Positions 1 to 64,000 of a stretch of DNA of 64,000 bases are shown here, one piece after another. The notes under the pieces were generated by a model that had not been told where the DNA came from, made no database searches, and saw only the letters and a program-made list of their open reading frames with translations. Position numbers and translations under genes: made by a program. The stretch comes from Thioclava sediminum (GTDB lineage: Bacteria > Pseudomonadota > Alphaproteobacteria > Rhodobacterales > Rhodobacteraceae). Numbering within the stretch: the first letter of the stretch is position 1; every line of letters begins with the position of its first letter. Location of the stretch: positions 248,001-312,000 of the forward strand of contig NZ_MPZV01000004.1 of the NCBI RefSeq assembly GCF_002020355.1. The letters run 5' to 3'.

Positions 1-941
1 GCATGCCGCAGAAGAAGCGCATCTGCCCCGGTTTCGGCCCCGAGCCGATAGCCAAGGACCGCCGCGTCATCACCGTCGGACAGCGAGGCGCTAAGGGCCT
101 CGAGCTGCCTTGTGTCCTTCTTCGACAGGCGCAGCCGCTCGGCGACCCCTTCGCCGCCAATCGCCGCCAGCCTGCGGATCGGATCGGCGGGGCGATCTTC
201 GAGATGGACGAGTGGCCCGAGCGCGGTCGCATCCGCGCCGGGCAGCACGGCCGTGAGAACCCCGCATTGCGCCATCGCCGCCACCGCGTGCACGGGATCG
301 GGCGCGGCCAGCAATTTGCGCATCTCGCCGCCAAGCCGTTCGCGCGAAAGCGTCTCTATTCCGGCGATATTCTCGGCGCAGGCGGCCAGCCCGTCGGGAT
401 CGAGATCGTGCCCGTACCACGCGGTAAAGCGGAAGAAGCGCAGGATGCGCAGGTAGTCCTCGCGGATACGTTCCTCCGCCTCGCCGACGAAGCGCACATG
501 ATGCGCCGCCAGATCCTCCAGCCCCGTGCCCAGCGGGTCGAGAATCGTGCCGTCCGAGCGGGCATAGAGCGCGTTCATCGTGAAATCGCGCCGCGCCGCG
601 TCCTCTGCGATGTCGTCGGAAAACGCGACCGTGGCGTGCCGCCCATGCGTCTCCACATCGCGGCGGAAGGTGGTGACCTCATGCGGATGACCCTCCGCAA
701 CGACCGTGACCGTGCCATGATCGACGCCGGTCGGCACCGGTTTCAGCCCGGCCGCCTTCGCAAGTTCGATCACCCGCTCGGGGCGCGCATCGCTGGCGAT
801 GTCGATATCGTTGACCGGCGCGCCGAGGGCGCTGTTGCGCACGCAGCCGCCCACCAGAAGCGCCTGATGCCCGCCCTCTTCGAGCATCTTCAGCACGCGT
901 TGGGTCGGCTCTGCCTCGATCCAGTCTCCGGTCAGTCTCAT
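1..941 (-). CDS. cca: CCA tRNA nucleotidyltransferase / poly(A) polymerase family (3' end missing at window edge)
   Basis: The product adds or repairs the 3' CCA end of tRNAs, or is a poly(A) polymerase relative of the class II nucleotidyltransferase superfamily. The first 313 codons are visible; the rest lies left of the window. Near the N-terminus are the nucleotidyltransferase signature LLVGGCVRN (about residues 28-36) and the metal-binding DID acidic pair (45-47), followed by RRDFTMNAL and DPLGTGLEDL, all typical of the head domain. The ATG at 941 overlaps the TGA of the upstream Nudix gene, so the two are probably translationally coupled. The C-terminal RNA-binding part cannot be judged, so CCA-adding and poly(A) activity cannot be told apart. 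The family call is firm. Confidence 0.9.
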   Translation of the reverse strand, partial: MRLTGDWIEAEPTQRVLKMLEEGGHQALLVGGCVRNSALGAPVNDIDIASDARPERVIELAKAAGLKPVPTGVDHGTVTVVAEGHPHEVTTFRRDVETHGRHATVAFSDDIAEDAARRDFTMNALYARSDGTILDPLGTGLEDLAAHHVRFVGEAEERIREDYLRILRFFRFTAWYGHDLDPDGLAACAENIAGIETLSRERLGGEMRKLLAAPDPVHAVAAMAQCGVLTAVLPGADATALGPLVHLEDRPADPIRRLAAIGGEGVAERLRLSKKDTRQLEALSASLSDGDDAAVLGYRLGAETGADALLLRH

Positions 942-1531
942 TCCGCCATCCGGTCCGCCAATGAGCGCAATATACGCGCGGTGGCGCCCCAGATGTAATA
1001 GGGCCCGTAAGGCGCCACGAAATAGCTGCGCCGCGAGCCGCGCCAGCGGCGCGATTCGACCCGGAAATTTTCGCGCGTGATATGCGAGAGCGGCACGGTG
1101 AACGCCTCGGCCACCTCGCCCGCTTCGGGGATCACCTCGAAGGGCGTGTGGATGCGCGCCAGCACCGGCGTTACCAGAAAGGACGTCACGGTCTCATGCG
1201 GATCGAGCGTGCCCAGCACCTCGACATGGGCATGGGGCAGGCCGATCTCTTCCTGCGCCTCGCGCAACGCCGCGCCGACCGGACCTTCGTCATCGGGATC
1301 GACCTTGCCGCCGGGAAAGGCGATCTGGCCGGGGTGATGACGAAGATGCGAGCTGCGCTTCGTCAGATGCAGGCGCGGCTCCGGCCCGAAGGTGTCGAAG
1401 GCGACGAGAACGCCCGCGGGCCGCAGCTTGCGGCCTTCGGGCAGGATCACTTCCGGGTTCAGATCGTAATCCGAAGAGGGCCGCCCCGGTCGCGCCAAGG
1501 CGTCGAGAACCGGGGCGAGCGGATCACTCAT
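938..1531 (-). CDS. Nudix hydrolase, CoA diphosphatase type (NudL-like)
   Basis: This 197-residue protein is a Nudix hydrolase. The Nudix box is GGKVDPDDEGPVGAALREA then QEEIG (about residues 73-97). The preceding PGQIAFPGGKVD stretch and the upstream HLTKRSSHLRHHPG region match the CoA-pyrophosphatase subfamily (NudL, YeaB), which cleaves coenzyme A and related dinucleotides. The gene starts inside the 3' end of hslO with an 8-bp overlap and ends with an ATGA overlap into cca, so the three form one minus-strand operon. Substrate assignment to CoA is inferred from family resemblance. Confidence 0.88.
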   Translation of the reverse strand: MSDPLAPVLDALARPGRPSSDYDLNPEVILPEGRKLRPAGVLVAFDTFGPEPRLHLTKRSSHLRHHPGQIAFPGGKVDPDDEGPVGAALREAQEEIGLPHAHVEVLGTLDPHETVTSFLVTPVLARIHTPFEVIPEAGEVAEAFTVPLSHITRENFRVESRRWRGSRRSYFVAPYGPYYIWGATARILRSLADRMAE

Positions 1532-2552
1532 TCGATCCCTCGTCTCCCGCTTCGCGCAGCGACCCGTCGGGGTTCTTCTGCGCCTCGAAGCCGAGCGTCA
1601 GCGGATCGAAAATGTAATGCGCGCCGCAGAACTGGCAGTCCGCGGTGACCGTGCCCTCGTCCGTCGTCATATGCGCGATGTCGCGCGCCGAGTAGATCGA
1701 GAGCGACTGACGCACGCGATCGGCAGAACAGGTGCAGCCGAACTCCACCCGCTGCGGATCGAAGACGCGCGGCCGCTCTTCGTGGAACAGGCGCACCAGC
1801 AGCTCGGTCGGCTGCACGGTTGGGCCGATCAGCTCCATATCCTCGACCGTGTCGAGCAGGATATTGGCACGCGCCCAGTTCTCGCCTTCCTCGCCGTCGA
1901 GAATGTCATCGGCGGTCAGCAGCCCCTGATCGCCCGAGCCTTCCTGGGCGGCGAAGGGCGAGGCCGGCGGCATATGCTGCAGCATCACACCGCCTGCGCG
2001 CCAGCTTTCGCCCTGACCCGGCAGGATCGAGCGCCCGAAGGACAGCGAGAACCGCGTGGGCAGCTGTTCGGACTGCGCGAAATAGGCCTCGGCGCAGGCG
2101 CGCAGCGAGCCTTCGGACAGCGGCGTGATGCCCTGATAGGGGGTCGTGCCTTTGCCTTGGTCGATCAGGATCGCAAAGTAACCCTGCCCGATCTGTTCGA
2201 ACGGGTCGGCCTTGGGATCGAGCTTCTCTTCATCGAAGCTCGCCCAGGCGCGAATGCGGGCGGGCGCGCCCTCCTTCTCGGGGGCGTAGTAATCGGTTGC
2301 GATGATGCGGATCGGGCCGTTGCCGCGGATTTGCAGCGACAGTTTCCAGCGCAGCTTGACGGTCTGGCCGATCAGCGCGGTCAGAAGGGCGGCTTCGGCC
2401 ACCAGCATTTCGACCGCGCGGGGGTAATCATGTTGCGACAGGACGGTGTCGAGCACGCCGTCGAGGCGGGCAACCCGGCCGCGGATGTCAGAGCGGTCGA
2501 GCTGAAACGGCAGAACTGTATCGTCCCATGCGATTTGGGATAGCTTGGACAT
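1524..2552 (-). CDS. hslO: Hsp33 redox-regulated chaperone
   Basis: This is the redox-activated holdase chaperone Hsp33, about 342 residues, acting in the cytoplasm under oxidative stress. The C-terminus carries the zinc site CTC ... CQFC that opens on disulfide formation. The core holds the family segment with GNGPIRIIATDYY. I chose the ATG at 2552 (MSKLSQIAWDD) because GGAG stands 6 nt upstream; an upstream in-frame ATG at 2651 lacks a ribosome-binding site and would run into the divergent Nudix gene. It is first in the hslO-nudL-cca operon and shares a short divergent promoter region with the Nudix gene at 2650. Confidence 0.95.
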   Translation of the reverse strand: MSKLSQIAWDDTVLPFQLDRSDIRGRVARLDGVLDTVLSQHDYPRAVEMLVAEAALLTALIGQTVKLRWKLSLQIRGNGPIRIIATDYYAPEKEGAPARIRAWASFDEEKLDPKADPFEQIGQGYFAILIDQGKGTTPYQGITPLSEGSLRACAEAYFAQSEQLPTRFSLSFGRSILPGQGESWRAGGVMLQHMPPASPFAAQEGSGDQGLLTADDILDGEEGENWARANILLDTVEDMELIGPTVQPTELLVRLFHEERPRVFDPQRVEFGCTCSADRVRQSLSIYSARDIAHMTTDEGTVTADCQFCGAHYIFDPLTLGFEAQKNPDGSLREAGDEGSNE

Positions 2553-2649
2553 GGTGCTCCTGAGGGGCTCAGAGGGGTTTTCGGGCGGCGCGGAGCCTGC
2601 CATACAGCCCCAATATAGGCGCGGCAACCGCAGACCCAAGGGAGAGCAC

Positions 2650-3090
2650 ATGATCGCGAGGTTCGGAGAGCGGGTGAAATCCGGTCAGCAGTATCGTTTG
2701 CGCCCCGGTGCCTATGCGATTCTGATCCGCGACAGGCGGGTGCTGCTGACCCATCAGGCCCATCCCATACCGGAGTTTCAATTGCCCGGCGGCGGGATCG
2801 ATCCGGGCGAGGGGCCGATCGAGGCGCTGCACCGCGAGGTTTTCGAGGAGACCGGCTGGGCGATCACGGGGCTGCGCCGCCTCGGAGCCTATCGGCGTTT
2901 CACCTATATGCCCGAATATGAGTTCTGGGCGGAGAAGCTCTGCTCCGTCTGGCTCGCGCGCCCGGTGCTGAAGCGCGGTCTGCCGCCAGAGCCGCACCAC
3001 ACGGCGCATTGGGCCGATCCAGAGGAAGCGCTCGAACTGCTCGCGAATGAAGGCGAGCGCGCGTTTTTCCAACGGTTCGTCCGTCGCTGA
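2650..3090 (+). CDS. Nudix hydrolase of unknown substrate
   Basis: This 146-residue protein is a single Nudix domain. The box reads GGGIDPGEGPIEALHREVFEETGW (about residues 48-71), shown here only to mark the conserved G, E, RE and EE positions. The ATG at 2650 sits just after GGAGAG. It is transcribed divergently from hslO, with about 97 bp between the two starts, and converges on the response-regulator phosphatase gene. Nothing in the sequence identifies the nucleotide substrate. It is the second of three Nudix genes in the window. Confidence 0.85.
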   Translation: MIARFGERVKSGQQYRLRPGAYAILIRDRRVLLTHQAHPIPEFQLPGGGIDPGEGPIEALHREVFEETGWAITGLRRLGAYRRFTYMPEYEFWAEKLCSVWLARPVLKRGLPPEPHHTAHWADPEEALELLANEGERAFFQRFVRR

Positions 3091-3145
3091 ATAGGCGCGG
3101 GCGTTCCCTTCGCCTCAGATGTAGCTGAGTTGGTGCGTTCGCCTC

Positions 3146-4465
3146 TCAAGTCTCGCCAGGGGGATCGTCTTTGCTGTCTGACCCAAGCTCCGACCGTCGC
3201 TCGGTGCTGCCAGGGCCGTGAAATTCCAAAACGCCAGCCGAGACATCGTCCCCGATCTCGCCCTCCGCGAATTCCTCGGTGGCCCAATAGAGCGCATCCA
3301 GAAGCCTGGGCCCCGGCATCTGGGAAAACTTGCGAAGCATCCGGGCCAGCCGGGTCTGATCGATCATCTCGCCGCTGCGGTCGCTGGCTTCGGTAATCCC
3401 GTCCGAGACCAGCACCAGCCGATCGCCCGGGGTCAGTTGAACCGTAAGCGTCTCGTATTCCGCGCCTTCGATCAGGCCGATGGGCAGCCCGCCCTCGCCG
3501 AAAAACTCGACTGTGCCGTTGCGCCGCTGCAGGACCGGGTAGGGGTGGCCCGCCTGAACCAATTCCGCCTTGCCGGTGCGCAGATCGACATCGGCGTAGA
3601 TAAGGGTGAAATAACTCTCGGTGCTCATTTCACTCAGCACGAGATCGTTGAGGCGCTGCGCGAGTTCCGCCGGGCGTCGTCCGCGCAATTCGCCCTGTGC
3701 GTTGCTGTAAATCGCGAGGTTCTGGCTGGGGGTGGTGCCGGAGAAGTAACCCGCGATCCGCGCCATCATCAGGGCCGAGGTGATCCCATGCCCCGACACG
3801 TCGATGCCGTATAGCCCCACCCGGCGTTCATTGATCGGAAAGAACCCGACGAGGTCGCCGCCGACATGGCCTGCGGGCCGCAAGAGCAGCGAGACATCCG
3901 CCGCCTCGAACCGGGCGTGTCTTGTCCGCACGAGGCTTTGCTGCAGTTTGCGCGCCTCTTGCAGGTCGCGGTCGATCACCTCTTGTGCCTCGCGTAACAG
4001 GCGGTTCTTTTCGCTCAACTCTTCCTGCATGGTCAGGATGCGGGCTCCCGCGCTGAGCCGCGCCCGAAGCTCCGCTCCGTTGACCGGCTTCGACAGGAAA
4101 TCATCGGCGCCGCTTTCCAAGCCGCGCGTGACGTCCGTCTTTTCGGCCTTGGAGGTCAGAAGAATGAAATACCCATAGCTACGCCGCGGCAAACCTCGAA
4201 AGACGCGGCAGAATTCAGGGCCGCTCATCCCCGCCATCATCCAATCAGAGATCACGATATCGGGCTCCCATTGGGCGCAGATCGCGATCGCCTCTTCCGC
4301 GCTTTCGGCCTCGCTTACCTGATAGCCGGAGCGGGACAACTGCGCCGAGAGGATGCGGCGTTGCATGCGGCTGTCGTCCACGACGAGAACGTGCCGCGCA
4401 GCGCCCGCCAATGGTCGTCCGCCCGCATCTGCGGGGACCTCTTGTCTTTGCACCATCTGCATCAT
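3146..4465 (-). CDS. Response regulator with PP2C-type (RsbU/SpoIIE) serine phosphatase output domain
   Basis: This 439-residue protein is a two-domain signalling protein. The N-terminal receiver domain (about 26-145) has the acidic pair in VVDDS, the phospho-acceptor Asp in VISDWMMAG and the conserved Lys in FLSKPV. A coiled-coil linker (about 150-185, EELSEKNRLLREAQEVI) leads to a PPM/PP2C phosphatase domain with GGDLVG, DVSGHGI, DGITEASD and GDDVSAGVLE metal-site motifs. Such proteins dephosphorylate anti-sigma-factor antagonists or similar Ser/Thr phosphoproteins in response to histidine phosphorelay input. The start has AGAGG 6 nt upstream. An Hpt protein is encoded divergently 140 bp away, and no histidine kinase is nearby. 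The target is unknown. Confidence 0.9.
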   Translation of the reverse strand: MMQMVQRQEVPADAGGRPLAGAARHVLVVDDSRMQRRILSAQLSRSGYQVSEAESAEEAIAICAQWEPDIVISDWMMAGMSGPEFCRVFRGLPRRSYGYFILLTSKAEKTDVTRGLESGADDFLSKPVNGAELRARLSAGARILTMQEELSEKNRLLREAQEVIDRDLQEARKLQQSLVRTRHARFEAADVSLLLRPAGHVGGDLVGFFPINERRVGLYGIDVSGHGITSALMMARIAGYFSGTTPSQNLAIYSNAQGELRGRRPAELAQRLNDLVLSEMSTESYFTLIYADVDLRTGKAELVQAGHPYPVLQRRNGTVEFFGEGGLPIGLIEGAEYETLTVQLTPGDRLVLVSDGITEASDRSGEMIDQTRLARMLRKFSQMPGPRLLDALYWATEEFAEGEIGDDVSAGVLEFHGPGSTERRSELGSDSKDDPPGET

Positions 4466-4605
4466 CCGAAACCTCTGCCCGCACGAAACCGCAAACTCCC
4501 TAAGATTCGGTGAAAACAGCCCGGATCAGACGTTAAGAAAATCGAAAGGGTGCGGCGCTACGGTCAGTCTCGGGTGGAGTCGGATCGAGTGGCCTGGAGG
4601 GCGTG

Positions 4606-4935
4606 ATGATTGATTGGGAACGGGTGCAGGAACTACGCTCGGAAATTGGCGCCGATGGTTTTGCAGAGGTCGTGGACCTTTTTCTCGACGAGGTCGAGGC
4701 CGTGGTGATGGGGCTTGGCGGACGTCCCGACCGGGTCGAAGAGGATTTGCACTTCTTGAAAGGGTCTGCCTGGAATCTCGGGTTCCGCGATTTCGGCGGC
4801 GCCTGTCAGCAGGGAGAACGAATGGCCGCCGCCGGACGCGCCGTGGAGGTCGATCTGAGCGCGATCCGCGAAACCTATAGCCGATCCAAGACGCAGTTCA
4901 TGGGGCGGCTATCGGAGTTCACTCCGGCGGCATAG
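4606..4935 (+). CDS. Hpt (histidine phosphotransfer) domain protein
   Basis: This protein of 109 residues consists of one Hpt four-helix domain. The phospho-accepting histidine lies in LHFLKGSAWNLGF (about residues 48-60), which matches the HxxKG...LG pattern of phosphorelay intermediates. The ATG at 4606 is preferred because GGAGG ends 5 nt before it; a GTG one codon earlier is too close. It is divergent from the receiver/PP2C gene, so a phosphorelay between Hpt and that receiver is a reasonable inference, but partners could be elsewhere. Downstream, 4986-5008 can form a 7-bp hairpin (CGCACCC / GGGTGCG), possibly ending this transcript; no T-run follows. Confidence 0.85.
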   Translation: MIDWERVQELRSEIGADGFAEVVDLFLDEVEAVVMGLGGRPDRVEEDLHFLKGSAWNLGFRDFGGACQQGERMAAAGRAVEVDLSAIRETYSRSKTQFMGRLSEFTPAA

Positions 4936-5149
4936 GGCGAGGTGCTGAGCAGACTGAGCTGCGCCGAGCACAGTTCGCACGCGGTCGCACCCATTGGGCG
5001 CGGGTGCGTCCAAACTTTGGTTAACTCGCGTGCCTATTGCGGGCCGTGAGCGCAGGAGTTGGGAGGTGTAGAGAGGCCTCCACAGTGTAAACCGGCGAAG
5101 GACCAGTGTGTTTCGTCGGTCTGGAGGCGGCTCTATCGAACTGAAGGCC

Positions 5150-6397
5150 TCAGATAAGAAACTCAGCCAAGGTTTCGTCTTCGGTGATGTCGCGCCAGAC
5201 GAAGCCCTCGGCGTCGAGCTTCGCGAAGAGTTCCGTGAAGTTCTCGGCGCGTTTCGTTTCGATCCCGATCAGGACCGAGCCGAAGTTCCGCGCCGACTTC
5301 TTCAGATACTCGAAGCGCGCGATATCGTCGTCAGGGCCAAGCATCTGGAGGAAATCCTTAAGGGCGCCGGGGCGCTGCGGCAGGCGGAGGATGAAATACT
5401 TCTTCAGACCCGAATAGCGCTGGGCGCGTTCGCGCACCTCCGGCAACCGCTCGAAATCGAAATTTCCGCCCGATGTCACGCAGACCACGCGCTTGCCGCG
5501 GATCGTCTCGGCCAGTTCGGGCAGTATGTCGACGGACATAGCGCCAGCGGGTTCCAGCACGACACCTTCGACGTTCAGCATTTCAAGCATCGTGATGCAG
5601 ATGCGATCCTCCGGTGCGAGATGAACTTGTTCGGGCGTGACCCACCCAAGCTCCGCGAAGGGGCGCGCGCCGATCCGGGCAACCGCGGCGCCATCGACGA
5701 AACTGTTCACCTGCGAGATCGTCACGGGCTCATGCGCCTTGACCGCAGCGGTGAGGCTCGCGCCGCCCAAAGGCTCGACGAAGCGAAATTCCGTATCGGG
5801 GGCGGTCGCGCGCAGATAACCGGTGACGCCCGCGGCCAAACCGCCGCCGCCCACGGGCAGGATGACCATATCCGGCGCGCCGCCCAACTGGTCGAGGATC
5901 TCCACCCCGACCGACGCCTGCCCCTCGATCACATCCGGATCGTCGAATGGTGCGAGGAAATGCGCCCCGGCCTCACGGCAAAACTCCTGCGCCGACGCCA
6001 GCGTGTCGTCGAAATAATCGCCCGTCAGCACGATCTCGACCGCATCTCCGCCAAAGGTCTTGGTCTTGTCGATCTTCTGCTGCGGCGTCGTCACCGGCAT
6101 GAAGATCGTGCCTTTCACCCCGAAATGCCGACAGGCGAAGGCCACACCCTGCGCGTGGTTTCCGGCGCTTGCGCAGACGAAATGCGCCGCCGACGGATCG
6201 CGCTCGCGCAATTTGCGCATAGCGGTGAAAGCGCCGCGGATCTTGTAGGAGCGCACCGGCGTCAGGTCCTCGCGCTTGAGCCAGACCTCGGCGTCGAAAC
6301 GTTTCGACAGATGGGCATTGAGTTGCAGCGGCGTGGGCTCGAAGAGCGCACGCAGCGCGCGGGTGGCGGCTTGGGCGGAAAGGGCGAACTCACTCAT
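5150..6397 (-). CDS. ilvA: Threonine ammonia-lyase (threonine dehydratase)
   Basis: The enzyme deaminates L-threonine to 2-oxobutanoate, the first step of isoleucine synthesis, using PLP. The 415-residue product has the PLP lysine in SYKIRGAF (about 53-60), the ASAGNHAQG segment, the glycine-rich phosphate loop PVGGGGLAAG, and a C-terminal ACT-like regulatory domain (about 325-410, beginning KKYFILRLPQRPGALKDF). Start chosen at MSEFALSA; an in-frame start 12 codons upstream is possible. The ACT-like region suggests feedback control, but the single rather than double ACT-like length resembles the shorter IlvA forms. A downstream 214-bp gap separates it from the convergent Hpt gene and shows no other gene. 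Confidence 0.93.
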   Translation of the reverse strand: MSEFALSAQAATRALRALFEPTPLQLNAHLSKRFDAEVWLKREDLTPVRSYKIRGAFTAMRKLRERDPSAAHFVCASAGNHAQGVAFACRHFGVKGTIFMPVTTPQQKIDKTKTFGGDAVEIVLTGDYFDDTLASAQEFCREAGAHFLAPFDDPDVIEGQASVGVEILDQLGGAPDMVILPVGGGGLAAGVTGYLRATAPDTEFRFVEPLGGASLTAAVKAHEPVTISQVNSFVDGAAVARIGARPFAELGWVTPEQVHLAPEDRICITMLEMLNVEGVVLEPAGAMSVDILPELAETIRGKRVVCVTSGGNFDFERLPEVRERAQRYSGLKKYFILRLPQRPGALKDFLQMLGPDDDIARFEYLKKSARNFGSVLIGIETKRAENFTELFAKLDAEGFVWRDITEDETLAEFLI

Positions 6398-6435
6398 ACC
6401 GCCAGATGTGACGCGCGCCGCCCGCTTTGGCAAGC

Positions 6436-7215
6436 TCAGACGAGGGCGCGTTGCTCGACAAAATGACCGTAGAGCGTCGTTAGGATCGACAGCAGCAGCA
6501 TCACGGTGGGCACAGCGAAAAGCAGCTTGAGCGCGACCACGACCGTATCATCCGCGAGGTCATGTGGCGCCTGTATCGAAAGTATGCTCACCGCAACGAA
6601 AGGGAGTACCACGAGAAATGCCAGCAGAGTGAGCAAAGCGAAGCCACGCCACTGGCCGCGAGTCGCGCGCCAACTGTCGCGGATCGTGGCGCCGCCGATC
6701 GCGGCCCCGGGCAGGGATACTCCGAGACGGAGCATAAAGGCATACAGGGCAATGAAGAATGCCAGCCCCACCACGGCAAGTAGAACGGCTTCAGCGGTCT
6801 GGTTCGGAATGATCTCCTGCGCCGCGAGGGCGAAAAGAAAGACAATCGCGGCGCCCAGAACCATGATTGCCATGGCACAGAGCGTGATCACTATGCCACG
6901 CCAGAAATAGCTCACGTCGCGGCGCAGATGAATCCGCGGCAGCCAGCCGACGCGCTCGCCGAGCAGGATGAACCTGTGCCAGTTCACTGCCGCGATGATC
7001 ATCGGGATCGGCAGGATGAACGTGTTGAAAACCACAATGAACAATGATTTTTCGAAACTCGGCTGTTGCGATGCTCCGGCCTGCATCACGCTCTCGATAA
7101 GCCACTGCTGCCCGATGATCATGATCAAGAGAAGAAGCGCTGAGATCCGAAGGGTCTGCCGCCAATTTCCAAAGACCTGCCGGAACGAGTGTCCGAAAAC
7201 CCCCAATACATTCAT
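6436..7215 (-). CDS. Integral membrane protein of unknown function
   Basis: This is a 259-residue protein with about six hydrophobic segments (near 20-40, 60-80, 100-130, 140-165, 190-215 and 225-250 of the product). There is no catalytic motif I recognise. The stretch between TM helices containing ATIRDSWRATRGQW resembles the amphipathic segment in glycerophosphoryl-diester-phosphodiesterase-type membrane domains and other poorly characterised alphaproteobacterial membrane proteins, but this is weak. I prefer the ATG at 7215 because GGGGG lies 7 nt upstream; an ATG at 7239 has no ribosome-binding site. It precedes ilvA by 38 bp on the same strand. Confidence 0.75.
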   Translation of the reverse strand: MNVLGVFGHSFRQVFGNWRQTLRISALLLLIMIIGQQWLIESVMQAGASQQPSFEKSLFIVVFNTFILPIPMIIAAVNWHRFILLGERVGWLPRIHLRRDVSYFWRGIVITLCAMAIMVLGAAIVFLFALAAQEIIPNQTAEAVLLAVVGLAFFIALYAFMLRLGVSLPGAAIGGATIRDSWRATRGQWRGFALLTLLAFLVVLPFVAVSILSIQAPHDLADDTVVVALKLLFAVPTVMLLLSILTTLYGHFVEQRALV

Positions 7216-7352
7216 CACTTTGCCCCCAAAGAATGTCATTTAACAATTCACCGTTGGGGCTCGATCTCACCGCAGTCAAAGCACGTTCGGCGCGCCTTGG
7301 TTGAATTCTCCGTGTGATCGAGGTGGAAAAGAGCGAGTCACCGCTGGTTCAC

Positions 7353-7412
7353 CTTCGCTTTGAGCGAAGCCTTGCGCATTTTGCAAAGGCTGCCGCTTTT
7401 TTGCCCACTTTC
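7353..7412 (+). promoter_or_regulatory. Structured leader upstream of the Gly/Asn-rich gene
   Basis: Two successive hairpins can be drawn: CTTCGCT / AGCGAAG (7353-7369, 3-nt loop) and a bulged GCCTTGC / GCAAAGGC pair (about 7370-7391). They are followed by a run of six T at about 7396-7401. The layout is terminator-like and lies roughly 60 nt before the start of the secreted protein. It could be an attenuator, or the end of an upstream short transcript. This is a sequence reading only. Confidence 0.3.
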
Positions 7413-7463
7413 GACGCTAATCGTGCTGAAACTGTGTTGCGAGCAACAAAAGAGGAGGGCCGC

Positions 7464-8567
7464 ATGCGCCTGAGAAAAACTTCGATTGTCGCCCTTGTCG
7501 CGGCGAGCTTCGTCGTCGCCCCGGTGGCGACCAGCCATTTCACCGGCGCGGATGCCGCCTTTGCCAAGAACGGCAACGGTGGCGGTAATGGCGGTGGAAA
7601 CGGTGGCGGCAACGGCGGCGGAAATAGTGGCGGAAATGGCGGAGGCAAAAGCAACGCAGGCGGCAATTCCGGCACGGCGGGCAAATCCGCATCGGCCGGG
7701 CGTGCAACGAGCCCCGGAAATTCCGGCAAGGCTGCTGCGCATGGCGGCGGCCCCGCGAAATTCCTCGACGATCTGTTCTCGGGTAAGCGGCAGGCGAAAT
7801 CGCAGCACACCACCCGCGCCACTGTGAAAACGGCGTCGCGCGGCACCACCGCGACGAAGACGCGCTCGACCACCCCAACCAAATATGCGGTCAACGAGTC
7901 GCCGCGCCCGAACGGCAAGCCGAGCCTGAGCGAGGATGAGCTGCGCAATCACGGCGCACTGGCCTCCGAGCTGAAGGGTCTGAACGCGGCCCATGCAAGC
8001 GCGACCGCGCTCGCCAACGCCTCGCCGAACAGTCAGGTGGGCCGGATCGCGACCTATCGCGACTCTGTCGTCGGGGCGGCGCAAGCAGAAGAAGATCTCG
8101 CGACCGCGCAGCAGACCCTCTCGGATCTCGAGGCGCAGGATGTTCGCACGCCCGAAGCGATACAGTCTGACATCGACAATCTCGATCCCGAGGCAGAGGA
8201 CTACCAAAGCCAGCTCGACACGCTCGAAGCTGAAAAGCAGGCGGCGGAGACCTATCAGACGGATCTCGCGACGGCTCAGGATCAGGTCACCGAGCTTGAG
8301 AAACAGGTCGCGGAAGCCGATCAGATGCAGGCGGACGCGCTTCTTGCCGCATCCAACGGGCGCGATCTTTCGCCCGAGGCCAAAGCCTATCTGCACGAAC
8401 TGCTCGACCTGCCGCCGCCGGAAACGGCAACGGAAGACCAGCCTGCGGATGGCGATGTGGCGACCGGCGACGGCACGACGGGCGACGGGACCACGGTCGA
8501 TGGCGATCTCGCCTCGAGCGGGGACACCACGACCGATCCGCTCGTGGACCCGTCCACCGAGAGCTGA
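7464..8567 (+). CDS. Secreted Gly/Asn-rich repeat protein with coiled coil, function unknown
   Basis: The 367-residue product starts at an ATG preceded by AGAGGAGGG. Residues 1-34 form a signal peptide (MRLRKTSIVALVAAS..., Ala-rich end near AFA). It is followed by a NGGG-type repeat (about 36-62), an Ala/Ser/Gly/Lys-rich stretch, a segment ALASELKGLNAAHASATALA that I recall from other alphaproteobacterial exported proteins, a coiled coil (about 205-300, rich in E, Q, A, D) and an acidic tail with GDGTT repeats. No enzyme motif is present. The composition suggests an exported or surface structural protein. It is followed by a strong hairpin and then argG. Confidence 0.75.
   Translation: MRLRKTSIVALVAASFVVAPVATSHFTGADAAFAKNGNGGGNGGGNGGGNGGGNSGGNGGGKSNAGGNSGTAGKSASAGRATSPGNSGKAAAHGGGPAKFLDDLFSGKRQAKSQHTTRATVKTASRGTTATKTRSTTPTKYAVNESPRPNGKPSLSEDELRNHGALASELKGLNAAHASATALANASPNSQVGRIATYRDSVVGAAQAEEDLATAQQTLSDLEAQDVRTPEAIQSDIDNLDPEAEDYQSQLDTLEAEKQAAETYQTDLATAQDQVTELEKQVAEADQMQADALLAASNGRDLSPEAKAYLHELLDLPPPETATEDQPADGDVATGDGTTGDGTTVDGDLASSGDTTTDPLVDPSTES
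7569..7646 (+). repeat. Imperfect 12-bp tandem repeat encoding NGGG units
   Basis: About six copies of a 12-base unit of the type AACGGTGGCGGC run in frame within the secreted protein gene and encode NGGG. Third-position differences between copies indicate an old repeat. It could still change length by slippage without changing the frame. Confidence 0.7.
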
Positions 8568-8588
8568 TCTCTCGCCGAGCACATGCGA

Positions 8589-8620
8589 AAGGGCCGTCCT
8601 TCGGGGCGGCCCTTGTTCAT
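8589..8620 (+). terminator. Hairpin terminator after the Gly/Asn-rich gene
   Basis: An 11-bp stem AAGGGCCGTCC / GGGCGGCCCTT (one G-U pair) closed by a TTCG tetraloop lies 22 bp after the stop codon. The following T-run is weak. It separates this gene from argG. Confidence 0.7.
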
Positions 8621-8672
8621 TGGAAAAAAAGCTTCTATTCCGTCGCGGAACAAGAAAACCGGGAGATGCCGC

Positions 8673-9898
<1,226 letters not shown>

Positions 9899-9902
<4 letters not shown>

Positions 9903-10435
9903 GCTTTTCGCAGCCCAAGGCCGCCATCGTCACCGTCTCCGACCGCGCGTCGCGCGGCGAATACGAGGACAAGGGCGGTCCGGGCTGCGAGGACTATCTG
10001 CGCGGCGCGGTCACCTCGCCGCTGGAGATCGAGCGCCACATCATCCCCGACGGGCGCGAGTCGGTCGCGACGAAACTCCGCGAACTGGTCGAGGCCGAGG
10101 CCGATCTGATCCTGATCACCGGCGGCACCGGCCCCGCGCCCCGCGACGAGACGCCCGAGGGCTGCTTCGACGTGATCGAGAAGGAACTGGCGGGCTTCGG
10201 CGAAGAAATGCGCCGCGCGAGCCTGCTCGAAGTGCCGACCGCCATCCTGTCGCGCCAATCGGCGGGGATCGCGGGCAAATCGCTGATCATCATGGTGCCG
10301 GGCAAACCCTCGGCCATCGCGACCTGCCTCGATGCGGTCTTCGCGGCGGTACCCTATTGCCTCGACCTGATCGGCGCGGGCTATATCGAGACCGATCCGG
10401 CCCGGATCAAAGCCTTCCGTCCGAAGAAAAAGTAA
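9899..10435 (+). CDS. mog: Molybdopterin adenylyltransferase (Mog/MoaB family)
   Basis: The product adenylates molybdopterin before molybdenum insertion. The 178-residue protein matches MogA closely in order and wording: [16 protein letters not shown] near the N-terminus, [18 protein letters not shown] (about 73-90) for MPT binding, [21 protein letters not shown], and a C-terminus ending [15 protein letters not shown]. MoaB proteins share the fold, but these segments are nearer to Mog. It overlaps argG by ATGA, an operon partner with no metabolic link. It converges on ubiG across a 63-bp GC-rich hairpin region. Confidence 0.85.
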
Positions 10436-10498
10436 GAGGGGGCGCTGCCCCCGTCGCCGGAGGGCGACAATCAACAGAGAAAGAGGGGGCGCCGCCCC
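10436..10498. repeat. GC-rich inverted-repeat modules between convergent mog and ubiG
   Basis: Two modules lie here. GAGGGGGCGCTGCCCCCG (10436-10453) is self-complementary around GCGC and is repeated exactly at 40935-40952. GAGGGGGCGCCGCCCC (10483-10498) is a close variant. They sit between two stop codons and may serve as a bidirectional terminator; the exact second copy far away marks them as a dispersed repeat family. Confidence 0.65.
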
Positions 10499-11242
10499 TT
10501 ACCGCTTCACCGCTGCGATGGCGTAATTCACCGAAAGATCGCGCTCCGAGAGCGACCAGGTCCATGCCAGCGGATTGAATACCATGCCGCGGCGGTCGAC
10601 CGGGTCGAGACCGGCCTTGCGCGACAGCTCGTAAAGCTCGTCGGGCGTGACGAATTTCGACCATTCATGCGTGCCCACGGGCAGCCAGCGCATCACGCGC
10701 TCTGCACCGATGATTGCGACCATGTAGCTTTTCGGATTGCGGTTCAGTGTCGAGCAGATCATCAGCCCGCCCGGTTTCATCAGGCTCTGGATCGTGTTCA
10801 CGAAGCCCTGCGGGTCCGCGACATGTTCGATGATCTCCATCGCGAGGACGACATCAAATTGCTCGCCGTTCGTGGCCAGATCTTCCGCCGCGCAATGGCG
10901 GTAATCGATCTCGAGCCCCGATTGTTCGGCATGCAGCCGCGCCACGGGGATGTTGCTCTCGGCCGCATCCGCACCCACGACCATAGCGCCAAGCCGCGCC
11001 ATCGGCTCGGACAGAAGCCCGCCGCCGCAACCGATATCCAGCAGGCGCAGCCCCTCAAAGGGGCGCGGCGCTTTCAGGTCGCGGCCGAACTGCGTGGCGA
11101 TCTGGGTAGTGATGTAGTCGAGCCGGCACGGGTTGAGCATATGCAGCGGTTTGAACTTGCCGTTCGGGTCCCACCATTCGGCGGCCATCGCCTCGAATTT
11201 GGCGACTTCGGACGGGTCGATGCTGTTTGCCGGATCTGCCAT
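10499..11242 (-). CDS. ubiG: Ubiquinone biosynthesis O-methyltransferase
   Basis: This SAM-dependent enzyme performs the two O-methylations of ubiquinone synthesis. The product is about 247 residues. [35 protein letters not shown] at the N-terminus, [20 protein letters not shown] (motif I, about 63-82), [10 protein letters not shown], and [13 protein letters not shown] near the C-terminus are characteristic of UbiG. The ATG at 11242 has GGAG 5 nt upstream; an upstream in-frame ATG at 11311 would invade the divergent peptidase gene. About 67 bp separate the two divergent starts. Confidence 0.95.
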
Positions 11243-11309
11243 TGCTCTCCTCGCATTGATTTTCGGGCAGCCCATGGCGGGCGCGCCTTTTGCTCTATAT
11301 AGTCCAGAC

Positions 11310-12281
11310 ATGGACAGAACTGCAGGGCAAAAGCGCGCATCAGGCGCCCATCTTTACCCGCCGATCGAACCCTTCGATCAGCGCCGGATCGACGTGGGCG
11401 ATGGCCATATCCTTTATGTCGAGCAATCGGGTCATCCCGAGGGACAGCCGGTCGTGGTTTGCCATGGCGGGCCGGGGGGCGGCTGCTCGCCGACGATGCG
11501 GCGATTCTTCGATCCGCAGCATTACCGGGTCATCCTGTTCGATCAGCGCGGCTGCGGTCTGTCGCGCCCGCATGCCAGCGTCGCGGACAACACGACGTGG
11601 CACCTGATCGCGGATATGGAGCAGATTCGCCGGACGCTCGGTATCGATAGCTGGATGGTCTTCGGCGGTAGCTGGGGGGCGACGCTGGCGCTGCTTTATG
11701 CTCAGGCGCATCCCGACCGGGCGACGAATCTGATTCTGCGCGGCGTCTTTCTTGCGACGCAGGCCGAGCTCAACTGGTTCTACGGCGGCGGCGCGGGGAA
11801 TTTCTATCCCGATCTCTGGGCGAATTTCCGGCGTCCGATTCCGGAAGACGAGCAGCACGATCTGATTGAGGCCTATCACAAGCGGCTGTTCTCGGGCGAC
11901 TACATGGCCGAAGCGCGCTATGCGCGGCACTGGGCGATGTGGGAAAACGCGCTGGCCTCGGTGCGCTATGATGGCCCGCCGGGAGAAGCCTCGCCCGATT
12001 ACGCGCGTGCCTTCGCGCGGCTCGAGAACCACTATTTCCAGAATGCGGCTTTCCTCGAGGAGGACGGTCAGATCCTGCGCGATCGTCACAGGATCGAGCA
12101 TATCCCGACGACCATCGTGCAGGGGCGGCTCGATATGATCTGCCCGCCGACCACGGCCTATCGGCTGGCCGAGGGCTGGGCGATGGCGAAGCTGCAGCTG
12201 GTGCCGATGGCGGGGCATGCGCTTTCCGAGCCGGGGATCACCGCCGGGCTTGTCCGCGCGATGGATGAGCTTAGATCCTGA
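11310..12281 (+). CDS. pip: Proline iminopeptidase (alpha/beta hydrolase, S33 family)
   Basis: The enzyme releases N-terminal proline from peptides. The 323-residue product has the oxyanion-hole segment HGGPGGG (about 50-56), [11 protein letters not shown], the nucleophile motif GGSWG (about 117-121) and the C-terminal GRLDMICP (Asp) and AGHALSE (His) that complete the triad. The start at [10 protein letters not shown] follows the divergent promoter region shared with ubiG. An upstream in-frame extension is possible but lies antisense to ubiG. Confidence 0.93.
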
Positions 12282-12310
12282 TCTAGCGAAAGATTTCGAT
12301 CGAGGCCGCC

Positions 12311-12778
12311 ATGACGCTTACCTATTTCCTGCTGTTTCTCGTGGCCTCCGCGGCCGCCGCTGCGACGGGCATCATCTTCAAGCCGGGCGAGTGGTATGTC
12401 GGGTTGAAGAAGCCCGGCTTCACGCCGCCCAACTGGGTCTTCCCGGTCGCCTGGACCTATCTCTACGTCTCGGTCGCCTATGCCGCGGCGCGCATTGCCC
12501 CCGAGGCGGGCAGCCAGATTGCGCTGGCGCTGTTTGCTGTGCAGATCGCGCTGAACACGCTCTGGACGCCGGTCTTCTTCGGGGCGCATCGGCTGTGGCT
12601 CGGCCTCCTTGTCCTGATCTGCCTCTGGGTCGCCGTCGCGGCGATGATGCTGGCCTTCCTGCAGCTCGATATGCTGGCCGGATTGCTGGTCTTTCCCTAT
12701 CTCGTTTGGCTGACATTGGCAGGCGCGCTGAACTTCCGCGTCTGGCGCGACAACCCCGGTGCAGGCGCGCGCGGCTGA
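12311..12778 (+). CDS. tspO: TspO/MBR family tryptophan-rich sensory membrane protein
   Basis: This is a 155-residue protein with five transmembrane helices, a porphyrin/tetrapyrrole-binding regulator; in Rhodobacter it modulates photopigment gene expression in response to oxygen. Family marks are WYVGLKKPGFTPPNWVFPVAW (about residues 29-49), NTLWTPVFFG and the C-terminal FRVWRDN. Spacing from the peptidase gene is 29 bp, so they may be cotranscribed. Nothing in the sequence shows which tetrapyrrole is bound. Confidence 0.92.
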   Translation: MTLTYFLLFLVASAAAAATGIIFKPGEWYVGLKKPGFTPPNWVFPVAWTYLYVSVAYAAARIAPEAGSQIALALFAVQIALNTLWTPVFFGAHRLWLGLLVLICLWVAVAAMMLAFLQLDMLAGLLVFPYLVWLTLAGALNFRVWRDNPGAGARG

Positions 12779-12867
12779 TTCCCCTTGCGGAATCTGCGAT
12801 ACAGGCTTATATCGCCATCAACAGCGGCGCGCCGGGGTCCAAACCTGACGCCCACCGGAAACGTGTG

Positions 12868-12897
12868 ACGGGCCGCAACGGCCCGTTTTTTGTTTTT
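12868..12897 (+). terminator. Strong intrinsic terminator immediately upstream of rimP (possible attenuator)
   Basis: A perfect 8-bp stem ACGGGCCG / CGGCCCGT with a CAA loop is followed by TTTTTTGTTTTT. It ends only about 20 nt before the rimP ATG. It may end tspO transcription. Because no room remains for a separate promoter before rimP unless it overlaps the hairpin, it may instead be a read-through or attenuation element in the leader of the rimP-nusA-infB operon. Confidence 0.85.
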
Positions 12898-12917
12898 GTA
12901 GGATCGGAAAGAGAGAC

Positions 12918-13499
12918 ATGACCGACCTGATCGCCAAGACCGCCATCGACCGGCGTCTGGCCGAGATCGTGACCCCCGTGATCGAGGGGCTGGGCTTCGA
13001 GCTCGTGCGGCTGCGGCTGCAGGGCGGCAAGACGGCCACGCTTCAGATCATGGCAGATCGTCCCGATGGCGGGATCGTCGTGGACGATTGCGCCGCGATC
13101 TCGACCGCCGTGTCCGCGGCCCTCGACGTGGAAGACCCGATCGAGGACAAATATACGCTGGAAGTGTCGTCGCCCGGCATCGACCGTCCGCTGACGCGCT
13201 TTAAGGATTTCGACATCTGGGAAGGCTACGAGGCGAAGATCGAGACCTCCGAGCAGATCGACGGGCGCAAGCGCTTCAAGGGTATCCTGCGCGGCACCGA
13301 AGGATCGGAAGTCCTGATCGAGCTGGAAGAGAACGGCGAAGACGTCGTGATCGGCCTCCAGTTCGACTGGCTCGCGGATGCGAAGCTGGTGCTGACCGAT
13401 GAGCTGATCGACGAGATGCTGCGCCAGAAGAAGGCGACCGAAGGCGTCGACGAAGCTGAATTTGACGAGATTGACGATTCCCCCGAGGAGGAGAACTGA
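12918..13499 (+). CDS. rimP: Ribosome maturation factor RimP
   Basis: RimP assists 30S subunit maturation. The 193-residue product has the N-terminal domain with [15 protein letters not shown] (about 19-33), the [10 protein letters not shown] motif (about 92-101) and an acidic C-terminal tail. It starts 20 bp after an intrinsic terminator, with AAAGAGAG upstream of the ATG. It is the first gene of the conserved rimP-nusA-ylxR-infB translation/transcription operon, with nusA starting right after its stop. Confidence 0.95.
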
Positions 13500-13500
13500 G

Positions 13501-15120
13501 ATGGCCATCACGGCAGCCAACCAGCTTGAGCTTCTGCAGACCGCCGAGGCGGTGGCGCGCGAAAAGATGATCGACCCGGATCTGGTGATCCAGGCGATGG
13601 AAGAAAGCCTCGCGCGTGCGGCGAAGTCGCGTTACGGCGCGGAGATGGACATCCGTGTCTCGATCGATCGCAAGACCGGCAAGGCGACCTTCACCCGCGT
13701 CCGCACCGTCGTCGAAGACGAGGAGCTGGAGAACTATCAGGCCGAGCTGACCGTCGAGCAGGCGAAGCAGTATCTCGACAACCCCTCGGTCGGCGATCAG
13801 ATCGTCGACGAGGTGCCGCCGGTCGATCTGGGCCGCATCGCCGCGCAATCGGCCAAGCAGGTCATCCTGCAGAAGGTCCGCGAAGCAGAGCGTGATCGCC
13901 AGTACGAAGAGTTCAAGGACCGCGTGGGCACGATCATCAATGGCATCGTCAAGCGCGAGGAATACGGCAACATCATCGTCGATGTGGGCCGTGGCGAAGC
14001 GATCCTGCGCCGTAACGAGAAGATCGGCCGCGAGAGCTATCGCCCGAACGACCGCATCCGCGCTTACGTGAAAGATGTGCGCCGCGAGACCCGTGGCCCG
14101 CAGATCTTCCTCAGCCGCACCGCGCCGGAGTTCATGGCCGAGCTGTTCAAGATGGAAGTGCCGGAAATCTACGACGGCATAATCGAGATCAAGGCCGTGG
14201 CCCGCGATCCCGGTTCGCGCGCGAAAATCGGCGTCATCTCCTATGACAACTCGATCGACCCGGTCGGCGCCTGTGTCGGTATGCGCGGTTCGCGCGTGCA
14301 GGCCGTCGTCGGTGAGCTTCAGGGCGAGAAGATCGACATCATTCCGTGGAACGAAGATCAGGCGACCTTCCTCGTGAACGCGCTGCAGCCGGCCGAAGTG
14401 TCGAAAGTGGTGATCGACGAGGAAGCGCAGAAGATCGAAGTCGTGGTCCCGGACGAGCAACTGTCGCTCGCGATCGGCCGTCGCGGTCAGAACGTGCGTC
14501 TGGCTTCGCAGCTGACCGGTCTCGACATCGACATCCTGACCGAAGCCGAGGAATCGGCGCGCCGTCAGGCCGAGTTCGCCGAGCGCACCAAGCTGTTCGT
14601 CGACGCGCTGGACCTCGACGAGTTCTTCGCGCAGCTCCTCGTGGCCGAGGGCTTTACCTCGCTCGAGGAAGTGGCCTATGTCGACATGGACGAGCTGCTG
14701 TCGATCGAAGGCGTGGACGAGGATACCGCAGGCGAACTGCAGGCCCGTGCCCGCGACGTGATCGAAGAGCAGAACCGCAAGGCGCTCGAAGCGGCGAAGG
14801 AAATGGGCGTCGAGCAGTCGCTGTTCGACTTCGAAGGCCTGACCCCGCAGATGATCGAGGCGCTCGCGAAAGACGACGTCAAGACGCTGGAAGATTTCGC
14901 GACCTGCGCCGACTGGGAGCTGGCCGGTGGCTGGACCACGGTCGACGGTCAGCGCGTGAAGGATGACGGTCTGCTCGAGAAATTCGACGTGAGCCTCGAA
15001 GAGGCGCAGAACCTGATCATGACCGCGCGTATTCAGCTGGGCTGGGTCGACCCGTCCGAGCTGGAAAGCGACGCGGAAGACGAAGGCGAAGAGGAAACCG
15101 AGGAGGAGGCCGAGGCGTAA
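13501..15120 (+). CDS. nusA: Transcription termination/antitermination factor NusA
   Basis: NusA binds RNA polymerase and controls pausing, termination and antitermination. The 539-residue product has the N-terminal RNAP-binding domain, an S1 domain (about 135-200, VGTIINGIVKREEYGNIIVDVG), KH domains with GVISYDNSIDPVGACVGMRGSRV and LSLAIGRRGQNVRLA, and C-terminal acidic repeat domains ending in an E/D-rich tail. ATG 13501 follows GAGGAG across the end of rimP. NusA in many bacteria autoregulates its operon through leader terminators, which is relevant to the terminator before rimP. Confidence 0.97.
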   Translation: MAITAANQLELLQTAEAVAREKMIDPDLVIQAMEESLARAAKSRYGAEMDIRVSIDRKTGKATFTRVRTVVEDEELENYQAELTVEQAKQYLDNPSVGDQIVDEVPPVDLGRIAAQSAKQVILQKVREAERDRQYEEFKDRVGTIINGIVKREEYGNIIVDVGRGEAILRRNEKIGRESYRPNDRIRAYVKDVRRETRGPQIFLSRTAPEFMAELFKMEVPEIYDGIIEIKAVARDPGSRAKIGVISYDNSIDPVGACVGMRGSRVQAVVGELQGEKIDIIPWNEDQATFLVNALQPAEVSKVVIDEEAQKIEVVVPDEQLSLAIGRRGQNVRLASQLTGLDIDILTEAEESARRQAEFAERTKLFVDALDLDEFFAQLLVAEGFTSLEEVAYVDMDELLSIEGVDEDTAGELQARARDVIEEQNRKALEAAKEMGVEQSLFDFEGLTPQMIEALAKDDVKTLEDFATCADWELAGGWTTVDGQRVKDDGLLEKFDVSLEEAQNLIMTARIQLGWVDPSELESDAEDEGEEETEEEAEA

Positions 15121-15149
15121 GCCTCGGTCCCGACCGGAGAGGAGCTTAG

Positions 15150-15779
15150 ATGAGTCGCGGCGGAAAGCCGAAAACCAACGACGACCCCGAACGGCGCTGC
15201 ATCGTCACCGGCGATGTTCAGCCGAAGGCGGGGCTTGTCCGCTTCGTGCTCGGACCCGATGGGATGATCTACCCGGACGTGGCAGGCAAACTGCCCGGCC
15301 GCGGCATCTGGGTCACCTCCGAACGCAGCGTCATCGAGACGGCGATGAAAAAGGGATTGTTTGCTCGCGCAGCGAAGCAGGCGGCCAAAACCCCAGAAAA
15401 TCTGGTGGAATTGGTGGAACTGGCCCTTGCCTCTCGCGTTGTGGAGCTTATTTCTCTGGAGCGGAAGGCTGGCAAAGCGGTTGTCGGCTTCGAAAAGGTC
15501 AAGGGCTGGCTGGCCGAGGGGCGCGCGAAAGTGCTGCTACAGGCAAGCGACGGCTCGGACAGGGGCAAGGGCAAGCTGTGGACGCCCGAAGGCGGGCGCT
15601 GGTTCGGCTGCCTCACCTCTCAGGAATTGGGTTTGGCATTCGGCCGCGATCGTGCGATACACGGCGCGCTTGCAGCCGGTGGCCTCACCCGGCGCGTAAT
15701 TGAAGACGCATCGAGGCTTGCGGGCGTACGCAAGCAGGACGGCGGCAAGACCGCCATGAAGGATACGAAGACGGCATGA
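15150..15779 (+). CDS. YlxR-type RNA-binding protein fused to an L7Ae-like domain
   Basis: The 209-residue protein starts with a YlxR (DUF448) domain (about 10-90): [19 protein letters not shown] and the LPGRGIWV segment are the family signature. The second half (about 95-180, with [18 protein letters not shown]) resembles the L7Ae/L30e fold found in alphaproteobacterial YlxR proteins. It lies between nusA and infB, as usual, and ends with an ATGA overlap into infB. It is an RNA-associated protein of poorly defined role. Confidence 0.88.
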
Positions 15780-18292
15780 GCGATACGGACGGCAAAAAGA
15801 CTCTCGGACTGGGCGGCGGGCGCCCCGGGCAGGTGAAGCAAAGCTTCTCGCACGGGCGCACCAAGAACGTCGTGGTCGAGACGAAAGGCAAGAAGCGGGT
15901 GCTGAACAAACCGGCGGCAGGCGCTGGTAAGGGAGGGGGTAACAAAACTTCCCTTGGCGATCCGTCGAAGCGCCCCGCCGGGATTTCCGACGCCGAGATG
16001 GAGCGTCGCCTGAAGGCGCTTCAGGCCGCGAAGGCGCGTGAGGTCGAAGAGGCCGCCGCCCGCGAGGCCGAGGAAAAAGCCCGTGAAGAAGAACGTGAGC
16101 GTCGTCGCGCCGAGGCTGAGGCCAAGGAGCGCGAGGAGCGTGAACGCGAAGCGGCCCTGAAAGCCAAGGCTGAAGAGGACGAGCGCAAGAAGCGCGAGGC
16201 CGAACTTCGCGACAAGAAGAAAGAAGAGATCCGCAAAGGCGGACCGAAGAAAGACACTCCGGTCGATCAGGCTGCCGTGGAGGTTGCTGCCGCCCGCGCC
16301 GAGACCAAGGGTGTGTCCGCTTCGGGTCCGCGCAAGACGGATCGTGAGCGTGACACGCGCAACGATCGCAACAACAAGGGCAATGACCGCGGCAACCGCC
16401 GTTCGGGCAAGCTCTCGCTGAGCGATGCGCTCTCGGGTGGCGAAGGCCGCCAGCGTTCGCTTGCTGCGATGAAGCGCAAGCAGGAAAAAGCGCGCCAGAA
16501 GGCGATGGGCGGCTCGCAGCGTGCTGAAAAGCAGTCGCGCGAAGTGCAGCTTCCCGAGACGATCATCGTGTCGGAGCTCGCCAACCGTATGGCGGAGCGC
16601 GCTGCCGACGTGGTCAAAACGCTCATGAAGATGGGCATGATGGTCACCGCGAACCAGACGCTCGACGCCGATACCGCGGAACTCGTGATCGAGGAATTCG
16701 GTCACCGGTCCGTGCGCGTCTCGGATGCGGATGTCGAACAGGTCATCGATCAGGTCGACGACAAGGAAGAAGATCTGCAGCCGCGCCCGCCGATCGTCAC
16801 GATCATGGGTCACGTTGACCACGGCAAGACCTCGCTGCTCGACGCGATCCGCAAGGCGAACGTCGTCTCCGGCGAGGCTGGCGGGATCACGCAGCACATC
16901 GGCGCCTATCAGGTGCAGACCGAGAGCGGCGCGACGCTGTCCTTCCTGGACACACCCGGCCACGCGGCCTTTACCTCGATGCGCGCACGCGGTGCCAATG
17001 TCACCGATATCGTGGTGCTCGTGGTGGCAGCCGACGACTCGGTGATGCCGCAGACGATCGAAGCGATCAATCATTCGAAGGCCGCTGGCGTTCCGATGAT
17101 CGTTGCGATCAACAAATGCGACAAGCCCGATGCGGATGCCCAGAAGGTCCGCACCCAGCTTCTGCAGCACGAAGTCGTCGTCGAAGAGATGTCGGGTGAC
17201 GTGCAGGACGTGGAAGTGTCGGCCAAGACCGGCAAGGGTCTCGATCAGCTGCTCGAAGCCATCGCGCTTCAGGCCGAACTGCTCGAACTCAAGGCCAACC
17301 CCGATCGCGCCGCGCAAGGTGCGGTGATCGAAGCCAAGCTCGACGTGGGCCGTGGTCCGGTCGCGACGGTTCTGGTGCAGAACGGCACGCTGCGCAAAGG
17401 CGACATCTTCGTCGTCGGCGAGCAGTGGGGTAAGGTCCGCGCGCTGATCAACGACAAGGGCGACCGCGTCGATGAGGCCGGTCCGTCGGTTCCGGTCGAG
17501 GTGCTCGGCATCAACGGCACGCCCGAAGCTGGCGACGTTCTCAACGTCGTCGAGACCGAGGCGCAGGCCCGCGAGATCGCCGAATACCGCGAGCAGGCCG
17601 CCAAGGACAAACGCGCCGCTGCCGGTGCCGCGACGACGCTGGAACAGCTGATGGCAAAAGCCAAGGCCGATGAAAGCGTCACCGAACTGCCCGTGCTGGT
17701 GAAGGCTGACGTGCAGGGCTCGGCGGAAGCGATCGTTCAAGCGCTCGAGAAGGTCGGCAACGAAGAGGTGCGCGTGCGCGTGCTGCATTCGGGCGTCGGT
17801 GCGATCACCGAATCCGACATCACGCTGGCCGAGGCGTCCAACGCACCGGTCATCGGCTTCAACGTTCGTGCCAATGCGCCTGCGCGCAACGCTGCGAACC
17901 AGAAGGGCGTCGAGATCCGCTACTACTCGATCATCTATGATCTGGTGGACGACATCAAAGCCGCCGCTTCGGGCCTCCTGTCGGCCGAGATCCGCGAGCA
18001 CTTCATCGGCTACGCCGAGATCAAGGAAGTGTTCAAGGTCACCGGCGTCGGCAAGGTCGCGGGTTGTATCGTCACCGAGGGCGTGGCCCGTCGTTCGGCT
18101 GGCGTGCGCCTGCTGCGCGACAACGTGGTGATCCACGAAGGCACGCTGAAGACGCTCAAGCGCTTCAAGGACGAGGTCAAGGAAGTGCCCTCCGGTCAGG
18201 AATGCGGCATGGCCTTCGAGAGATACGACGATATCCGCCCCGGCGATGTCATCGAGATCTTCGAGCGCGAAGAGGTCGAGCGGACGCTCTGA
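15776..18292 (+). CDS. infB: Translation initiation factor IF-2
   Basis: This GTPase delivers initiator tRNA to the 30S subunit. The 838-residue product has a long charged N-terminal region (about 1-260, with an [19 protein letters not shown]-type helix), then the G domain with [12 protein letters not shown] (G1), DTPGHAAF (G3) and NKCDKPDAD (G4), and the C-terminal fMet-tRNA-binding domain ending [16 protein letters not shown]. The ATG overlaps the ylxR stop. Downstream is a strong terminator that closes the operon. Confidence 0.97.
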
Positions 18293-18320
18293 TCCTTCGG
18301 GACCGAGTTGCGAATATAGA

Positions 18321-18346
18321 AACGGGGGCCTTCGGGCCCCCGTTTT
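18321..18346 (+). terminator. Rho-independent terminator of the rimP-infB operon
   Basis: A 10-bp stem AACGGGGGCC / GGCCCCCGTT with a TTCG tetraloop and a TTTT tail lies 28 bp after the infB stop codon. Confidence 0.9.
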
Positions 18347-18372
18347 GCATCTGTGGCTGTCGTCCGGCTGCG

Positions 18373-18501
18373 TCAGCGATTGACGGGATGCCCGGCAAAG
18401 AGCGCATCGCCGACACGCACGAGGATGCGCCCGCAATCCAGCGTCCGTTCGTAAACTCCCTGAACGAAGACGCTGCTGCCGATCTGAATGGTTCTGAGCA
18501 T
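18373..18501 (-). CDS. Small 42-residue protein, conserved-looking, function unknown
   Basis: An open frame of 43 codons starts with ATG at 18501, preceded by GGGAGGAAC, an excellent ribosome-binding site. It encodes a product beginning MLRTIQIGSSVFVQG and ending GDALFAGHPVNR. The pattern of short beta-strand-like segments (IQIGSSVFVQG, GRILVRVGDALFAGHPV) looks like a small beta-barrel or hairpin protein. I recall similar tiny proteins in Rhodobacterales genomes, but this cannot be verified here. It converges on infB and is encoded in what would otherwise be a non-coding gap before mutT. Confidence 0.6.
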   Translation of the reverse strand: MLRTIQIGSSVFVQGVYERTLDCGRILVRVGDALFAGHPVNR

Positions 18502-18651
18502 GAGGTTCCTCCCTTGAGCGCTCATTAGAAGCGCAAGGCGTTAAGGAACGGCAAATGGAAACGGGAATCCCTCCGCGTTAGGCGCGAGAACTGGGAGAAA
18601 AGGTCACGAAGGTTAATCGCGCGGTAACCCCCAGCCAGAGACTAACCCCAG

Positions 18652-19050
18652 TCAGAGCCAATCGCGCAGGATCGGGATCAGGGGGATATCCGCCGGCGGC
18701 ATCTCGTAGTCGCGCAGATCACGCGCCCGCGCCCAGGCGAGGGTCTGCCCCTCTTGCGGGCTGACGATCCCCTCCCACTTACGGCAGGCGAACAGCGGCA
18801 TCAGCAGGTGGAAGTCGTCATAAGCGTGGCTGGCGAAGGTCAGAGGCGCGAGGCAGCTCTGATGGGTTTGTATGCCCAGCTCCTCGTCCAGCTCGCGGAT
18901 CAGCGCGGCCTCGGGCGTCTCGCCTGCCTCGACCTTCCCGCCGGGAAACTCCCACAGACCTGCCATCGACTTGCCCTCGGGGCGCTGTGCCAGAAGCACG
19001 CGCCCGTCAGCGTCGATCAGGGCGACGGCGGAAACCAGAACCATCTTCAC
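18652..19050 (-). CDS. mutT: MutT-type 8-oxo-dGTP diphosphatase
   Basis: This 132-residue Nudix enzyme sanitises oxidised dGTP. The Nudix box GGKVEAGETPEAALIRELDEELG (about residues 37-59; conserved G, E, RE and EE positions present) follows GLWEFPGG, typical of MutT. Its ATG overlaps the argJ stop (ATGA), as commonly seen in Rhodobacterales, so it is the last gene of the PPIase-argJ-mutT operon. A mutY gene, the partner in 8-oxoguanine defence, lies at 31,538 in the same window. Confidence 0.92.
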   Translation of the reverse strand: MKMVLVSAVALIDADGRVLLAQRPEGKSMAGLWEFPGGKVEAGETPEAALIRELDEELGIQTHQSCLAPLTFASHAYDDFHLLMPLFACRKWEGIVSPQEGQTLAWARARDLRDYEMPPADIPLIPILRDWL

Positions 19051-20426
19051 GAACGATAATCCGCGTTAATGTCGATGTAGCGGTGGGTCAGATCGCAGGT
19101 CCAGACCGATTTCGAGGCGCGGCCAAGGCCGAGATCGACGCCGATTACCAGCTCGTCGTTCTTCATATAGGCGCTCGCGGCCTCTTCGGAGTAATCCGGC
19201 ACGCGCCAGCCTTTCTCGGCCACCACCATGTCGCCGAAGGAAATCTTGAGCTTGTCGCGATCGGCCTCGGCCCCGGACTTGCCGACAGCAGCCACCACGC
19301 GGCCCCAATTCGCGTCCTCGCCCGCAATCGCAGTCTTCACCAGCGGCGAGTTCGCAATCGACATCGCGATCTTATGCGCGTCTTCGTTCGAGCGGGCCCG
19401 GGTCACGCGGATCTCGACGAATTTGGTGGCCCCTTCGCCGTCTTTGACGACTTGATGCGCGAGATCCATCATCACCTCGCGCAACCCGGCCTCGAACGCC
19501 TTCGCAGGCTCCGAGCGCAGATCGGCGATCTCGGCGGCGTCGGATTTCCCGGTCGCCGCGACGATCAGCGCATCCGAGGTCGAAGTGTCGCTGTCCACGG
19601 TGATCGCGTTGAACGTGTCATCCACCTGCCGCGACAGCATCTTCTGCAGCCGCGAAGGCGTAATTTTCGCGTCGGTGAAGATATAGACCAGCATCGTCGC
19701 CATATTCGGCGCGATCATCCCCGAGCCCTTCGCGATCCCGGCGATCTTGATTTTGCCACCCTCGCCCTGAACTTCGGCAAAGGCGCCTTTGGGATAGGTA
19801 TCGGTCGTCATGATCGCGCGCGCGGCATCCTCGATCCCGGCAGGGGAGAGGCGCTGCGTCAGGCCGTCGATCACCGCGACGATTTTGTCATGCGGCAGCG
19901 GCTCGCCAATGACGCCGGTGGAGGACGAGAAGACGCGGCTGATCGGCATATCGAGTGCTTCAGCCACCGCTCCAGTCACCTTGTCGACGCTTTCCTGACC
20001 GCTTTTGCCGGTGAAGGCGTTGGCGTTGCCGGAGTTGACGATGATCGCGGCGCCCGTCTCGGCAGGCGCGCGCATCGCGAGCTTTTCCTGACAGTCGAGA
20101 ACGCAGGCCGCGCGGGTGGAGGAGGTGGTGAAAACGCCCGCGATCGACGCGCCCGGCGCGATCCGCGCCAGCATCACATCGGTGCGGCCGGCATATTTGA
20201 CCCCTGCCGCGGCGGAGGCGAATTCGACCCCCGCGATTTCCGGAAGATCGGGAAATTTCGCGGGGGCGAGCGGCGAAATCGTCACGGACTTCGCCTCTGT
20301 TTGCGCCGCAGAAGCGGCAGGGGCGGGCGCGGCGGAAAGGTCGGACTTCAACGCCTTAACCTTGGCGCGGAGCTTCTTGACCTTGGCCTTCAGCTCCTTG
20401 GTGTCCTTCAACTTTTTCTTCGCCAT
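19047..20426 (-). CDS. argJ: Bifunctional glutamate N-acetyltransferase / amino-acid acetyltransferase
   Basis: ArgJ transfers the acetyl group from N-acetylornithine to glutamate in the cyclic arginine pathway. The self-cleavage site is in NMATMLVYIF, with Thr as the new N-terminal nucleophile; STGVIGEPL and TCDLTHRYIDINADYRS at the C-terminus are conserved. The product is 459 residues, longer than the usual roughly 405-410, because of a Lys/Ala-rich helical extension of about 47 residues (MAKKKLKDTKELKAKVKK...). The conserved body begins at ISPLAPAKFPDLPEIAGVEFAS. The ATG at 20426 is the only start that yields the extension; its role is unknown. Confidence 0.95.
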   Translation of the reverse strand: MAKKKLKDTKELKAKVKKLRAKVKALKSDLSAAPAPAASAAQTEAKSVTISPLAPAKFPDLPEIAGVEFASAAAGVKYAGRTDVMLARIAPGASIAGVFTTSSTRAACVLDCQEKLAMRAPAETGAAIIVNSGNANAFTGKSGQESVDKVTGAVAEALDMPISRVFSSSTGVIGEPLPHDKIVAVIDGLTQRLSPAGIEDAARAIMTTDTYPKGAFAEVQGEGGKIKIAGIAKGSGMIAPNMATMLVYIFTDAKITPSRLQKMLSRQVDDTFNAITVDSDTSTSDALIVAATGKSDAAEIADLRSEPAKAFEAGLREVMMDLAHQVVKDGEGATKFVEIRVTRARSNEDAHKIAMSIANSPLVKTAIAGEDANWGRVVAAVGKSGAEADRDKLKISFGDMVVAEKGWRVPDYSEEAASAYMKNDELVIGVDLGLGRASKSVWTCDLTHRYIDINADYRS

Positions 20427-20446
20427 CGCGCCCGCCTTTTGATCGA

Positions 20447-21361
20447 TCAGTTGCTACCCAAGATGGACTGATCTTTCAGAACGCTCGGATCAATCCCGTC
20501 GGTCATCTTGTCGATTTTGGCTTCGCCCACAACAGCCTTTACGCGTTTTTGGACAGCCTCTTGGCGAATATCGCCTTCGAGCTTCTTGCGCACATCGGCC
20601 AGTTTCGGCGCGTCGACCATCTTCGTGCCGAGCAGTTTCACGACATGCCAGCCGTACTGGGTCTGGATCGGACCGGCGACTTCGCCGTCCTTCATGCCTG
20701 CAACCTCATCCGCGAAGGGCTTGACCATCGCGTCGAGCTTGAACCAGCCCAGATCGCCGCCATTCGCCGCCGCACCATCGGTCGAGTTCTTCTTCGCCAG
20801 TTCTGCGAAGTCGCCGCCGTTGTCGATCTCTTTCTTGATCTTTTCGGCCTCTTCCTTGGTTTTCACGATGATATGGGCCGCGTGATATTCCTTGGTCGGC
20901 TCGGCTTTGGCGTATTTCGCGTCATAGGCCTTCTGCACGGCGTCGTCGGTCACGGCCTTGTCAGCGGTGTAGTTCAGCATCGCACCCGAGAGATACGCGC
21001 GCTTCTGCACTTCGAGAGCGATCTTGTCGCGCTGGGTGATGCGCTTTTCTTCCAGCTGGGCAAGCGCGGTCTGCTGAATCAGCTGCTCCAGGACGCCTTG
21101 GAACAGCTTGTCATCGGGCAGCTGCTGGTATTGCGCGGGCAGGCCGTCGCGTACCGTTTGCATCATGCCCAGCGTGATATCCTGACCGTTCACGGTGGCG
21201 ACCACGGTGTCGGCGCTCAGGTCGGTGCGCGGCTTGGCGGCGGTTTCCGATTTCGCGGCATCCGCAGCGGCGGCAGGCGCTTTCGCGTCATCGGCCTGTG
21301 CGATCCCGGCAGTCATTGCGCAGATCGCGACGCTCGCGAACAGTTTCGTCAGATTCGGCAT
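20447..21361 (-). CDS. Periplasmic peptidylprolyl isomerase, parvulin type
   Basis: The 304-residue product has a signal peptide (MPNLTKLFASVAICAMTAGIAQA, cleaved near ADD), an N-terminal chaperone-like helical region and a PpiC/rotamase domain (about 165-255) with HAAHIIVKTKEEAE, GGDLGWF and GPIQTQYGWHVVKLL. It is a SurA/PrsA-like folding factor in the periplasm. ATG 21361 is preferred over a GTG three codons upstream because AGGAA stands at the correct distance. It is the first gene of an operon with argJ and mutT and is divergent from secA. Confidence 0.9.
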   Translation of the reverse strand: MPNLTKLFASVAICAMTAGIAQADDAKAPAAAADAAKSETAAKPRTDLSADTVVATVNGQDITLGMMQTVRDGLPAQYQQLPDDKLFQGVLEQLIQQTALAQLEEKRITQRDKIALEVQKRAYLSGAMLNYTADKAVTDDAVQKAYDAKYAKAEPTKEYHAAHIIVKTKEEAEKIKKEIDNGGDFAELAKKNSTDGAAANGGDLGWFKLDAMVKPFADEVAGMKDGEVAGPIQTQYGWHVVKLLGTKMVDAPKLADVRKKLEGDIRQEAVQKRVKAVVGEAKIDKMTDGIDPSVLKDQSILGSN

Positions 21362-21542
21362 CCTTGCCACTTCCTTTCTGCCGCGTCTCTAGGCGGCGTT
21401 GACAGTCTGGCAGCCGCCCCTTACATCGCCTAGGGCCTGTAAGAGCCATTTCGGCCTTGTTTCGCTAGCTCTTCTAGGCAAGCAAACCCTATGCGACAAG
21501 GCACAGGGAATAACGATCTGGTCAGCTACCCTCGGAGATTAC

Positions 21543-24254
<2,712 letters not shown>

Positions 24255-24284
24255 CACAACTCTGACGCGAATGTGGCAAAGTTG

Positions 24285-24306
24285 AGGCGGCTTCGGCCGC
24301 CTTTTC
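24285..24306 (+). terminator. Terminator of secA
   Basis: A 7-bp stem AGGCGGC / GCCGCCT with a TTCG loop is followed by TTTT, 31 bp after the secA stop. Confidence 0.8.
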
Positions 24307-24464
24307 CATATCTTGTTGGAGTCATTGACTCTCTTGGCAGGTCCACCCCCCACGCCAGCCGCGTGAAGGGTGCGATTTCCCAATTCGCGCCGCAGCTTCG
24401 CCGCTTTCGGTCATTAGAAAATTATTAAGCAGTTTTCTAAGACAGACCCCAGTTCGAGGCGGCG

Positions 24465-25451
24465 ATGCGCACCATTCGCAAGATATCCATGATCGGAGCG
24501 ACGTTCCTGCTCGCCGCCGCGACCGGTCATGTGATGCAAAGCGTGGGTCCGCGCCCGCAACTCGGTGCGTCTTTGGTGGCGAGCTCGGTCAGTCGCGAGA
24601 CTTGGAGAAATCGGGTCGAGCCGCGCGAGGAACCGCGGGTTCAGCTCATTTCGAAAACCGTTCTTCGCAATCCTCCCGTCTATCATTTCGCGACGGATCC
24701 CGGTGTCGGCATCGTGCCTGCGACGGTGCGCACTTCGGGCGACCGGTTCACCTCTTCGCTTCCGCAACCGATGCCGTTGAAAACCGGCGCGGCCGATTGC
24801 GGGCACGCCGTCCTGTCGGTTACCCCCGCAGGCGACGGGCTGACCAAGCTGGAGCTGAGTGCGCCGTGCCACCCCGATACGAAACTGACGATCCGCGATG
24901 CGTCGCTCTCGATTGCCGGGCAGACCGATAAGTCGGGGGCTTTCTCGGCTATTCTGCCTTTGCTTGCGCCGACGACGTCGCTGGAAGTCACCACCGGTGG
25001 ATCGACGATCGCGCAGGTGGAGGCCGCAGCGTCGGGGCTCGATAAGATCAACCGCGCGATCTGGGTGACCGATGCACAGAGCCCGTTGCATCTGAACGCC
25101 TATGAGAACGGCGCGCAGTTCGACGATGCAGGCCATCTCGACGTGACCAAGCCGCGCACGCTGGACACCTCGCTGGGCGGCTATATGCAAAGCTTCACCG
25201 CCGCAGATGGCAAGCGCATCGAAATCTACACCGCCCCCAAGACGCTCACCGCGCTCAAGCTGCAACTCGAGGCGACGCTGTCCTCCGACGATTGCGGCAA
25301 GTCGGTCGGCGGCCGGCTGATGCGGATGCATGGCACCGGGACCGCAGCGATGCCGATCACCCTCGATCTGCCCGCCTGTCCGTCCGATGGCGGCACGGTG
25401 GTTTTACCGCTTGATGGGTTCGAGTCCCAGGGCCTGACCGCTCAGAAGTAA
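24465..25451 (+). CDS. Exported protein of unknown function, secA neighbour
   Basis: The 328-residue product has an N-terminal hydrophobic segment (MRTIRKISMIGATFLLAAATGHVM) without a clear cleavage site, then a mixed beta-rich region with four cysteines (DCGHAV, APCHPD, DDCGKS, PACPSD) spaced as two likely disulfide pairs. The cysteines and the signal anchor fit a periplasmic protein. Similar proteins beside secA in Rhodobacterales are sometimes named translocase, but no translocase motif is present. Its last 10 bases overlap the 3' end of the convergent radC gene. Confidence 0.75.
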   Translation: MRTIRKISMIGATFLLAAATGHVMQSVGPRPQLGASLVASSVSRETWRNRVEPREEPRVQLISKTVLRNPPVYHFATDPGVGIVPATVRTSGDRFTSSLPQPMPLKTGAADCGHAVLSVTPAGDGLTKLELSAPCHPDTKLTIRDASLSIAGQTDKSGAFSAILPLLAPTTSLEVTTGGSTIAQVEAAASGLDKINRAIWVTDAQSPLHLNAYENGAQFDDAGHLDVTKPRTLDTSLGGYMQSFTAADGKRIEIYTAPKTLTALKLQLEATLSSDDCGKSVGGRLMRMHGTGTAAMPITLDLPACPSDGGTVVLPLDGFESQGLTAQK

Positions 25452-26215
25452 CCCTCCGACCGCAGGCTGATCTCGCAGTCCTTACCGAGGATCAGATGAT
25501 CGTGCAGTACGATGCCGAAGAGCTTCGCCGCCTCGTCGATCTGCCGTGTGAGGGCGATATCCGCCTCGGACGGGGTCGGGTCGCCCGAGGGGTGGTTATG
25601 CACCAGAATCAGCGCCGATGCATTGGCCTCCAGCGCGCGCTTCATCACCTCGCGCGGATAGACGGGAACATGATCCACCGTGCCGCGGCCCTGTTCCTCA
25701 TCCGCAATCAGCGCGTTCTTCCGGTCCAGTAGCAGCAGGCGAAACTGCTCCGTCTCGGCATGAGACATCGCCATGTGACAGTAATCGACGAGCGCCTGCC
25801 ACGAGCTGAGCACCGGTCGATGCATCACCTTCGAGCGTGCGAGCCTTTGCGCCGAGGCCTCCACCAGCTTCAACTCGATCACCACGGCCTCGCCCACGCC
25901 GGTCACTTGGCGCAGGCGGGCGGGCGGGGCAGAGACCACCCGCCCGAAATCGCCAAAGGTTTCGATCAGGCGGCGGGCGAGAGGTTTGACGTCCTGCCGG
26001 GGGCTCGCGCGAAACAGCACCAGTTCGAGCAGTTCGTAATCGGGCAGGGCCTGCGCGCCGCCTTCCATGAACCGCGTGCGCAGCCGTTGCCGATGGTCGA
26101 ACAGATAGGACGGCTTGGACGCGCCCGGCGGCGGACGGATCGCGGTGCCGCCGTTGAACAACGGCAGCGGAGGCTCCTGCATATGATGGGGTATCTGGTC
26201 CATGAAACAGACCAT
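25442..26215 (-). CDS. radC: RadC family JAB/MPN-domain protein
   Basis: The 257-residue product has a helix-hairpin-helix region (about 60-115, DYELLELVLFRASPRQDVKPLA and VTGVGEAVV) and a C-terminal MPN+ domain with the JAMM zinc motif HNHPSGDPTPSEAD (about 205-218). RadC proteins were once linked to DNA repair; the actual role is unclear. A start at an internal ATG (residue 5, MDQIPHHMQE) is equally possible because neither has a good ribosome-binding site. Confidence 0.88.
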   Translation of the reverse strand: MVCFMDQIPHHMQEPPLPLFNGGTAIRPPPGASKPSYLFDHRQRLRTRFMEGGAQALPDYELLELVLFRASPRQDVKPLARRLIETFGDFGRVVSAPPARLRQVTGVGEAVVIELKLVEASAQRLARSKVMHRPVLSSWQALVDYCHMAMSHAETEQFRLLLLDRKNALIADEEQGRGTVDHVPVYPREVMKRALEANASALILVHNHPSGDPTPSEADIALTRQIDEAAKLFGIVLHDHLILGKDCEISLRSEGYF

Positions 26216-26261
26216 GAACGATTCGGGTTGAAGAAAGCCTTAATCGGTTGCGAGCCGGACA

Positions 26262-26289
26262 AGAAAAAAGGCGCCCGAAGGCGCCTTTT
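26262..26289 (-). terminator. Rho-independent terminator of dnaK-dnaJ
   Basis: Read on the minus strand, an 8-bp stem AAGGCGCC / GGCGCCTT with a TTCG loop is followed by TTTTTTCTT, 9 bp after the dnaJ stop. The plus strand also has a short T tail, so it may work for both directions. Confidence 0.9.
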
Positions 26290-26297
26290 CGAAATGA

Positions 26298-27461
26298 TCA
26301 CTGAGTCATGCCATCCCAGAAGCTTTTGACTTTCTTGAAGAAACTCGCGCCTTCCGGGTTGTTCTCGGCTTCGATCCCCTGGAACTCCTTGAGGATTTCC
26401 TTCTGCCGTGCGGTCAGGTTCACCGGGGTTTCGACGGCCAGTTCGATGAACATGTCGCCGGCCCCGCCGCCGCGCAGCGCGGGCATACCCTTGCCACGCA
26501 GGCGCATCTGCCGCCCCGATTGGCTGCCGGCCGGGATTTTCACACGGCTGCGGCCGCCATCTATCGTCGGCACTTCGACCTCGCCCCCAAGGGCTGCGGT
26601 CGCCATGCTGACCGGCACGCGGCAATGCAGATCGGTGCCTTCGCGTTCGAAGATCGCGTGCGGCTGGACCTCGATGAAGATGTAGAGATCGCCCGACGGA
26701 CCACCGCGCAGCCCCGCCTCGCCTTCGCCGGCGTGACGGATGCGGGTGCCGGTCTCGACCCCCGGAGGGATGTTGACCTGAAGCTGGCGATCGACCTCCA
26801 CGCGGCCTGCACCATGGCAGACCTTGCAGGGGTTCTTCACCACCTGACCCTGGCCGCCGCAGGTCGGGCAAGTCCGCTCGACCGTGAAGAAGCCGTTCTG
26901 CGCGCGCACCTTGCCCAGACCCGAACAGGTCGGACAGGTCTGCGGCTCGGAGCCGCCTTCCGCACCGGAGCCGTTACACTCGGTACAGGCGGCCGAGCTT
27001 GGCACGTTGATCGTCTTGTGGGTGCCGCGATACGCCTCTTCGAGCGTGACGCGCATGTTGTAGCGCAGATCGGAGCCCCGCTGCGCGCGCGAACGCCCAC
27101 CGCCGGGACCGGCTCTGCCGCCGCCCATGAAATCACCGAACAGGTCTTCGAAGACGTCGGAGAAGGCCGAGGCGAAGTCGCCCTGACCGCCCGCGCCGCC
27201 ATAGCCGCCGCCCGGACGCCCGCCGCCCATGCCGCCTTCGAACGCCGCGTGACCGAACCGGTCGTAAGCGGCCTTCTTCTCGGCGTCCTTGAGGACGTCG
27301 TAAGCCTCGTTCACTTCCTTGAACTGGGCCTCGGCATCGGGATTGTCGGAATTGCGATCGGGATGAAGCTCTTTCGCCTTCTTGCGATAGGCTTTCTTGA
27401 TCTCTTCGGCCGAGGCGCCTTTGGCAGTTCCCAGAACGTCGTAATAGTCGCGTTTTGCCAT
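26298..27461 (-). CDS. dnaJ: Chaperone DnaJ
   Basis: DnaJ is the co-chaperone that stimulates DnaK ATP hydrolysis. The 387-residue product has the J domain with HPDRN (about 34-38), a Gly/Phe-rich linker (about 75-125, [20 protein letters not shown]), four zinc-binding repeats [24 protein letters not shown] and CKVCHGAG (about 155-220), and the substrate-binding C-terminal domains. It lies 74 bp downstream of dnaK on the same strand, separated by a long hairpin. Confidence 0.97.
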
Positions 27462-27485
27462 TGGTTACCCCCTTGGCGGAACGCA

Positions 27486-27518
27486 GGCGGGCCCGCCCTT
27501 AGAAAAGGCAGGCCCGCC
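27486..27518 (-). promoter_or_regulatory. Intercistronic hairpin between dnaK and dnaJ
   Basis: GGCGGGCCCGCC (27486-27497) and GGCAGGCCCGCC (27507-27518) pair over 12 positions with one C-A mismatch and a 9-nt loop. With no T-run following, it is more likely an mRNA stability or processing element than a terminator, and could give more DnaK than DnaJ. Confidence 0.55.
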
Positions 27519-27535
27519 CAACATTCCATGCGCAA

Positions 27536-29452
27536 TTACTTGCGCTCGTCCTCGCCCAGATCTTCGAAGTCAGCGTCGACGATATCTTCATCGACATCGC
27601 GCGGGCTGTCTTCGTCGTTCGAGCTCTCGCCCTGACCGGCTTTCTCCTGCTCGGCCTTGTAGATGGCCTCGCCGAGTTTCATCGCCGCATCCGTCAGGTT
27701 CTGGATCGCGCCTTTGATCTTGCCGGCTTCCTCGGTCTTGAGGGCTTCCTCAAGCGCGTTGGCCGCCAGTTCGATCGCTTCGACGGTCGAGGCATCGACC
27801 TTGTCGCCGTGGTCTTCAAGCGACTTGCGGGTCGAGTGCAGGAGCGATTCGCCCTGGTTCTTGGTTTCGACCAGCTCCTTGCGGGACTTGTCCGCGTCGG
27901 CATTCGCCTCGGCGTCCTGAACCATTTTCTCGATCTCGTCGTCGGTCAGGCCGCCGGACGCCTGGATCGTGATCTTCTGCTCCTTGCCGGTGCCCTTGTC
28001 CTTCGCCGAAACGGACACGATGCCGTTCGCGTCGATGTCGAAGGTCACTTCGATCTGCGGCATGCCGCGCGGGGCCGGGGGGATGTCCTCGAGGTTGAAC
28101 ATGCCGAGCATCTTGTTGTCGGCAGCCATCTCGCGCTCACCCTGGAAAACCCGGATCGTCACTGCGTTCTGGTTGTCTTCCGCGGTGGAGAACACCTGGC
28201 TCTTCTTCGTCGGGATCGTCGTGTTGCGATCGATCAGGCGGGTGAACACGCCACCCAGCGTCTCGATGCCGAGCGACAGCGGGGTCACGTCGAGCAGGAC
28301 GACGTCTTTCACGTCACCTTGCAGAACGCCGGCCTGAATGGCCGCACCGAGCGCCACGACCTCATCCGGGTTCACACCCTTATGCGGCTCTTTGCCGAAG
28401 AAGCCGGTCACTTCCTCCACGACTTTCGGCATACGGGTCATACCGCCGACGAGCACGACTTCGTCGATCTCGTCCTTGGAGACGCCCGCATCCTTGAGCG
28501 CGGCGGCGCAGGGCTTCAGCGAGGCCTTGATCAGATCGCCCACGAGGCTTTCCAGCTTCGCACGGGTCAGCTTCATGACCATGTGCAGCGGAGTGCCGTC
28601 CTTGCCCATCGAGATGAAGGGCTGGTTGATCTCGGTCTGGCTCGAGCTCGACAGCTCGATCTTCGCTTTCTCGGCAGCTTCCTTCAGACGCTGAAGCGCC
28701 ATCTTGTCCTTGGTCAGGTCGACGCCATGTTCTTTTTTGAACTCGTCAGCGAGGTAGTTGACGATGCGCATGTCGAAGTCTTCACCGCCGAGGAACGTGT
28801 CGCCGTTGGTCGATTTCACTTCGAAGAGACCGTCGTCGATCTCGAGGATGGTGATGTCGAAGGTACCGCCGCCAAGGTCATAGACCGCGATGGTTTTCGA
28901 TTCTTTCTTGTCGAGGCCATAGGCCAGCGCAGCCGCGGTCGGCTCGTTGATGATGCGCAGCACTTCGAGGCCGGCGATCTTGCCGGCGTCTTTGGTGGCC
29001 TGACGCTGAGCGTCGTTGAAGTAGGCGGGCACGGTGATGACGGCCTGGGTGACTTCTTCGCCCAGATAGCTCTCGGCGGTTTCCTTCATCTTCTGAAGGA
29101 TCACGGCCGAAACCTGTGCGGGGGAGTACTTGTCGCCCTTCACTTCGACCCATGCGTCGCCATTGCCGCCGTCGACGATGGAATAGGGAACGAGTTTCTT
29201 ATCCTTCTCGACTTCCGCATCGGTGGTGCGGCGACCGATCAGACGCTTAACAGCGAAAACGGTGTTCGAGGGGTTGGTGACCGCCTGACGTTTCGCCGGT
29301 TGGCCGACCAGACGTTCGTCGTCCGTATAGGCGACGATCGAGGGGGTGGTGCGCGCCCCTTCGGAGTTTTCAATCACTCGGGGCTGTGCGCCATCCATGA
29401 TGGCGACGCAGGAGTTCGTAGTCCCGAGGTCGATACCAATGACTTTACCCAT
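27536..29452 (-). CDS. dnaK: Chaperone DnaK (Hsp70)
   Basis: The 638-residue Hsp70 has [12 protein letters not shown] (phosphate 1) at residues 5-16, the [13 protein letters not shown] and [15 protein letters not shown] ATPase motifs, the [16 protein letters not shown] linker and the C-terminal helical lid ending in an acidic tail. The ATG at 29452 yields the standard [10 protein letters not shown] start. It is divergent from the DNA-repair alkB gene. A heat-shock promoter is expected for the family, but I could not identify a convincing sigma-32 box in the intergenic region. Confidence 0.98.
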
Positions 29453-29634
29453 GATGTTACCTCTCTTGGCGATATGACGGGGAACGGGTCCATTCAGGCC
29501 CCCGGCCCCTATCCCTTGGGTTTCGGTTTCATGCTCTGCTATCTAGCGGTGTGAGCCGCCGTCGGCTTCGAAGCGTATATAAGGAGGGGAAAATCGGGCT
29601 GCAAGAAGGCTCCCCCGAGGAAGAGGGTGAGAAA

Positions 29635-30270
29635 ATGACAGAAAACCGGAAACACGCAACATCTCGGCCCGATCCGCAGGAGATTCGCGGCTTCCGGCAT
29701 TATCCCGGCTGGCTGGACCTCGACGAGCAAAAGGCGCTGATCGAGACGCTGCGCGGTGTCGTCGCCCAGGCGCCGCTGTTCTCGCCGATGACACCCTACG
29801 GCAAGCCGATGTCGGTGCGCATGACCTCCGCCGGGCGGTTCGGCTGGATCTCCGACCGGCGCGGCTACCGTTATTCGGAGACCCATCCCGACGGCCAGCC
29901 CTGGCCCGAGATCCCGCAACCGATCCTCGATATCTGGGAGGCGGTCGCGGGGACGCCGCGCGCCCCCGAATGCTGCCTGATCAATTTCTACGGCGAAGGC
30001 GCGAAGATGGGCATGCATCAGGATCGCGATGAGGAGGATTTCGATCAGCCCGTGGTGTCGGTCTCGCTGGGCGACGACGGGCTGTTTCGCATCGGGAACA
30101 AGACGCGCGGTGGCAAGACCGAAAGCATCTGGCTGCACTCGGGCGATGTGATGGTGATGGGGGGCGAGGCGCGGCGGCTTTATCATGGCATCGACCGCGT
30201 GAAGCCCGGCACCTCGCCGCTGATGCCGAAGGGCGGGCGGATCAACCTGACGATGCGCGTCGTGACCTGA
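29635..30270 (+). CDS. alkB: AlkB-type DNA/RNA demethylase (2-oxoglutarate/Fe(II) dioxygenase)
   Basis: The enzyme oxidatively removes methyl groups from 1-methyladenine and 3-methylcytosine. The 211-residue product has the iron-binding HQDRDEEDF (His-X-Asp, about 124-132), the distal His in RRLYHGIDRV, and the 2-oxoglutarate-binding GGRINLTMR near the C-terminus. SPMTPYGKPMSVRMTSAGRFGW is typical of AlkB substrate recognition. The ATG at 29635 is preceded by GAGGGTG at about 7 nt. A GTG at 29551 is in frame but unsupported. It converges on a different gene family also called alkB. Confidence 0.93.
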   Translation: MTENRKHATSRPDPQEIRGFRHYPGWLDLDEQKALIETLRGVVAQAPLFSPMTPYGKPMSVRMTSAGRFGWISDRRGYRYSETHPDGQPWPEIPQPILDIWEAVAGTPRAPECCLINFYGEGAKMGMHQDRDEEDFDQPVVSVSLGDDGLFRIGNKTRGGKTESIWLHSGDVMVMGGEARRLYHGIDRVKPGTSPLMPKGGRINLTMRVVT

Positions 30271-30290
30271 CGCCTGTTCTGGCGGCATCT

Positions 30291-30329
30291 GCGGGAGCCT
30301 CCGGCGGGGATATTTTTGCCAAGAGGAAG
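30291..30329. repeat. Dispersed Rhodobacterales-type intergenic repeat
   Basis: Between two convergent stop codons lies GGGATATTT, two bases, GCCAAG, two bases, GAAG, preceded by a GCGGGAGCCTCCGGCGG stem-like portion. The same spaced pattern recurs at 40971-40993, showing a dispersed repeat family rather than coincidence. Confidence 0.6.
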
Positions 30330-30336
30330 GGGCTGG

Positions 30337-31479
30337 TCAGAAAGAGCCGCGCGGCAGCGGCGTCGTGCCCTTGTTATAGGGCGTCCAGTCCTCGACATCC
30401 GGGTAGTATTTCCGCCGCCACGCCCGCACGCGCGGGTTCATCCGGCGCCGCCAGAGCGGCGGGATCATCGCGAGCGCCGTCATGCCGGGATAGCCGAAGG
30501 GCAGCTGCGGGGCTTCCTCGGCATCGTAGGTCTGCAGGAGCGGGAAGCGGCGGTCGGGTTTGTAATGGTGATCCGAATGGCGCTGCAAATTGATCAGCAG
30601 CCAGTTCGAGGCCATGTGATCGGCGTTCCAGCTATGGCGCGGCAGGACATGCTCATAACGCCCCTCGCCCTTGTATTGCCGGGTCAGGCCGTAATGCTCG
30701 ACATAGTTGGTCAGTTCCAGCTGCCAGATCGCGAAGAGCGCCTGCAGCAGAAACAGACCGAGCCCCAACCAGCCGCCCAGTAGCGCCGCCACGATCAGCG
30801 CCAGCGCTTGCAATGCCCCGTAGCGCCAGAACGGGTTGGAGCGGTGCCAGACCGGGCGGCCCGCGCGGCTCAGTTTCAGCTTCTCGGCTTTCCAGGCGGA
30901 GCGGGGGCATTCGAAAATCACCCGCCAGAAGAAGCGGTGAAACCCCTCGTTATAGCGCGCCGAGACCGCATCGCGGGGCGTGCCGACCCAGAGGTGGTGG
31001 ACCAGCAGATGCTCGGTCCGGAAATGGGAGTAAAGGACGCTCGCCAGCAGCAGATCGCCCAGCCAGCGTTCCAGCTTGCTTTTCTGATGCAGCAATTCGT
31101 GGGCGTAGACGATGCCGATCGTGCCCGAGATCACGCCTGTGCCGAACATCAGGGCGACGATCTCGAAGTCGTTCAGGTGATCGGTATGCGTCACCCACCA
31201 GATCGTGCCGAAGATCACGGCCGCCTGAATCGGGAACCAGACCAGCGTGATCGCGCGATACCAGAACAGCTCGGCTTCGGGCGTTTCGGTGTCGGGCTGA
31301 TCCTCGTTGCGGCCGAGAAGCTGGTCGAGCACCGTCGTCAGCCACCACGCATAGGCGGGCAGCAGGATCAGGGTCCAACCGCCGAACCACGCCTCGATCC
31401 CCGCCAGAGGCACGGTGCCGAGCGACAGCCAGAAGGGCAGGGCGTGAGAGGGGCGGCGGATTTCGTCGCGGCTGGACAT
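30337..31479 (-). CDS. alkB: Alkane 1-monooxygenase (AlkB-type membrane diiron hydroxylase)
   Basis: This integral membrane diiron enzyme hydroxylates medium-chain alkanes at the terminal carbon. The 380-residue product has about six hydrophobic segments and the eight-histidine pattern: HELLHQ (Hist-1; most relatives have HK at the end), EHLLVHH (Hist-2), the NYVEHYGL HYG motif and LQRHSDHHY (Hist-3). The HYG and LQRHSDHH motifs set it apart from ordinary fatty-acid desaturases. Rubredoxin and reductase genes are not adjacent. Substrate range cannot be told from sequence. Confidence 0.9.
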   Translation of the reverse strand: MSSRDEIRRPSHALPFWLSLGTVPLAGIEAWFGGWTLILLPAYAWWLTTVLDQLLGRNEDQPDTETPEAELFWYRAITLVWFPIQAAVIFGTIWWVTHTDHLNDFEIVALMFGTGVISGTIGIVYAHELLHQKSKLERWLGDLLLASVLYSHFRTEHLLVHHLWVGTPRDAVSARYNEGFHRFFWRVIFECPRSAWKAEKLKLSRAGRPVWHRSNPFWRYGALQALALIVAALLGGWLGLGLFLLQALFAIWQLELTNYVEHYGLTRQYKGEGRYEHVLPRHSWNADHMASNWLLINLQRHSDHHYKPDRRFPLLQTYDAEEAPQLPFGYPGMTALAMIPPLWRRRMNPRVRAWRRKYYPDVEDWTPYNKGTTPLPRGSF

Positions 31480-31537
31480 CGGAGCCTCGTGAGCGATGCG
31501 GGCGAGGTCATACTAGCCGAACGCTAACCCGATACAA

Positions 31538-32590
31538 TCATTCAGCTTGCGGCCATTCGGCGCTTTGGGCGGCATCCCAGACCTTGCGCATCAGGGTGGG
31601 CAGATCGCCGGGGCGGAAATCGGCGCGCGGGGTCACGGCGTCGGTCTCGGTGCGGGTGACGTGAACCTGCAGGATCAGGTGGAAATGGGTGAAGGTATGG
31701 CGCACCTCGACCGGAGAGAGCGTCCAGTCGGCCTGCATCGGCGGAGCGGGTGTCGGCGCCTCGGACCAATCCGAGCCGGGAAAGCCCAGCGTGCCGCCCA
31801 GAAGCCCCTTGTCGGGGCGGCGTTCCAGCAGCACGTCGCCCTGACCGTTCATCGCGACATAGGCGAAGCCGCGGCGGGTGGGCTTTTCCTTCTTCGGGGC
31901 TTTGCGTGGCAGCGTCTCGGCGATCCCGGCAGCGCGGGCGGTGCAGGAATCAATGAGCGGGCAGATGCCACAGGCCGGATTGCGCGGCGTGCAGATCGTC
32001 GCGCCCAGATCCATCATCGCCTGCGCGAAATCTCCGGGTCGGTCCTCGGGCGTGATCTGTGCCGTCAATTCGGTCAGCTCCGCCTTCGCGCTAGGCAGCG
32101 GCGTGTCGACCGAGAAAAGCCGCGAGACGACGCGCTCCACATTGCCGTCGACCACGGCGACCGGCTCGTCATAGGCGATGGCGGCGATCGCGGCGGAGGT
32201 GTAGGGGCCGATGCCGGGCAGCTTTTGCAGCTCTGCCGCCGTCTCGGGGAAGCGCCCGTCCAGCTCACCCGCCACGACACGCGCGCATTTCAGCAGGTTG
32301 CGGGCGCGGGCGTAATAGCCAAGCCCGGCCCATTCGGCCATCACGTCGCCATCCTCGGCTGCTGCGAGTGCACCCACATCGGGCCAGCGCTCGGTGAAAC
32401 GGCGGAAATAATCGCGCACGGCGGCGACCGTGGTCTGCTGCAGCATCACCTCGGACAGCCAGACGCGATAGGGATCGGGCCGTTCGCCCTCTGCACGATC
32501 CGCAGGCGACACGCGCCACGGCATGACGCGGGCATGTGTATCGTACCAGGTGAGCAGGGTTTCGCCGATTGCCCCTTTACCGTCACGCAA
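31538..32590 (-). CDS. mutY: A/G-specific adenine glycosylase MutY
   Basis: MutY removes adenine mispaired with 8-oxoguanine. The 350-residue product has EVMLQQT, the helix-hairpin-helix LPGIGPYTSAAI (about 122-133), the catalytic Asp in VDGNVERV, the iron-sulfur cluster cysteines in C-x6-C-x2-C-x5-C (CTPRNPACGICPLIDSC) and a C-terminal Nudix-like 8-oxoG recognition domain. No ATG fits; the start is a TTG at 32590 with GAGGGGAG 8 nt upstream. It is divergent from the DUF721 gene. Confidence 0.94.
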   Translation of the reverse strand: MRDGKGAIGETLLTWYDTHARVMPWRVSPADRAEGERPDPYRVWLSEVMLQQTTVAAVRDYFRRFTERWPDVGALAAAEDGDVMAEWAGLGYYARARNLLKCARVVAGELDGRFPETAAELQKLPGIGPYTSAAIAAIAYDEPVAVVDGNVERVVSRLFSVDTPLPSAKAELTELTAQITPEDRPGDFAQAMMDLGATICTPRNPACGICPLIDSCTARAAGIAETLPRKAPKKEKPTRRGFAYVAMNGQGDVLLERRPDKGLLGGTLGFPGSDWSEAPTPAPPMQADWTLSPVEVRHTFTHFHLILQVHVTRTETDAVTPRADFRPGDLPTLMRKVWDAAQSAEWPQAE

Positions 32591-32674
32591 TGTTTATGCT
32601 CCCCTCTTGCCGACCGGTTGGCCCGGCCCGATGTGCTTCCTAGAATGGGATGGATCAAGAGGAACCGCCCACGA

Positions 32675-33223
32675 ATGAAAAAAAGCGACCCGCAAAAGAC
32701 GCCTTCGCGGCGAATGCGTGGCTTTGAAGCCGCGGGCGGACTGCTGCGTAACCGTATCCGCGCCGCGGGTGAAGCGCGTGGGTTTGCGGTCTCGCGCCTG
32801 CTGACCCACTGGGCGGAAGTGGTGGGCCCGGACACCGCCGCGCAATGCCGCCCGGTGAAGATCGGCTACACCAAAGGCGGCTTCGGTGCGACCCTTACCC
32901 TCCTGACGACCGGAGCGGCGGCGCCCATGCTGCAGATGCAGTTGCCGCAAATCCGCGACAAGGTGAATGCCTGCTACGGCTATAACGCGATCTCGCGCAT
33001 TTCGCTGACGCAGACCGCGCCGACCGGCTTTGCCGAAGGTCAGGCGCAATTTGCACCGAAACCCAAACCCGAACCCCGCAAACCGGACCCCCGCGTCGCC
33101 GAAGCGGCGAAGGCGCAGGTGGCCGATTGTGGCGATGCCGATCTCAAATCGGCGCTGGAAGAACTGGCAAGAAACGTTCTATCGAAGTCCGCAGAGCGGG
33201 CTGCACACAAGAAAGGCAGATAG
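32675..33223 (+). CDS. DUF721 (DciA-like) domain protein
   Basis: The 182-residue product has an N-terminal DUF721 domain (about 20-110, FAVSRLLTHWAEVVGPDTAAQCRPVKI and LQMQLPQIRDKVNACYGYNAI) followed by a Lys/Pro-rich linker and a helical tail. DUF721 proteins include DciA, the loader of replicative helicase in bacteria without DnaC, so a DNA-replication role is possible but unproven here. GAGGAA lies 10 nt before the ATG at 32675; an in-frame ATG at 32645 is an alternative. The DsbA-like gene starts immediately after its stop. Confidence 0.82.
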   Translation: MKKSDPQKTPSRRMRGFEAAGGLLRNRIRAAGEARGFAVSRLLTHWAEVVGPDTAAQCRPVKIGYTKGGFGATLTLLTTGAAAPMLQMQLPQIRDKVNACYGYNAISRISLTQTAPTGFAEGQAQFAPKPKPEPRKPDPRVAEAAKAQVADCGDADLKSALEELARNVLSKSAERAAHKKGR

Positions 33224-33901
33224 ATGAGCAAAACTCTTTCGATCCTCGGCGGCGCGGCTGTCATGGGGCTTCTCGCGACGGGCGGCTGGTATGCCAGCCA
33301 ACACAGCGAGGCGAGCCTGATCACTGCGGCCCAAGCGCAGGAAGCCACGGCGAACAAAGATGTCGAGACTCTGCCCGACGTGGTTCTGGGTCAGGAAGAT
33401 GCGCCGGTCACCGTGATCGAGTACGCCTCCTATACCTGCCCGCACTGTGCCGAATGGCATAAGGTCGAGTATCCGCAGCTGAAGAAGAACTACATCGACA
33501 CCGGCAAGGTGAAGTTCATCCAGCGCGAAGTCTATTTCGACAAGTTCGGTGTCTGGGCCGGTCTGATCGCGCAATGCGGTGGCGATCCGAAATATTACGC
33601 GATCTCGGACATGATCTATAACAAGCAGAAGGACTGGATCGGCGACGGCAAGCCGCAGACCATCGCGGACAACCTGCGTAAGATCGGCCTGCAGGCCGGG
33701 CTGAGCAACGATCAGGTCACCGCCTGCATGAACGACGAGAAGCGCGCCGAGCGGATGGTCGCGACCTTCCAGAAGAACGCGGGCGACGACAAAATCGATG
33801 CGACGCCGACCTTCATCATCGACGGCGAGAAGCATTCCAACATGGCTTGGGACGACTTCAAGAAAATCCTCGACGACGAGCTGGCGAAGCAAGCCAACTG
33901 A
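33224..33901 (+). CDS. DsbA-family thiol-disulfide oxidoreductase
   Basis: The 225-residue protein has an N-terminal signal or anchor (about 5-28), then a DsbA-type thioredoxin fold with the active site CPHC in YTCPHCAEWHK (about 71-75) and the cis-Pro segment DATPTFIIDG near the C-terminus. It is periplasmic and probably oxidises or isomerises disulfides. It abuts the DUF721 gene, an arrangement common in Rhodobacterales. A good terminator follows the stop. Confidence 0.92.
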   Translation: MSKTLSILGGAAVMGLLATGGWYASQHSEASLITAAQAQEATANKDVETLPDVVLGQEDAPVTVIEYASYTCPHCAEWHKVEYPQLKKNYIDTGKVKFIQREVYFDKFGVWAGLIAQCGGDPKYYAISDMIYNKQKDWIGDGKPQTIADNLRKIGLQAGLSNDQVTACMNDEKRAERMVATFQKNAGDDKIDATPTFIIDGEKHSNMAWDDFKKILDDELAKQAN

Positions 33902-33921
33902 TCCCGGCGACAGATGTTGAG

Positions 33922-33950
33922 AAGGCCGGTCCCGTGGGGCCGGCCTTTTT
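33922..33950 (+). terminator. Rho-independent terminator after the DsbA-like gene
   Basis: An 11-bp stem AAGGCCGGTCC / GGGCCGGCCTT (one G-U) with a CGTG loop and TTTTT tail. It separates the gene from the convergent lpxK, whose stop codon is at its outer edge. Confidence 0.88.
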
Positions 33951-34939
33951 CATATCCCGAGCCGGTCGAGCGCTGCGTCGAGCGCTGTAGGGTCGTCTAT
34001 CTCGAGCCGCACCGGCAGGGCGAGTACCTTCGGGCGGAAGCTTTCCGGCAGGCGCACCGCGTCCTTTTCGGTCGTCACCATCTGCGCGCCGAGCGTGTCG
34101 GCCTCTGCCTCGATGCGCTGCAACAGGCGGGTCGTGAAAGGCTGGTGGTCTTCCAGCGCCTCGCCGCGCAGTAGGTTTGCCCCGAGGCTACGCAAGGTGG
34201 CGAAGAATTTCTCGGGATGGCCGATGCCTGCGAAAGCGAGGACGGGAAGGCCCTCCCAATCCATGCCCGTCTGCAGCGGGGCGAGCTGTCCCGTCAGGCG
34301 TGGTTTCGAAATTCTGGAACTCCAGAAATTGGCGAATTCAACCTGTGCAGCTTCCGGCCCGATCGATAGCAGAAAGTCGGCACGGGCCATTCCGGCCTCG
34401 ATCGGTTCGCGCAGCGGCCCGGCAGGCAGGCAGCGCCCGTTGCCGAAGCCCTTATGCGCGTCGACCACCACGATGGAGAGGTCCTTGTGCAATGCGGGGT
34501 TCTGATGGGCGTCGTCGAGCACGATCACCTGCGCTCCGGCCGCGACCGCCGCCTGCGCCCCGGCGGCCCGGTCGCGCGCGACCCAGACCGGCGCGAAGGC
34601 CGATAGCAGTAGCGGCTCGTCTCCGGTTTCCTCGGCGCGGTGGCTGCGCTCATCGACCTGCACCGGCCCTTCGAGCGATCCGCCATAGCCGCGCGAGACC
34701 ACATGGGCGGTCACACCGCGCGCGGCCAGCCGTTGCACCAGCCAGATCACCGTCGGCGTCTTGCCGGTCCCGCCCGCGTTGATGTTCCCGACCGAGATCA
34801 CCGGCACGTTGAGCCGCAGTCCCGGCTGTGCCACGCGCCGCTTCGTCATCGCCGCGTAAATCGCGCCGAGCGGCGACAGCAGGCGCGCGCGAAGGCCCGG
34901 CGCGGCGGGGGCATTAAACCAGAAGCCGGGCGCGCCCAT
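33950..34939 (-). CDS. lpxK: Tetraacyldisaccharide 4'-kinase
   Basis: LpxK phosphorylates the lipid A precursor at the 4' position on the inner membrane. The 329-residue product has the N-terminal MGAPGFWF amphipathic start, the P-loop [14 protein letters not shown] (about 51-64) and the VVSRGYGG motif. The ATG at 34939 shares one base with the kdtA stop (TGATG). It lies at the end of the DUF4170-kdtA-lpxK operon, consistent with lipid A/Kdo assembly. Confidence 0.93.
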
Positions 34940-36177
34940 CACGCCACCCGTGCGGGCTGGGTGCCCGACAGGATCTCGGCCAGATCGCGGGCGATGGTCT
35001 CCACCGCGCCGGCGCCGCCCGAGGTCACCGCCCAGGCGTTATGGGCCAGCTGCGCGGAGCGTTCCGGCGCGATCAGGTCCGCGACCACTTCGGGCAGATC
35101 CTCAGGAACCACGACGCCCCGGCAGGCTTTCGCAGCCTCGAGCCGCAGGTAATCTTCGCGGAACGGCGCAAGTTTCGGGCCGTGCAGGATCGCCGAACCA
35201 AGCGCCGCCGCCTCAACCGGGGAACGCGGAGCCCGCGCCGTCCCCGACAAGGTGCCGCCCATATAGCTGAGCGCGGCCAGCCGATACCAAAGCCCGTATT
35301 CCATCGCGTCGTCGGCAATGAAAATTTCGGTCGTCAATTCCGGTTCGCCCTCGAGCGACCGGCGCGCGACCGACCAGCCCTCGGCGGTCAGCTGCGCGGC
35401 GAGGGCCTCGCCTTGGGATTCGTCATCCGGTGCAAGCAGAAGCAGCAGCCGATGCGCGTGGCGCTGGGCGTAGCGATGGGCCGCCGTCACCGGGCCGATC
35501 TCGGCCTCCGGTACGGCAGCGGCCAGCCAGACCGGGCGTGCGCCCATCGACTCGGCCATCGAGGTGCGCTCTGCTTCGGAGCCGTAAAGCGGCTGCGGCG
35601 GTTCGCCGAGCGCGCCGTCATTGACCACGATGACCGGCCCATTCAGTTTGTCGCCCACCCGTTCGAGGCTCGCCTCATCGCGCAGGTAGATGCGGTCGAT
35701 CCGGCCCAGCAATGTCAGCGAGACGTCATCGAGGCGCAGCCCATCCTCACCGCCGAGTTTCGCATCGGCCAGAACGCTGGCGATGCCGCGTTTCTGCGTC
35801 TCCGCGATCAGGGCGGCGGGCAGCGTGTCGTCCATGATGAGCACGAGATCGGGGCGCCATGCATCCAAGACCAGACGGACTGATGCCGGACGATCCTCGG
35901 GGGTGGGCCGGAAATAGACCTCTTCGGGTAGCCCGTCCGGGGCGGTCTCGCTGCCGCGCACCGTCATCGCGATGCGGATGTCGGGCATCCGTGCGGCCAC
36001 CCTGCGCGCGACCAGCCCGGCGGCTTCCGCGCATTTCCCCGCAGCCCAAATCCACAGCAGCGGGGCGTCGGCGCGCTCCTCCCCCTGACCGGCCTCGACC
36101 GCGGCTTTCGCCTTGGGTCCCGCAGGACGCAAGGCAGAGAGTTGCAGTTTGAGCCAGAGAGGAAGAGAGCGCGCCAT
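34939..36177 (-). CDS. Divergent 3-deoxy-D-manno-octulosonic acid transferase (KdtA/WaaA-like)
   Basis: The 412-residue product has the two-domain GT-B layout of Kdo transferases, in the operon position of kdtA next to lpxK and DUF4170. The C-terminal part (about 210-400, with [28 protein letters not shown] and [20 protein letters not shown]) fits KdtA well. The N-terminal region lacks the usual HxxSVGE motif that carries the catalytic glutamate and reads [13 protein letters not shown] instead, and no clear N-terminal membrane helix is present. The start is [14 protein letters not shown]. It may be a specialised or altered paralogue. Confidence 0.75.
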
Positions 36178-36184
36178 GCCAGCC

Positions 36185-36442
36185 TTAGTTGCCGAGCTCT
36201 TCGGTGGTCGACACTTCGAGCTCTTCGTCACGCAGGCGATGCAGGTGCGCGATGAAGTAACGGGTATGGGCGTCGTCGACGGTGCGCTGCGCCTCGGCCT
36301 TCCACGCGGCATAGGCGGAGGCGTAGTTCGGATACATCCCGACGATATGGATATCGTCGACATTCTTGAATTCGGTGCGGCTCGGGGTCACCAGCTCGCC
36401 GCCGAAGACGAGGTGAAGACGTTGCGGGGTCGGTTTGGCCAT
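36185..36442 (-). CDS. DUF4170 domain protein
   Basis: The 85-residue product (QRLHLVFGGELVTPSRTEFKN and VGMYPNYASAYAAWKAEAQRTVDDAHTRYFIAHLHRL-type segments) is a small soluble protein regularly found next to kdtA in Alphaproteobacteria. The ATG at 36442 has AGGAG 7 nt upstream; an upstream in-frame start is less likely. It is first in the operon with the kdtA-like and lpxK genes. Its function is unknown. Confidence 0.82.
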   Translation of the reverse strand: MAKPTPQRLHLVFGGELVTPSRTEFKNVDDIHIVGMYPNYASAYAAWKAEAQRTVDDAHTRYFIAHLHRLRDEELEVSTTEELGN

Positions 36443-36529
36443 AAGAACTCCTGTCGGCTTTTCTGCGGCGCAGAGATTACGCTTTGCCCCCACGCTTCAC
36501 AAGGAGAGGGCCGGGGCCGCACGTAGCCG

Positions 36530-37351
36530 TTACCGCGCCAGTCCCTGAGACTCCAGATATTCCGCGCCTTTTCGCACGCCAATCTCGTCGTTCACTTCCA
36601 AAATCAGGCGCGGCATCTTCGGCAGCTTGCCAAGCGCCTTGAAGACCGAGTGCCACGCGATCGTGCCTTCGCCGGGGTGCCAGTGCCGGTCGCCATAGCC
36701 GTCGATATCCTGCAGGTGGACATGCTCCAGCGCCGCGCCTGCCGCATGGACGAACACATCGACCGGCGGCGCGCCGCAGCGGCGATGCATGAACTGTGCA
36801 TGGCCCGTATCGAGCGAGACCTTCACCGCTTTGCTCTTCATCTTCGCGGCCAGTTCGACACGCAGGTTCGGCGTGATGTCCTCGCAATTCTCGATGACCA
36901 GCGTCACGCCCAACTCCTCGGCGCGTTCGATCACCGGGGTCAAGACATAGCGCACGCGTTCGACCTGAATGAACGCGTTGGCGGGGTTCTGCTCCAGGTC
37001 GGCCTCCTTCCAGAGCGTGTAGGGCGAATGGATCACCATCTGATCTCCGCCCAGCTCCGCCGTGATTTCCAGCACCCGCAGCATCCGGGCGCGGATGACC
37101 TCGATAATCTCGGAATCGGCGCAGTCGATATTGAACGAGGTGAAGGGCCCGTGCAGCCCCAGCCGCCCGGTATAGCCGTCGAGCAATTCCTTCGTCCGCG
37201 CGACCATCTTGCGCAGATCCGCATCCGTGGCGTTCGGCCAGCAGAAGCTCTGCAATTCCAGATCGCGCTGGTCGTTCAGAATCCAGTCGCGATGATGCGC
37301 GAGCATATCGAGGCTCAGCGCAGCGCCGAGCAGCGGTAATTCCTTGGCCAT
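36530..37351 (-). CDS. Sugar phosphate isomerase/epimerase-like TIM-barrel protein
   Basis: The 273-residue product belongs to the xylose-isomerase-like/AP-endonuclease-2 TIM barrel superfamily. Candidate metal ligands are in RLGLHGPF, VIHSPYT, VIENCED, SLDTGHAQF, HVHLQDIDGYGDRHWHPGEGT and ILEVND, in the order expected for the fold. The substrate is not evident. GGAGGA stands before the ATG. It is divergent from zapE with about 77 bp between the starts. Confidence 0.82.
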   Translation of the reverse strand: MAKELPLLGAALSLDMLAHHRDWILNDQRDLELQSFCWPNATDADLRKMVARTKELLDGYTGRLGLHGPFTSFNIDCADSEIIEVIRARMLRVLEITAELGGDQMVIHSPYTLWKEADLEQNPANAFIQVERVRYVLTPVIERAEELGVTLVIENCEDITPNLRVELAAKMKSKAVKVSLDTGHAQFMHRRCGAPPVDVFVHAAGAALEHVHLQDIDGYGDRHWHPGEGTIAWHSVFKALGKLPKMPRLILEVNDEIGVRKGAEYLESQGLAR

Positions 37352-37428
37352 GGGGTCCTCCTCCGGATCGGATGCTCGCGCAAGCCGCGGGGCTTTTCAA
37401 TCCCGTGAGCGCGCTATATCGGAACGTC

Positions 37429-38520
37429 ATGAAACGCAGTCTGCCCGAGTTTTACGAGAGCATGGTGGAGAACGGGGACCTCAACCCCGATCCCGCCCAA
37501 CGCGCCATTCTGCCCGAACTGGAGCGTGTGCGCCGCGCGCTGGAAGAGGCGCCTGCGCCGGAGCCGGTGAAACGCGGGCTCTTCAAGCGCAAGATCAAGC
37601 CGGTCGAAGGCGTGCGCGGCCTCTATATCTGGGGCGGTGTCGGGCGCGGGAAATCTATGCTGATGGACCTGTTCTTCGGCCAGACCGACGTGCCGAAACG
37701 CCGGGTGCATTTCCACGCTTTCGTGCAGGAAGTCCAAGGCAAGCTAGACGATGCGCGCCGCGCCAACACGGTGGATGCGATGCGCCCCGTGGCCGAAGAG
37801 GTGGCGGGCTCGCTGCGGCTGCTGTGCTTCGACGAGATGCAGATCACAGACATTGCCGATGCGATGATCGTGGGTCGTCTGTTCGAGGCCCTGTTCGAGC
37901 GTGGCGTGACCATCGTCACTACCTCGAACCGGGTGCCCGAGGACCTCTACAAGAACGGGCTCAATCGCCAGCTTTTCCTGCCCTTCATTGGGCTGATCCG
38001 CGAGAAGCTCGACGTCTACGAACTGGCCTCCGAAAACGACTATCGTCAGAACCGTTTGGCAGGCCAACAGGTCTATTTCACGCCTGCGGGTCGCGAGGCG
38101 CGCGCGAAGATGGATGCGCTTTGGGATGAGCTGACCGGGGGCGATCATCACGGCAAGCTCGACATTCCGGTGAAAGGCCGCGTGGTCGAAATCCCGCATT
38201 TCCATAATGGGGTCGGCCGTGCGAGCTTCTGGGATCTCTGCGCGCAGCCGCTGGGTCCGGCGGATTACCTCGCCATCGCGGATGCGGTGAAGGTGCTGCT
38301 GCTTGACGATATTCCGCTGCTCTCGGCCTCGAACTTCAACGAAGCGAAGCGCTTCGTCACGCTGATCGACTCGCTCTACGAGGGCAAGGTCCGGCTGATC
38401 TGTTCGGCCGCGGACGAGCCCGAGCGGCTTTACGTCGAAGGCGAGGGCACGTTCGAATTCGAGCGCACCGCCAGCCGCCTGCGCGAGATGCAGGCAGACG
38501 GCTGGGCGGCTGAGGCTTAA
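37429..38520 (+). CDS. zapE: Cell division protein ZapE (AFG1-like ATPase)
   Basis: The 363-residue AAA-type ATPase has Walker A GGVGRGKSM (about 65-73), Walker B LLCFDEMQITD (about 132-142), sensor TTSNRVPEDLYKNGL and C-terminal LLSASNFNEAKRF and SAADEPERLY signatures. In E. coli the relative ZapE affects FtsZ ring stability. The ATG at 37429 (MKRSLPEFYESM) matches the family; an ATG 19 codons upstream is also in frame. Its last four bases overlap the convergent oxidoreductase gene. Confidence 0.9.
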   Translation: MKRSLPEFYESMVENGDLNPDPAQRAILPELERVRRALEEAPAPEPVKRGLFKRKIKPVEGVRGLYIWGGVGRGKSMLMDLFFGQTDVPKRRVHFHAFVQEVQGKLDDARRANTVDAMRPVAEEVAGSLRLLCFDEMQITDIADAMIVGRLFEALFERGVTIVTTSNRVPEDLYKNGLNRQLFLPFIGLIREKLDVYELASENDYRQNRLAGQQVYFTPAGREARAKMDALWDELTGGDHHGKLDIPVKGRVVEIPHFHNGVGRASFWDLCAQPLGPADYLAIADAVKVLLLDDIPLLSASNFNEAKRFVTLIDSLYEGKVRLICSAADEPERLYVEGEGTFEFERTASRLREMQADGWAAEA

Positions 38521-39539
38521 GCCAGCATTTCGTTCAGAAGCGGGCGGACCTTGGTGCCGTAAAGCTCGATCGTCTTGCGCAGATGCGCGGGGTTCTGCGG
38601 CCCGCCGCTATATTTCAGCGTGAACCGTGACAGGCCCAAGGCTTTCACCGTCCGCGCGATCTTGCGCGCCACGGTTTCCGGGCTGCCGACATAGAGCGAG
38701 CCATGCTCGATCTCCGACAGGTAGGCCTCGCGCCGGAACGGCGGCCAACCGCGCGAGCGCCCGATCATGTCATGCATCCGCGCATAGCCTTCGTAGAACT
38801 CTTCCTGCGCGATCTCGTCGGTCTCGGCGATATGACCGGGCGAATGGACGCCGATCTTGCCGGGCTTGGTGCCCATCTGGTCATGCGCGCGGTGATAGAG
38901 ATCGACATGCGGTTTGAACCGGGTCGAATCCCCGCCGATGATCGCCAGCATCAGATCCATCTGCATCGCGGCGGTCTCGACCACCGATTGCGGCGACCCG
39001 CCGACCCCGCGCCAGATCTGCAGTGGCGCCTCGGGGCGCGGATAGACGGTGACGTTCTTAAGCGGCGGGCGCATCTGCGCGTCGAAGCTGACCTTCTCCT
39101 GCGTCGCGAGCAGATGCAGGATCTGCGACTTCTCGGTGAACAGCGCCTCGTAATCGTTCAGGTCGAGCCCAAAAAGCGGGAAGCTCTCGGTAAAGGAGCC
39201 GCGCCCGATGGTGATCTCGGCCCGCCCCGGCGCCAGCGCGTTCAGCGTCGCGAAACGCTGGAAAACGCGGATCGGATCATCCGAGGACAGCACCGTCACG
39301 GAGGTGCCCGCCTTGATCTTCTCGGTGCGGGCAAGGATCGCCGAGAGGATCGGCTCGGTCGAGGAGATCGCGAAATCCGGGCGGTGATGTTCACCGAGCC
39401 CGATATAGTCGAGCCCGACCTGGTCGGCGAGTTCGCCTTCGGCCAACGTGTCGCGGATAACCTCGGCATGGCTTTGCAGCAGGCCGTCCTCCCCGCGCGT
39501 CACATCGCCGAACGTGTCGATCCCAAGCTCAAGCTGCAT
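38517..39539 (-). CDS. LLM-class flavin-dependent oxidoreductase (luciferase-like)
   Basis: The 340-residue product is a bacterial luciferase-like TIM-barrel flavoprotein. Family marks include GLDYIGLGEHHRPDF (about 42-56), VTVLSSDDPIRVFQRFATLN and ITIGRGSFTESFPLFG. The reaction (monooxygenase or F420/FMN reductase) and substrate cannot be read from it. AAGGAG precedes the ATG. It is a single gene, converging on zapE by a four-base overlap. Confidence 0.88.
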   Translation of the reverse strand: MQLELGIDTFGDVTRGEDGLLQSHAEVIRDTLAEGELADQVGLDYIGLGEHHRPDFAISSTEPILSAILARTEKIKAGTSVTVLSSDDPIRVFQRFATLNALAPGRAEITIGRGSFTESFPLFGLDLNDYEALFTEKSQILHLLATQEKVSFDAQMRPPLKNVTVYPRPEAPLQIWRGVGGSPQSVVETAAMQMDLMLAIIGGDSTRFKPHVDLYHRAHDQMGTKPGKIGVHSPGHIAETDEIAQEEFYEGYARMHDMIGRSRGWPPFRREAYLSEIEHGSLYVGSPETVARKIARTVKALGLSRFTLKYSGGPQNPAHLRKTIELYGTKVRPLLNEMLA

Positions 39540-39631
39540 GGTGGTCTCCTTTCCTGTTCACGCGAAGATAGGCGCGCAGGCGCAGGTCAGCCACCGGTAT
39601 CCTCGCACAGACTCCGTGCGAGACCGCAGCC

Positions 39632-40903
39632 TCAGCCGTTATCGCGCAGCACCCGCCCCGCGAGGTAGAGCGAGCCGCAGATCAGGATGCGGGCATGGGG
39701 ATGGATCGCGACGATCCCCGCGATGGCCGAGCCGACCGAGGCCGCAGGGCGGGCCTCTATGCCGACCACGCGCGCGGCCGCGGCGGTCGCTTCGGCGGGC
39801 AGCGTGTTCGCCTCGCCGGGGATCGAGACGGCCAGCAGGCTCGCCGCGTGATCCGCCAGCGGACGCAGATAGCCGGTCACGTCCTTGGTGTTGAGCATGC
39901 CGCAGATCAGATGGGTCGGGCGTTTCGGAAGCGCGCCGAGCGTCTTGGCGATCATGTCGCCCGCCGCCGGGTTGTGCCCGCCATCGAGCCAGACCTCGGC
40001 CTCGGGCGCACCGTCCACCAGCGGTCCGTGGCGCAGCCGTTGCATCCGCGCGGGCCATTCGGCTTTCGTCACCGCCGCCTCGCAGGCAGCCTCGTCAAAG
40101 CCCAGATGCCGCAGCGCTGCGAGCGCCGCCCCGGCATTGGCGATCTGATGCGGGCCGGGCAGGTTCGGCAGCGGCAGATCGAGAAGCCCGTTCTCGTCCT
40201 GGAAGATCAGCCGGTCGCGCTCTTCCCAGACCTGCCAATGCTGGCCATGCACCAGAAGCGGCGCGCCGAGCTTTTCCGCCCGCGCCTCGATCACCTCGAG
40301 CGCGGCCTCCTGCTGGGGACCGACCACGCAGGCCACACCGCGCTTGATGATCCCGGCCTTCTCGCCCGCGATCTCGGCCAGCGTTTCGCCAAGGAATTGC
40401 TGATGGTCGATCGAGACCGGCGTGATGATGCTCAGCGCGGGCGTGTCGACCACATTGGTCGCGTCGAGCCGCCCGCCGAGACCCACTTCCAGCAGCGTGT
40501 AATCCGCAGGGGTCCGCGCGAAGGCCAGAAGCGCCGCCGCCGTCGTCACCTCGAAGAAGGTGATCGGCTTGCCGCCATTCGCCGCCTCGACCTCATCGAG
40601 CAACGCGGCGAGATCGGTCTCGGAGATCAGCGATCCGGCGATCCGGATGCGTTCGTGGAAGCGCGCGAGATGCGGCGAAGTATAGGCGTGGACGCGCTTG
40701 CCCGCAGCCTCCAGCCCGGCCCGGATCATCGCCTGGGTCGAGCCCTTGCCATTGGTGCCCGCGATATGGATCACCGGCGGCAGGTCGCGCTCGGGATGGT
40801 CGAGATCCCCCAGCAGCCGCTCCATCCGGTCGAGCGACAGGTCGATGACCTTGGGATGCAGCGCCATCAGGCGGTCGAGAATATCATCGGAGCTTTGCGT
40901 CAT
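39632..40903 (-). CDS. folC: Bifunctional dihydrofolate synthase / folylpolyglutamate synthase
   Basis: FolC adds glutamate to dihydropteroate and extends the polyglutamate tail of folates. The 423-residue product has the P-loop HIAGTNGKGSTQAM (about 47-60), YTSPHLARFHERI, GLGGRLDATN and the C-terminal WLDGGHNPAAG, all Mur-ligase-family folC signatures. It follows accD on the same strand, as in many Proteobacteria, across a 91-bp repeat-bearing gap. GGAGGGG precedes the ATG. Confidence 0.95.
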   Translation of the reverse strand: MTQSSDDILDRLMALHPKVIDLSLDRMERLLGDLDHPERDLPPVIHIAGTNGKGSTQAMIRAGLEAAGKRVHAYTSPHLARFHERIRIAGSLISETDLAALLDEVEAANGGKPITFFEVTTAAALLAFARTPADYTLLEVGLGGRLDATNVVDTPALSIITPVSIDHQQFLGETLAEIAGEKAGIIKRGVACVVGPQQEAALEVIEARAEKLGAPLLVHGQHWQVWEERDRLIFQDENGLLDLPLPNLPGPHQIANAGAALAALRHLGFDEAACEAAVTKAEWPARMQRLRHGPLVDGAPEAEVWLDGGHNPAAGDMIAKTLGALPKRPTHLICGMLNTKDVTGYLRPLADHAASLLAVSIPGEANTLPAEATAAAARVVGIEARPAASVGSAIAGIVAIHPHARILICGSLYLAGRVLRDNG

Positions 40904-40934
40904 TGGCCCCTCCGGCCTTAGATGGCGGACCGGG

Positions 40935-40993
40935 GAGGGGGCGCTGCCCCCGCGGCTGATGCCGCCCCCCGGGATATTTCAGCCAAGTCGAAG
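40935..40993. repeat. Dispersed repeat between accD and folC
   Basis: The left half holds GAGGGGGCGCTGCCCCCG, identical to 10436-10453. The right half holds GGGATATTT-N2-GCCAAG-N2-GAAG, the pattern also at 30307-30329. It combines both modules in one intergenic region and can fold into GC-rich hairpins. Confidence 0.65.
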
Positions 40994-40994
40994 A

Positions 40995-41939
40995 TCAGGT
41001 CTTGGGCTTCGCCTCGGCCTCGGGAGCCGCCTCGGCGACCGCTTCCTCGGGCGCCTTCTCCGGCGCGGGCAGATCGCCCTTCACCGCAGGCGGCAGGTTC
41101 ATCAGCATGCGCAGAATGGTGATCAGCTCGTCGCGCATCTTCATGCGATGCGTCACGCGGTCGAGCATCCCGTGATCCAGCAGGTATTCGGCGCGCTGGA
41201 AACCCTCGGGCAGCTTCTCGCGGATCGTCTGTTCGATCACGCGCGGGCCCGCGAAGCAGATCAGCGCGTTGGGCTCTGCGATATGCACGTCGCCCAGCAT
41301 CGCGTAGGAGGCGGTCACGCCGCCCGTCGTCGGATGGGTCAGTACGACGATATAGGGAAGGCCCGCTTCCTTGAGCATCTGCACGGCGACGGTGGTGCGC
41401 GGCATCTGCATCAGCGACAGGATGCCTTCCTGCATCCGTGCGCCGCCAGCCGCCGAGAACAGCACCAGCGGGCGCTTGAGCTTCACGGCACGTTCGGCTG
41501 CCGCGATGATCGCGTTGCCGACATACATCCCCATCGAGCCGCCCATGAAGGTGAAGTCCTGCGCGGCCGCGACGATCGGCGTGCGCCCGATCTCGCCCTC
41601 GGCCACCAGCATCGCCTCTTTCTCGCCGGTCGATTTCTGCGCCGCCTTCATCCGGTCCGGATAGCGTTTCTGGTCCTTGAAATGCAGCGGGTCGGTGATC
41701 GGTTCGGGCACTTTCACTTCGGAGAAGATGCCGCCGTCGAACAGCGCCTCGAAGCGCACGCGGGGCGTGATCGCGAGGTGATGGTCGCAATTGGTGCAGA
41801 CGTTGAGATTGTCCGACAGCTCCCGGTGGAACAGCATCGTCCCGCATTCGGGACATTTCGTCCAAAGGTTCTCGGGCACTTCGCGGCGCGAAAACAGCGA
41901 GTTAATCCGAGGACGGACGTAATTGGTGATCCAGTTCAT
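40995..41939 (-). CDS. accD: Acetyl-CoA carboxylase carboxyltransferase subunit beta
   Basis: AccD is the beta half of the carboxyltransferase that makes malonyl-CoA for fatty acid synthesis. The 314-residue product has the N-terminal zinc ribbon CPEC ... CTNC (about 29-51), SAGGARMQEG (about 151-160) and PTTGGVTASYAMLGD. It ends in an Ala/Glu/Pro/Lys-rich tail of about 35 residues. The ATG at 41939 (MNWITNYVRPRI) is the standard start. Confidence 0.96.
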   Translation of the reverse strand: MNWITNYVRPRINSLFSRREVPENLWTKCPECGTMLFHRELSDNLNVCTNCDHHLAITPRVRFEALFDGGIFSEVKVPEPITDPLHFKDQKRYPDRMKAAQKSTGEKEAMLVAEGEIGRTPIVAAAQDFTFMGGSMGMYVGNAIIAAAERAVKLKRPLVLFSAAGGARMQEGILSLMQMPRTTVAVQMLKEAGLPYIVVLTHPTTGGVTASYAMLGDVHIAEPNALICFAGPRVIEQTIREKLPEGFQRAEYLLDHGMLDRVTHRMKMRDELITILRMLMNLPPAVKGDLPAPEKAPEEAVAEAAPEAEAKPKT

Positions 41940-42005
41940 CGTATGAGCCTCTCGCTGGGGCGGGTCGGTTTGGCTTGAAATACGCCGCCCCTGCACGAAT
42001 TGCAA

Positions 42006-42899
42006 TCAGACGCGGAGGGTGAGGCGGATCAACAACCACGCGATCAGCAGGTGCAGCATGTCCAGCAGAAGCCACGGCAAGAGGTCCCAAAGGTCGCGTG
42101 TGTTGATCACGATCGTGTAGAGCGCGAGCCCATCGAGCTGGCCGTAGAAGCCGACGAGGAAAAGCGAGCCGAAGTTATTGGCGAAATGCAGCGCAAGGGC
42201 TGCGCCGAGATTGCCGGTTCGAGCGGTCAGGTCGCTTGCGAGGCAGCCGAAGCCGAAAGCCCAGAGCGCGGGCCAGAACGCGTTGCTGCCATACGCGCCG
42301 GGCGAATAATGTAGTGCGCCGAACAGAGCCGAGGGCAGAACCATCCAGATCAGGGGGCTGCGCCAGCGCGCCGCGAGTTGCTGCAGGAGATAGCCGCGAA
42401 ACAGCACCTCCTCGGTCGCGATCTGAACGAACAGAAGCGGCAGCGCGATCGGCGCCCAGCTCAGCACATGCACCAGCGGGTTGGAGCGCGCCGTGGACTC
42501 GCTGAGCTGGGTCAGCCCGAAGGAGAAGAGAGCGAAGAGCAGCAGAACCGGCAGCACCTTCGTGAAGGTGGCGAGGCTCCGCTCTCCGAACAGCGTTGCG
42601 GGCGCGCGGTGATGCAGGTGGCGGCTGACGACGAAAGTCGCGATCAGAAGCGGCGCGAAACTCGCGAGCAGAATGGCGAGGCCGCGCGGCGTCGAGCCAT
42701 GGGCGATTTCCTGAAACAACCGAAGCATCGAGAAATCGTCGAGCATCGAAGAGAAGAACAGGATCATCGCCCAGCCGCTGAGCAGGTAGAAGGCGACGAT
42801 CACGCCCAGACCCAGCATCCCGCGCCAGATCTGCGCATAAGGCTTCGCGGGGGCCGCGAACGCCTCGAGCGGCGCATATCGGTTCGTGCGCGCGATCAC
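42006..42899 (-). CDS. CPBP-family intramembrane metalloprotease
   Basis: The product is about 297 residues with seven or eight hydrophobic segments. CAAX-protease/bacteriocin-processing motifs are EEVLFRGYLLQQ (motif 1, EExxxR), ALHYSPG (motif 2 His) and LHFANNFG (motif 3). The N-terminus is uncertain: no ATG precedes the conserved RYAPLEAF region, and a GTG at 42899 is the best choice, without a good ribosome-binding site. An upstream continuation would overlap the divergent permease gene. Substrate unknown. Confidence 0.8.
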   Translation of the reverse strand: MIARTNRYAPLEAFAAPAKPYAQIWRGMLGLGVIVAFYLLSGWAMILFFSSMLDDFSMLRLFQEIAHGSTPRGLAILLASFAPLLIATFVVSRHLHHRAPATLFGERSLATFTKVLPVLLLFALFSFGLTQLSESTARSNPLVHVLSWAPIALPLLFVQIATEEVLFRGYLLQQLAARWRSPLIWMVLPSALFGALHYSPGAYGSNAFWPALWAFGFGCLASDLTARTGNLGAALALHFANNFGSLFLVGFYGQLDGLALYTIVINTRDLWDLLPWLLLDMLHLLIAWLLIRLTLRV

Positions 42900-43067
42900 C
42901 GGGCGGGGCTCGCAAATAGCGGGGCGGCTGCAAGGGGCGATTGGGTCATCTGGGTCTTCCGCAAGGCTGAGCTTCGGTGATAGCGGCTGCGGCCCCGGTG
43001 AGGCAACGGCTTTACTTTTCTCGGCGCGGGCAGGACAAGAGGCGGCTGTCTTCTGACCGGGGTGCAA

Positions 43068-43826
43068 ATGTTTGAACTTCCTCTCGATCTGGTGGTGATG
43101 CTGATCGGCGCGGCCTTCGCGGCGGGGGTGGTCGATTCCATCGCGGGCGGCGGCGGGCTGATCACGGTGCCGGCGCTTTTGCTGGCGGGCGTGCCGCCCG
43201 TGCAGTCGCTCGCGACGAACAAGATTCAGGGCACGTTCGGCGCGGCGACGGCTGCGATTTCCTACGCGGCCTCGGGCCATGTGGTGCTGCGAAAACAGCT
43301 ATTGGCCGCCGTGATCGGGTTCCTTGGCGGGCTGGCGGGGGCGCTTCTCGTGTCGCGCATTCCGACCGACAAGATCGAGATCGCGCTGCCGTTCATCCTC
43401 GTCGCGATCGCCGCGTTTTTCGCGTTGCGGCCCGGTTTGGATGACACGGATCGGGTGCAGCGCATTCGGCCCGGCCTGTTCACCGCCGCCTTCGTACCGG
43501 TGATCGGCTTTTACGACGGGCTGATCGGGCCGGGGACGGGGTCGTTCTTCATGATCGGTTTCGTGACGCTGGCGGGGTACGGCGTGCTCAAGGCGACGGC
43601 GCATACGAAACTGCTGAACTTCTCGTCGAATATCGGTGGGCTGACGGGGTTCCTGCTGGTCGGCTCGCCGCTCTGGGTGCTCGGCATCGCAATGGGGCTG
43701 GCGCAGATCGCGGGGGCGAGGCTGGGCTCGCGGCTTGCGATGCGGGTGGGCGCGCGGCTGATCAAACCGCTGCTGGTGACGACCTCGACGCTGCTGGCCG
43801 CGAAGCTGCTTTGGGACCTGATCTAG
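43068..43826 (+). CDS. TauE/SafE family sulfite/sulfonate exporter-like permease
   Basis: The 252-residue product has about seven hydrophobic helices and the family repeats AAFAAGVVDSIAGGGGLITVPALL (about 15-38; GGG and P conserved) and VIGFYDGLIGPGTGSFFM (about 144-161). TauE/SafE permeases export sulfite, sulfoacetate or related organosulfur anions. No sulfur-metabolism gene is adjacent, so the substrate is open. It converges on fliI. Confidence 0.88.
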   Translation: MFELPLDLVVMLIGAAFAAGVVDSIAGGGGLITVPALLLAGVPPVQSLATNKIQGTFGAATAAISYAASGHVVLRKQLLAAVIGFLGGLAGALLVSRIPTDKIEIALPFILVAIAAFFALRPGLDDTDRVQRIRPGLFTAAFVPVIGFYDGLIGPGTGSFFMIGFVTLAGYGVLKATAHTKLLNFSSNIGGLTGFLLVGSPLWVLGIAMGLAQIAGARLGSRLAMRVGARLIKPLLVTTSTLLAAKLLWDLI

Positions 43827-43829
43827 ACC

Positions 43830-45155
43830 CTATCCCGGCACCTGCGACAGGATCGTGCGTAGCCGCGCGAAACTGCCCGAGATACCGTCGGGGGCGGGTT
43901 CGGCAATGAAGGCATCCAGCTCGGGCCAGAGCTTGATCGCCGCGTCGATACGCGGGTCCGAGCCTTCCGCATATAGCCCCGCCTGAATCATCATCTCGGC
44001 CCGGTCATAGGCGCCAAGCAGGCTGCGCGCCTTGCCAATAAGCCGGTTTTCCTCGGGATCCGCCGCGTCGGGCAGCGAGCGCGAAACTGAACGCAGCATG
44101 TTGATCGCCGGGAAGCGCCCCCGCTCCGCGATCTCGCGCTCCAGCACCACATGGCCGTCGAGCACGCCGCGCAGGATATCGGCGATCGGCTCGTCCATAT
44201 CGGAACCGGCCACCAGAACCGAGAAAACGCCGGTGATGTCGCCTTGACCTTCGGCGCCGGGGCCCGCGCGCTCGCCCAAGGCCATGATCTGATAGGAGGT
44301 CGAGGGCGGATAGCCGCGCAGCGAGGCGGGCTCGCCCCCGGCGAGCGCCACTTCGCGATGGGCTTCGGCAAAGCGCGTGATCGAGTCGGCGAGGAACAGC
44401 ACATGCTGGCCCGCATCGCGGAAATGCTCGGCCACGGCCATCGCAGTCCAGGCGCATCGGCGGCGCACCAGCGGCGATTGATCCGAGGTGGCGGCGACGA
44501 TCACCGCGCGGGCCATCCCCTCCGGGCCGAGCGTCTTTTCGACGAATTCCCGCAATTCCCGGCCGCGTTCGCCGATCAGCGCGATGACGACGATATCGGC
44601 CGACACCCCGCGCGCGAAACTCGCCAATAGCGAGGATTTCCCGACGCCCGATCCCGCGAAAAGGCCGACCCTTTGGCCTTGGACCAGCGGCAGCATCGTG
44701 TCGAAGGCGGCAAGTGACGTCTCCAACCGACCGCCCAACCGCTTGCGCTGGGCGGCAGGAGGCGGGCTTGCGCGCAAATCGCGCTCGCGCCCGCCGTGGA
44801 TCAGCGGTTGCCCGTCGAGCGGCTTTCCGAACGGGTCGATGATCCGCCCGACCCAGCTGTCATGCGGGGCGATCCCGCCCTGACCGAGCAGCTCCACCTC
44901 GTCGTCGATCGCCACGCCATCGGCGGCTCCGTCGGGCAGCACCGTGACCGCCCCACGCGTCAGCGACAGAACCTCCGCGCCGATTTCGCGCCCGCTTTGG
45001 CAGCGAATCGTCGCGCGGTCGCCGAGGGCCGCCGAACGGGCCAGACCGCTGACCTCGATTATCCCGCGCCGCACCTCGCGTACGCGCCCGACCGCATGGG
45101 CGCTGGCGATACCGCGCATTTCGGCGTGCAACAGGTCGAATCCTGCAAATGCCAT
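43830..45155 (-). CDS. fliI: Flagellum-specific ATP synthase FliI
   Basis: FliI is the ATPase of the flagellar type III export apparatus. The 441-residue product has P-loop GLFAGSGVGKSSLL (about 160-173), Walker B VLFLADSITRFAEAHRE (about 247-263) and PPSTSYQ, typical of F1-like export ATPases. It is divergent from the flgB operon; only 80 bp separate the starts, and the region holds a candidate CtrA box. Confidence 0.96.
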   Translation of the reverse strand: MAFAGFDLLHAEMRGIASAHAVGRVREVRRGIIEVSGLARSAALGDRATIRCQSGREIGAEVLSLTRGAVTVLPDGAADGVAIDDEVELLGQGGIAPHDSWVGRIIDPFGKPLDGQPLIHGGRERDLRASPPPAAQRKRLGGRLETSLAAFDTMLPLVQGQRVGLFAGSGVGKSSLLASFARGVSADIVVIALIGERGRELREFVEKTLGPEGMARAVIVAATSDQSPLVRRRCAWTAMAVAEHFRDAGQHVLFLADSITRFAEAHREVALAGGEPASLRGYPPSTSYQIMALGERAGPGAEGQGDITGVFSVLVAGSDMDEPIADILRGVLDGHVVLEREIAERGRFPAINMLRSVSRSLPDAADPEENRLIGKARSLLGAYDRAEMMIQAGLYAEGSDPRIDAAIKLWPELDAFIAEPAPDGISGSFARLRTILSQVPG

Positions 45156-45199
45156 TCTGGCCTCCGATGTTCTCGAAACGTTTTCTAAACGATTCGCTC

Positions 45200-45214
45200 T
45201 TAAAGCTTGGTTGA
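45200..45214. promoter_or_regulatory. Candidate CtrA box between fliI and flgB
   Basis: TTAA, seven bases, TTGA: one mismatch to the CtrA consensus TTAA-N7-TTAA. It sits in the 80-bp divergent flagellar promoter region. CtrA control of flagellar genes is established in Rhodobacterales; binding here is inference. Confidence 0.35.
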
Positions 45215-45235
45215 TAGCTCGGAGGAGAAGCCCCG

Positions 45236-45622
45236 ATGTTCGAGAAGATTGAGATCATGAAAATGGCCAGTGCGATGGCCACCCACGCCGCAGCCCGCCA
45301 GAACGCGGTTGCGGAGAATATCGCCAATGCGGACACGCCCGGCTATGCGGCGCGTGACCTGCCGGCTTTCGAAGACCTCTATCGCAGCGAGGGTAGCGGC
45401 GCTCTGCGGGCGACGCGGTCCGGTCACATCGACGCTTCGGCGACGATCACCACCGCACCCGAGGTGATCGCCTCCCCCGGTGTCACCTCGCCGGATGGCA
45501 ATTCGGTCTCGCTGGAAGAAGAGATGGTCCGCTCGGTCGAGGTGAAACGCGAGCATGATCTGTCGCTCGCGATCTACCGCTCCTCGCTCAACATCCTGCG
45601 CAGTTCGCTCGGGAGGGGCTGA
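45236..45622 (+). CDS. flgB: Flagellar basal-body rod protein FlgB
   Basis: This proximal rod component has 128 residues. NAVAENIANADTPGYAARDL (about residues 23-42) is the rod-protein motif, and the C-terminal helix is conserved. GGAGGAG stands before the ATG. It is first in flgB-flgC-fliE-fliQ-flgF-flgG-flgA-flgH-fliL-like, and the next start is 2 bp after its stop. Confidence 0.94.
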   Translation: MFEKIEIMKMASAMATHAAARQNAVAENIANADTPGYAARDLPAFEDLYRSEGSGALRATRSGHIDASATITTAPEVIASPGVTSPDGNSVSLEEEMVRSVEVKREHDLSLAIYRSSLNILRSSLGRG

Positions 45623-45624
45623 AG

Positions 45625-46017
45625 ATGAGCGATTTCACCCAATCCATGGCGCTCTCCGCCTCGGGCATGAAGGCGCAGGCGATGCGGCTTCGGCACAGCT
45701 CCGAGAATATCGCGAATGCCGATACGCCCGGATATCACCGCAAGATCGCGGCTTTCGAGAAGGTCGTCTCCGAAGGCGCCCCGACCGGAGAGGTCACCCT
45801 TGGCCCGGTGCGGCTCGACCGATCCGAACTCACCCAAATCTACGAACCTGGCCATCCGATGGCCGACGAGAACGGCTACCACGACGGCTCGAATGTCGAT
45901 CTGGTGGTCGAAATCGCTGACGCGCGCGAAGCGCAGCGCAGCTACGAGGCGAATTTGCGCATGTTCGATCAGGCCCGGCAAATGTCGGCCTCCCTGCTCG
46001 AACTGCTTCGCCGCTAA
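45625..46017 (+). CDS. flgC: Flagellar basal-body rod protein FlgC
   Basis: The 130-residue proximal rod protein has SSENIANADTPGYHRK near residues 25-40 and the terminal helix EAQRSYEANLRMFDQARQM typical of FlgC. GGAGGGG in the flgB 3' end serves as ribosome-binding site. Confidence 0.94.
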   Translation: MSDFTQSMALSASGMKAQAMRLRHSSENIANADTPGYHRKIAAFEKVVSEGAPTGEVTLGPVRLDRSELTQIYEPGHPMADENGYHDGSNVDLVVEIADAREAQRSYEANLRMFDQARQMSASLLELLRR

Positions 46018-46035
46018 GGACCGAGGAGATCTAGA

Positions 46036-46326
46036 ATGGATTTTAACACCTCCCTTGCAACGCAAAGCTACGCCCAGGCCCGGGCTGCTGTCCCGCCGGA
46101 AGCGGGCGGTTCCGGGCCGGGCTCCCTTTTCGAACAGGCGGCGAGTTCATTCGTCGATGCGGTCAAGGCGGGCGAAGACACTGCCAAAGCCGCGATGGCG
46201 GGACAGGCTGATCCACATGCGCTGGTGCAGGCGCTTGCCCAGACGGAACTCGCGATCGAGACGGCGGTGACCGTCCGCAACAAGGTCGTCGAGGCCTATC
46301 AGGAAATTCTCAGGATGCCGGTCTGA
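46036..46326 (+). CDS. fliE: Flagellar hook-basal body protein FliE
   Basis: The 96-residue product is FliE, the adaptor between MS ring and rod. The C-terminal half (ALAQTELAIETAVTVRNKVVEAYQEILRMPV) is the conserved part. GAGGAG stands upstream. Its TGA shares one base with the fliQ ATG. Confidence 0.92.
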   Translation: MDFNTSLATQSYAQARAAVPPEAGGSGPGSLFEQAASSFVDAVKAGEDTAKAAMAGQADPHALVQALAQTELAIETAVTVRNKVVEAYQEILRMPV

Positions 46327-46592
46327 TGCAGGACGCGATCTTCTTCGACACGCTCCGGCAGGGCTTGTGGATCGCCGTGCTGATCGCGGCGCCGCTCCTG
46401 TCGGTCGCGCTGGTCGCGGGGGTCACGATCGGCCTCTTTCAGGCGCTGACCTCGGTGCAGGAAATGACGCTGACCTTCGTGCCCAAAGTGGGGGCGATGC
46501 TCGTCGTGTTCTGGGTGTCGATGAGCTTCATGTCGGAAAAGCTGGTGGAGTTCTTTACCCGCACCATCCTGCCGATCGTCGCCGGGGGCTAA
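46326..46592 (+). CDS. fliQ: Flagellar export gate protein FliQ
   Basis: The 88-residue membrane protein has two helices and the SVQEMTLTFVPK segment characteristic of FliQ/SctS. Its position between fliE and flgF, away from fliP and fliR, matches Rhodobacterales clusters. Confidence 0.93.
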   Translation: MQDAIFFDTLRQGLWIAVLIAAPLLSVALVAGVTIGLFQALTSVQEMTLTFVPKVGAMLVVFWVSMSFMSEKLVEFFTRTILPIVAGG

Positions 46593-46593
46593 G

Positions 46594-47310
46594 ATGGATA
46601 ACGCAATCTATACCACCCTCACGCGGCAATCCGGCTTGATGCGCGAAATGCGGACCGTTGCGAACAATATCGCGAATGTCTCGACCACGGGCTTCCGGCG
46701 CGAGGGCGTGATTTTCTCCGAGTATCTCTCGGGGCTGGAGGGCAACGAACCCTCGCTGTCGATGGCGCGGGCGCATGGTCGGCTGATCGATCGAAGCCAA
46801 GGCGGGCTGACCCAGACAGGCGGCACCTTCGATTTCGCGATCGAGGGCGAGGGGTTCTTCATGATCGAGACCCCGCAGGGCAATCAGCTCACGCGGGCTG
46901 GCAGTTTCATCCCGTCGGCTGAAGGCGAGTTGCTTACGCCCGACGGGTACCGGCTGCTCGATTCCGGCGGTACGCCGGTCGCAATCCCCTCGGGGGCGAC
47001 TTCGGTCGCGCTCGCCGCCGATGGCACACTTTCGAACAACGGCCAGCCTATCGCGCAGGTCGGCGTCTACCTTCCCACCGATCCCAGTGAATTGCGCCAT
47101 GTCGGCGGCACTCGCTTCACCGCAGAGGCCGGGGCCGAACCGGTGGAGGGCGCGGTTCTGATGCAGGGGTATCTCGAAGACAGCAACGTCGATCCGATCA
47201 CCGAGATCGCGCGCATGATCGAGGTCCAGCGCGCCTACGAGATGGGCCAGGCCTTTCTCGAACGCGAAGACGAACGAATCCGCGGCGTCATCCAGACGCT
47301 CGCCCGATAA
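46594..47310 (+). CDS. flgF: Flagellar basal-body rod protein FlgF
   Basis: The 238-residue product has the rod motif NNIANVSTTGFRREGVIF (about 24-41) and a C-terminal GYLEDSNVDPITEIARMIEVQRAYEM signature. It is shorter than FlgG and precedes it, as expected for the proximal rod protein FlgF. Confidence 0.93.
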   Translation: MDNAIYTTLTRQSGLMREMRTVANNIANVSTTGFRREGVIFSEYLSGLEGNEPSLSMARAHGRLIDRSQGGLTQTGGTFDFAIEGEGFFMIETPQGNQLTRAGSFIPSAEGELLTPDGYRLLDSGGTPVAIPSGATSVALAADGTLSNNGQPIAQVGVYLPTDPSELRHVGGTRFTAEAGAEPVEGAVLMQGYLEDSNVDPITEIARMIEVQRAYEMGQAFLEREDERIRGVIQTLAR

Positions 47311-47325
47311 CAGGAGGCCCAGGAC

Positions 47326-48111
47326 ATGAGAGCGCTTCAGATCGCAGCCACCGGCATGAGCGCGCAGCAGATGCGCGTCGAGGTGATTTCCAACAACCTC
47401 GCGAACATGTCGACCACTGGCTACAACGCGCGCCGCGCCGAGTTCGCCGATCTGCATTACCAGCAGATGACCCGCCCCGGCACGATCAACGCGACCGATG
47501 GCACGACCATCCCCGCCGGGGTGCAGCTTGGCCTCGGGGTGCGCCCGACTGCCGTGACGGTCAACATCGCGCAAGGCTCTCTCAGCGCGACGGGCGGCGA
47601 TCTGGACCTCGCGATCGACGGCAATGGCTATCTCGAGGTGACGCTGCCCTCGGGCATCTCCGCTTACACGCGCGACGGTGGGCTCAAGCGCAATGGGACT
47701 GGCCAGATCGTGACCTCTGACGGCTACCCGGTCGTGCCCGAGATCACCATTCCGAACGACGCGCGCGCCGTGGCGATCAACGCGCAAGGCGAGGTTTATG
47801 CCTATTTCAGCAATCAGGTCGCGCCGCAGCTTCTCGGCCAGTTCACCTTGGCGAATTTCTCAAACCAAAAGGGGCTGGAGGCGATTGGCTCGAACCTGTT
47901 TCTCGAAACCGGGGCCTCGGGGCCGCCCAATGTGAATACGCCCGGCGCGGATGAGTTGGGCACGCTGCGGCAGGGGTATCTGGAGGAAAGCTCGGTCGAT
48001 CCGGTGCGCGAGATCACAGAGCTGATCAAGGCGCAGCGCGGCTACGAGTTGAACGCGAAGGTCATTTCCGCCGCCGATCAGATGCTTGGCGCGACGACGC
48101 AGGTGCGGTGA
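47326..48111 (+). CDS. flgG: Flagellar distal rod protein FlgG
   Basis: The 261-residue product starts MRALQIAATGMSAQQM and has NNLANMSTTGYNARRAEF and the C-terminal GYLEESSVDPVREITELIKAQRGYELN, diagnostic of FlgG. Its TGA overlaps the ATG of flgA. Confidence 0.96.
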   Translation: MRALQIAATGMSAQQMRVEVISNNLANMSTTGYNARRAEFADLHYQQMTRPGTINATDGTTIPAGVQLGLGVRPTAVTVNIAQGSLSATGGDLDLAIDGNGYLEVTLPSGISAYTRDGGLKRNGTGQIVTSDGYPVVPEITIPNDARAVAINAQGEVYAYFSNQVAPQLLGQFTLANFSNQKGLEAIGSNLFLETGASGPPNVNTPGADELGTLRQGYLEESSVDPVREITELIKAQRGYELNAKVISAADQMLGATTQVR

Positions 48112-48536
48112 TGCTGAGGTGGGCGATCCTGATTGCGGTATCCGGTCTTCTGCCGGGCAAGGTCTTGGCGGACACGCTCGTCGCGCTGCACACTATGCGC
48201 GCCCGGACAATCGTCGCCCCCGCAGATGTCGGGCTGCAACCGGGCGAGGTGGTCGGGGCGTTGACCGGGCCGGAGGAGGCGATCGGCCTCGAGACGCGCG
48301 GGGTGATCTATGCCGGTCGCCCGATCCGAGCCCGCGATCTGGGGCAGCCCGCCATTGTCGAGCGCAATCAGATCATCCCGCTCCTGTTCCGCCGCGGCTC
48401 GTTGGAGATCCGAACCGAAGGCCGCGCGCTCGATCGCGCTGGCATCGGAGAGACGATCCGCGTGATGAACGCCGCTTCGAAAACCGTGGTCTCCGCGACG
48501 CTTGGCGCTGACGGAACTGCCCATGTTGCCCCATGA
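48111..48536 (+). CDS. flgA: P-ring assembly chaperone FlgA
   Basis: The 141-residue product has a signal peptide (WAILIAVSGLLPGKVLA) and an SAF domain (about 30-90) with the conserved GRPIRARDL region. It helps assemble the periplasmic P ring from FlgI, which is not in this window. A GTG three bases upstream is an alternative start. Confidence 0.9.
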   Translation: MLRWAILIAVSGLLPGKVLADTLVALHTMRARTIVAPADVGLQPGEVVGALTGPEEAIGLETRGVIYAGRPIRARDLGQPAIVERNQIIPLLFRRGSLEIRTEGRALDRAGIGETIRVMNAASKTVVSATLGADGTAHVAP

Positions 48537-48546
48537 GGAATTCGCG

Positions 48547-49272
48547 ATGAAATCTCCTGCCCTGTTGCTTTTGTCGATCACGCTCATCGCCTGCGGGCGG
48601 CTCGAGCAGGTCGGTAAGGCGCCCGGATTCACGCCGATGGAAGGCGGGAACGAGTTCTACGCCATGGCCTCCTCACCACTGCCCGTCACGACGGAGGCGC
48701 GCAGCCCCGAACAAGAAGCCTCTCTTTGGTCCGGTGCGCGCAATTCCCTGTTGGGCGACCCACGCGCCGCCAAGCGGGGCGATATCCTCACCGTCGTGAT
48801 TGAGATTAACGATAAGGCCGAAATCTCGAATTCGACGGGTCGCTCGCGCAGCGGGTCCGACACGATGGGAGTGACCTCGATGCTCGGCATTCCGCAGCGG
48901 ATCGACAAGCGCCTGCCCGCCGGGGCGAGCATGGCCGACGCCGTCTCGACCAATTCGAATTCGACCTATTCCGGCGACGGGCAGGTATCGCGCAACGAGA
49001 AACTGACCCTGCGCGTGGCCGCCACGATCATCGAGACGCTCCCGAATGGCGTGTTGCGCATTCAGGGCAGCCAGGAGGTGCGGGTGAATTTCGAGGTGCG
49101 CGAGCTGATCGTCACCGGTTTCGTCCGCCCCGCCGATGTGAGCCGCCAGAACGAGATCACCTATGACAAGATCGCTGGCGCGCGGATTTCCTATGGCGGG
49201 CGCGGGCAGATCACCGATGTCCAGCAGCCGCGCTATGGCCAACAGATCGCCGATATTCTCCTGCCCTTCTGA
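48547..49272 (+). CDS. flgH: Flagellar L-ring lipoprotein FlgH
   Basis: The 241-residue product has a lipoprotein signal with lipobox LIAC, then the FlgH body with GDILTVVIEINDKAEISNST and the terminal GRGQITDVQQPRYGQQIADILLPF. GAGGAA lies 7 nt before the chosen ATG; an earlier in-frame start at 48502 would add residues before the signal peptide and is rejected. Confidence 0.95.
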   Translation: MKSPALLLLSITLIACGRLEQVGKAPGFTPMEGGNEFYAMASSPLPVTTEARSPEQEASLWSGARNSLLGDPRAAKRGDILTVVIEINDKAEISNSTGRSRSGSDTMGVTSMLGIPQRIDKRLPAGASMADAVSTNSNSTYSGDGQVSRNEKLTLRVAATIIETLPNGVLRIQGSQEVRVNFEVRELIVTGFVRPADVSRQNEITYDKIAGARISYGGRGQITDVQQPRYGQQIADILLPF

Positions 49273-49281
49273 GGTTCCGTA

Positions 49282-49812
49282 ATGCTTGGTAAACTCCTCC
49301 CGCTTCTTCTCGGTCTGATCGGCCTCGCCGGCGGCGGCGCGGCCGGATATTTTCTGCGCCCCGCCCCACCGCCCGCAGAACATCCCACAGACCCGGCCGC
49401 TGCGGAGGCGGCAGCAGGAGATCACGGCGCCGCAACGGAGGCTCATGGGGTCCCGGCCGCTGCCGACCATGGGGCCGAGGGTGATGTCACCTCCGAATTC
49501 GTCAAGCTCAACAACCAGTTCATCGTGCCGCTGGTAACCGAGTCGCGAATCTCCGGCATGGTGATCCTGTCGCTCAGCCTCGAGGTGAAGGTCGGTGAGA
49601 CCGAGGCCGTCTACCGTGCCGAGCCGAAACTGCGCGATGCGTTCCTGCAGGTACTGTTCGATCACGCGAATACGGGGGGATTTCAGGGCCTGTTCACGGA
49701 TTCCGCGAACATGTCGCGCCTGCGCCGGGCCCTGACCGAGACCGCGCGTAGCATTCTAGGTCCCGGTGTCCTTGCGGTCTTGGTCTCCGATATCGTGCGT
49801 CAGGACAGCTAG
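49282..49812 (+). CDS. FliL-family basal body-associated protein, first copy
   Basis: The 176-residue product has an N-terminal transmembrane helix (about 4-25), an Ala/Glu/His-rich linker (about 27-67) and a FliL-like periplasmic domain (about 70-176, FVKLNNQFIVPLV and FSANMSRLRRALTETARS-type helices, with LVSDIVRQ at the end). FliL regulates stator function. A second, more typical FliL lies at 59217. This copy ends the flgB operon and may have a distinct task. Confidence 0.75.
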   Translation: MLGKLLPLLLGLIGLAGGGAAGYFLRPAPPPAEHPTDPAAAEAAAGDHGAATEAHGVPAAADHGAEGDVTSEFVKLNNQFIVPLVTESRISGMVILSLSLEVKVGETEAVYRAEPKLRDAFLQVLFDHANTGGFQGLFTDSANMSRLRRALTETARSILGPGVLAVLVSDIVRQDS

Positions 49813-49855
49813 GTCCGATCCGCGATATCTGCGACAGACGAGAGATACCCGCGCC

Positions 49856-50215
49856 TCAGCGCGGTTCGCCTCGTTTCGGGTGACCGAGTTTCGTGACAAC
49901 GTCATGGCGGCCCACCGCGCGCGCGGTTGCGCCATGCTGCGCAGCAAGCGCGGGGTCGAGCTCCTTCCGCGCGGCACGTAGCCGCGTGTCTTCCAGCGAC
50001 AGGTAGCGCAGATAGGCGAGGGTGTTTTGCCCCGAGGCTGGTTCCTGCGCGAGCGTCTCCCGGGTTGACCGCTCCTCTGCCTGAAGGCTGGCAATTCGCG
50101 CATCGAGCGCGCGCGCCCGGGCGTTCAGCCGCGCGAGCGCTGCAAGCTCCGCCTCCCGCTGCATACGGGTCAATCGGGCGAGCGCCGCCAGCCGCTTTAC
50201 CTGCAATTTGCTCAT
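49856..50215 (-). CDS. Small coiled-coil protein, FliJ-like by position
   Basis: The 119-residue product is almost entirely helical and charged (VKRLAALARLTRMQREAELAAL), ending in a basic tail. Its start overlaps the flhB stop by ATGA. FliJ, the coiled-coil stalk of the export ATPase, has this length and character and is otherwise absent from the window, so FliJ is the likeliest assignment, but no sequence signature settles it. Confidence 0.6.
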   Translation of the reverse strand: MSKLQVKRLAALARLTRMQREAELAALARLNARARALDARIASLQAEERSTRETLAQEPASGQNTLAYLRYLSLEDTRLRAARKELDPALAAQHGATARAVGRHDVVTKLGHPKRGEPR

Positions 50216-51303
50216 TTGCGCCATGCCGCACCTCCGCGGACCGCCCTGCGCATCTTCTCCGCAAAGCGGATCGCGGCCGCCACGGGTTTGTAGTGCTCCG
50301 GCCGGATTTCCTCGCCGATCTCGATCGCCGCGAACAGCGCCCGCGCGGTCGGCGGGTCCGAATGCACGGGCACCGCGTTCTCCGCCGCGATCTCGCGGAT
50401 CCGCGCAGCGATCGCATCAACTCCTTTCGACAGGCAGACCGGCGCCCTCCCCGAGGCGCGATCCCATTTCAGCGCGACCGCGTAATGGGTCGGGTTGACG
50501 ATCACCACATCGGCCTTGGCGGTGTCGGGAACCGATTGCCGCATCGCAAGCTCCATCCCCTTCTGACGTCGCTGTGCCTTCAGATGAGGATCGCCTTCGG
50601 ATTGCTTCATTTCGTCGGTCAATTCCTTGCGCGTCATCCGGTTTCGGCGCAGGAATTCGGACCGCTGCCAAAGATAGTCGATCGCGCCCATCGTGGCGGC
50701 GAGGGCAGTGACGATCATCAGAAACTCGGCGATCATCCGAAACAGCAGCCCCACGATCTGCACCGGTTCGAGACGCTGCGTGAGCAAAATCAGATCGGCG
50801 CGCGCCTTGAGGTAAATGAAAAGAATCGTCGCGATCACCGCGAGTTTCGTCGCGCTCTTGGCGAATTCGAACAGCCCACTTCGTCCGAATTTCTGCGCAG
50901 CATTCTTCAGCGGATTGATCCGGCTGAGCTTTGGCTGGATCTTGTCGGGCGCCACCACGATCGCGCGTTGTGCCCAGTAGGCGACGAGCGCGGCGATCAT
51001 CGGCACCACGAAAAACGGCGCGAGCGGCAGGAGCAGCGTGCCGATAATCCGCCCGCCCAGGGCCGTCCCACCACCGAGAAACTGCGCGGCCATCTCATCG
51101 GCGCGATCCAGCATCGCCATCGCGCCACTGCCGAACCGCGTCACGCTGTAGATACCCAGGCCGAGCAGCGTCGCGAGAAAGCTGCCATAGACGGCGGCCA
51201 CGGAAATCTCGGTCGAGCGCACCAGATCGCCCTTGCGCCGTGCCGCGTCCAGCTTATGCGGGGTTGGATCGAATTCCTTTTCGCCGGTGTCGTCTTCGCT
51301 CAT
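50212..51303 (-). CDS. flhB: Flagellar export switch protein FlhB
   Basis: The 363-residue product has four transmembrane helices in the first 215 residues and the cytoplasmic domain with the self-cleaving NPTH motif in VIVNPTHYAVALKW (about 267-280). It controls the export specificity switch from hook to filament. It starts within an ATGA overlap with fliR. Confidence 0.96.
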   Translation of the reverse strand: MSEDDTGEKEFDPTPHKLDAARRKGDLVRSTEISVAAVYGSFLATLLGLGIYSVTRFGSGAMAMLDRADEMAAQFLGGGTALGGRIIGTLLLPLAPFFVVPMIAALVAYWAQRAIVVAPDKIQPKLSRINPLKNAAQKFGRSGLFEFAKSATKLAVIATILFIYLKARADLILLTQRLEPVQIVGLLFRMIAEFLMIVTALAATMGAIDYLWQRSEFLRRNRMTRKELTDEMKQSEGDPHLKAQRRQKGMELAMRQSVPDTAKADVVIVNPTHYAVALKWDRASGRAPVCLSKGVDAIAARIREIAAENAVPVHSDPPTARALFAAIEIGEEIRPEHYKPVAAAIRFAEKMRRAVRGGAAWRK

Positions 51304-52088
51304 TGCACGGCTCCGAACGGGTTGCCGAGGAAGGCCATGACCGCCTCGCGCCAGATCGCGACGGTAGTGGGCGCGCAGAGGGCAAGCAGGATCAGCCCGC
51401 CTGCCGTGAGTGCCGGGGCGCCGACGAACGCGACCATGAGCTGCGGCATGGCACGGTTAATCGCGCCAAGTGCGACGTTGTAAATCAGCCCGGTGACCGC
51501 GAAGGGGGCGGCGAGCTTGAAGGCGAGCGAAAACGCATGCGCGACACCCGATACGCCCCAGCGCCGCAGCGCACCCGGATTGGGCCATTCGCCCACCGGT
51601 AACACCTGATAGGTGCCGATCAGAAACTCGATGAGCTGGACGTGAAACCCGAGGCTCATCAGCACCGCGATCCCGGCGATCAGCAGGACATTTCCGATCG
51701 CGGGTTGCGGTTCCCCGCCCATTCCGCCGAGCAGCTGGGAGAGCGAACTCGACTGCGCCGCCATTGTGCCTGCGATTTGCAGAGCGAAGACAAAGGTGCG
51801 CAATCCGAAGCCAAGAAAGAGGCCGATCGCGATTTCCGAGGCCAGCCAGAGCGGCAGAACCGTCCCTTGGTCGAAACTGGCGAGCGTCGGTGCGAGGGCC
51901 GGAATCGTCACCAGGGTTATCGCGAGGGCGACCCCCGTCTTGATCCGCGCCGGCAGGCTCGTCTCGCCAAAGCCCGGGGCCATGGCGACAATCCCGCCCA
52001 CCCGCAGCAAGACAATGAAACCTATGAACAAAAAGCTTCGTGCTTGTTGCAGGATCTCGCTGAGCAGATCGAGAAGCGACGGGCTCAT
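51300..52088 (-). CDS. fliR: Flagellar export gate protein FliR
   Basis: The 262-residue product has about six hydrophobic helices with FRVGGIVAMAPGFGETSLPARIKTGVALAI-like arrangement (residues about 20-60) and ATMAAQSSSL, typical of FliR/SctT. Four-base overlaps with flhA and flhB show a tight export-gate operon. Confidence 0.95.
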   Translation of the reverse strand: MSPSLLDLLSEILQQARSFLFIGFIVLLRVGGIVAMAPGFGETSLPARIKTGVALAITLVTIPALAPTLASFDQGTVLPLWLASEIAIGLFLGFGLRTFVFALQIAGTMAAQSSSLSQLLGGMGGEPQPAIGNVLLIAGIAVLMSLGFHVQLIEFLIGTYQVLPVGEWPNPGALRRWGVSGVAHAFSLAFKLAAPFAVTGLIYNVALGAINRAMPQLMVAFVGAPALTAGGLILLALCAPTTVAIWREAVMAFLGNPFGAVQ

Positions 52089-54172
52089 GCGGGGACCTGT
52101 CCGACCATCGCGGGCCGCGCCTCCAGGCCGATTTCTTCGTAGCTCAGGACCGGCGCGTTCAGCCCTTTCGCATTGATGACCGTACGCAAAAACCGCCGCC
52201 TGCGCCCTGAAGAGACCAGTGCCGGGAACGTCCCTGCTTGGGCCGCCCCGGCGAGTTTCTCGGCGATATTCGCCGCCAGCTTGTTGAACAGGTCAGGTGG
52301 CAAGGCGACATCACTGCCCGCCTCACCCCCGATCGTGTATTTTCCGAAGCGTTCCTCCCAATCGGGCGCCAGTTGGATTAGGGGAATCGTGCCGTCCTCG
52401 CGACGCAGATCGGCAACGAGCTGGAAGCCGAGGCGCTGCCGCACATGTTCGCAGATCTGCTCGGGGCTTTGCAGGTGACGCGCCTCCGAGATCGCCTCGA
52501 CGATCAGCAGAAGGTTGCGGATCGAGACTCGTTCATCGAGCAGTAGCCTTAACACCGAAAGCAGCAGATCGACCGGCACCTTGTCGGGGATGAGCTCGTC
52601 GAGAACGCGTCGATTGGCCTGCGCGCGTGTCGGATCGGAGAGGTTCGCGACTTCGTCGAGCAGCCGCCGCAGCGCCCGCAACGTCATCAGCCGCGAGAAG
52701 TTCGCCTTGATCACTTCGAGAAGATGCGTCGCGAGCACCTCCGTCGGCCCGACCACCGTCGAGCCGGCGAGCGCCGCGTCTTCCTGCTGATGGGCGGGCA
52801 CCCAAAGCGCGGGCGCGTGGAACACCGGTTCGCGGACCTCCTCGCCGTCGGGCAGAAAATCGCGATTGTCCGCGATCAGCGCAAGAACATGCTCCGGCAT
52901 CAGCCGATCGCGTGCCTGCTCCACACCCTGAACGCGGATGCGGTAATGACCGGGCGGCAAGGTTGCGTCGTCGGTCAGGCGAATTTCCGGGAGGATCAAT
53001 CCGAAATTCGCCGCGACGTGATTGCGCATGTTGGAGATGCGCGCGTCCAGACCCGTCGCCGGATCGAGCGCCATCTTGACCAGATCCGGGGCGAATTCGA
53101 CATGGATATCGTCGATGTCGAGTACGTCACCCATGGATTTCTGCTTCGGCCCGGTCTCCGGCGCGGGCATTTTCATCGCCTCGCGCCGCGCACGCGCCCG
53201 CTCCGCGCGCCGCAGCATATAGGCTGCCGTGCCGAGGATGGCGGCCCCCGCGGTGAAAGGCACGAAGGGGAGGCCCGGCACGAGACCGAAAAGCGCCATC
53301 AAGACCGCAACGGTTGTCAGGGCGGCCGGATATTTACCAAGCTGGCGGAACAACTCCAGATCGGTGGAGCCTTTCGCCCCTCCGCGCGACAGCAAGATGG
53401 CCGCTGCGATCGAGATGATGACCGCCGGTATCTGGCTGACGAGGCCGTCGCCGACCGTGAGGATCGCATAGGTCTCAAGCGCGCGATCGAGCGGCATTCC
53501 ATGCACGACGGTGCCGATAAGCAGCCCGACCACGAGGTTGAGCATCGTGATTAATAGCCCTGCGACCGCGTCTCCTTTGACGAATTTGGATGCCCCGTCG
53601 AGCGAGCCGAAAAAGGTGGTTTCCGCCTGCTCGCGTTCGCGCCGCTCTCGCGCCTCGGCATGGTCGATGGCGCCCGCATTCATGTCGCTGTCAATCGCGA
53701 GCTGCTTACCCGGCATCGCGTCGAGCGCGAAGCGCGCGCCGACCTCGGCCATGCGCCCCGCACCTTTGGTGATCACGATGAAATTCACGATCAGGATCAC
53801 GCAGAACACGACCAGCCCGATCAGGACCGAGCCGCTCATGATGAAATTCGCGAACCCTTCGATAACGCCGCCCGCCGCACCCGTGCCCGTGTGTCCGTTT
53901 CCGATGATGAGTTTCGTCGAGGTAACGTTGAGCGACAGCCGCAGCATGAGCGTCGCAAGGAGAATGGTAGGAAAGGCGGAGAAATCGAGCGGACGTTCGA
54001 TGAAGAGGGTGACGGTGAAGATCAGGATCGCGAGGGCGAAAGAGGTGGCGAGACCGATGTCGAGAATCCAGGAGGGCACCGGCAGGATCATCATCGCGAT
54101 GACCGCCATCAGCGCGAGCGCCAATAGGATCGTTGGCTGAAACGCGCGTTGCACGAGCGGAGCCGCCATCAC
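52085..54172 (-). CDS. flhA: Flagellar export gate protein FlhA
   Basis: The 695-residue product has eight transmembrane helices, the GFANFIMSGSVLIGLVVFCVI and GRMAEVGARFALDAMPGKQLAIDSDMNAG (FHIPEP) signature (about 145-175), and a cytoplasmic docking domain with VGPTEVLATHLLEVIKA and the linker. It overlaps the lytic transglycosylase gene upstream by four bases. Confidence 0.97.
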   Translation of the reverse strand: MMAAPLVQRAFQPTILLALALMAVIAMMILPVPSWILDIGLATSFALAILIFTVTLFIERPLDFSAFPTILLATLMLRLSLNVTSTKLIIGNGHTGTGAAGGVIEGFANFIMSGSVLIGLVVFCVILIVNFIVITKGAGRMAEVGARFALDAMPGKQLAIDSDMNAGAIDHAEARERREREQAETTFFGSLDGASKFVKGDAVAGLLITMLNLVVGLLIGTVVHGMPLDRALETYAILTVGDGLVSQIPAVIISIAAAILLSRGGAKGSTDLELFRQLGKYPAALTTVAVLMALFGLVPGLPFVPFTAGAAILGTAAYMLRRAERARARREAMKMPAPETGPKQKSMGDVLDIDDIHVEFAPDLVKMALDPATGLDARISNMRNHVAANFGLILPEIRLTDDATLPPGHYRIRVQGVEQARDRLMPEHVLALIADNRDFLPDGEEVREPVFHAPALWVPAHQQEDAALAGSTVVGPTEVLATHLLEVIKANFSRLMTLRALRRLLDEVANLSDPTRAQANRRVLDELIPDKVPVDLLLSVLRLLLDERVSIRNLLLIVEAISEARHLQSPEQICEHVRQRLGFQLVADLRREDGTIPLIQLAPDWEERFGKYTIGGEAGSDVALPPDLFNKLAANIAEKLAGAAQAGTFPALVSSGRRRRFLRTVINAKGLNAPVLSYEEIGLEARPAMVGQVPA

Positions 54173-54915
54173 ATCCCTCGCGCTTTCCGCGCCGCACGCG
54201 CGAACAGGGAGGCGCCCGGGGCACCGCCCGGCCGGGGCGGCTCTGCGTCTTTCGACCTGAGCAGAAGCGGGTAGCCGTTTTCTCGGCGTTGTTCTTGGGA
54301 CGCGCTTTGTGCCAGCACGATGTCGGGAATATCAGGCAATGGACTGGCCGCGGCGGCGGAAGTGGTCATCACGTCTTTCGGGCCGCTCCTGCCTTCGAGT
54401 TTCGCGAAAAATCGGGCAAAGCGTGTCGAATAGCTGTTCGCATGCTCGGGCGTGCGCGAGTGATAGGCGCCCGCCGCCCTCTTCCAGTCACCGCTTTCTG
54501 CGTAGAGCGATTTCAGAAATTGCGCCGCATATCGGGCGTTTTCCAACGGGTCGAACATGTCTTCGATCGATGAGAAATGCTGCCCGTGCCATTTGAAATT
54601 GATCTGGAAACAGCCGACGTCGAAGCTTCGCGCGCCGCGCTTGAATTCCTTGAAAACGTAAGCCAGCGCCAAATCCCGGCTGTCGAACCAATGCCCCGCG
54701 CCTTCCATATTCACGGTCCACGGCCACGGCTCGAAGCCACCCGCGCCTTTGCGTCCGGTCTCATTTAGCGAGATCGCCATGAGCACCGCATAAGGAACGC
54801 CGCTTTCGCGCGAGGCTTGCTTCGCGGCGGCCTCGCATAGCTGGGGTTGCCCCGCCGCGGATAGCGGAACGAGGGTTAGACAGAGGACATAAAGAGCCCG
54901 CCAGAGCCAAGGCAT
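54169..54915 (-). CDS. Lytic transglycosylase of the flagellar cluster (SltF-like)
   Basis: The 248-residue product has a signal peptide (MPWLWRALYVLCLTLVPLSAAG) and an SLT-type domain with the catalytic Glu in AISLNETGR, then GSFDVGCFQINFKWHG-like (ARSFDVGCFQINFKWHG) and AGAYHSRTP motifs. It lies between flhA and a periplasmic protein in the flagellar operon. In Rhodobacter sphaeroides the flagellum-specific SltF opens the peptidoglycan for the rod; this protein is a plausible equivalent. Confidence 0.85.
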   Translation of the reverse strand: MPWLWRALYVLCLTLVPLSAAGQPQLCEAAAKQASRESGVPYAVLMAISLNETGRKGAGGFEPWPWTVNMEGAGHWFDSRDLALAYVFKEFKRGARSFDVGCFQINFKWHGQHFSSIEDMFDPLENARYAAQFLKSLYAESGDWKRAAGAYHSRTPEHANSYSTRFARFFAKLEGRSGPKDVMTTSAAAASPLPDIPDIVLAQSASQEQRRENGYPLLLRSKDAEPPRPGGAPGASLFARAARKARGM

Positions 54916-54999
54916 GGGATTTTCCCTTTGCAGTGCAATTCTTGCAAACCCAGACCTAGCGGCCAAAGATTTAGAAACCGTTTGCGCCGTTTCAGCGCG

Positions 55000-57309
55000 T
55001 CATTCCTGCGCTGTCGGCAAGGCAAGACGGTTGAGCATTTTCGACAGCGTTTCCCGCTCGGCTTGGCTTCGCTCCAAAAGGTTGCGCGCCTGAGTGATCG
55101 GGCCGCCTTGGACCTCCGCCTCAGGCGGAGGCGGCGCAACGAAAGTTTCCAAAAACTGCTTCTCCACCGCATCGGGCGAAGTCTCCAGGTTTGACCAGTC
55201 GCCCTTATGCCAGGACTGCGCGCGCGCATCGTCTGAATTGCCCGCGCGCAGGTAGGCGGCGCGCGCGTCGTTGTGTCGACCGAGCCGGGACAAAGCCTCC
55301 GCCCGGAGTTGCTCGACTTGCTGACCGCCGAGGCCCTTCAGATGGGCGAGGGCAGCTGCAGGGTCCATTTCAAGAAGCGCAGCCCGAGCGAGCAGCGTTT
55401 TGTCCTGCTCCGTCAGTGGCGCGGCCTTGCCGAGGAGGCGCACGGCGACTGCCGGCATTCCCAGAGAGATTGCGCGTCCAGCCAGTTCATGTCGCAGGTC
55501 CGGTATCTGCGCGACTTCCTCGGAAAGTGGCAATTCGTCGTAGAGGGTTCGAAGGAAAACCGCGTCGCTGGCTTGAACAACCAACCGTGTGAATATTGCC
55601 GCGAGCGTGCCGTCTGGGTCCGCGATCGTGGTCGCATCGGCATAGATATCAAAGGCTTTAGGAAATTCGGAATTCGCGGCGTGCCCGATCGCAGCGATGC
55701 GCCGCAGCTCCGGTGCCTCTGGCGCTTTGGCGAGTTCGAATGCGAGCGCCTCAGCATTGGCGAGAGCTGCCGGATCGACCTCTCCGCCTGCATCGATCTG
55801 GCCGTTGAGCCACAAGATCAACGCGCGCAACCCTTGCTCTGAATTCGTCTTCGAAAGCGCCTCAAGGTTACCCAAAGCTTGTGGATCCGCTTCTTTCGCT
55901 TGGATTTCCGCCTCCACTGTATCAAGCGCAGTTCGATCCTCCGTGGTTATTCGGCTGACCGCAGGTTCGAGAGACCTCGCCACATCCGCTGCCCCAATCT
56001 GCATGAGCCTAGCCACAAGGTTTGGTGCCAGAGACCGTCGCAGATCCACCGGAAGTGCTTCGAAATTTCGGCGGAGCGCGGCGAATGCGACATCTCGTTT
56101 TTCGGGCGGCGGGTCTGATGCAAGGAAAGCCCAAAGCGCGACCGCACCATCGCAATCTGTGAGCCGCGCGAGCGGCGATGCGGCGGCGGCAGGGTCCTGA
56201 TCGAGAACCGATCCGACAAAGAGCAGAGCATCTTTGCCAGGACCATCCTTACCCATGTCGCGCAAAAGCGCGCGGGATTCCGTCCCAAAGCCGAAGGCGA
56301 TGTATAGCCTTGCCAAAGCCATCACCTTACGCGGGTTGGGGACGTCGAATTCGCCCAAAAGATCACGGCGTGCATCGCTGATCTGCGCGAAAGCCGGGCG
56401 CTCGTCGATCCAGCTCGCGAGGTCGAAATATCGATCGGGAGGGCATGCGGATACCTCCAGTTGCGTCTGGGGTGGCGTGACAAGATGATCGCGATCAATC
56501 ACGGTCATCGAGTCGACGGCGAGATGCGGCGGCAGTGTCGGCGCGGGGGGACCCATCGGATCATAATCGCTCTCAGGGGCCGCCTTGCTTGCAGGAGACT
56601 TTGCTTTTTGCCCGCTTTTTTCGGGCTGGGCCTCTGAAGGCTTCACGTGAGCCGAGACGAGCCCCTGCGATGCCGCCCGCGAAATCTGGCGTAAGAGGCT
56701 CTCTTCAATGCCATCAAGTCGCGGATCCGGTCTCGGCGGGATTTGAGGTTTGGGCGCGCCGTCAGAGATCGTCATCGGCGCAGCAGCGGTTTCGCGCGTG
56801 CGCGGCGGCTGCCAGAAGAGGTCGAGGTAGTCCTGTCCAATCGCGACGGGCTGAACGGTTCTTTGCCGGGGCGGGGAGGATGGCCGCGGCGCATTCGTCG
56901 GCGAAGATTTGGCCCGATCGCGAACTGCCGCAGCTGACGCCAGCGCGGCTTGATCTGGGGGTGCATCCTTGAGGTCGATGACGAATGCACCGCTTTCGAG
57001 AGTAAAGGTTTCGGGAACGACCTCGGGAGCGAGTTTCAGACGAAGCGTGCCATCCGGTTCAGCAATAAGTGCTTTCAACCTCTCACGCGGGATCAACTCG
57101 AACACGTTCTGAATCGCATATTGCGGATCTGATGCGTCGGTCGCGAGGCGAAAACCTCCATCTACGGGTGCAAGAGCCCGACTGGCTGATGCGGGCAGAT
57201 AGACTACGAGGCGGGAAAAGCCGTCATGTTCGCCCGATTTGACCGGAATTGGCGTGGCATAAGCCGGAGTGAAGGGCAGCAGCAAAAGAAGCGCGATCCA
57301 GAACCTCAT
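55000..57309 (-). CDS. 769-residue periplasmic motility-operon protein with helical repeats, function unknown
   Basis: It has a signal peptide (MRFWIALLLLLPFTPAYA), an N-terminal beta-rich domain (about 20-120, SRLVVYLPASAS), a Pro/Ser/Lys-rich linker (about 130-275), and a C-terminal helical-repeat region (about 290-760) that resembles TPR/solenoid repeats. There are exactly two cysteines (in SACPPD and LTDCDG). Its ATG overlaps the motA stop by four bases, and the SLT gene follows. By context it is a stator or motor accessory, comparable in position to MotC of rhizobia or MotF of R. sphaeroides, but sequence motifs do not confirm either. Confidence 0.7.
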   Translation of the reverse strand: MRFWIALLLLLPFTPAYATPIPVKSGEHDGFSRLVVYLPASASRALAPVDGGFRLATDASDPQYAIQNVFELIPRERLKALIAEPDGTLRLKLAPEVVPETFTLESGAFVIDLKDAPPDQAALASAAAVRDRAKSSPTNAPRPSSPPRQRTVQPVAIGQDYLDLFWQPPRTRETAAAPMTISDGAPKPQIPPRPDPRLDGIEESLLRQISRAASQGLVSAHVKPSEAQPEKSGQKAKSPASKAAPESDYDPMGPPAPTLPPHLAVDSMTVIDRDHLVTPPQTQLEVSACPPDRYFDLASWIDERPAFAQISDARRDLLGEFDVPNPRKVMALARLYIAFGFGTESRALLRDMGKDGPGKDALLFVGSVLDQDPAAAASPLARLTDCDGAVALWAFLASDPPPEKRDVAFAALRRNFEALPVDLRRSLAPNLVARLMQIGAADVARSLEPAVSRITTEDRTALDTVEAEIQAKEADPQALGNLEALSKTNSEQGLRALILWLNGQIDAGGEVDPAALANAEALAFELAKAPEAPELRRIAAIGHAANSEFPKAFDIYADATTIADPDGTLAAIFTRLVVQASDAVFLRTLYDELPLSEEVAQIPDLRHELAGRAISLGMPAVAVRLLGKAAPLTEQDKTLLARAALLEMDPAAALAHLKGLGGQQVEQLRAEALSRLGRHNDARAAYLRAGNSDDARAQSWHKGDWSNLETSPDAVEKQFLETFVAPPPPEAEVQGGPITQARNLLERSQAERETLSKMLNRLALPTAQE

Positions 57310-58175
57310 GCCGCCTCCGATTTCACCGACTTCAAAGCCTCCTCGAGGTCGGAGAAGCTTGGGCGAATGTGGTGGGGTGTGTTCTGGCGACCGACCTCGA
57401 TGCAGATATTGGTTGCGTGATTGTGCAGGTTGGCGATCAACACCTCGCGGATCAGTTTGTAGAAGTGGCTGTCTTCGTCGATCACCCCCTTCATCCGGCT
57501 CGCGAAGGGGGCGATGAACCCGTAGGCGAGGAACACGCCGAGAAAGGTCCCGACAAGCGCGCCCCCGATCATCTTGCCGAGAATTTCGGGGGGCTGGTCG
57601 ATCGACCCCATAGTCTTGATGACCCCGAGCACCGCCGCGACGATCCCGAGCGCGGGCATCGCATCGGCGACCGACTGCATCGCGTGGCTCGAATGCATGG
57701 CGTGGTGGTAGTTCGCCTCGAGCTGCTTATCGAGCACCTCTTCCACTTGCATGGGGTCGTCGTAATTCATCGAGGCCGATCGCATCGTATCGCAGATGAT
57801 GTCGATCGCCTCGTGATCGTGCAGGATTTTCGGATACTTCCCGAAAATCGAAGAACTCTCCGGGTCTTCGATATGCTCTTCGATCGCGACGGGGTTCTGA
57901 CGGGCAAGCCGGATCAGTTCGAACAACAGGCAAAGAAGATCGCGGTAGTCGTCAGGCTTCCATTTCGGTCCTTTGAAAACCTTTCCGACATCCTTCAGCG
58001 TGTGCTTGATCGAGGCCATGTCGTTCGACAGAACGAAGGCGCCGACGGCGGCGCCGCCGATCATGATCATCTCGAAGGGCAGGGATTTCAGGATGATCCC
58101 CATCTTCCCGCCCGCCGCGACATAGCCGCCGAAAACCATCGCGAAGATGATCACGATGCCGATGATGCCGATCAT
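57306..58175 (-). CDS. motA: Flagellar motor stator protein MotA
   Basis: The 289-residue product has the four MotA transmembrane helices (about 1-22, 34-50, 168-195 and 200-220), the cytoplasmic loop and the A-V-x-x-A-M-P-A-L-G-I-V-A-A-V-L-G-V segment (ADAMPALGIVAAVLGV) of the MotA/TolQ/ExbB channel. No motB gene lies in the window, so the partner is encoded elsewhere. It overlaps the 769-residue gene downstream. Confidence 0.95.
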   Translation of the reverse strand: MIGIIGIVIIFAMVFGGYVAAGGKMGIILKSLPFEMIMIGGAAVGAFVLSNDMASIKHTLKDVGKVFKGPKWKPDDYRDLLCLLFELIRLARQNPVAIEEHIEDPESSSIFGKYPKILHDHEAIDIICDTMRSASMNYDDPMQVEEVLDKQLEANYHHAMHSSHAMQSVADAMPALGIVAAVLGVIKTMGSIDQPPEILGKMIGGALVGTFLGVFLAYGFIAPFASRMKGVIDEDSHFYKLIREVLIANLHNHATNICIEVGRQNTPHHIRPSFSDLEEALKSVKSEAA

Positions 58176-58252
58176 GGAAAGCCCCTTCCGTTTCTCTTGG
58201 GCGACTTTGAATGATTCGGTTTAAGAAATGCCCAAGACCCTTAACGTCTGCC

Positions 58253-58855
58253 TCAGTCGCGGGGCGCGCCTGCGTTGCGACCCGCCATCAGGACGCTGAT
58301 CGCGTAGGCCGTTTTCGGCTCGAGGCTTTCCATAACCGCGGCTGCAGCAGCGGGGCGCATCCGTGCGAGAAAACCTGCGGCGAAATTCGGGTCCATTTCG
58401 GCGAAAAGCGGGGCGGCCTGTTTCGGCTTCATGTTCTCGTAAAGGGCGACGAGCTTTCCGACATCTTTCTCGGCCGCGCCATCTGCCACGGCCACGGTCT
58501 TGGACAGCGCCTCTTCCGCCGCGACGAGATCATTCAGACGCGCTTCCAACCGGGTTTCCGCGAGAGCGAGCGTATTGCGGCGGTCGCTGAGCAGCCCCTC
58601 CTGTTCGACGAGTTTCGCCTCTCGCACCTTGAGATCTGCAAGCATTGCGATGAACCCCGCGTCGTCGATGCAATCGTCTTCCGGTTTCGCCGCTTCGGTC
58701 TCGTGCGTGGGGCCGGTCGCCTCGCGCGCCCAGGCTCCGAATTGCGCAAGCTGCAATCCGCCGGACAAGACGAAAAGCGCGGCGATGATCCAGAGCGCAC
58801 CGCGGCCCGGGCGGGATTTGCGACGGCCAGGTTTGCGCTTGGGCAGACGGCTCAT
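58253..58855 (-). CDS. MotE-like flagellar protein (MgtE-N-like domain)
   Basis: The 200-residue product has an Arg/Lys-rich N-terminus, a transmembrane helix (about 20-40), a coiled coil (about 70-120) and a C-terminal MgtE-N-like domain with VALYENMKPKQAAPLFAEMDPNFAAGFLARM. This matches MotE, a periplasmic chaperone-like motility protein in Rhizobiales. The start overlaps the upstream small gene by ATGA. One cysteine (DDCIDD) lies near the TM segment. Confidence 0.8.
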   Translation of the reverse strand: MSRLPKRKPGRRKSRPGRGALWIIAALFVLSGGLQLAQFGAWAREATGPTHETEAAKPEDDCIDDAGFIAMLADLKVREAKLVEQEGLLSDRRNTLALAETRLEARLNDLVAAEEALSKTVAVADGAAEKDVGKLVALYENMKPKQAAPLFAEMDPNFAAGFLARMRPAAAAAVMESLEPKTAYAISVLMAGRNAGAPRD

Positions 58856-59205
58856 TGCGCCGCCTCCATATCCGTTTCCCGGTGCCGCCGGCGCAACACA
58901 CGGCGGCGCGGTTCGCCGTCTTCGGGCAGATCGTGCAGGGAGGCCAGAAGCAGTTCGAGCTTCTCCGCACCTGCTTCTGCACGTTCCGTCAGGGCACGCA
59001 ATTGCCGCTCGGACGTGCCCGCGGTCGCCTGCGCCCGCTCGAGCGCGCGCGTCATGTCATCGACCTGTGCGGACAGCACGGCGATCGCCCCGCCCATCCC
59101 GGTCTCCAGCTGATTGAACCGCTTGAGCCTGCGCGCGAGCACGAAGCAATAAATCGCCGCCGCCATGGCCGCGAGTCCGGATGTGATTTCGGCAAGGAAT
59201 TGCAT
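58852..59205 (-). CDS. Small membrane/coiled-coil protein of the flagellar operon (PflI/DUF6468-like?)
   Basis: The 117-residue product has an N-terminal transmembrane helix (about 8-26), a long coiled coil (about 30-90, LETGMGGAIAVLSAQVDDMTRALERAQ) and a basic tail. This build resembles the family that includes Caulobacter PflI, which positions the flagellum, but the resemblance is by architecture and place only. It lies between fliL and the motE-like gene, with GGAGAG before the ATG. Confidence 0.6.
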   Translation of the reverse strand: MQFLAEITSGLAAMAAAIYCFVLARRLKRFNQLETGMGGAIAVLSAQVDDMTRALERAQATAGTSERQLRALTERAEAGAEKLELLLASLHDLPEDGEPRRRVLRRRHRETDMEAAQ

Positions 59206-59216
59206 TGCTCTCTCCC

Positions 59217-59708
59217 TCAGTTCAGCACGAATTCGATGACCAGAAGGTCGCGCACGCGCCCGTCTCCGGTGACCAGTTGCACCCGCCGCAACATCTGCGC
59301 GCGCAGGCGCATCATCGCGCTCGGATCCTCCAGAAGGCCGACATCGACCGCGCGCAAATACCCGTTCAGCACGTCCATCACGCGCGGCTTCAAAAGCTCC
59401 ACGTCGTGTTGATAGGCACTGGGCACCTCAAGCTCTGCCGCGAACCGCAGGTGGCGCGCGGATGCCCCGCTCAGCGTGATCGCGAGCGGTTCGAGTGCGA
59501 CATAGGCGATATCGGGAAGCGCCTCGGGTGTGTGCGCCTTCGGCCCGGTGGCGCCGTGCGTCGTGTCCGGAGGCGCGAGAATCAGCCCCGAATAGACCGC
59601 ATAGAAGCCCCCGCCGCTCAGCAAAAGCATGAGTACGAGACCAATCATGAGCATCAGCTTGGACTTTTTCTTGGGTGGCTCTTCGGCCTCGGCAGTGGCG
59701 TCCGTCAT
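59217..59708 (-). CDS. fliL: Flagellar basal body-associated protein FliL
   Basis: The 163-residue product has a charged cytoplasmic tail, one membrane helix (about 18-40) and a periplasmic domain ending in VQLVTGDGRVRDLLVIEFVLN, as in FliL. This is the first gene of the long minus-strand block and is divergent from fliF. FliL strengthens stator action. Confidence 0.88.
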   Translation of the reverse strand: MTDATAEAEEPPKKKSKLMLMIGLVLMLLLSGGGFYAVYSGLILAPPDTTHGATGPKAHTPEALPDIAYVALEPLAITLSGASARHLRFAAELEVPSAYQHDVELLKPRVMDVLNGYLRAVDVGLLEDPSAMMRLRAQMLRRVQLVTGDGRVRDLLVIEFVLN

Positions 59709-59754
59709 GGGGGCCTCGCTGTTGCGGTTCGAGACTTGGAATACCCGAGTCGGA

Positions 59755-59769
59755 CTAACCGATTGTTAA
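59755..59769. promoter_or_regulatory. Candidate CtrA box between fliL and fliF
   Basis: CTAA, exactly seven bases, TTAA: close to the CtrA consensus TTAA-N7-TTAA. It stands in the middle of the divergent flagellar promoter region. Binding is inferred from the motif and from known CtrA control of flagella in Rhodobacterales. Confidence 0.45.
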
Positions 59770-59830
59770 TCGCATTAAGGGAAGGTGCCTGCGACGCTCG
59801 GGCAGAACGCCCGCTCTTTGGAGGTTCGTC

Positions 59831-61456
59831 TTGCAGCAACTCATCGACACTTGGGCCGGCCTGGATATGCGCAGGAAACTCGCCGCAGTTTTTGGGGTGA
59901 TCGCCATGATCGCCACGGTTTTCGCCATCGGGTCGATCGCGTCGAAGCCGACGCTTGCGCTGCTTTACGCGGGGCTTGGCAGTGCGGAATCAGGGGAGGT
60001 GATCTCGGCGCTCGAACAGCGCGGTGTGGCCTACGAGGTGCGTGGCGATTCGATTTTCGTGGCCGCACCGCAGCGCGACGAATTGCGGATGACGCTTGCC
60101 TCGCAGGGTCTGCCCGCGAGCGGCGGGGCGGGCTATGAACTGCTCGATTCGCTGTCGGGTTTCGGCACGACCTCGCAGATGTTCGACGCGGCCTATTGGC
60201 GCGCGAAAGAGGGGGAATTGGCGCGAACGATCGCCGCCGTGCCGTCGATCCGATCGGCACGGGTGCATATCGCGCATCCGACGAATATGCCGTTTCGCGG
60301 AACACCCGAGCCGACGGCCTCGGTGACGATCACGCCGACGCTCGGGGGCTTGAGCGGCGCGCAGGCAAAGGCGGTGCGCTATCTCGTGGCCTCGGCGGTG
60401 ACCGGTATGACGCCCGAAGATGTCTCGGTGATCGACTCGGCGCGGGGGCTCATCCCCTTTAACGACAATCCCGCGCTGACCGGCAGCGGGGAAGATCGCG
60501 CGCAAGCGTTGAAGCAGAATGTCGAACGGCTGCTCGAGGCGCGTGTGGGGGCCGGAAACGTCGTTGTCGAAGTGGCGCTCGACACCGCGACAGAGCGCGA
60601 GGCGATCACCGAAAGGCGCTTCGATCCGGAGGGGCGCGTGGCGATTTCCACCGATACGTCGGAGACCTCGAAGACCTCCGACTCGACCACGCCACCGGCA
60701 ACGACCGTGGCCTCGAATCTGCCCGATAACGGCACCGGCGAGACCGGAAAATCGCAAAGCCGTACGAGCGAGACCCGCGCGCGCACCAATTTCGAGGTGT
60801 CGGAGACGCGCCGCGAATTGCTGCGCGCGCCCGGCGCACTCAAGCGGCTCAGCGTGGCCGTGCTCGTCGATGGGGTGCGCGGGACCAACCCGGATGGAAC
60901 GCCAAGCTGGGAACCACGCAGCGATGCCGAACTGGCCGATCTGCGCGAACTCGTCGCCTCGGCGGTCGGGTTCGACGAGGCGCGTGGCGACGTGATCACC
61001 CTGCGGTCGATGCAGTTCGAGGCGCTGCCAGACGCGGGAACCGTCGCAGGGCCCGGCTTCATCGACAGCATGGCGCTCGATCTGACGCAGATCATCCAGA
61101 TCGCGGTCCTTGCGATCGTCGCGCTCGTGCTTGGTCTCTTCGTCGCGCGCCCGATCCTGCTGCAGAAATCGCGTGCAGGCGCGGCGGAACTGCCCGCGCC
61201 CAGCGCCTCGGAGGAGGGCACCACGGCGTCGACGGCGCTCACCGGTGAAATCGACGACGGAGACATGCCGGACATGAACATGCAGCTGGTGTCCGATTTC
61301 GACCTCGGTGACCTGCCGATGGCGACACAGGCGGATTTCGACCTCGACCGTCCCGCCGACCCCGTCGACCGATTGAAGAAGATGATTGAGGAGCGGCAGG
61401 CGGAAACCGTCGAAATCCTGCGTAGCTGGATGGAAGAGTCGTCGGAGAAAACATGA
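59831..61456 (+). CDS. fliF: Flagellar MS-ring protein FliF
   Basis: FliF forms the MS ring. The 541-residue product has two transmembrane helices (about 18-38 and 420-445), ring-building motifs in the N-terminal half (LYAGLGSAESGEVISALEQRG, ARVHIAHPTNMPF, GLIPFND) and the C-terminal cytoplasmic tail that binds FliG. The start is a TTG at 59831 with GGAGG 6 nt upstream; no ATG fits. fliG is not downstream. It is first in fliF-fliH-like-fliN-fliP. Confidence 0.95.
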   Translation: MQQLIDTWAGLDMRRKLAAVFGVIAMIATVFAIGSIASKPTLALLYAGLGSAESGEVISALEQRGVAYEVRGDSIFVAAPQRDELRMTLASQGLPASGGAGYELLDSLSGFGTTSQMFDAAYWRAKEGELARTIAAVPSIRSARVHIAHPTNMPFRGTPEPTASVTITPTLGGLSGAQAKAVRYLVASAVTGMTPEDVSVIDSARGLIPFNDNPALTGSGEDRAQALKQNVERLLEARVGAGNVVVEVALDTATEREAITERRFDPEGRVAISTDTSETSKTSDSTTPPATTVASNLPDNGTGETGKSQSRTSETRARTNFEVSETRRELLRAPGALKRLSVAVLVDGVRGTNPDGTPSWEPRSDAELADLRELVASAVGFDEARGDVITLRSMQFEALPDAGTVAGPGFIDSMALDLTQIIQIAVLAIVALVLGLFVARPILLQKSRAGAAELPAPSASEEGTTASTALTGEIDDGDMPDMNMQLVSDFDLGDLPMATQADFDLDRPADPVDRLKKMIEERQAETVEILRSWMEESSEKT

Positions 61457-62052
61457 TGGGGCAAAGGCTGAAACTGGAATCCTTTGAGCCGAACTCGGCA
61501 GAGGCGGGTGAAATCGCGCTCGCGCCGGCCGAGTTGGAAGAGGCCAAACTGGCCGCCTTCGAGACCGGATATCAGGCCGGGTGGGACGATGCCGTTGCCG
61601 CGCAGAATGCGGAAACCGCGCGGCTCCACGCCGATCTCGGGCGCAACCTGCAGGCGCTGGGCTTCACCTATCACGAAGCGCGCCAGCACATGCTCGACGC
61701 GCTCGAGCCGCTTCTGATCGAGATCTGCGGCAAGCTGTTGCCCGAGCTTGCGCGCGCGTCGCTTGGCCCCGTCGTGGCCGAGCGATTGATGCCGATTGCC
61801 GAGGATCTCTGCGCGACGCCGATTACGGTGGTCGGCAATCCGTCCGCACTGCCGCAGATTCAAGAGGCGCTCGCACCACGTGCAGACTTGCCACTCGTCT
61901 TCGCGGCAGAGCCCAGTCTTGACGAGGGTCAGGTCTATCTGCGCTTCGCCGATACCGAGACCCGCGTCGATCTCGACGCCGTCATCGCCGCCATTTCGCG
62001 CGCGGTCACGACCTATTTCACCGCCACCGCGAAGGACAAGCCCGATGAATGA
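61453..62052 (+). CDS. FliH-like export ATPase regulator
   Basis: The 199-residue product has an acidic helical N-terminus, then a FliH/SctL-like helical and C-terminal beta region (about 90-190, with LLIEICGKLLPELARASLGPVVAERL and GQVYLRFADTETRVDLDAVI). Position between fliF and fliN fits FliH, which regulates FliI. The start overlaps the fliF stop. Confidence 0.75.
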   Translation: MMGQRLKLESFEPNSAEAGEIALAPAELEEAKLAAFETGYQAGWDDAVAAQNAETARLHADLGRNLQALGFTYHEARQHMLDALEPLLIEICGKLLPELARASLGPVVAERLMPIAEDLCATPITVVGNPSALPQIQEALAPRADLPLVFAAEPSLDEGQVYLRFADTETRVDLDAVIAAISRAVTTYFTATAKDKPDE

Positions 62053-62323
62053 GACCGCGCCGGACGCTTCGACCGCCAATCCCTTCACGCAGGTTCCGAT
62101 CGAGATCACCATCTCGGTTGGCAAGGCCCGCCCGCTGGTGCGCGATTTGCTGCGCCTGAAGCGCGACGCCGTGCTGCCGCTCGACCGGAAAGTGGAGGAC
62201 CCGGTGGAGCTGTATGTCGGGGACAAGCTGATCGCGCGCGGCGAGCTGACAGAGATCGATGGCAGCGACGGGCAGCTTGCGGTGCGGCTTACCGAGGTGG
62301 CCGATCTGCAAAACGGGTTGTGA
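62045..62323 (+). CDS. fliN: Flagellar C-ring protein FliN
   Basis: The 92-residue product is a single SpoA domain: VPIEITISVGKARPLVRDLLRL and GDKLIARGELTEIDGSDGQLAVRLTEV are FliN signatures. It overlaps the end of the fliH-like gene by 8 bp. FliM and FliG, its C-ring partners, are not in the window. Confidence 0.93.
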   Translation: MNETAPDASTANPFTQVPIEITISVGKARPLVRDLLRLKRDAVLPLDRKVEDPVELYVGDKLIARGELTEIDGSDGQLAVRLTEVADLQNGL

Positions 62324-62324
62324 G

Positions 62325-63109
62325 ATGCGTCCTAGCCCGATCTCCCCCGGCGCCGCCACGATATGCCCGCCAGCGCTTTGGCTCGTCCCGCTCGCCGCAT
62401 TAACCTTAACGCTCGCGGCGCTACCCGCGCAGGCTCAGGACATTACGCTCTCTGTCGGGGAGGGCGACAGCCTCGCGAGTCGCTCCTTGCTGATCATTGC
62501 GGCGATCACGCTGCTCAGCCTCGCGCCCGGGCTCGCGATCATGGTCACGGCCTTTCCGTTCATCGTCACGGTGCTGTCGATTCTGCGCCAAGCCCTCGGG
62601 TTGCAGCAATCGCCGCCGAATATGCTGATCATCAGCCTCGCGCTGTTCCTGACATGGTTCATCATGGAGCCGGTCTTCCTTGAGAGTTGGCGCGTCGCGG
62701 GCCAGCCCCTGATCGACGGCGCGATCGACTGGCAGGAGGCTTTCACCAAGGGGATCGAGCCTTTCCGCGCCTTCATGGCCGGGCGCACGAATCCCGACAC
62801 CTTCGCAGCCTTAGCCGAGTTGCGCAGCGGCACGCCCGCACCGGAAAGCCTGGAGGGCGCGCCGCTCTCGACCCTGGTACCGTCCTTCATGCTGTCCGAA
62901 GTCACCCGCGCCTTCCAGATCGGCTTCCTCGTTTACCTGCCGTTTCTGATCATCGACCTCGTCGTCTCGTCGTCTCGGCGGTTCTGATGTCGATGGGGAT
63001 GATGATGGTGCCGCCCGCGGTCGTGGCGCTTCCGTTCAAGCTCGCCTTTTTCGTGGTGGCGGACGGCTGGGTGCTGCTCTCGGGGGCCTTGGTGCGCAGT
63101 TATTTCTGA
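62325..63109 (+). pseudogene. fliP: fliP, frameshifted by an 8-bp tandem duplication
   Basis: FliP is an essential membrane component of the flagellar export gate. Residues 1-212 read as normal FliP: signal peptide, ITLLSLAPGLAIMVTAF, RQALGLQQSPPNM, LSTLVPSFMLSEVTRAFQIGF. After LPFLIIDLVVS the frame ends in SSRRF and a TGA at 62985, cutting the last two-helix part. The missing end (SAVLMSMGMMMVPP ... LVRSYF) is intact in the next frame to 63109. The cause is an exact duplication of GTCGTCTC (62961-62968 and 62969-62976). Removing one copy restores a 258-residue FliP. The TGA also overlaps an ATG (62987) that could restart a 40-residue C-terminal piece. Confidence 0.88.
62958..62977 (+). repeat. 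8-bp period tandem repeat within fliP
   Basis: A 20-base tract has period 8 (2.5 copies). Two full copies of GTCGTCTC cause the fliP frameshift. The length is a typical site for replication slippage, in either direction. Confidence 0.9.
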
Positions 63110-63145
63110 CGCCGAGGGCGGCTTACGTAACCGCAGACCCGAAAA

Positions 63146-63180
63146 CGCAAAAACCCGGGCCGAAGCCCGGGTTTCTGAGG
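63146..63180 (-). terminator. Intrinsic terminator of the tRNA-Lys unit
   Basis: A 10-bp stem AAACCCGGGC / GCCCGGGTTT with a 4-nt loop (63151-63174). On the minus strand it is followed by TTTTTGCGTTTT, so it would end transcription leaving the tRNA-Lys gene. It lies 10 bp beyond the tRNA 3' end and may also close the fliF operon on the plus strand. Confidence 0.8.
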
Positions 63181-63184
63181 GTGA

Positions 63185-63233
63185 TGGTGAGCCGTGCAGG
63201 ATTCGAACCTGCGACCCACTGATTAAAAGTCAG
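63185..63233 (-). pseudogene. 3' fragment of tRNA-Lys(UUU), integration site (att) of a genomic island
   Basis: The last 49 bases of a tRNA-Lys are present: anticodon stem-loop with CTTTTAA (anticodon UUU), variable loop, T arm with GGTTCGAATCC, acceptor 3' strand and encoded CCA. The D arm and 5' acceptor strand are missing; the sequence to the right no longer matches a tRNA beyond anticodon-stem position 28. The break in the anticodon stem, followed by an integrase gene, is the classic scar of tRNA-targeted integration. The intact tRNA copy should lie at the far end of the element. Confidence 0.85.
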
Positions 63234-63292
63234 AAGGTCCATACGCCAGACGATCAATCTCATGCATAAGCATCCGTTCTCAGCGCATATTA

Positions 63293-63320
63293 CGCAAAGT
63301 TTGCGAAATACTTTTTCGCA
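63293..63320. repeat. Overlapping inverted repeats upstream of the integrase
   Basis: CGCAAA-G-TTTGCG (63293-63305) is a perfect palindrome. It overlaps a second inverted repeat, TGCGAAA (63302-63308) with TTTCGCA (63314-63320). The iterated TTGCG/CGCAA word suggests binding sites for the integrase arm domain, an excisionase or a repressor. Confidence 0.5.
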
Positions 63321-63468
63321 CAAAATCAAATACTTGCTTAATAGTGTCGCGTGATCTACATTCCTATCAGGACGGATCATTCCGGCGCAGGCACTTTGTC
63401 CCCCATATGTCCCCTGCAAGGTCTGTTCTCCATTTGATCGAGGGGTAAGGTTGCGGGTGATAGGCGCG

Positions 63469-64000
63469 ATGAAAGTTCAGCTGACCGACGCACTAGTTCG
63501 AACAATCGAGAACCCGGCAAAAGGTCGAGCCGAAATCTCTGACACCGTCCGGCAGGGCCTTCGGTTGAGGGTCTATGACAACGGGCGGCGTGTTTGGATC
63601 TTCGAGAAGCGTGTGAAGGGGGGGAAGAAGCGGAAGCACACCCTGGGTGAATACCCCTCAGTCTCGATCAAGGAAGCGAGACGGCTCGCCCTAGAGATTG
63701 AAAATGAAGCGGCCAATGGGATCGATCGGGTTCTGGAGAGGAAGAAGCAGGCTGCGGAGAAGAAGGAGAGGGACCGGACAGCGAAAACTGTCGAGGAAGT
63801 CATTGACCTCTTCGTGGCGATCCACCTGGAAAAGTTGAGAACAGGAGTAACGGTAGAAAGGACGCTACGTGCAAGTTTCGCCGGTCGTCTTCATGAGAAA
63901 GCGATCGATTTGACCGAAGCAGACTTTCAATCGTTGATCGACGAGAAGGCTGCTTCCGGTGCTCAAGTGATGGCAAATCGGCTCAAGGCATATCTCTCAA
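63469..64000 (+). CDS. P4-type tyrosine integrase, 3' end missing at window edge
   Basis: The visible 177 residues begin MKVQLTDALVRTIENP and contain an Arm DNA-binding (DUF4102) domain (about 1-90: GLRLRVYDNGRRVWIF, GEYPSVSIKEARRLA) followed by a charged linker and the start of the SAM-like core-binding domain. The catalytic domain lies beyond the edge. Integrases of this type insert islands into tRNA 3' ends, and the tRNA-Lys fragment lies directly upstream. Codon use is visibly less GC-rich than in the neighbouring flagellar genes, in line with transfer. Confidence 0.88.
   Translation, partial: MKVQLTDALVRTIENPAKGRAEISDTVRQGLRLRVYDNGRRVWIFEKRVKGGKKRKHTLGEYPSVSIKEARRLALEIENEAANGIDRVLERKKQAAEKKERDRTAKTVEEVIDLFVAIHLEKLRTGVTVERTLRASFAGRLHEKAIDLTEADFQSLIDEKAASGAQVMANRLKAYLS

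Follow-up and report, generated by a model that had tools for sequence, protein, structure and literature searches.

The window analysed here, a stretch of 64,000 nucleotides corresponding to bases 248001-312000 of contig C4, carries a flagellar fliP gene that lacks one continuous frame to the FliP C terminus, which raises the questions of how this gene came to be broken and what its loss means for the flagellum to which it belongs. The genome, that of a marine bacterium, comprises 4.13 Mb in 8 contigs and is 99.99% complete, and by FliP its closest named relatives are Thioclava (Thioclava sp. JE_KL1, 96%), in the Rhodobacterales. The part of fliP before the frameshift (62325..62987, plus strand) runs from an ATG at 62325 to a premature TGA at 62985-62987 and specifies a product of 220 aa, made up of about 215 of the 258 FliP residues and a short foreign tail. 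Within the gene, GTCGTCTC occurs twice, head to tail, at 62961..62976 (plus strand), enclosed in a 20-base tract of period 8 at 62958..62977 (plus strand); the 16-mer formed by the doubled GTCGTCTC has a single occurrence in the assembly. The C terminus, lost from the protein, is found in the -1 frame at 62984..63109 (plus strand), which is open throughout (AVLMSMGMMM...LVRSYF). A preliminary description of this DNA had reported an exact 8-bp tandem duplication in fliP, a frame running into TGA at 62985 and a remainder of the gene left in another frame, and all three are confirmed here, the other frame being open to 63109. Its figure of 258 residues for the restored FliP is also in agreement with the length of the intact FliP of the close relative G014, counted from the matching start.

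Searches with the Pfam FliP model (PF00813) matched the gene in two separate pieces, the first at C4:310505-310972 (172.4 bits, profile positions 2-154) and the second at C4:310966-311091 (55.1 bits, profile positions 150-191). Solved FliP chains align up to query residue 216, which corresponds to residue 202 of a 245-residue FliP chain. The lost tail amounts to 43 residues, 27 of which fall in columns conserved at 95% or more, compared with 64 of the 173 residues between query positions 41 and 213.

The gene set around fliP can be assigned from its order. According to the available text of PMC12363192, the fla1 operons of Rhodobacterales are motB-flgE-flgK-flgL-flgI and fliF-fliH-fliN-fliP, and both orders occur in this genome. 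The latter is found at 59831-63109 on the plus strand, where fliF, encoding the MS-ring protein (59831..61456, an open frame), is followed by a gene in the fliH position (61453..62052) that has no Pfam match and is placed by the operon order fliFHNP, by fliN (62045..62323, 92 aa; Pfam FliMN_C, E 5.5e-20) directly upstream of fliP, and by fliP itself. The former lies outside the window at C4:98417-104844, with a flagellin-C gene in the flgL position; its motB, flgE, flgK, flgL-position gene and flgI are open frames in the conserved order. Also open in the window are motA (57306..58175), flhA (52085..54172), fliR (51300..52088), flhB (50212..51303) and a fliI-type ATPase gene (43830..45155) on the minus strand, and fliL (49282..49812) and two FlgE/F/G-family rod genes, taken from their order to be flgF and flgG (46594..48111), on the plus strand; a flagellin gene on contig C2 is open as well. 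On these sequence grounds, the set in the window is the ancestral fla1-type flagellar system.

Related fliP loci were compared at the site of the frameshift (n = 138; L006-L114 and L149-L177), a collection in which the same genomes are partly repeated and which contains 122 distinct FliP segments. The site is spanned by 136 of the 138 loci, the other two being one contig that ends before it. All 136 are open through the site to the C terminus, so the comparison with relatives that the preliminary description had proposed turned up no FliP that stops early at this point. The tandem 8-mer is present at none of the 136 covered sites, which come from other species and not from strains of the same species. 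The exact 12-mer CTCGTCGTCTCG, without a second copy, is found at 12 of them, and this 12-base form occupies the site in the three closest relatives, G014, G012 and G006. Within a genus sample, fliP was matched in 15 of 15 genomes and could be read through the site in 14, and a survey of the family returned a fliP match in at least 308 of 394 genomes. One fliP match in another family member (G296:C4:151374-152108) is reported with one in-frame TGA.

The length of the repeat is not significant taken alone: three period-8 repeats occur in the window, simulated 64-kb windows average 2.0 and 2.2, and 0 of 60 and 2 of 60 of these contained a period-8 tract of 20 bases or more. It is the absence of the duplication from the relatives examined, and not its length, that identifies it as new and rules out a chance repeat as the explanation; a repeat characteristic of the genus is ruled out by its absence at all 136 sites. 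The two remaining tracts of period 8, at 21763 and 40630, are both common to G014, one of them with one base changed, and are therefore old.

The lesion stands out against the condition of the rest of the window. Positions 1-63233 align to G014 with an identity of about 96.4%, and of the frame-breaking indels in this alignment only the 8-bp insertion can be placed inside a conserved gene. The remaining indels are intergenic or cancel within a few bases, apart from a 2-bp indel at 5129, near the uncertain start of an ORF at 5108. Other indels in the 20-kb flagellar stretch are limited to 1 bp between genes and a 3-bp gap with respect to two of three relatives. The 1-bp intergenic indel is the sole other one in the G014 alignment of this stretch, as expected from the earlier statement that the other flagellar genes of the window are intact. 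Upstream of the lesion, the codon changes in fliP that are private to this genome comprise 2 nonsynonymous and 5 synonymous ones; of 16 cluster genes counted, 14 have more synonymous than nonsynonymous changes. The fliP mutation looks on balance to be recent and the fla1 set to be still under constraint, on what are small numbers. The reading of fliP as an old pseudogene is not supported: protein-changing substitutions are not in excess in this gene, and a search of the window's fla1 genes revealed no further lesion. Two genes depart from the pattern and speak against uniform constraint on the fla1 set, namely fliR, with 6 nonsynonymous to 4 synonymous private changes, and the gene at 55000-57309, with 31 to 27. 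The latter is a fast-changing gene of the flagellar cluster that encodes 769 aa with no Pfam match and occupies the place that the P. inhibens gene order would assign to CP4.

We consider the fliP duplication to be a recent spontaneous loss-of-function mutation, arising either in nature or in culture, and assign this reading a probability of about 0.72. In the ancestral CTCGTCGTCTCG, as found in G014, G012 and G006, the motif CTCG recurs 8 bases apart (CTCG-N4-CTCG). During replication of this sequence the new strand may have slipped between the two CTCG copies, with the result that 8 bp were duplicated. Slippage had been proposed in the preliminary description, and it is indeed the likely cause, because the 4-bp CTCG match predicts both an 8-bp product and a tract of 20 rather than 16 bases. 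The duplication shifts the frame about 215 residues into the 258 of FliP, so that the final 43 are lost; loss of the FliP export gate would in turn prevent the fla1-type flagellum from being built, and swimming may be left to a second, fla2-type set. As the copies stand in tandem, collapse to one copy would be possible at a low rate, and the mutation would be revertible in principle. Microhomology-mediated tandem duplications, described for fungi in the accessible part of PMC13207564, involve a short direct match, fall in coding regions, disrupt the frame and may collapse. The present duplication shares these features, and the two copies of its short match are spaced by one repeat unit in the ancestral form of the gene. 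It differs in being bacterial; its match is 4 bp long and its unit 8 bp.

Other origins of the repeat are less probable to different degrees. Assemblers can go wrong at short tandem repeats, and the present sequence comes from a single assembly that carries a duplication found at 0 of 136 related sites; an error of assembly or consensus, or a minority state in a mixed culture taken up as the consensus, would mean that most cells have one copy and an intact fliP. We regard this as unlikely, since a tract of just 20 bases is shorter than ordinary reads and the site, about 311 kb into a contig of 458,820 bases, is far from the ends. In addition, the 63-kb comparison with G014 yielded no further frame-breaking indel that could be assigned to a conserved gene, and the second flagellar cluster is free of net frame-breaking indels as well. 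Some insertion sequence families make 8-bp duplications, IS66 and IS256-type elements among them, and an exact 8-bp duplication could be the footprint of an excised transposon. The probability of this is slight, as the four extra matching bases that extend the tract from 16 to 20 would be a coincidence after excision, whereas slippage predicts them; of the two families searched, IS66 has no match in the genome, and the IS256-type model gave one partial match with a stop.

It is also conceivable that fliP is still functional in two parts. The premature stop overlaps an ATG in the frame of the C-terminal piece (TGATG, 62985..62989, plus strand), and a putative restart at ATG 62987 would yield 40 aa (MSMGMMM...), only three short of the 43 lost residues, so that pieces of 220 and 40 residues might assemble into a working FliP. 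The break interrupts a hydrophobic, strongly conserved part of the protein, and the ATGs at the break are the Met codons conserved in FliP, both of which argue against this proposal, and we give it hardly any credence; we know of no split FliP. A programmed -1 frameshift was also considered and rejected, as no XXXYYYZ heptamer occurs in the whole frame overlap (62684-62985).

The preliminary description had raised the possibility of a reversible on/off switch for motility. A 20-base tract of period 8 can drop one unit by slippage, and fliP is a target of slipped-strand changes elsewhere, in Helicobacter pylori and, as far as the available literature text goes, in Campylobacter, so gain and loss of the 8-mer could in principle toggle the fla1 flagellum within a population. 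In a contingency locus, the repeat should persist across related strains and both states should be seen. Here there are two repeat units only, and no second state was seen in the one genome available; among relatives, which are other species, the repeat tract is not kept, as a second copy is present at 0 of 136 sites and the exact ancestral 12-mer stands bare at 12 of the same 136, which argues that fliP does not maintain the tract. A contingency switch at this locus is accordingly quite improbable in our analysis, and the proposal of a reversible switch is not upheld. A version of it in which gain and loss of the 8-mer turns fla1 off reversibly, such that fla1 and fla2 swimmers coexist as a split population, is rated somewhat lower again.

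Slippage in fliP is also described from other flagellated bacteria. On/off switching of H. pylori fliP by homopolymer length was reportedly described by Josenhans et al. in 2000; as in the present gene, the frameshift results from a slipped-strand change inside fliP. The H. pylori homopolymer is reversibly variable, whereas the present fliP has an 8-mer in two copies, known in a single state from a single genome, and the relatives examined lack the duplication. In laboratory evolution of Campylobacter jejuni, flagellar genes including fliP were lost by slippage-type mutations, mainly easily revertible ones, according to the portion of PMC7677240 at hand. The present fliP resembles these cases as a slippage-type loss of a flagellar gene; those mutations concern homopolymer tracts in culture, and this one is an 8-mer duplication read from a genome sequence alone. 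Frameshift loss of flagellar genes is a known kind of event, and the present case is ordinary in kind. Among the literature matches listed, none reports a fliP tandem duplication or slippage case, or a flagellar contingency locus, like the present one.

Immediately downstream of fliP, a 13.8-kb genomic island is inserted in a tRNA-Lys gene, extending from window position 63185 to L118:14162 (C4:311185-325162). At the fliP end it has a 3' tRNA remnant, followed by a phage-type integrase gene from 63451 onward, and at the far end a complete tRNA-Lys, and it is absent from this fliP-adjacent site in G014, G012 and G006. The tRNA-Lys called by ARAGORN at 63185-63256 is probably an attachment-site remnant, because its 3' part alone matches the gene at L118:14087-14162. 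One island gene encodes Schlafen/AlbA and ATPase domains, and many have no family match. The 653-residue island protein encoded at L118:4589-6550 has no Pfam match and shows similarity to phrog_21712 (a phage major head protein family, E 5e-11) and phrog_5880 (E 2e-21).

A second flagellar cluster is located on contig C1, at about 1452-1483 kb (L116, L117). It encodes its own FliP, in an open frame of 318 codons, together with FlhA, FlhB, FliR, FliF, FliG, FliM, FliN, FliE, FlgI, FlgK, FlgD, FliK, hook and rod family proteins, flagellin and a flagellin-like protein in the flgL position. Alignment to G014 revealed no net frame-breaking indel inside these flagellar genes, all indels other than multiples of three being intergenic (one of them at a gene edge, L116:16896) or cancelling. 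Second FliP matches are also present in G006, G008, G009, G012, G013, G014 and G015, those of G008 and G013 being more divergent (38% identity). The C1 FlhA is 71.7% identical over 96% to the plasmid-borne FlhA of Marinovum algicola DG 898, in a comparison made among plasmid records only, with a fla2 but no fla3 reference. DG 898 is the fla2 reference strain in the available text of PMC12363192, and on the likeness of its FlhA to that plasmid copy, within the plasmid records, the C1 cluster is predicted to be fla2-type. The genome resembles the two-flagella Rhodobacterales of PMC12363192, as far as that text describes them, which have fla1 together with fla2 or fla3, in having the same fla1 operons and a second cluster, and differs from them in having one broken fla1 gene.

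FliP is the core of the flagellar export gate. Because this protein loses a strongly conserved stretch of 43 residues, the fla1 flagellum should not assemble, as far as sequence permits a prediction. With fliP closing its operon and the tRNA-Lys remnant following it, no polar effect on another flagellar gene is expected. The gene is present in the gene table of a transposon motility screen of Phaeobacter inhibens, in the part of PMC12363192 available. The preliminary description spoke of motility being switched off, which does not follow: the second flagellar set, with its own intact fliP, was missed there because it lies outside the window. According to the accessible text of PMC12363192, each of the three cluster types of Rhodobacterales can alone confer swimming, and with a second cluster in the genome the fla1 lesion need not abolish motility; swimming may continue through the predicted fla2 flagellum. 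In Cereibacter sphaeroides, cells bearing both of its flagella were never detected, according to the available portion of PMC7277832.

Motility also varies among Thioclava for reasons besides a fliP frameshift. The available text of PMC5508018 describes strain 11.10-0-13 of T. marina (there spelled "marinus") as without flagella, and its fliP (L037) is open through the frameshift site. Among the Thioclava papers listed, including the available portions of PMC5508018, PMC9226611 and PMC12798012, none ties a motility phenotype to the present genome. The finding carries the warning that one broken flagellar gene in a member of the Rhodobacterales is no ground for describing it as non-motile. If the fliP sequence is right, assembly may be possible for the second set alone, and the organism would be a natural fla1-null with a visibly undamaged fla2-type cluster, in which swimming by fla2 alone could be tested for this genus without engineering.
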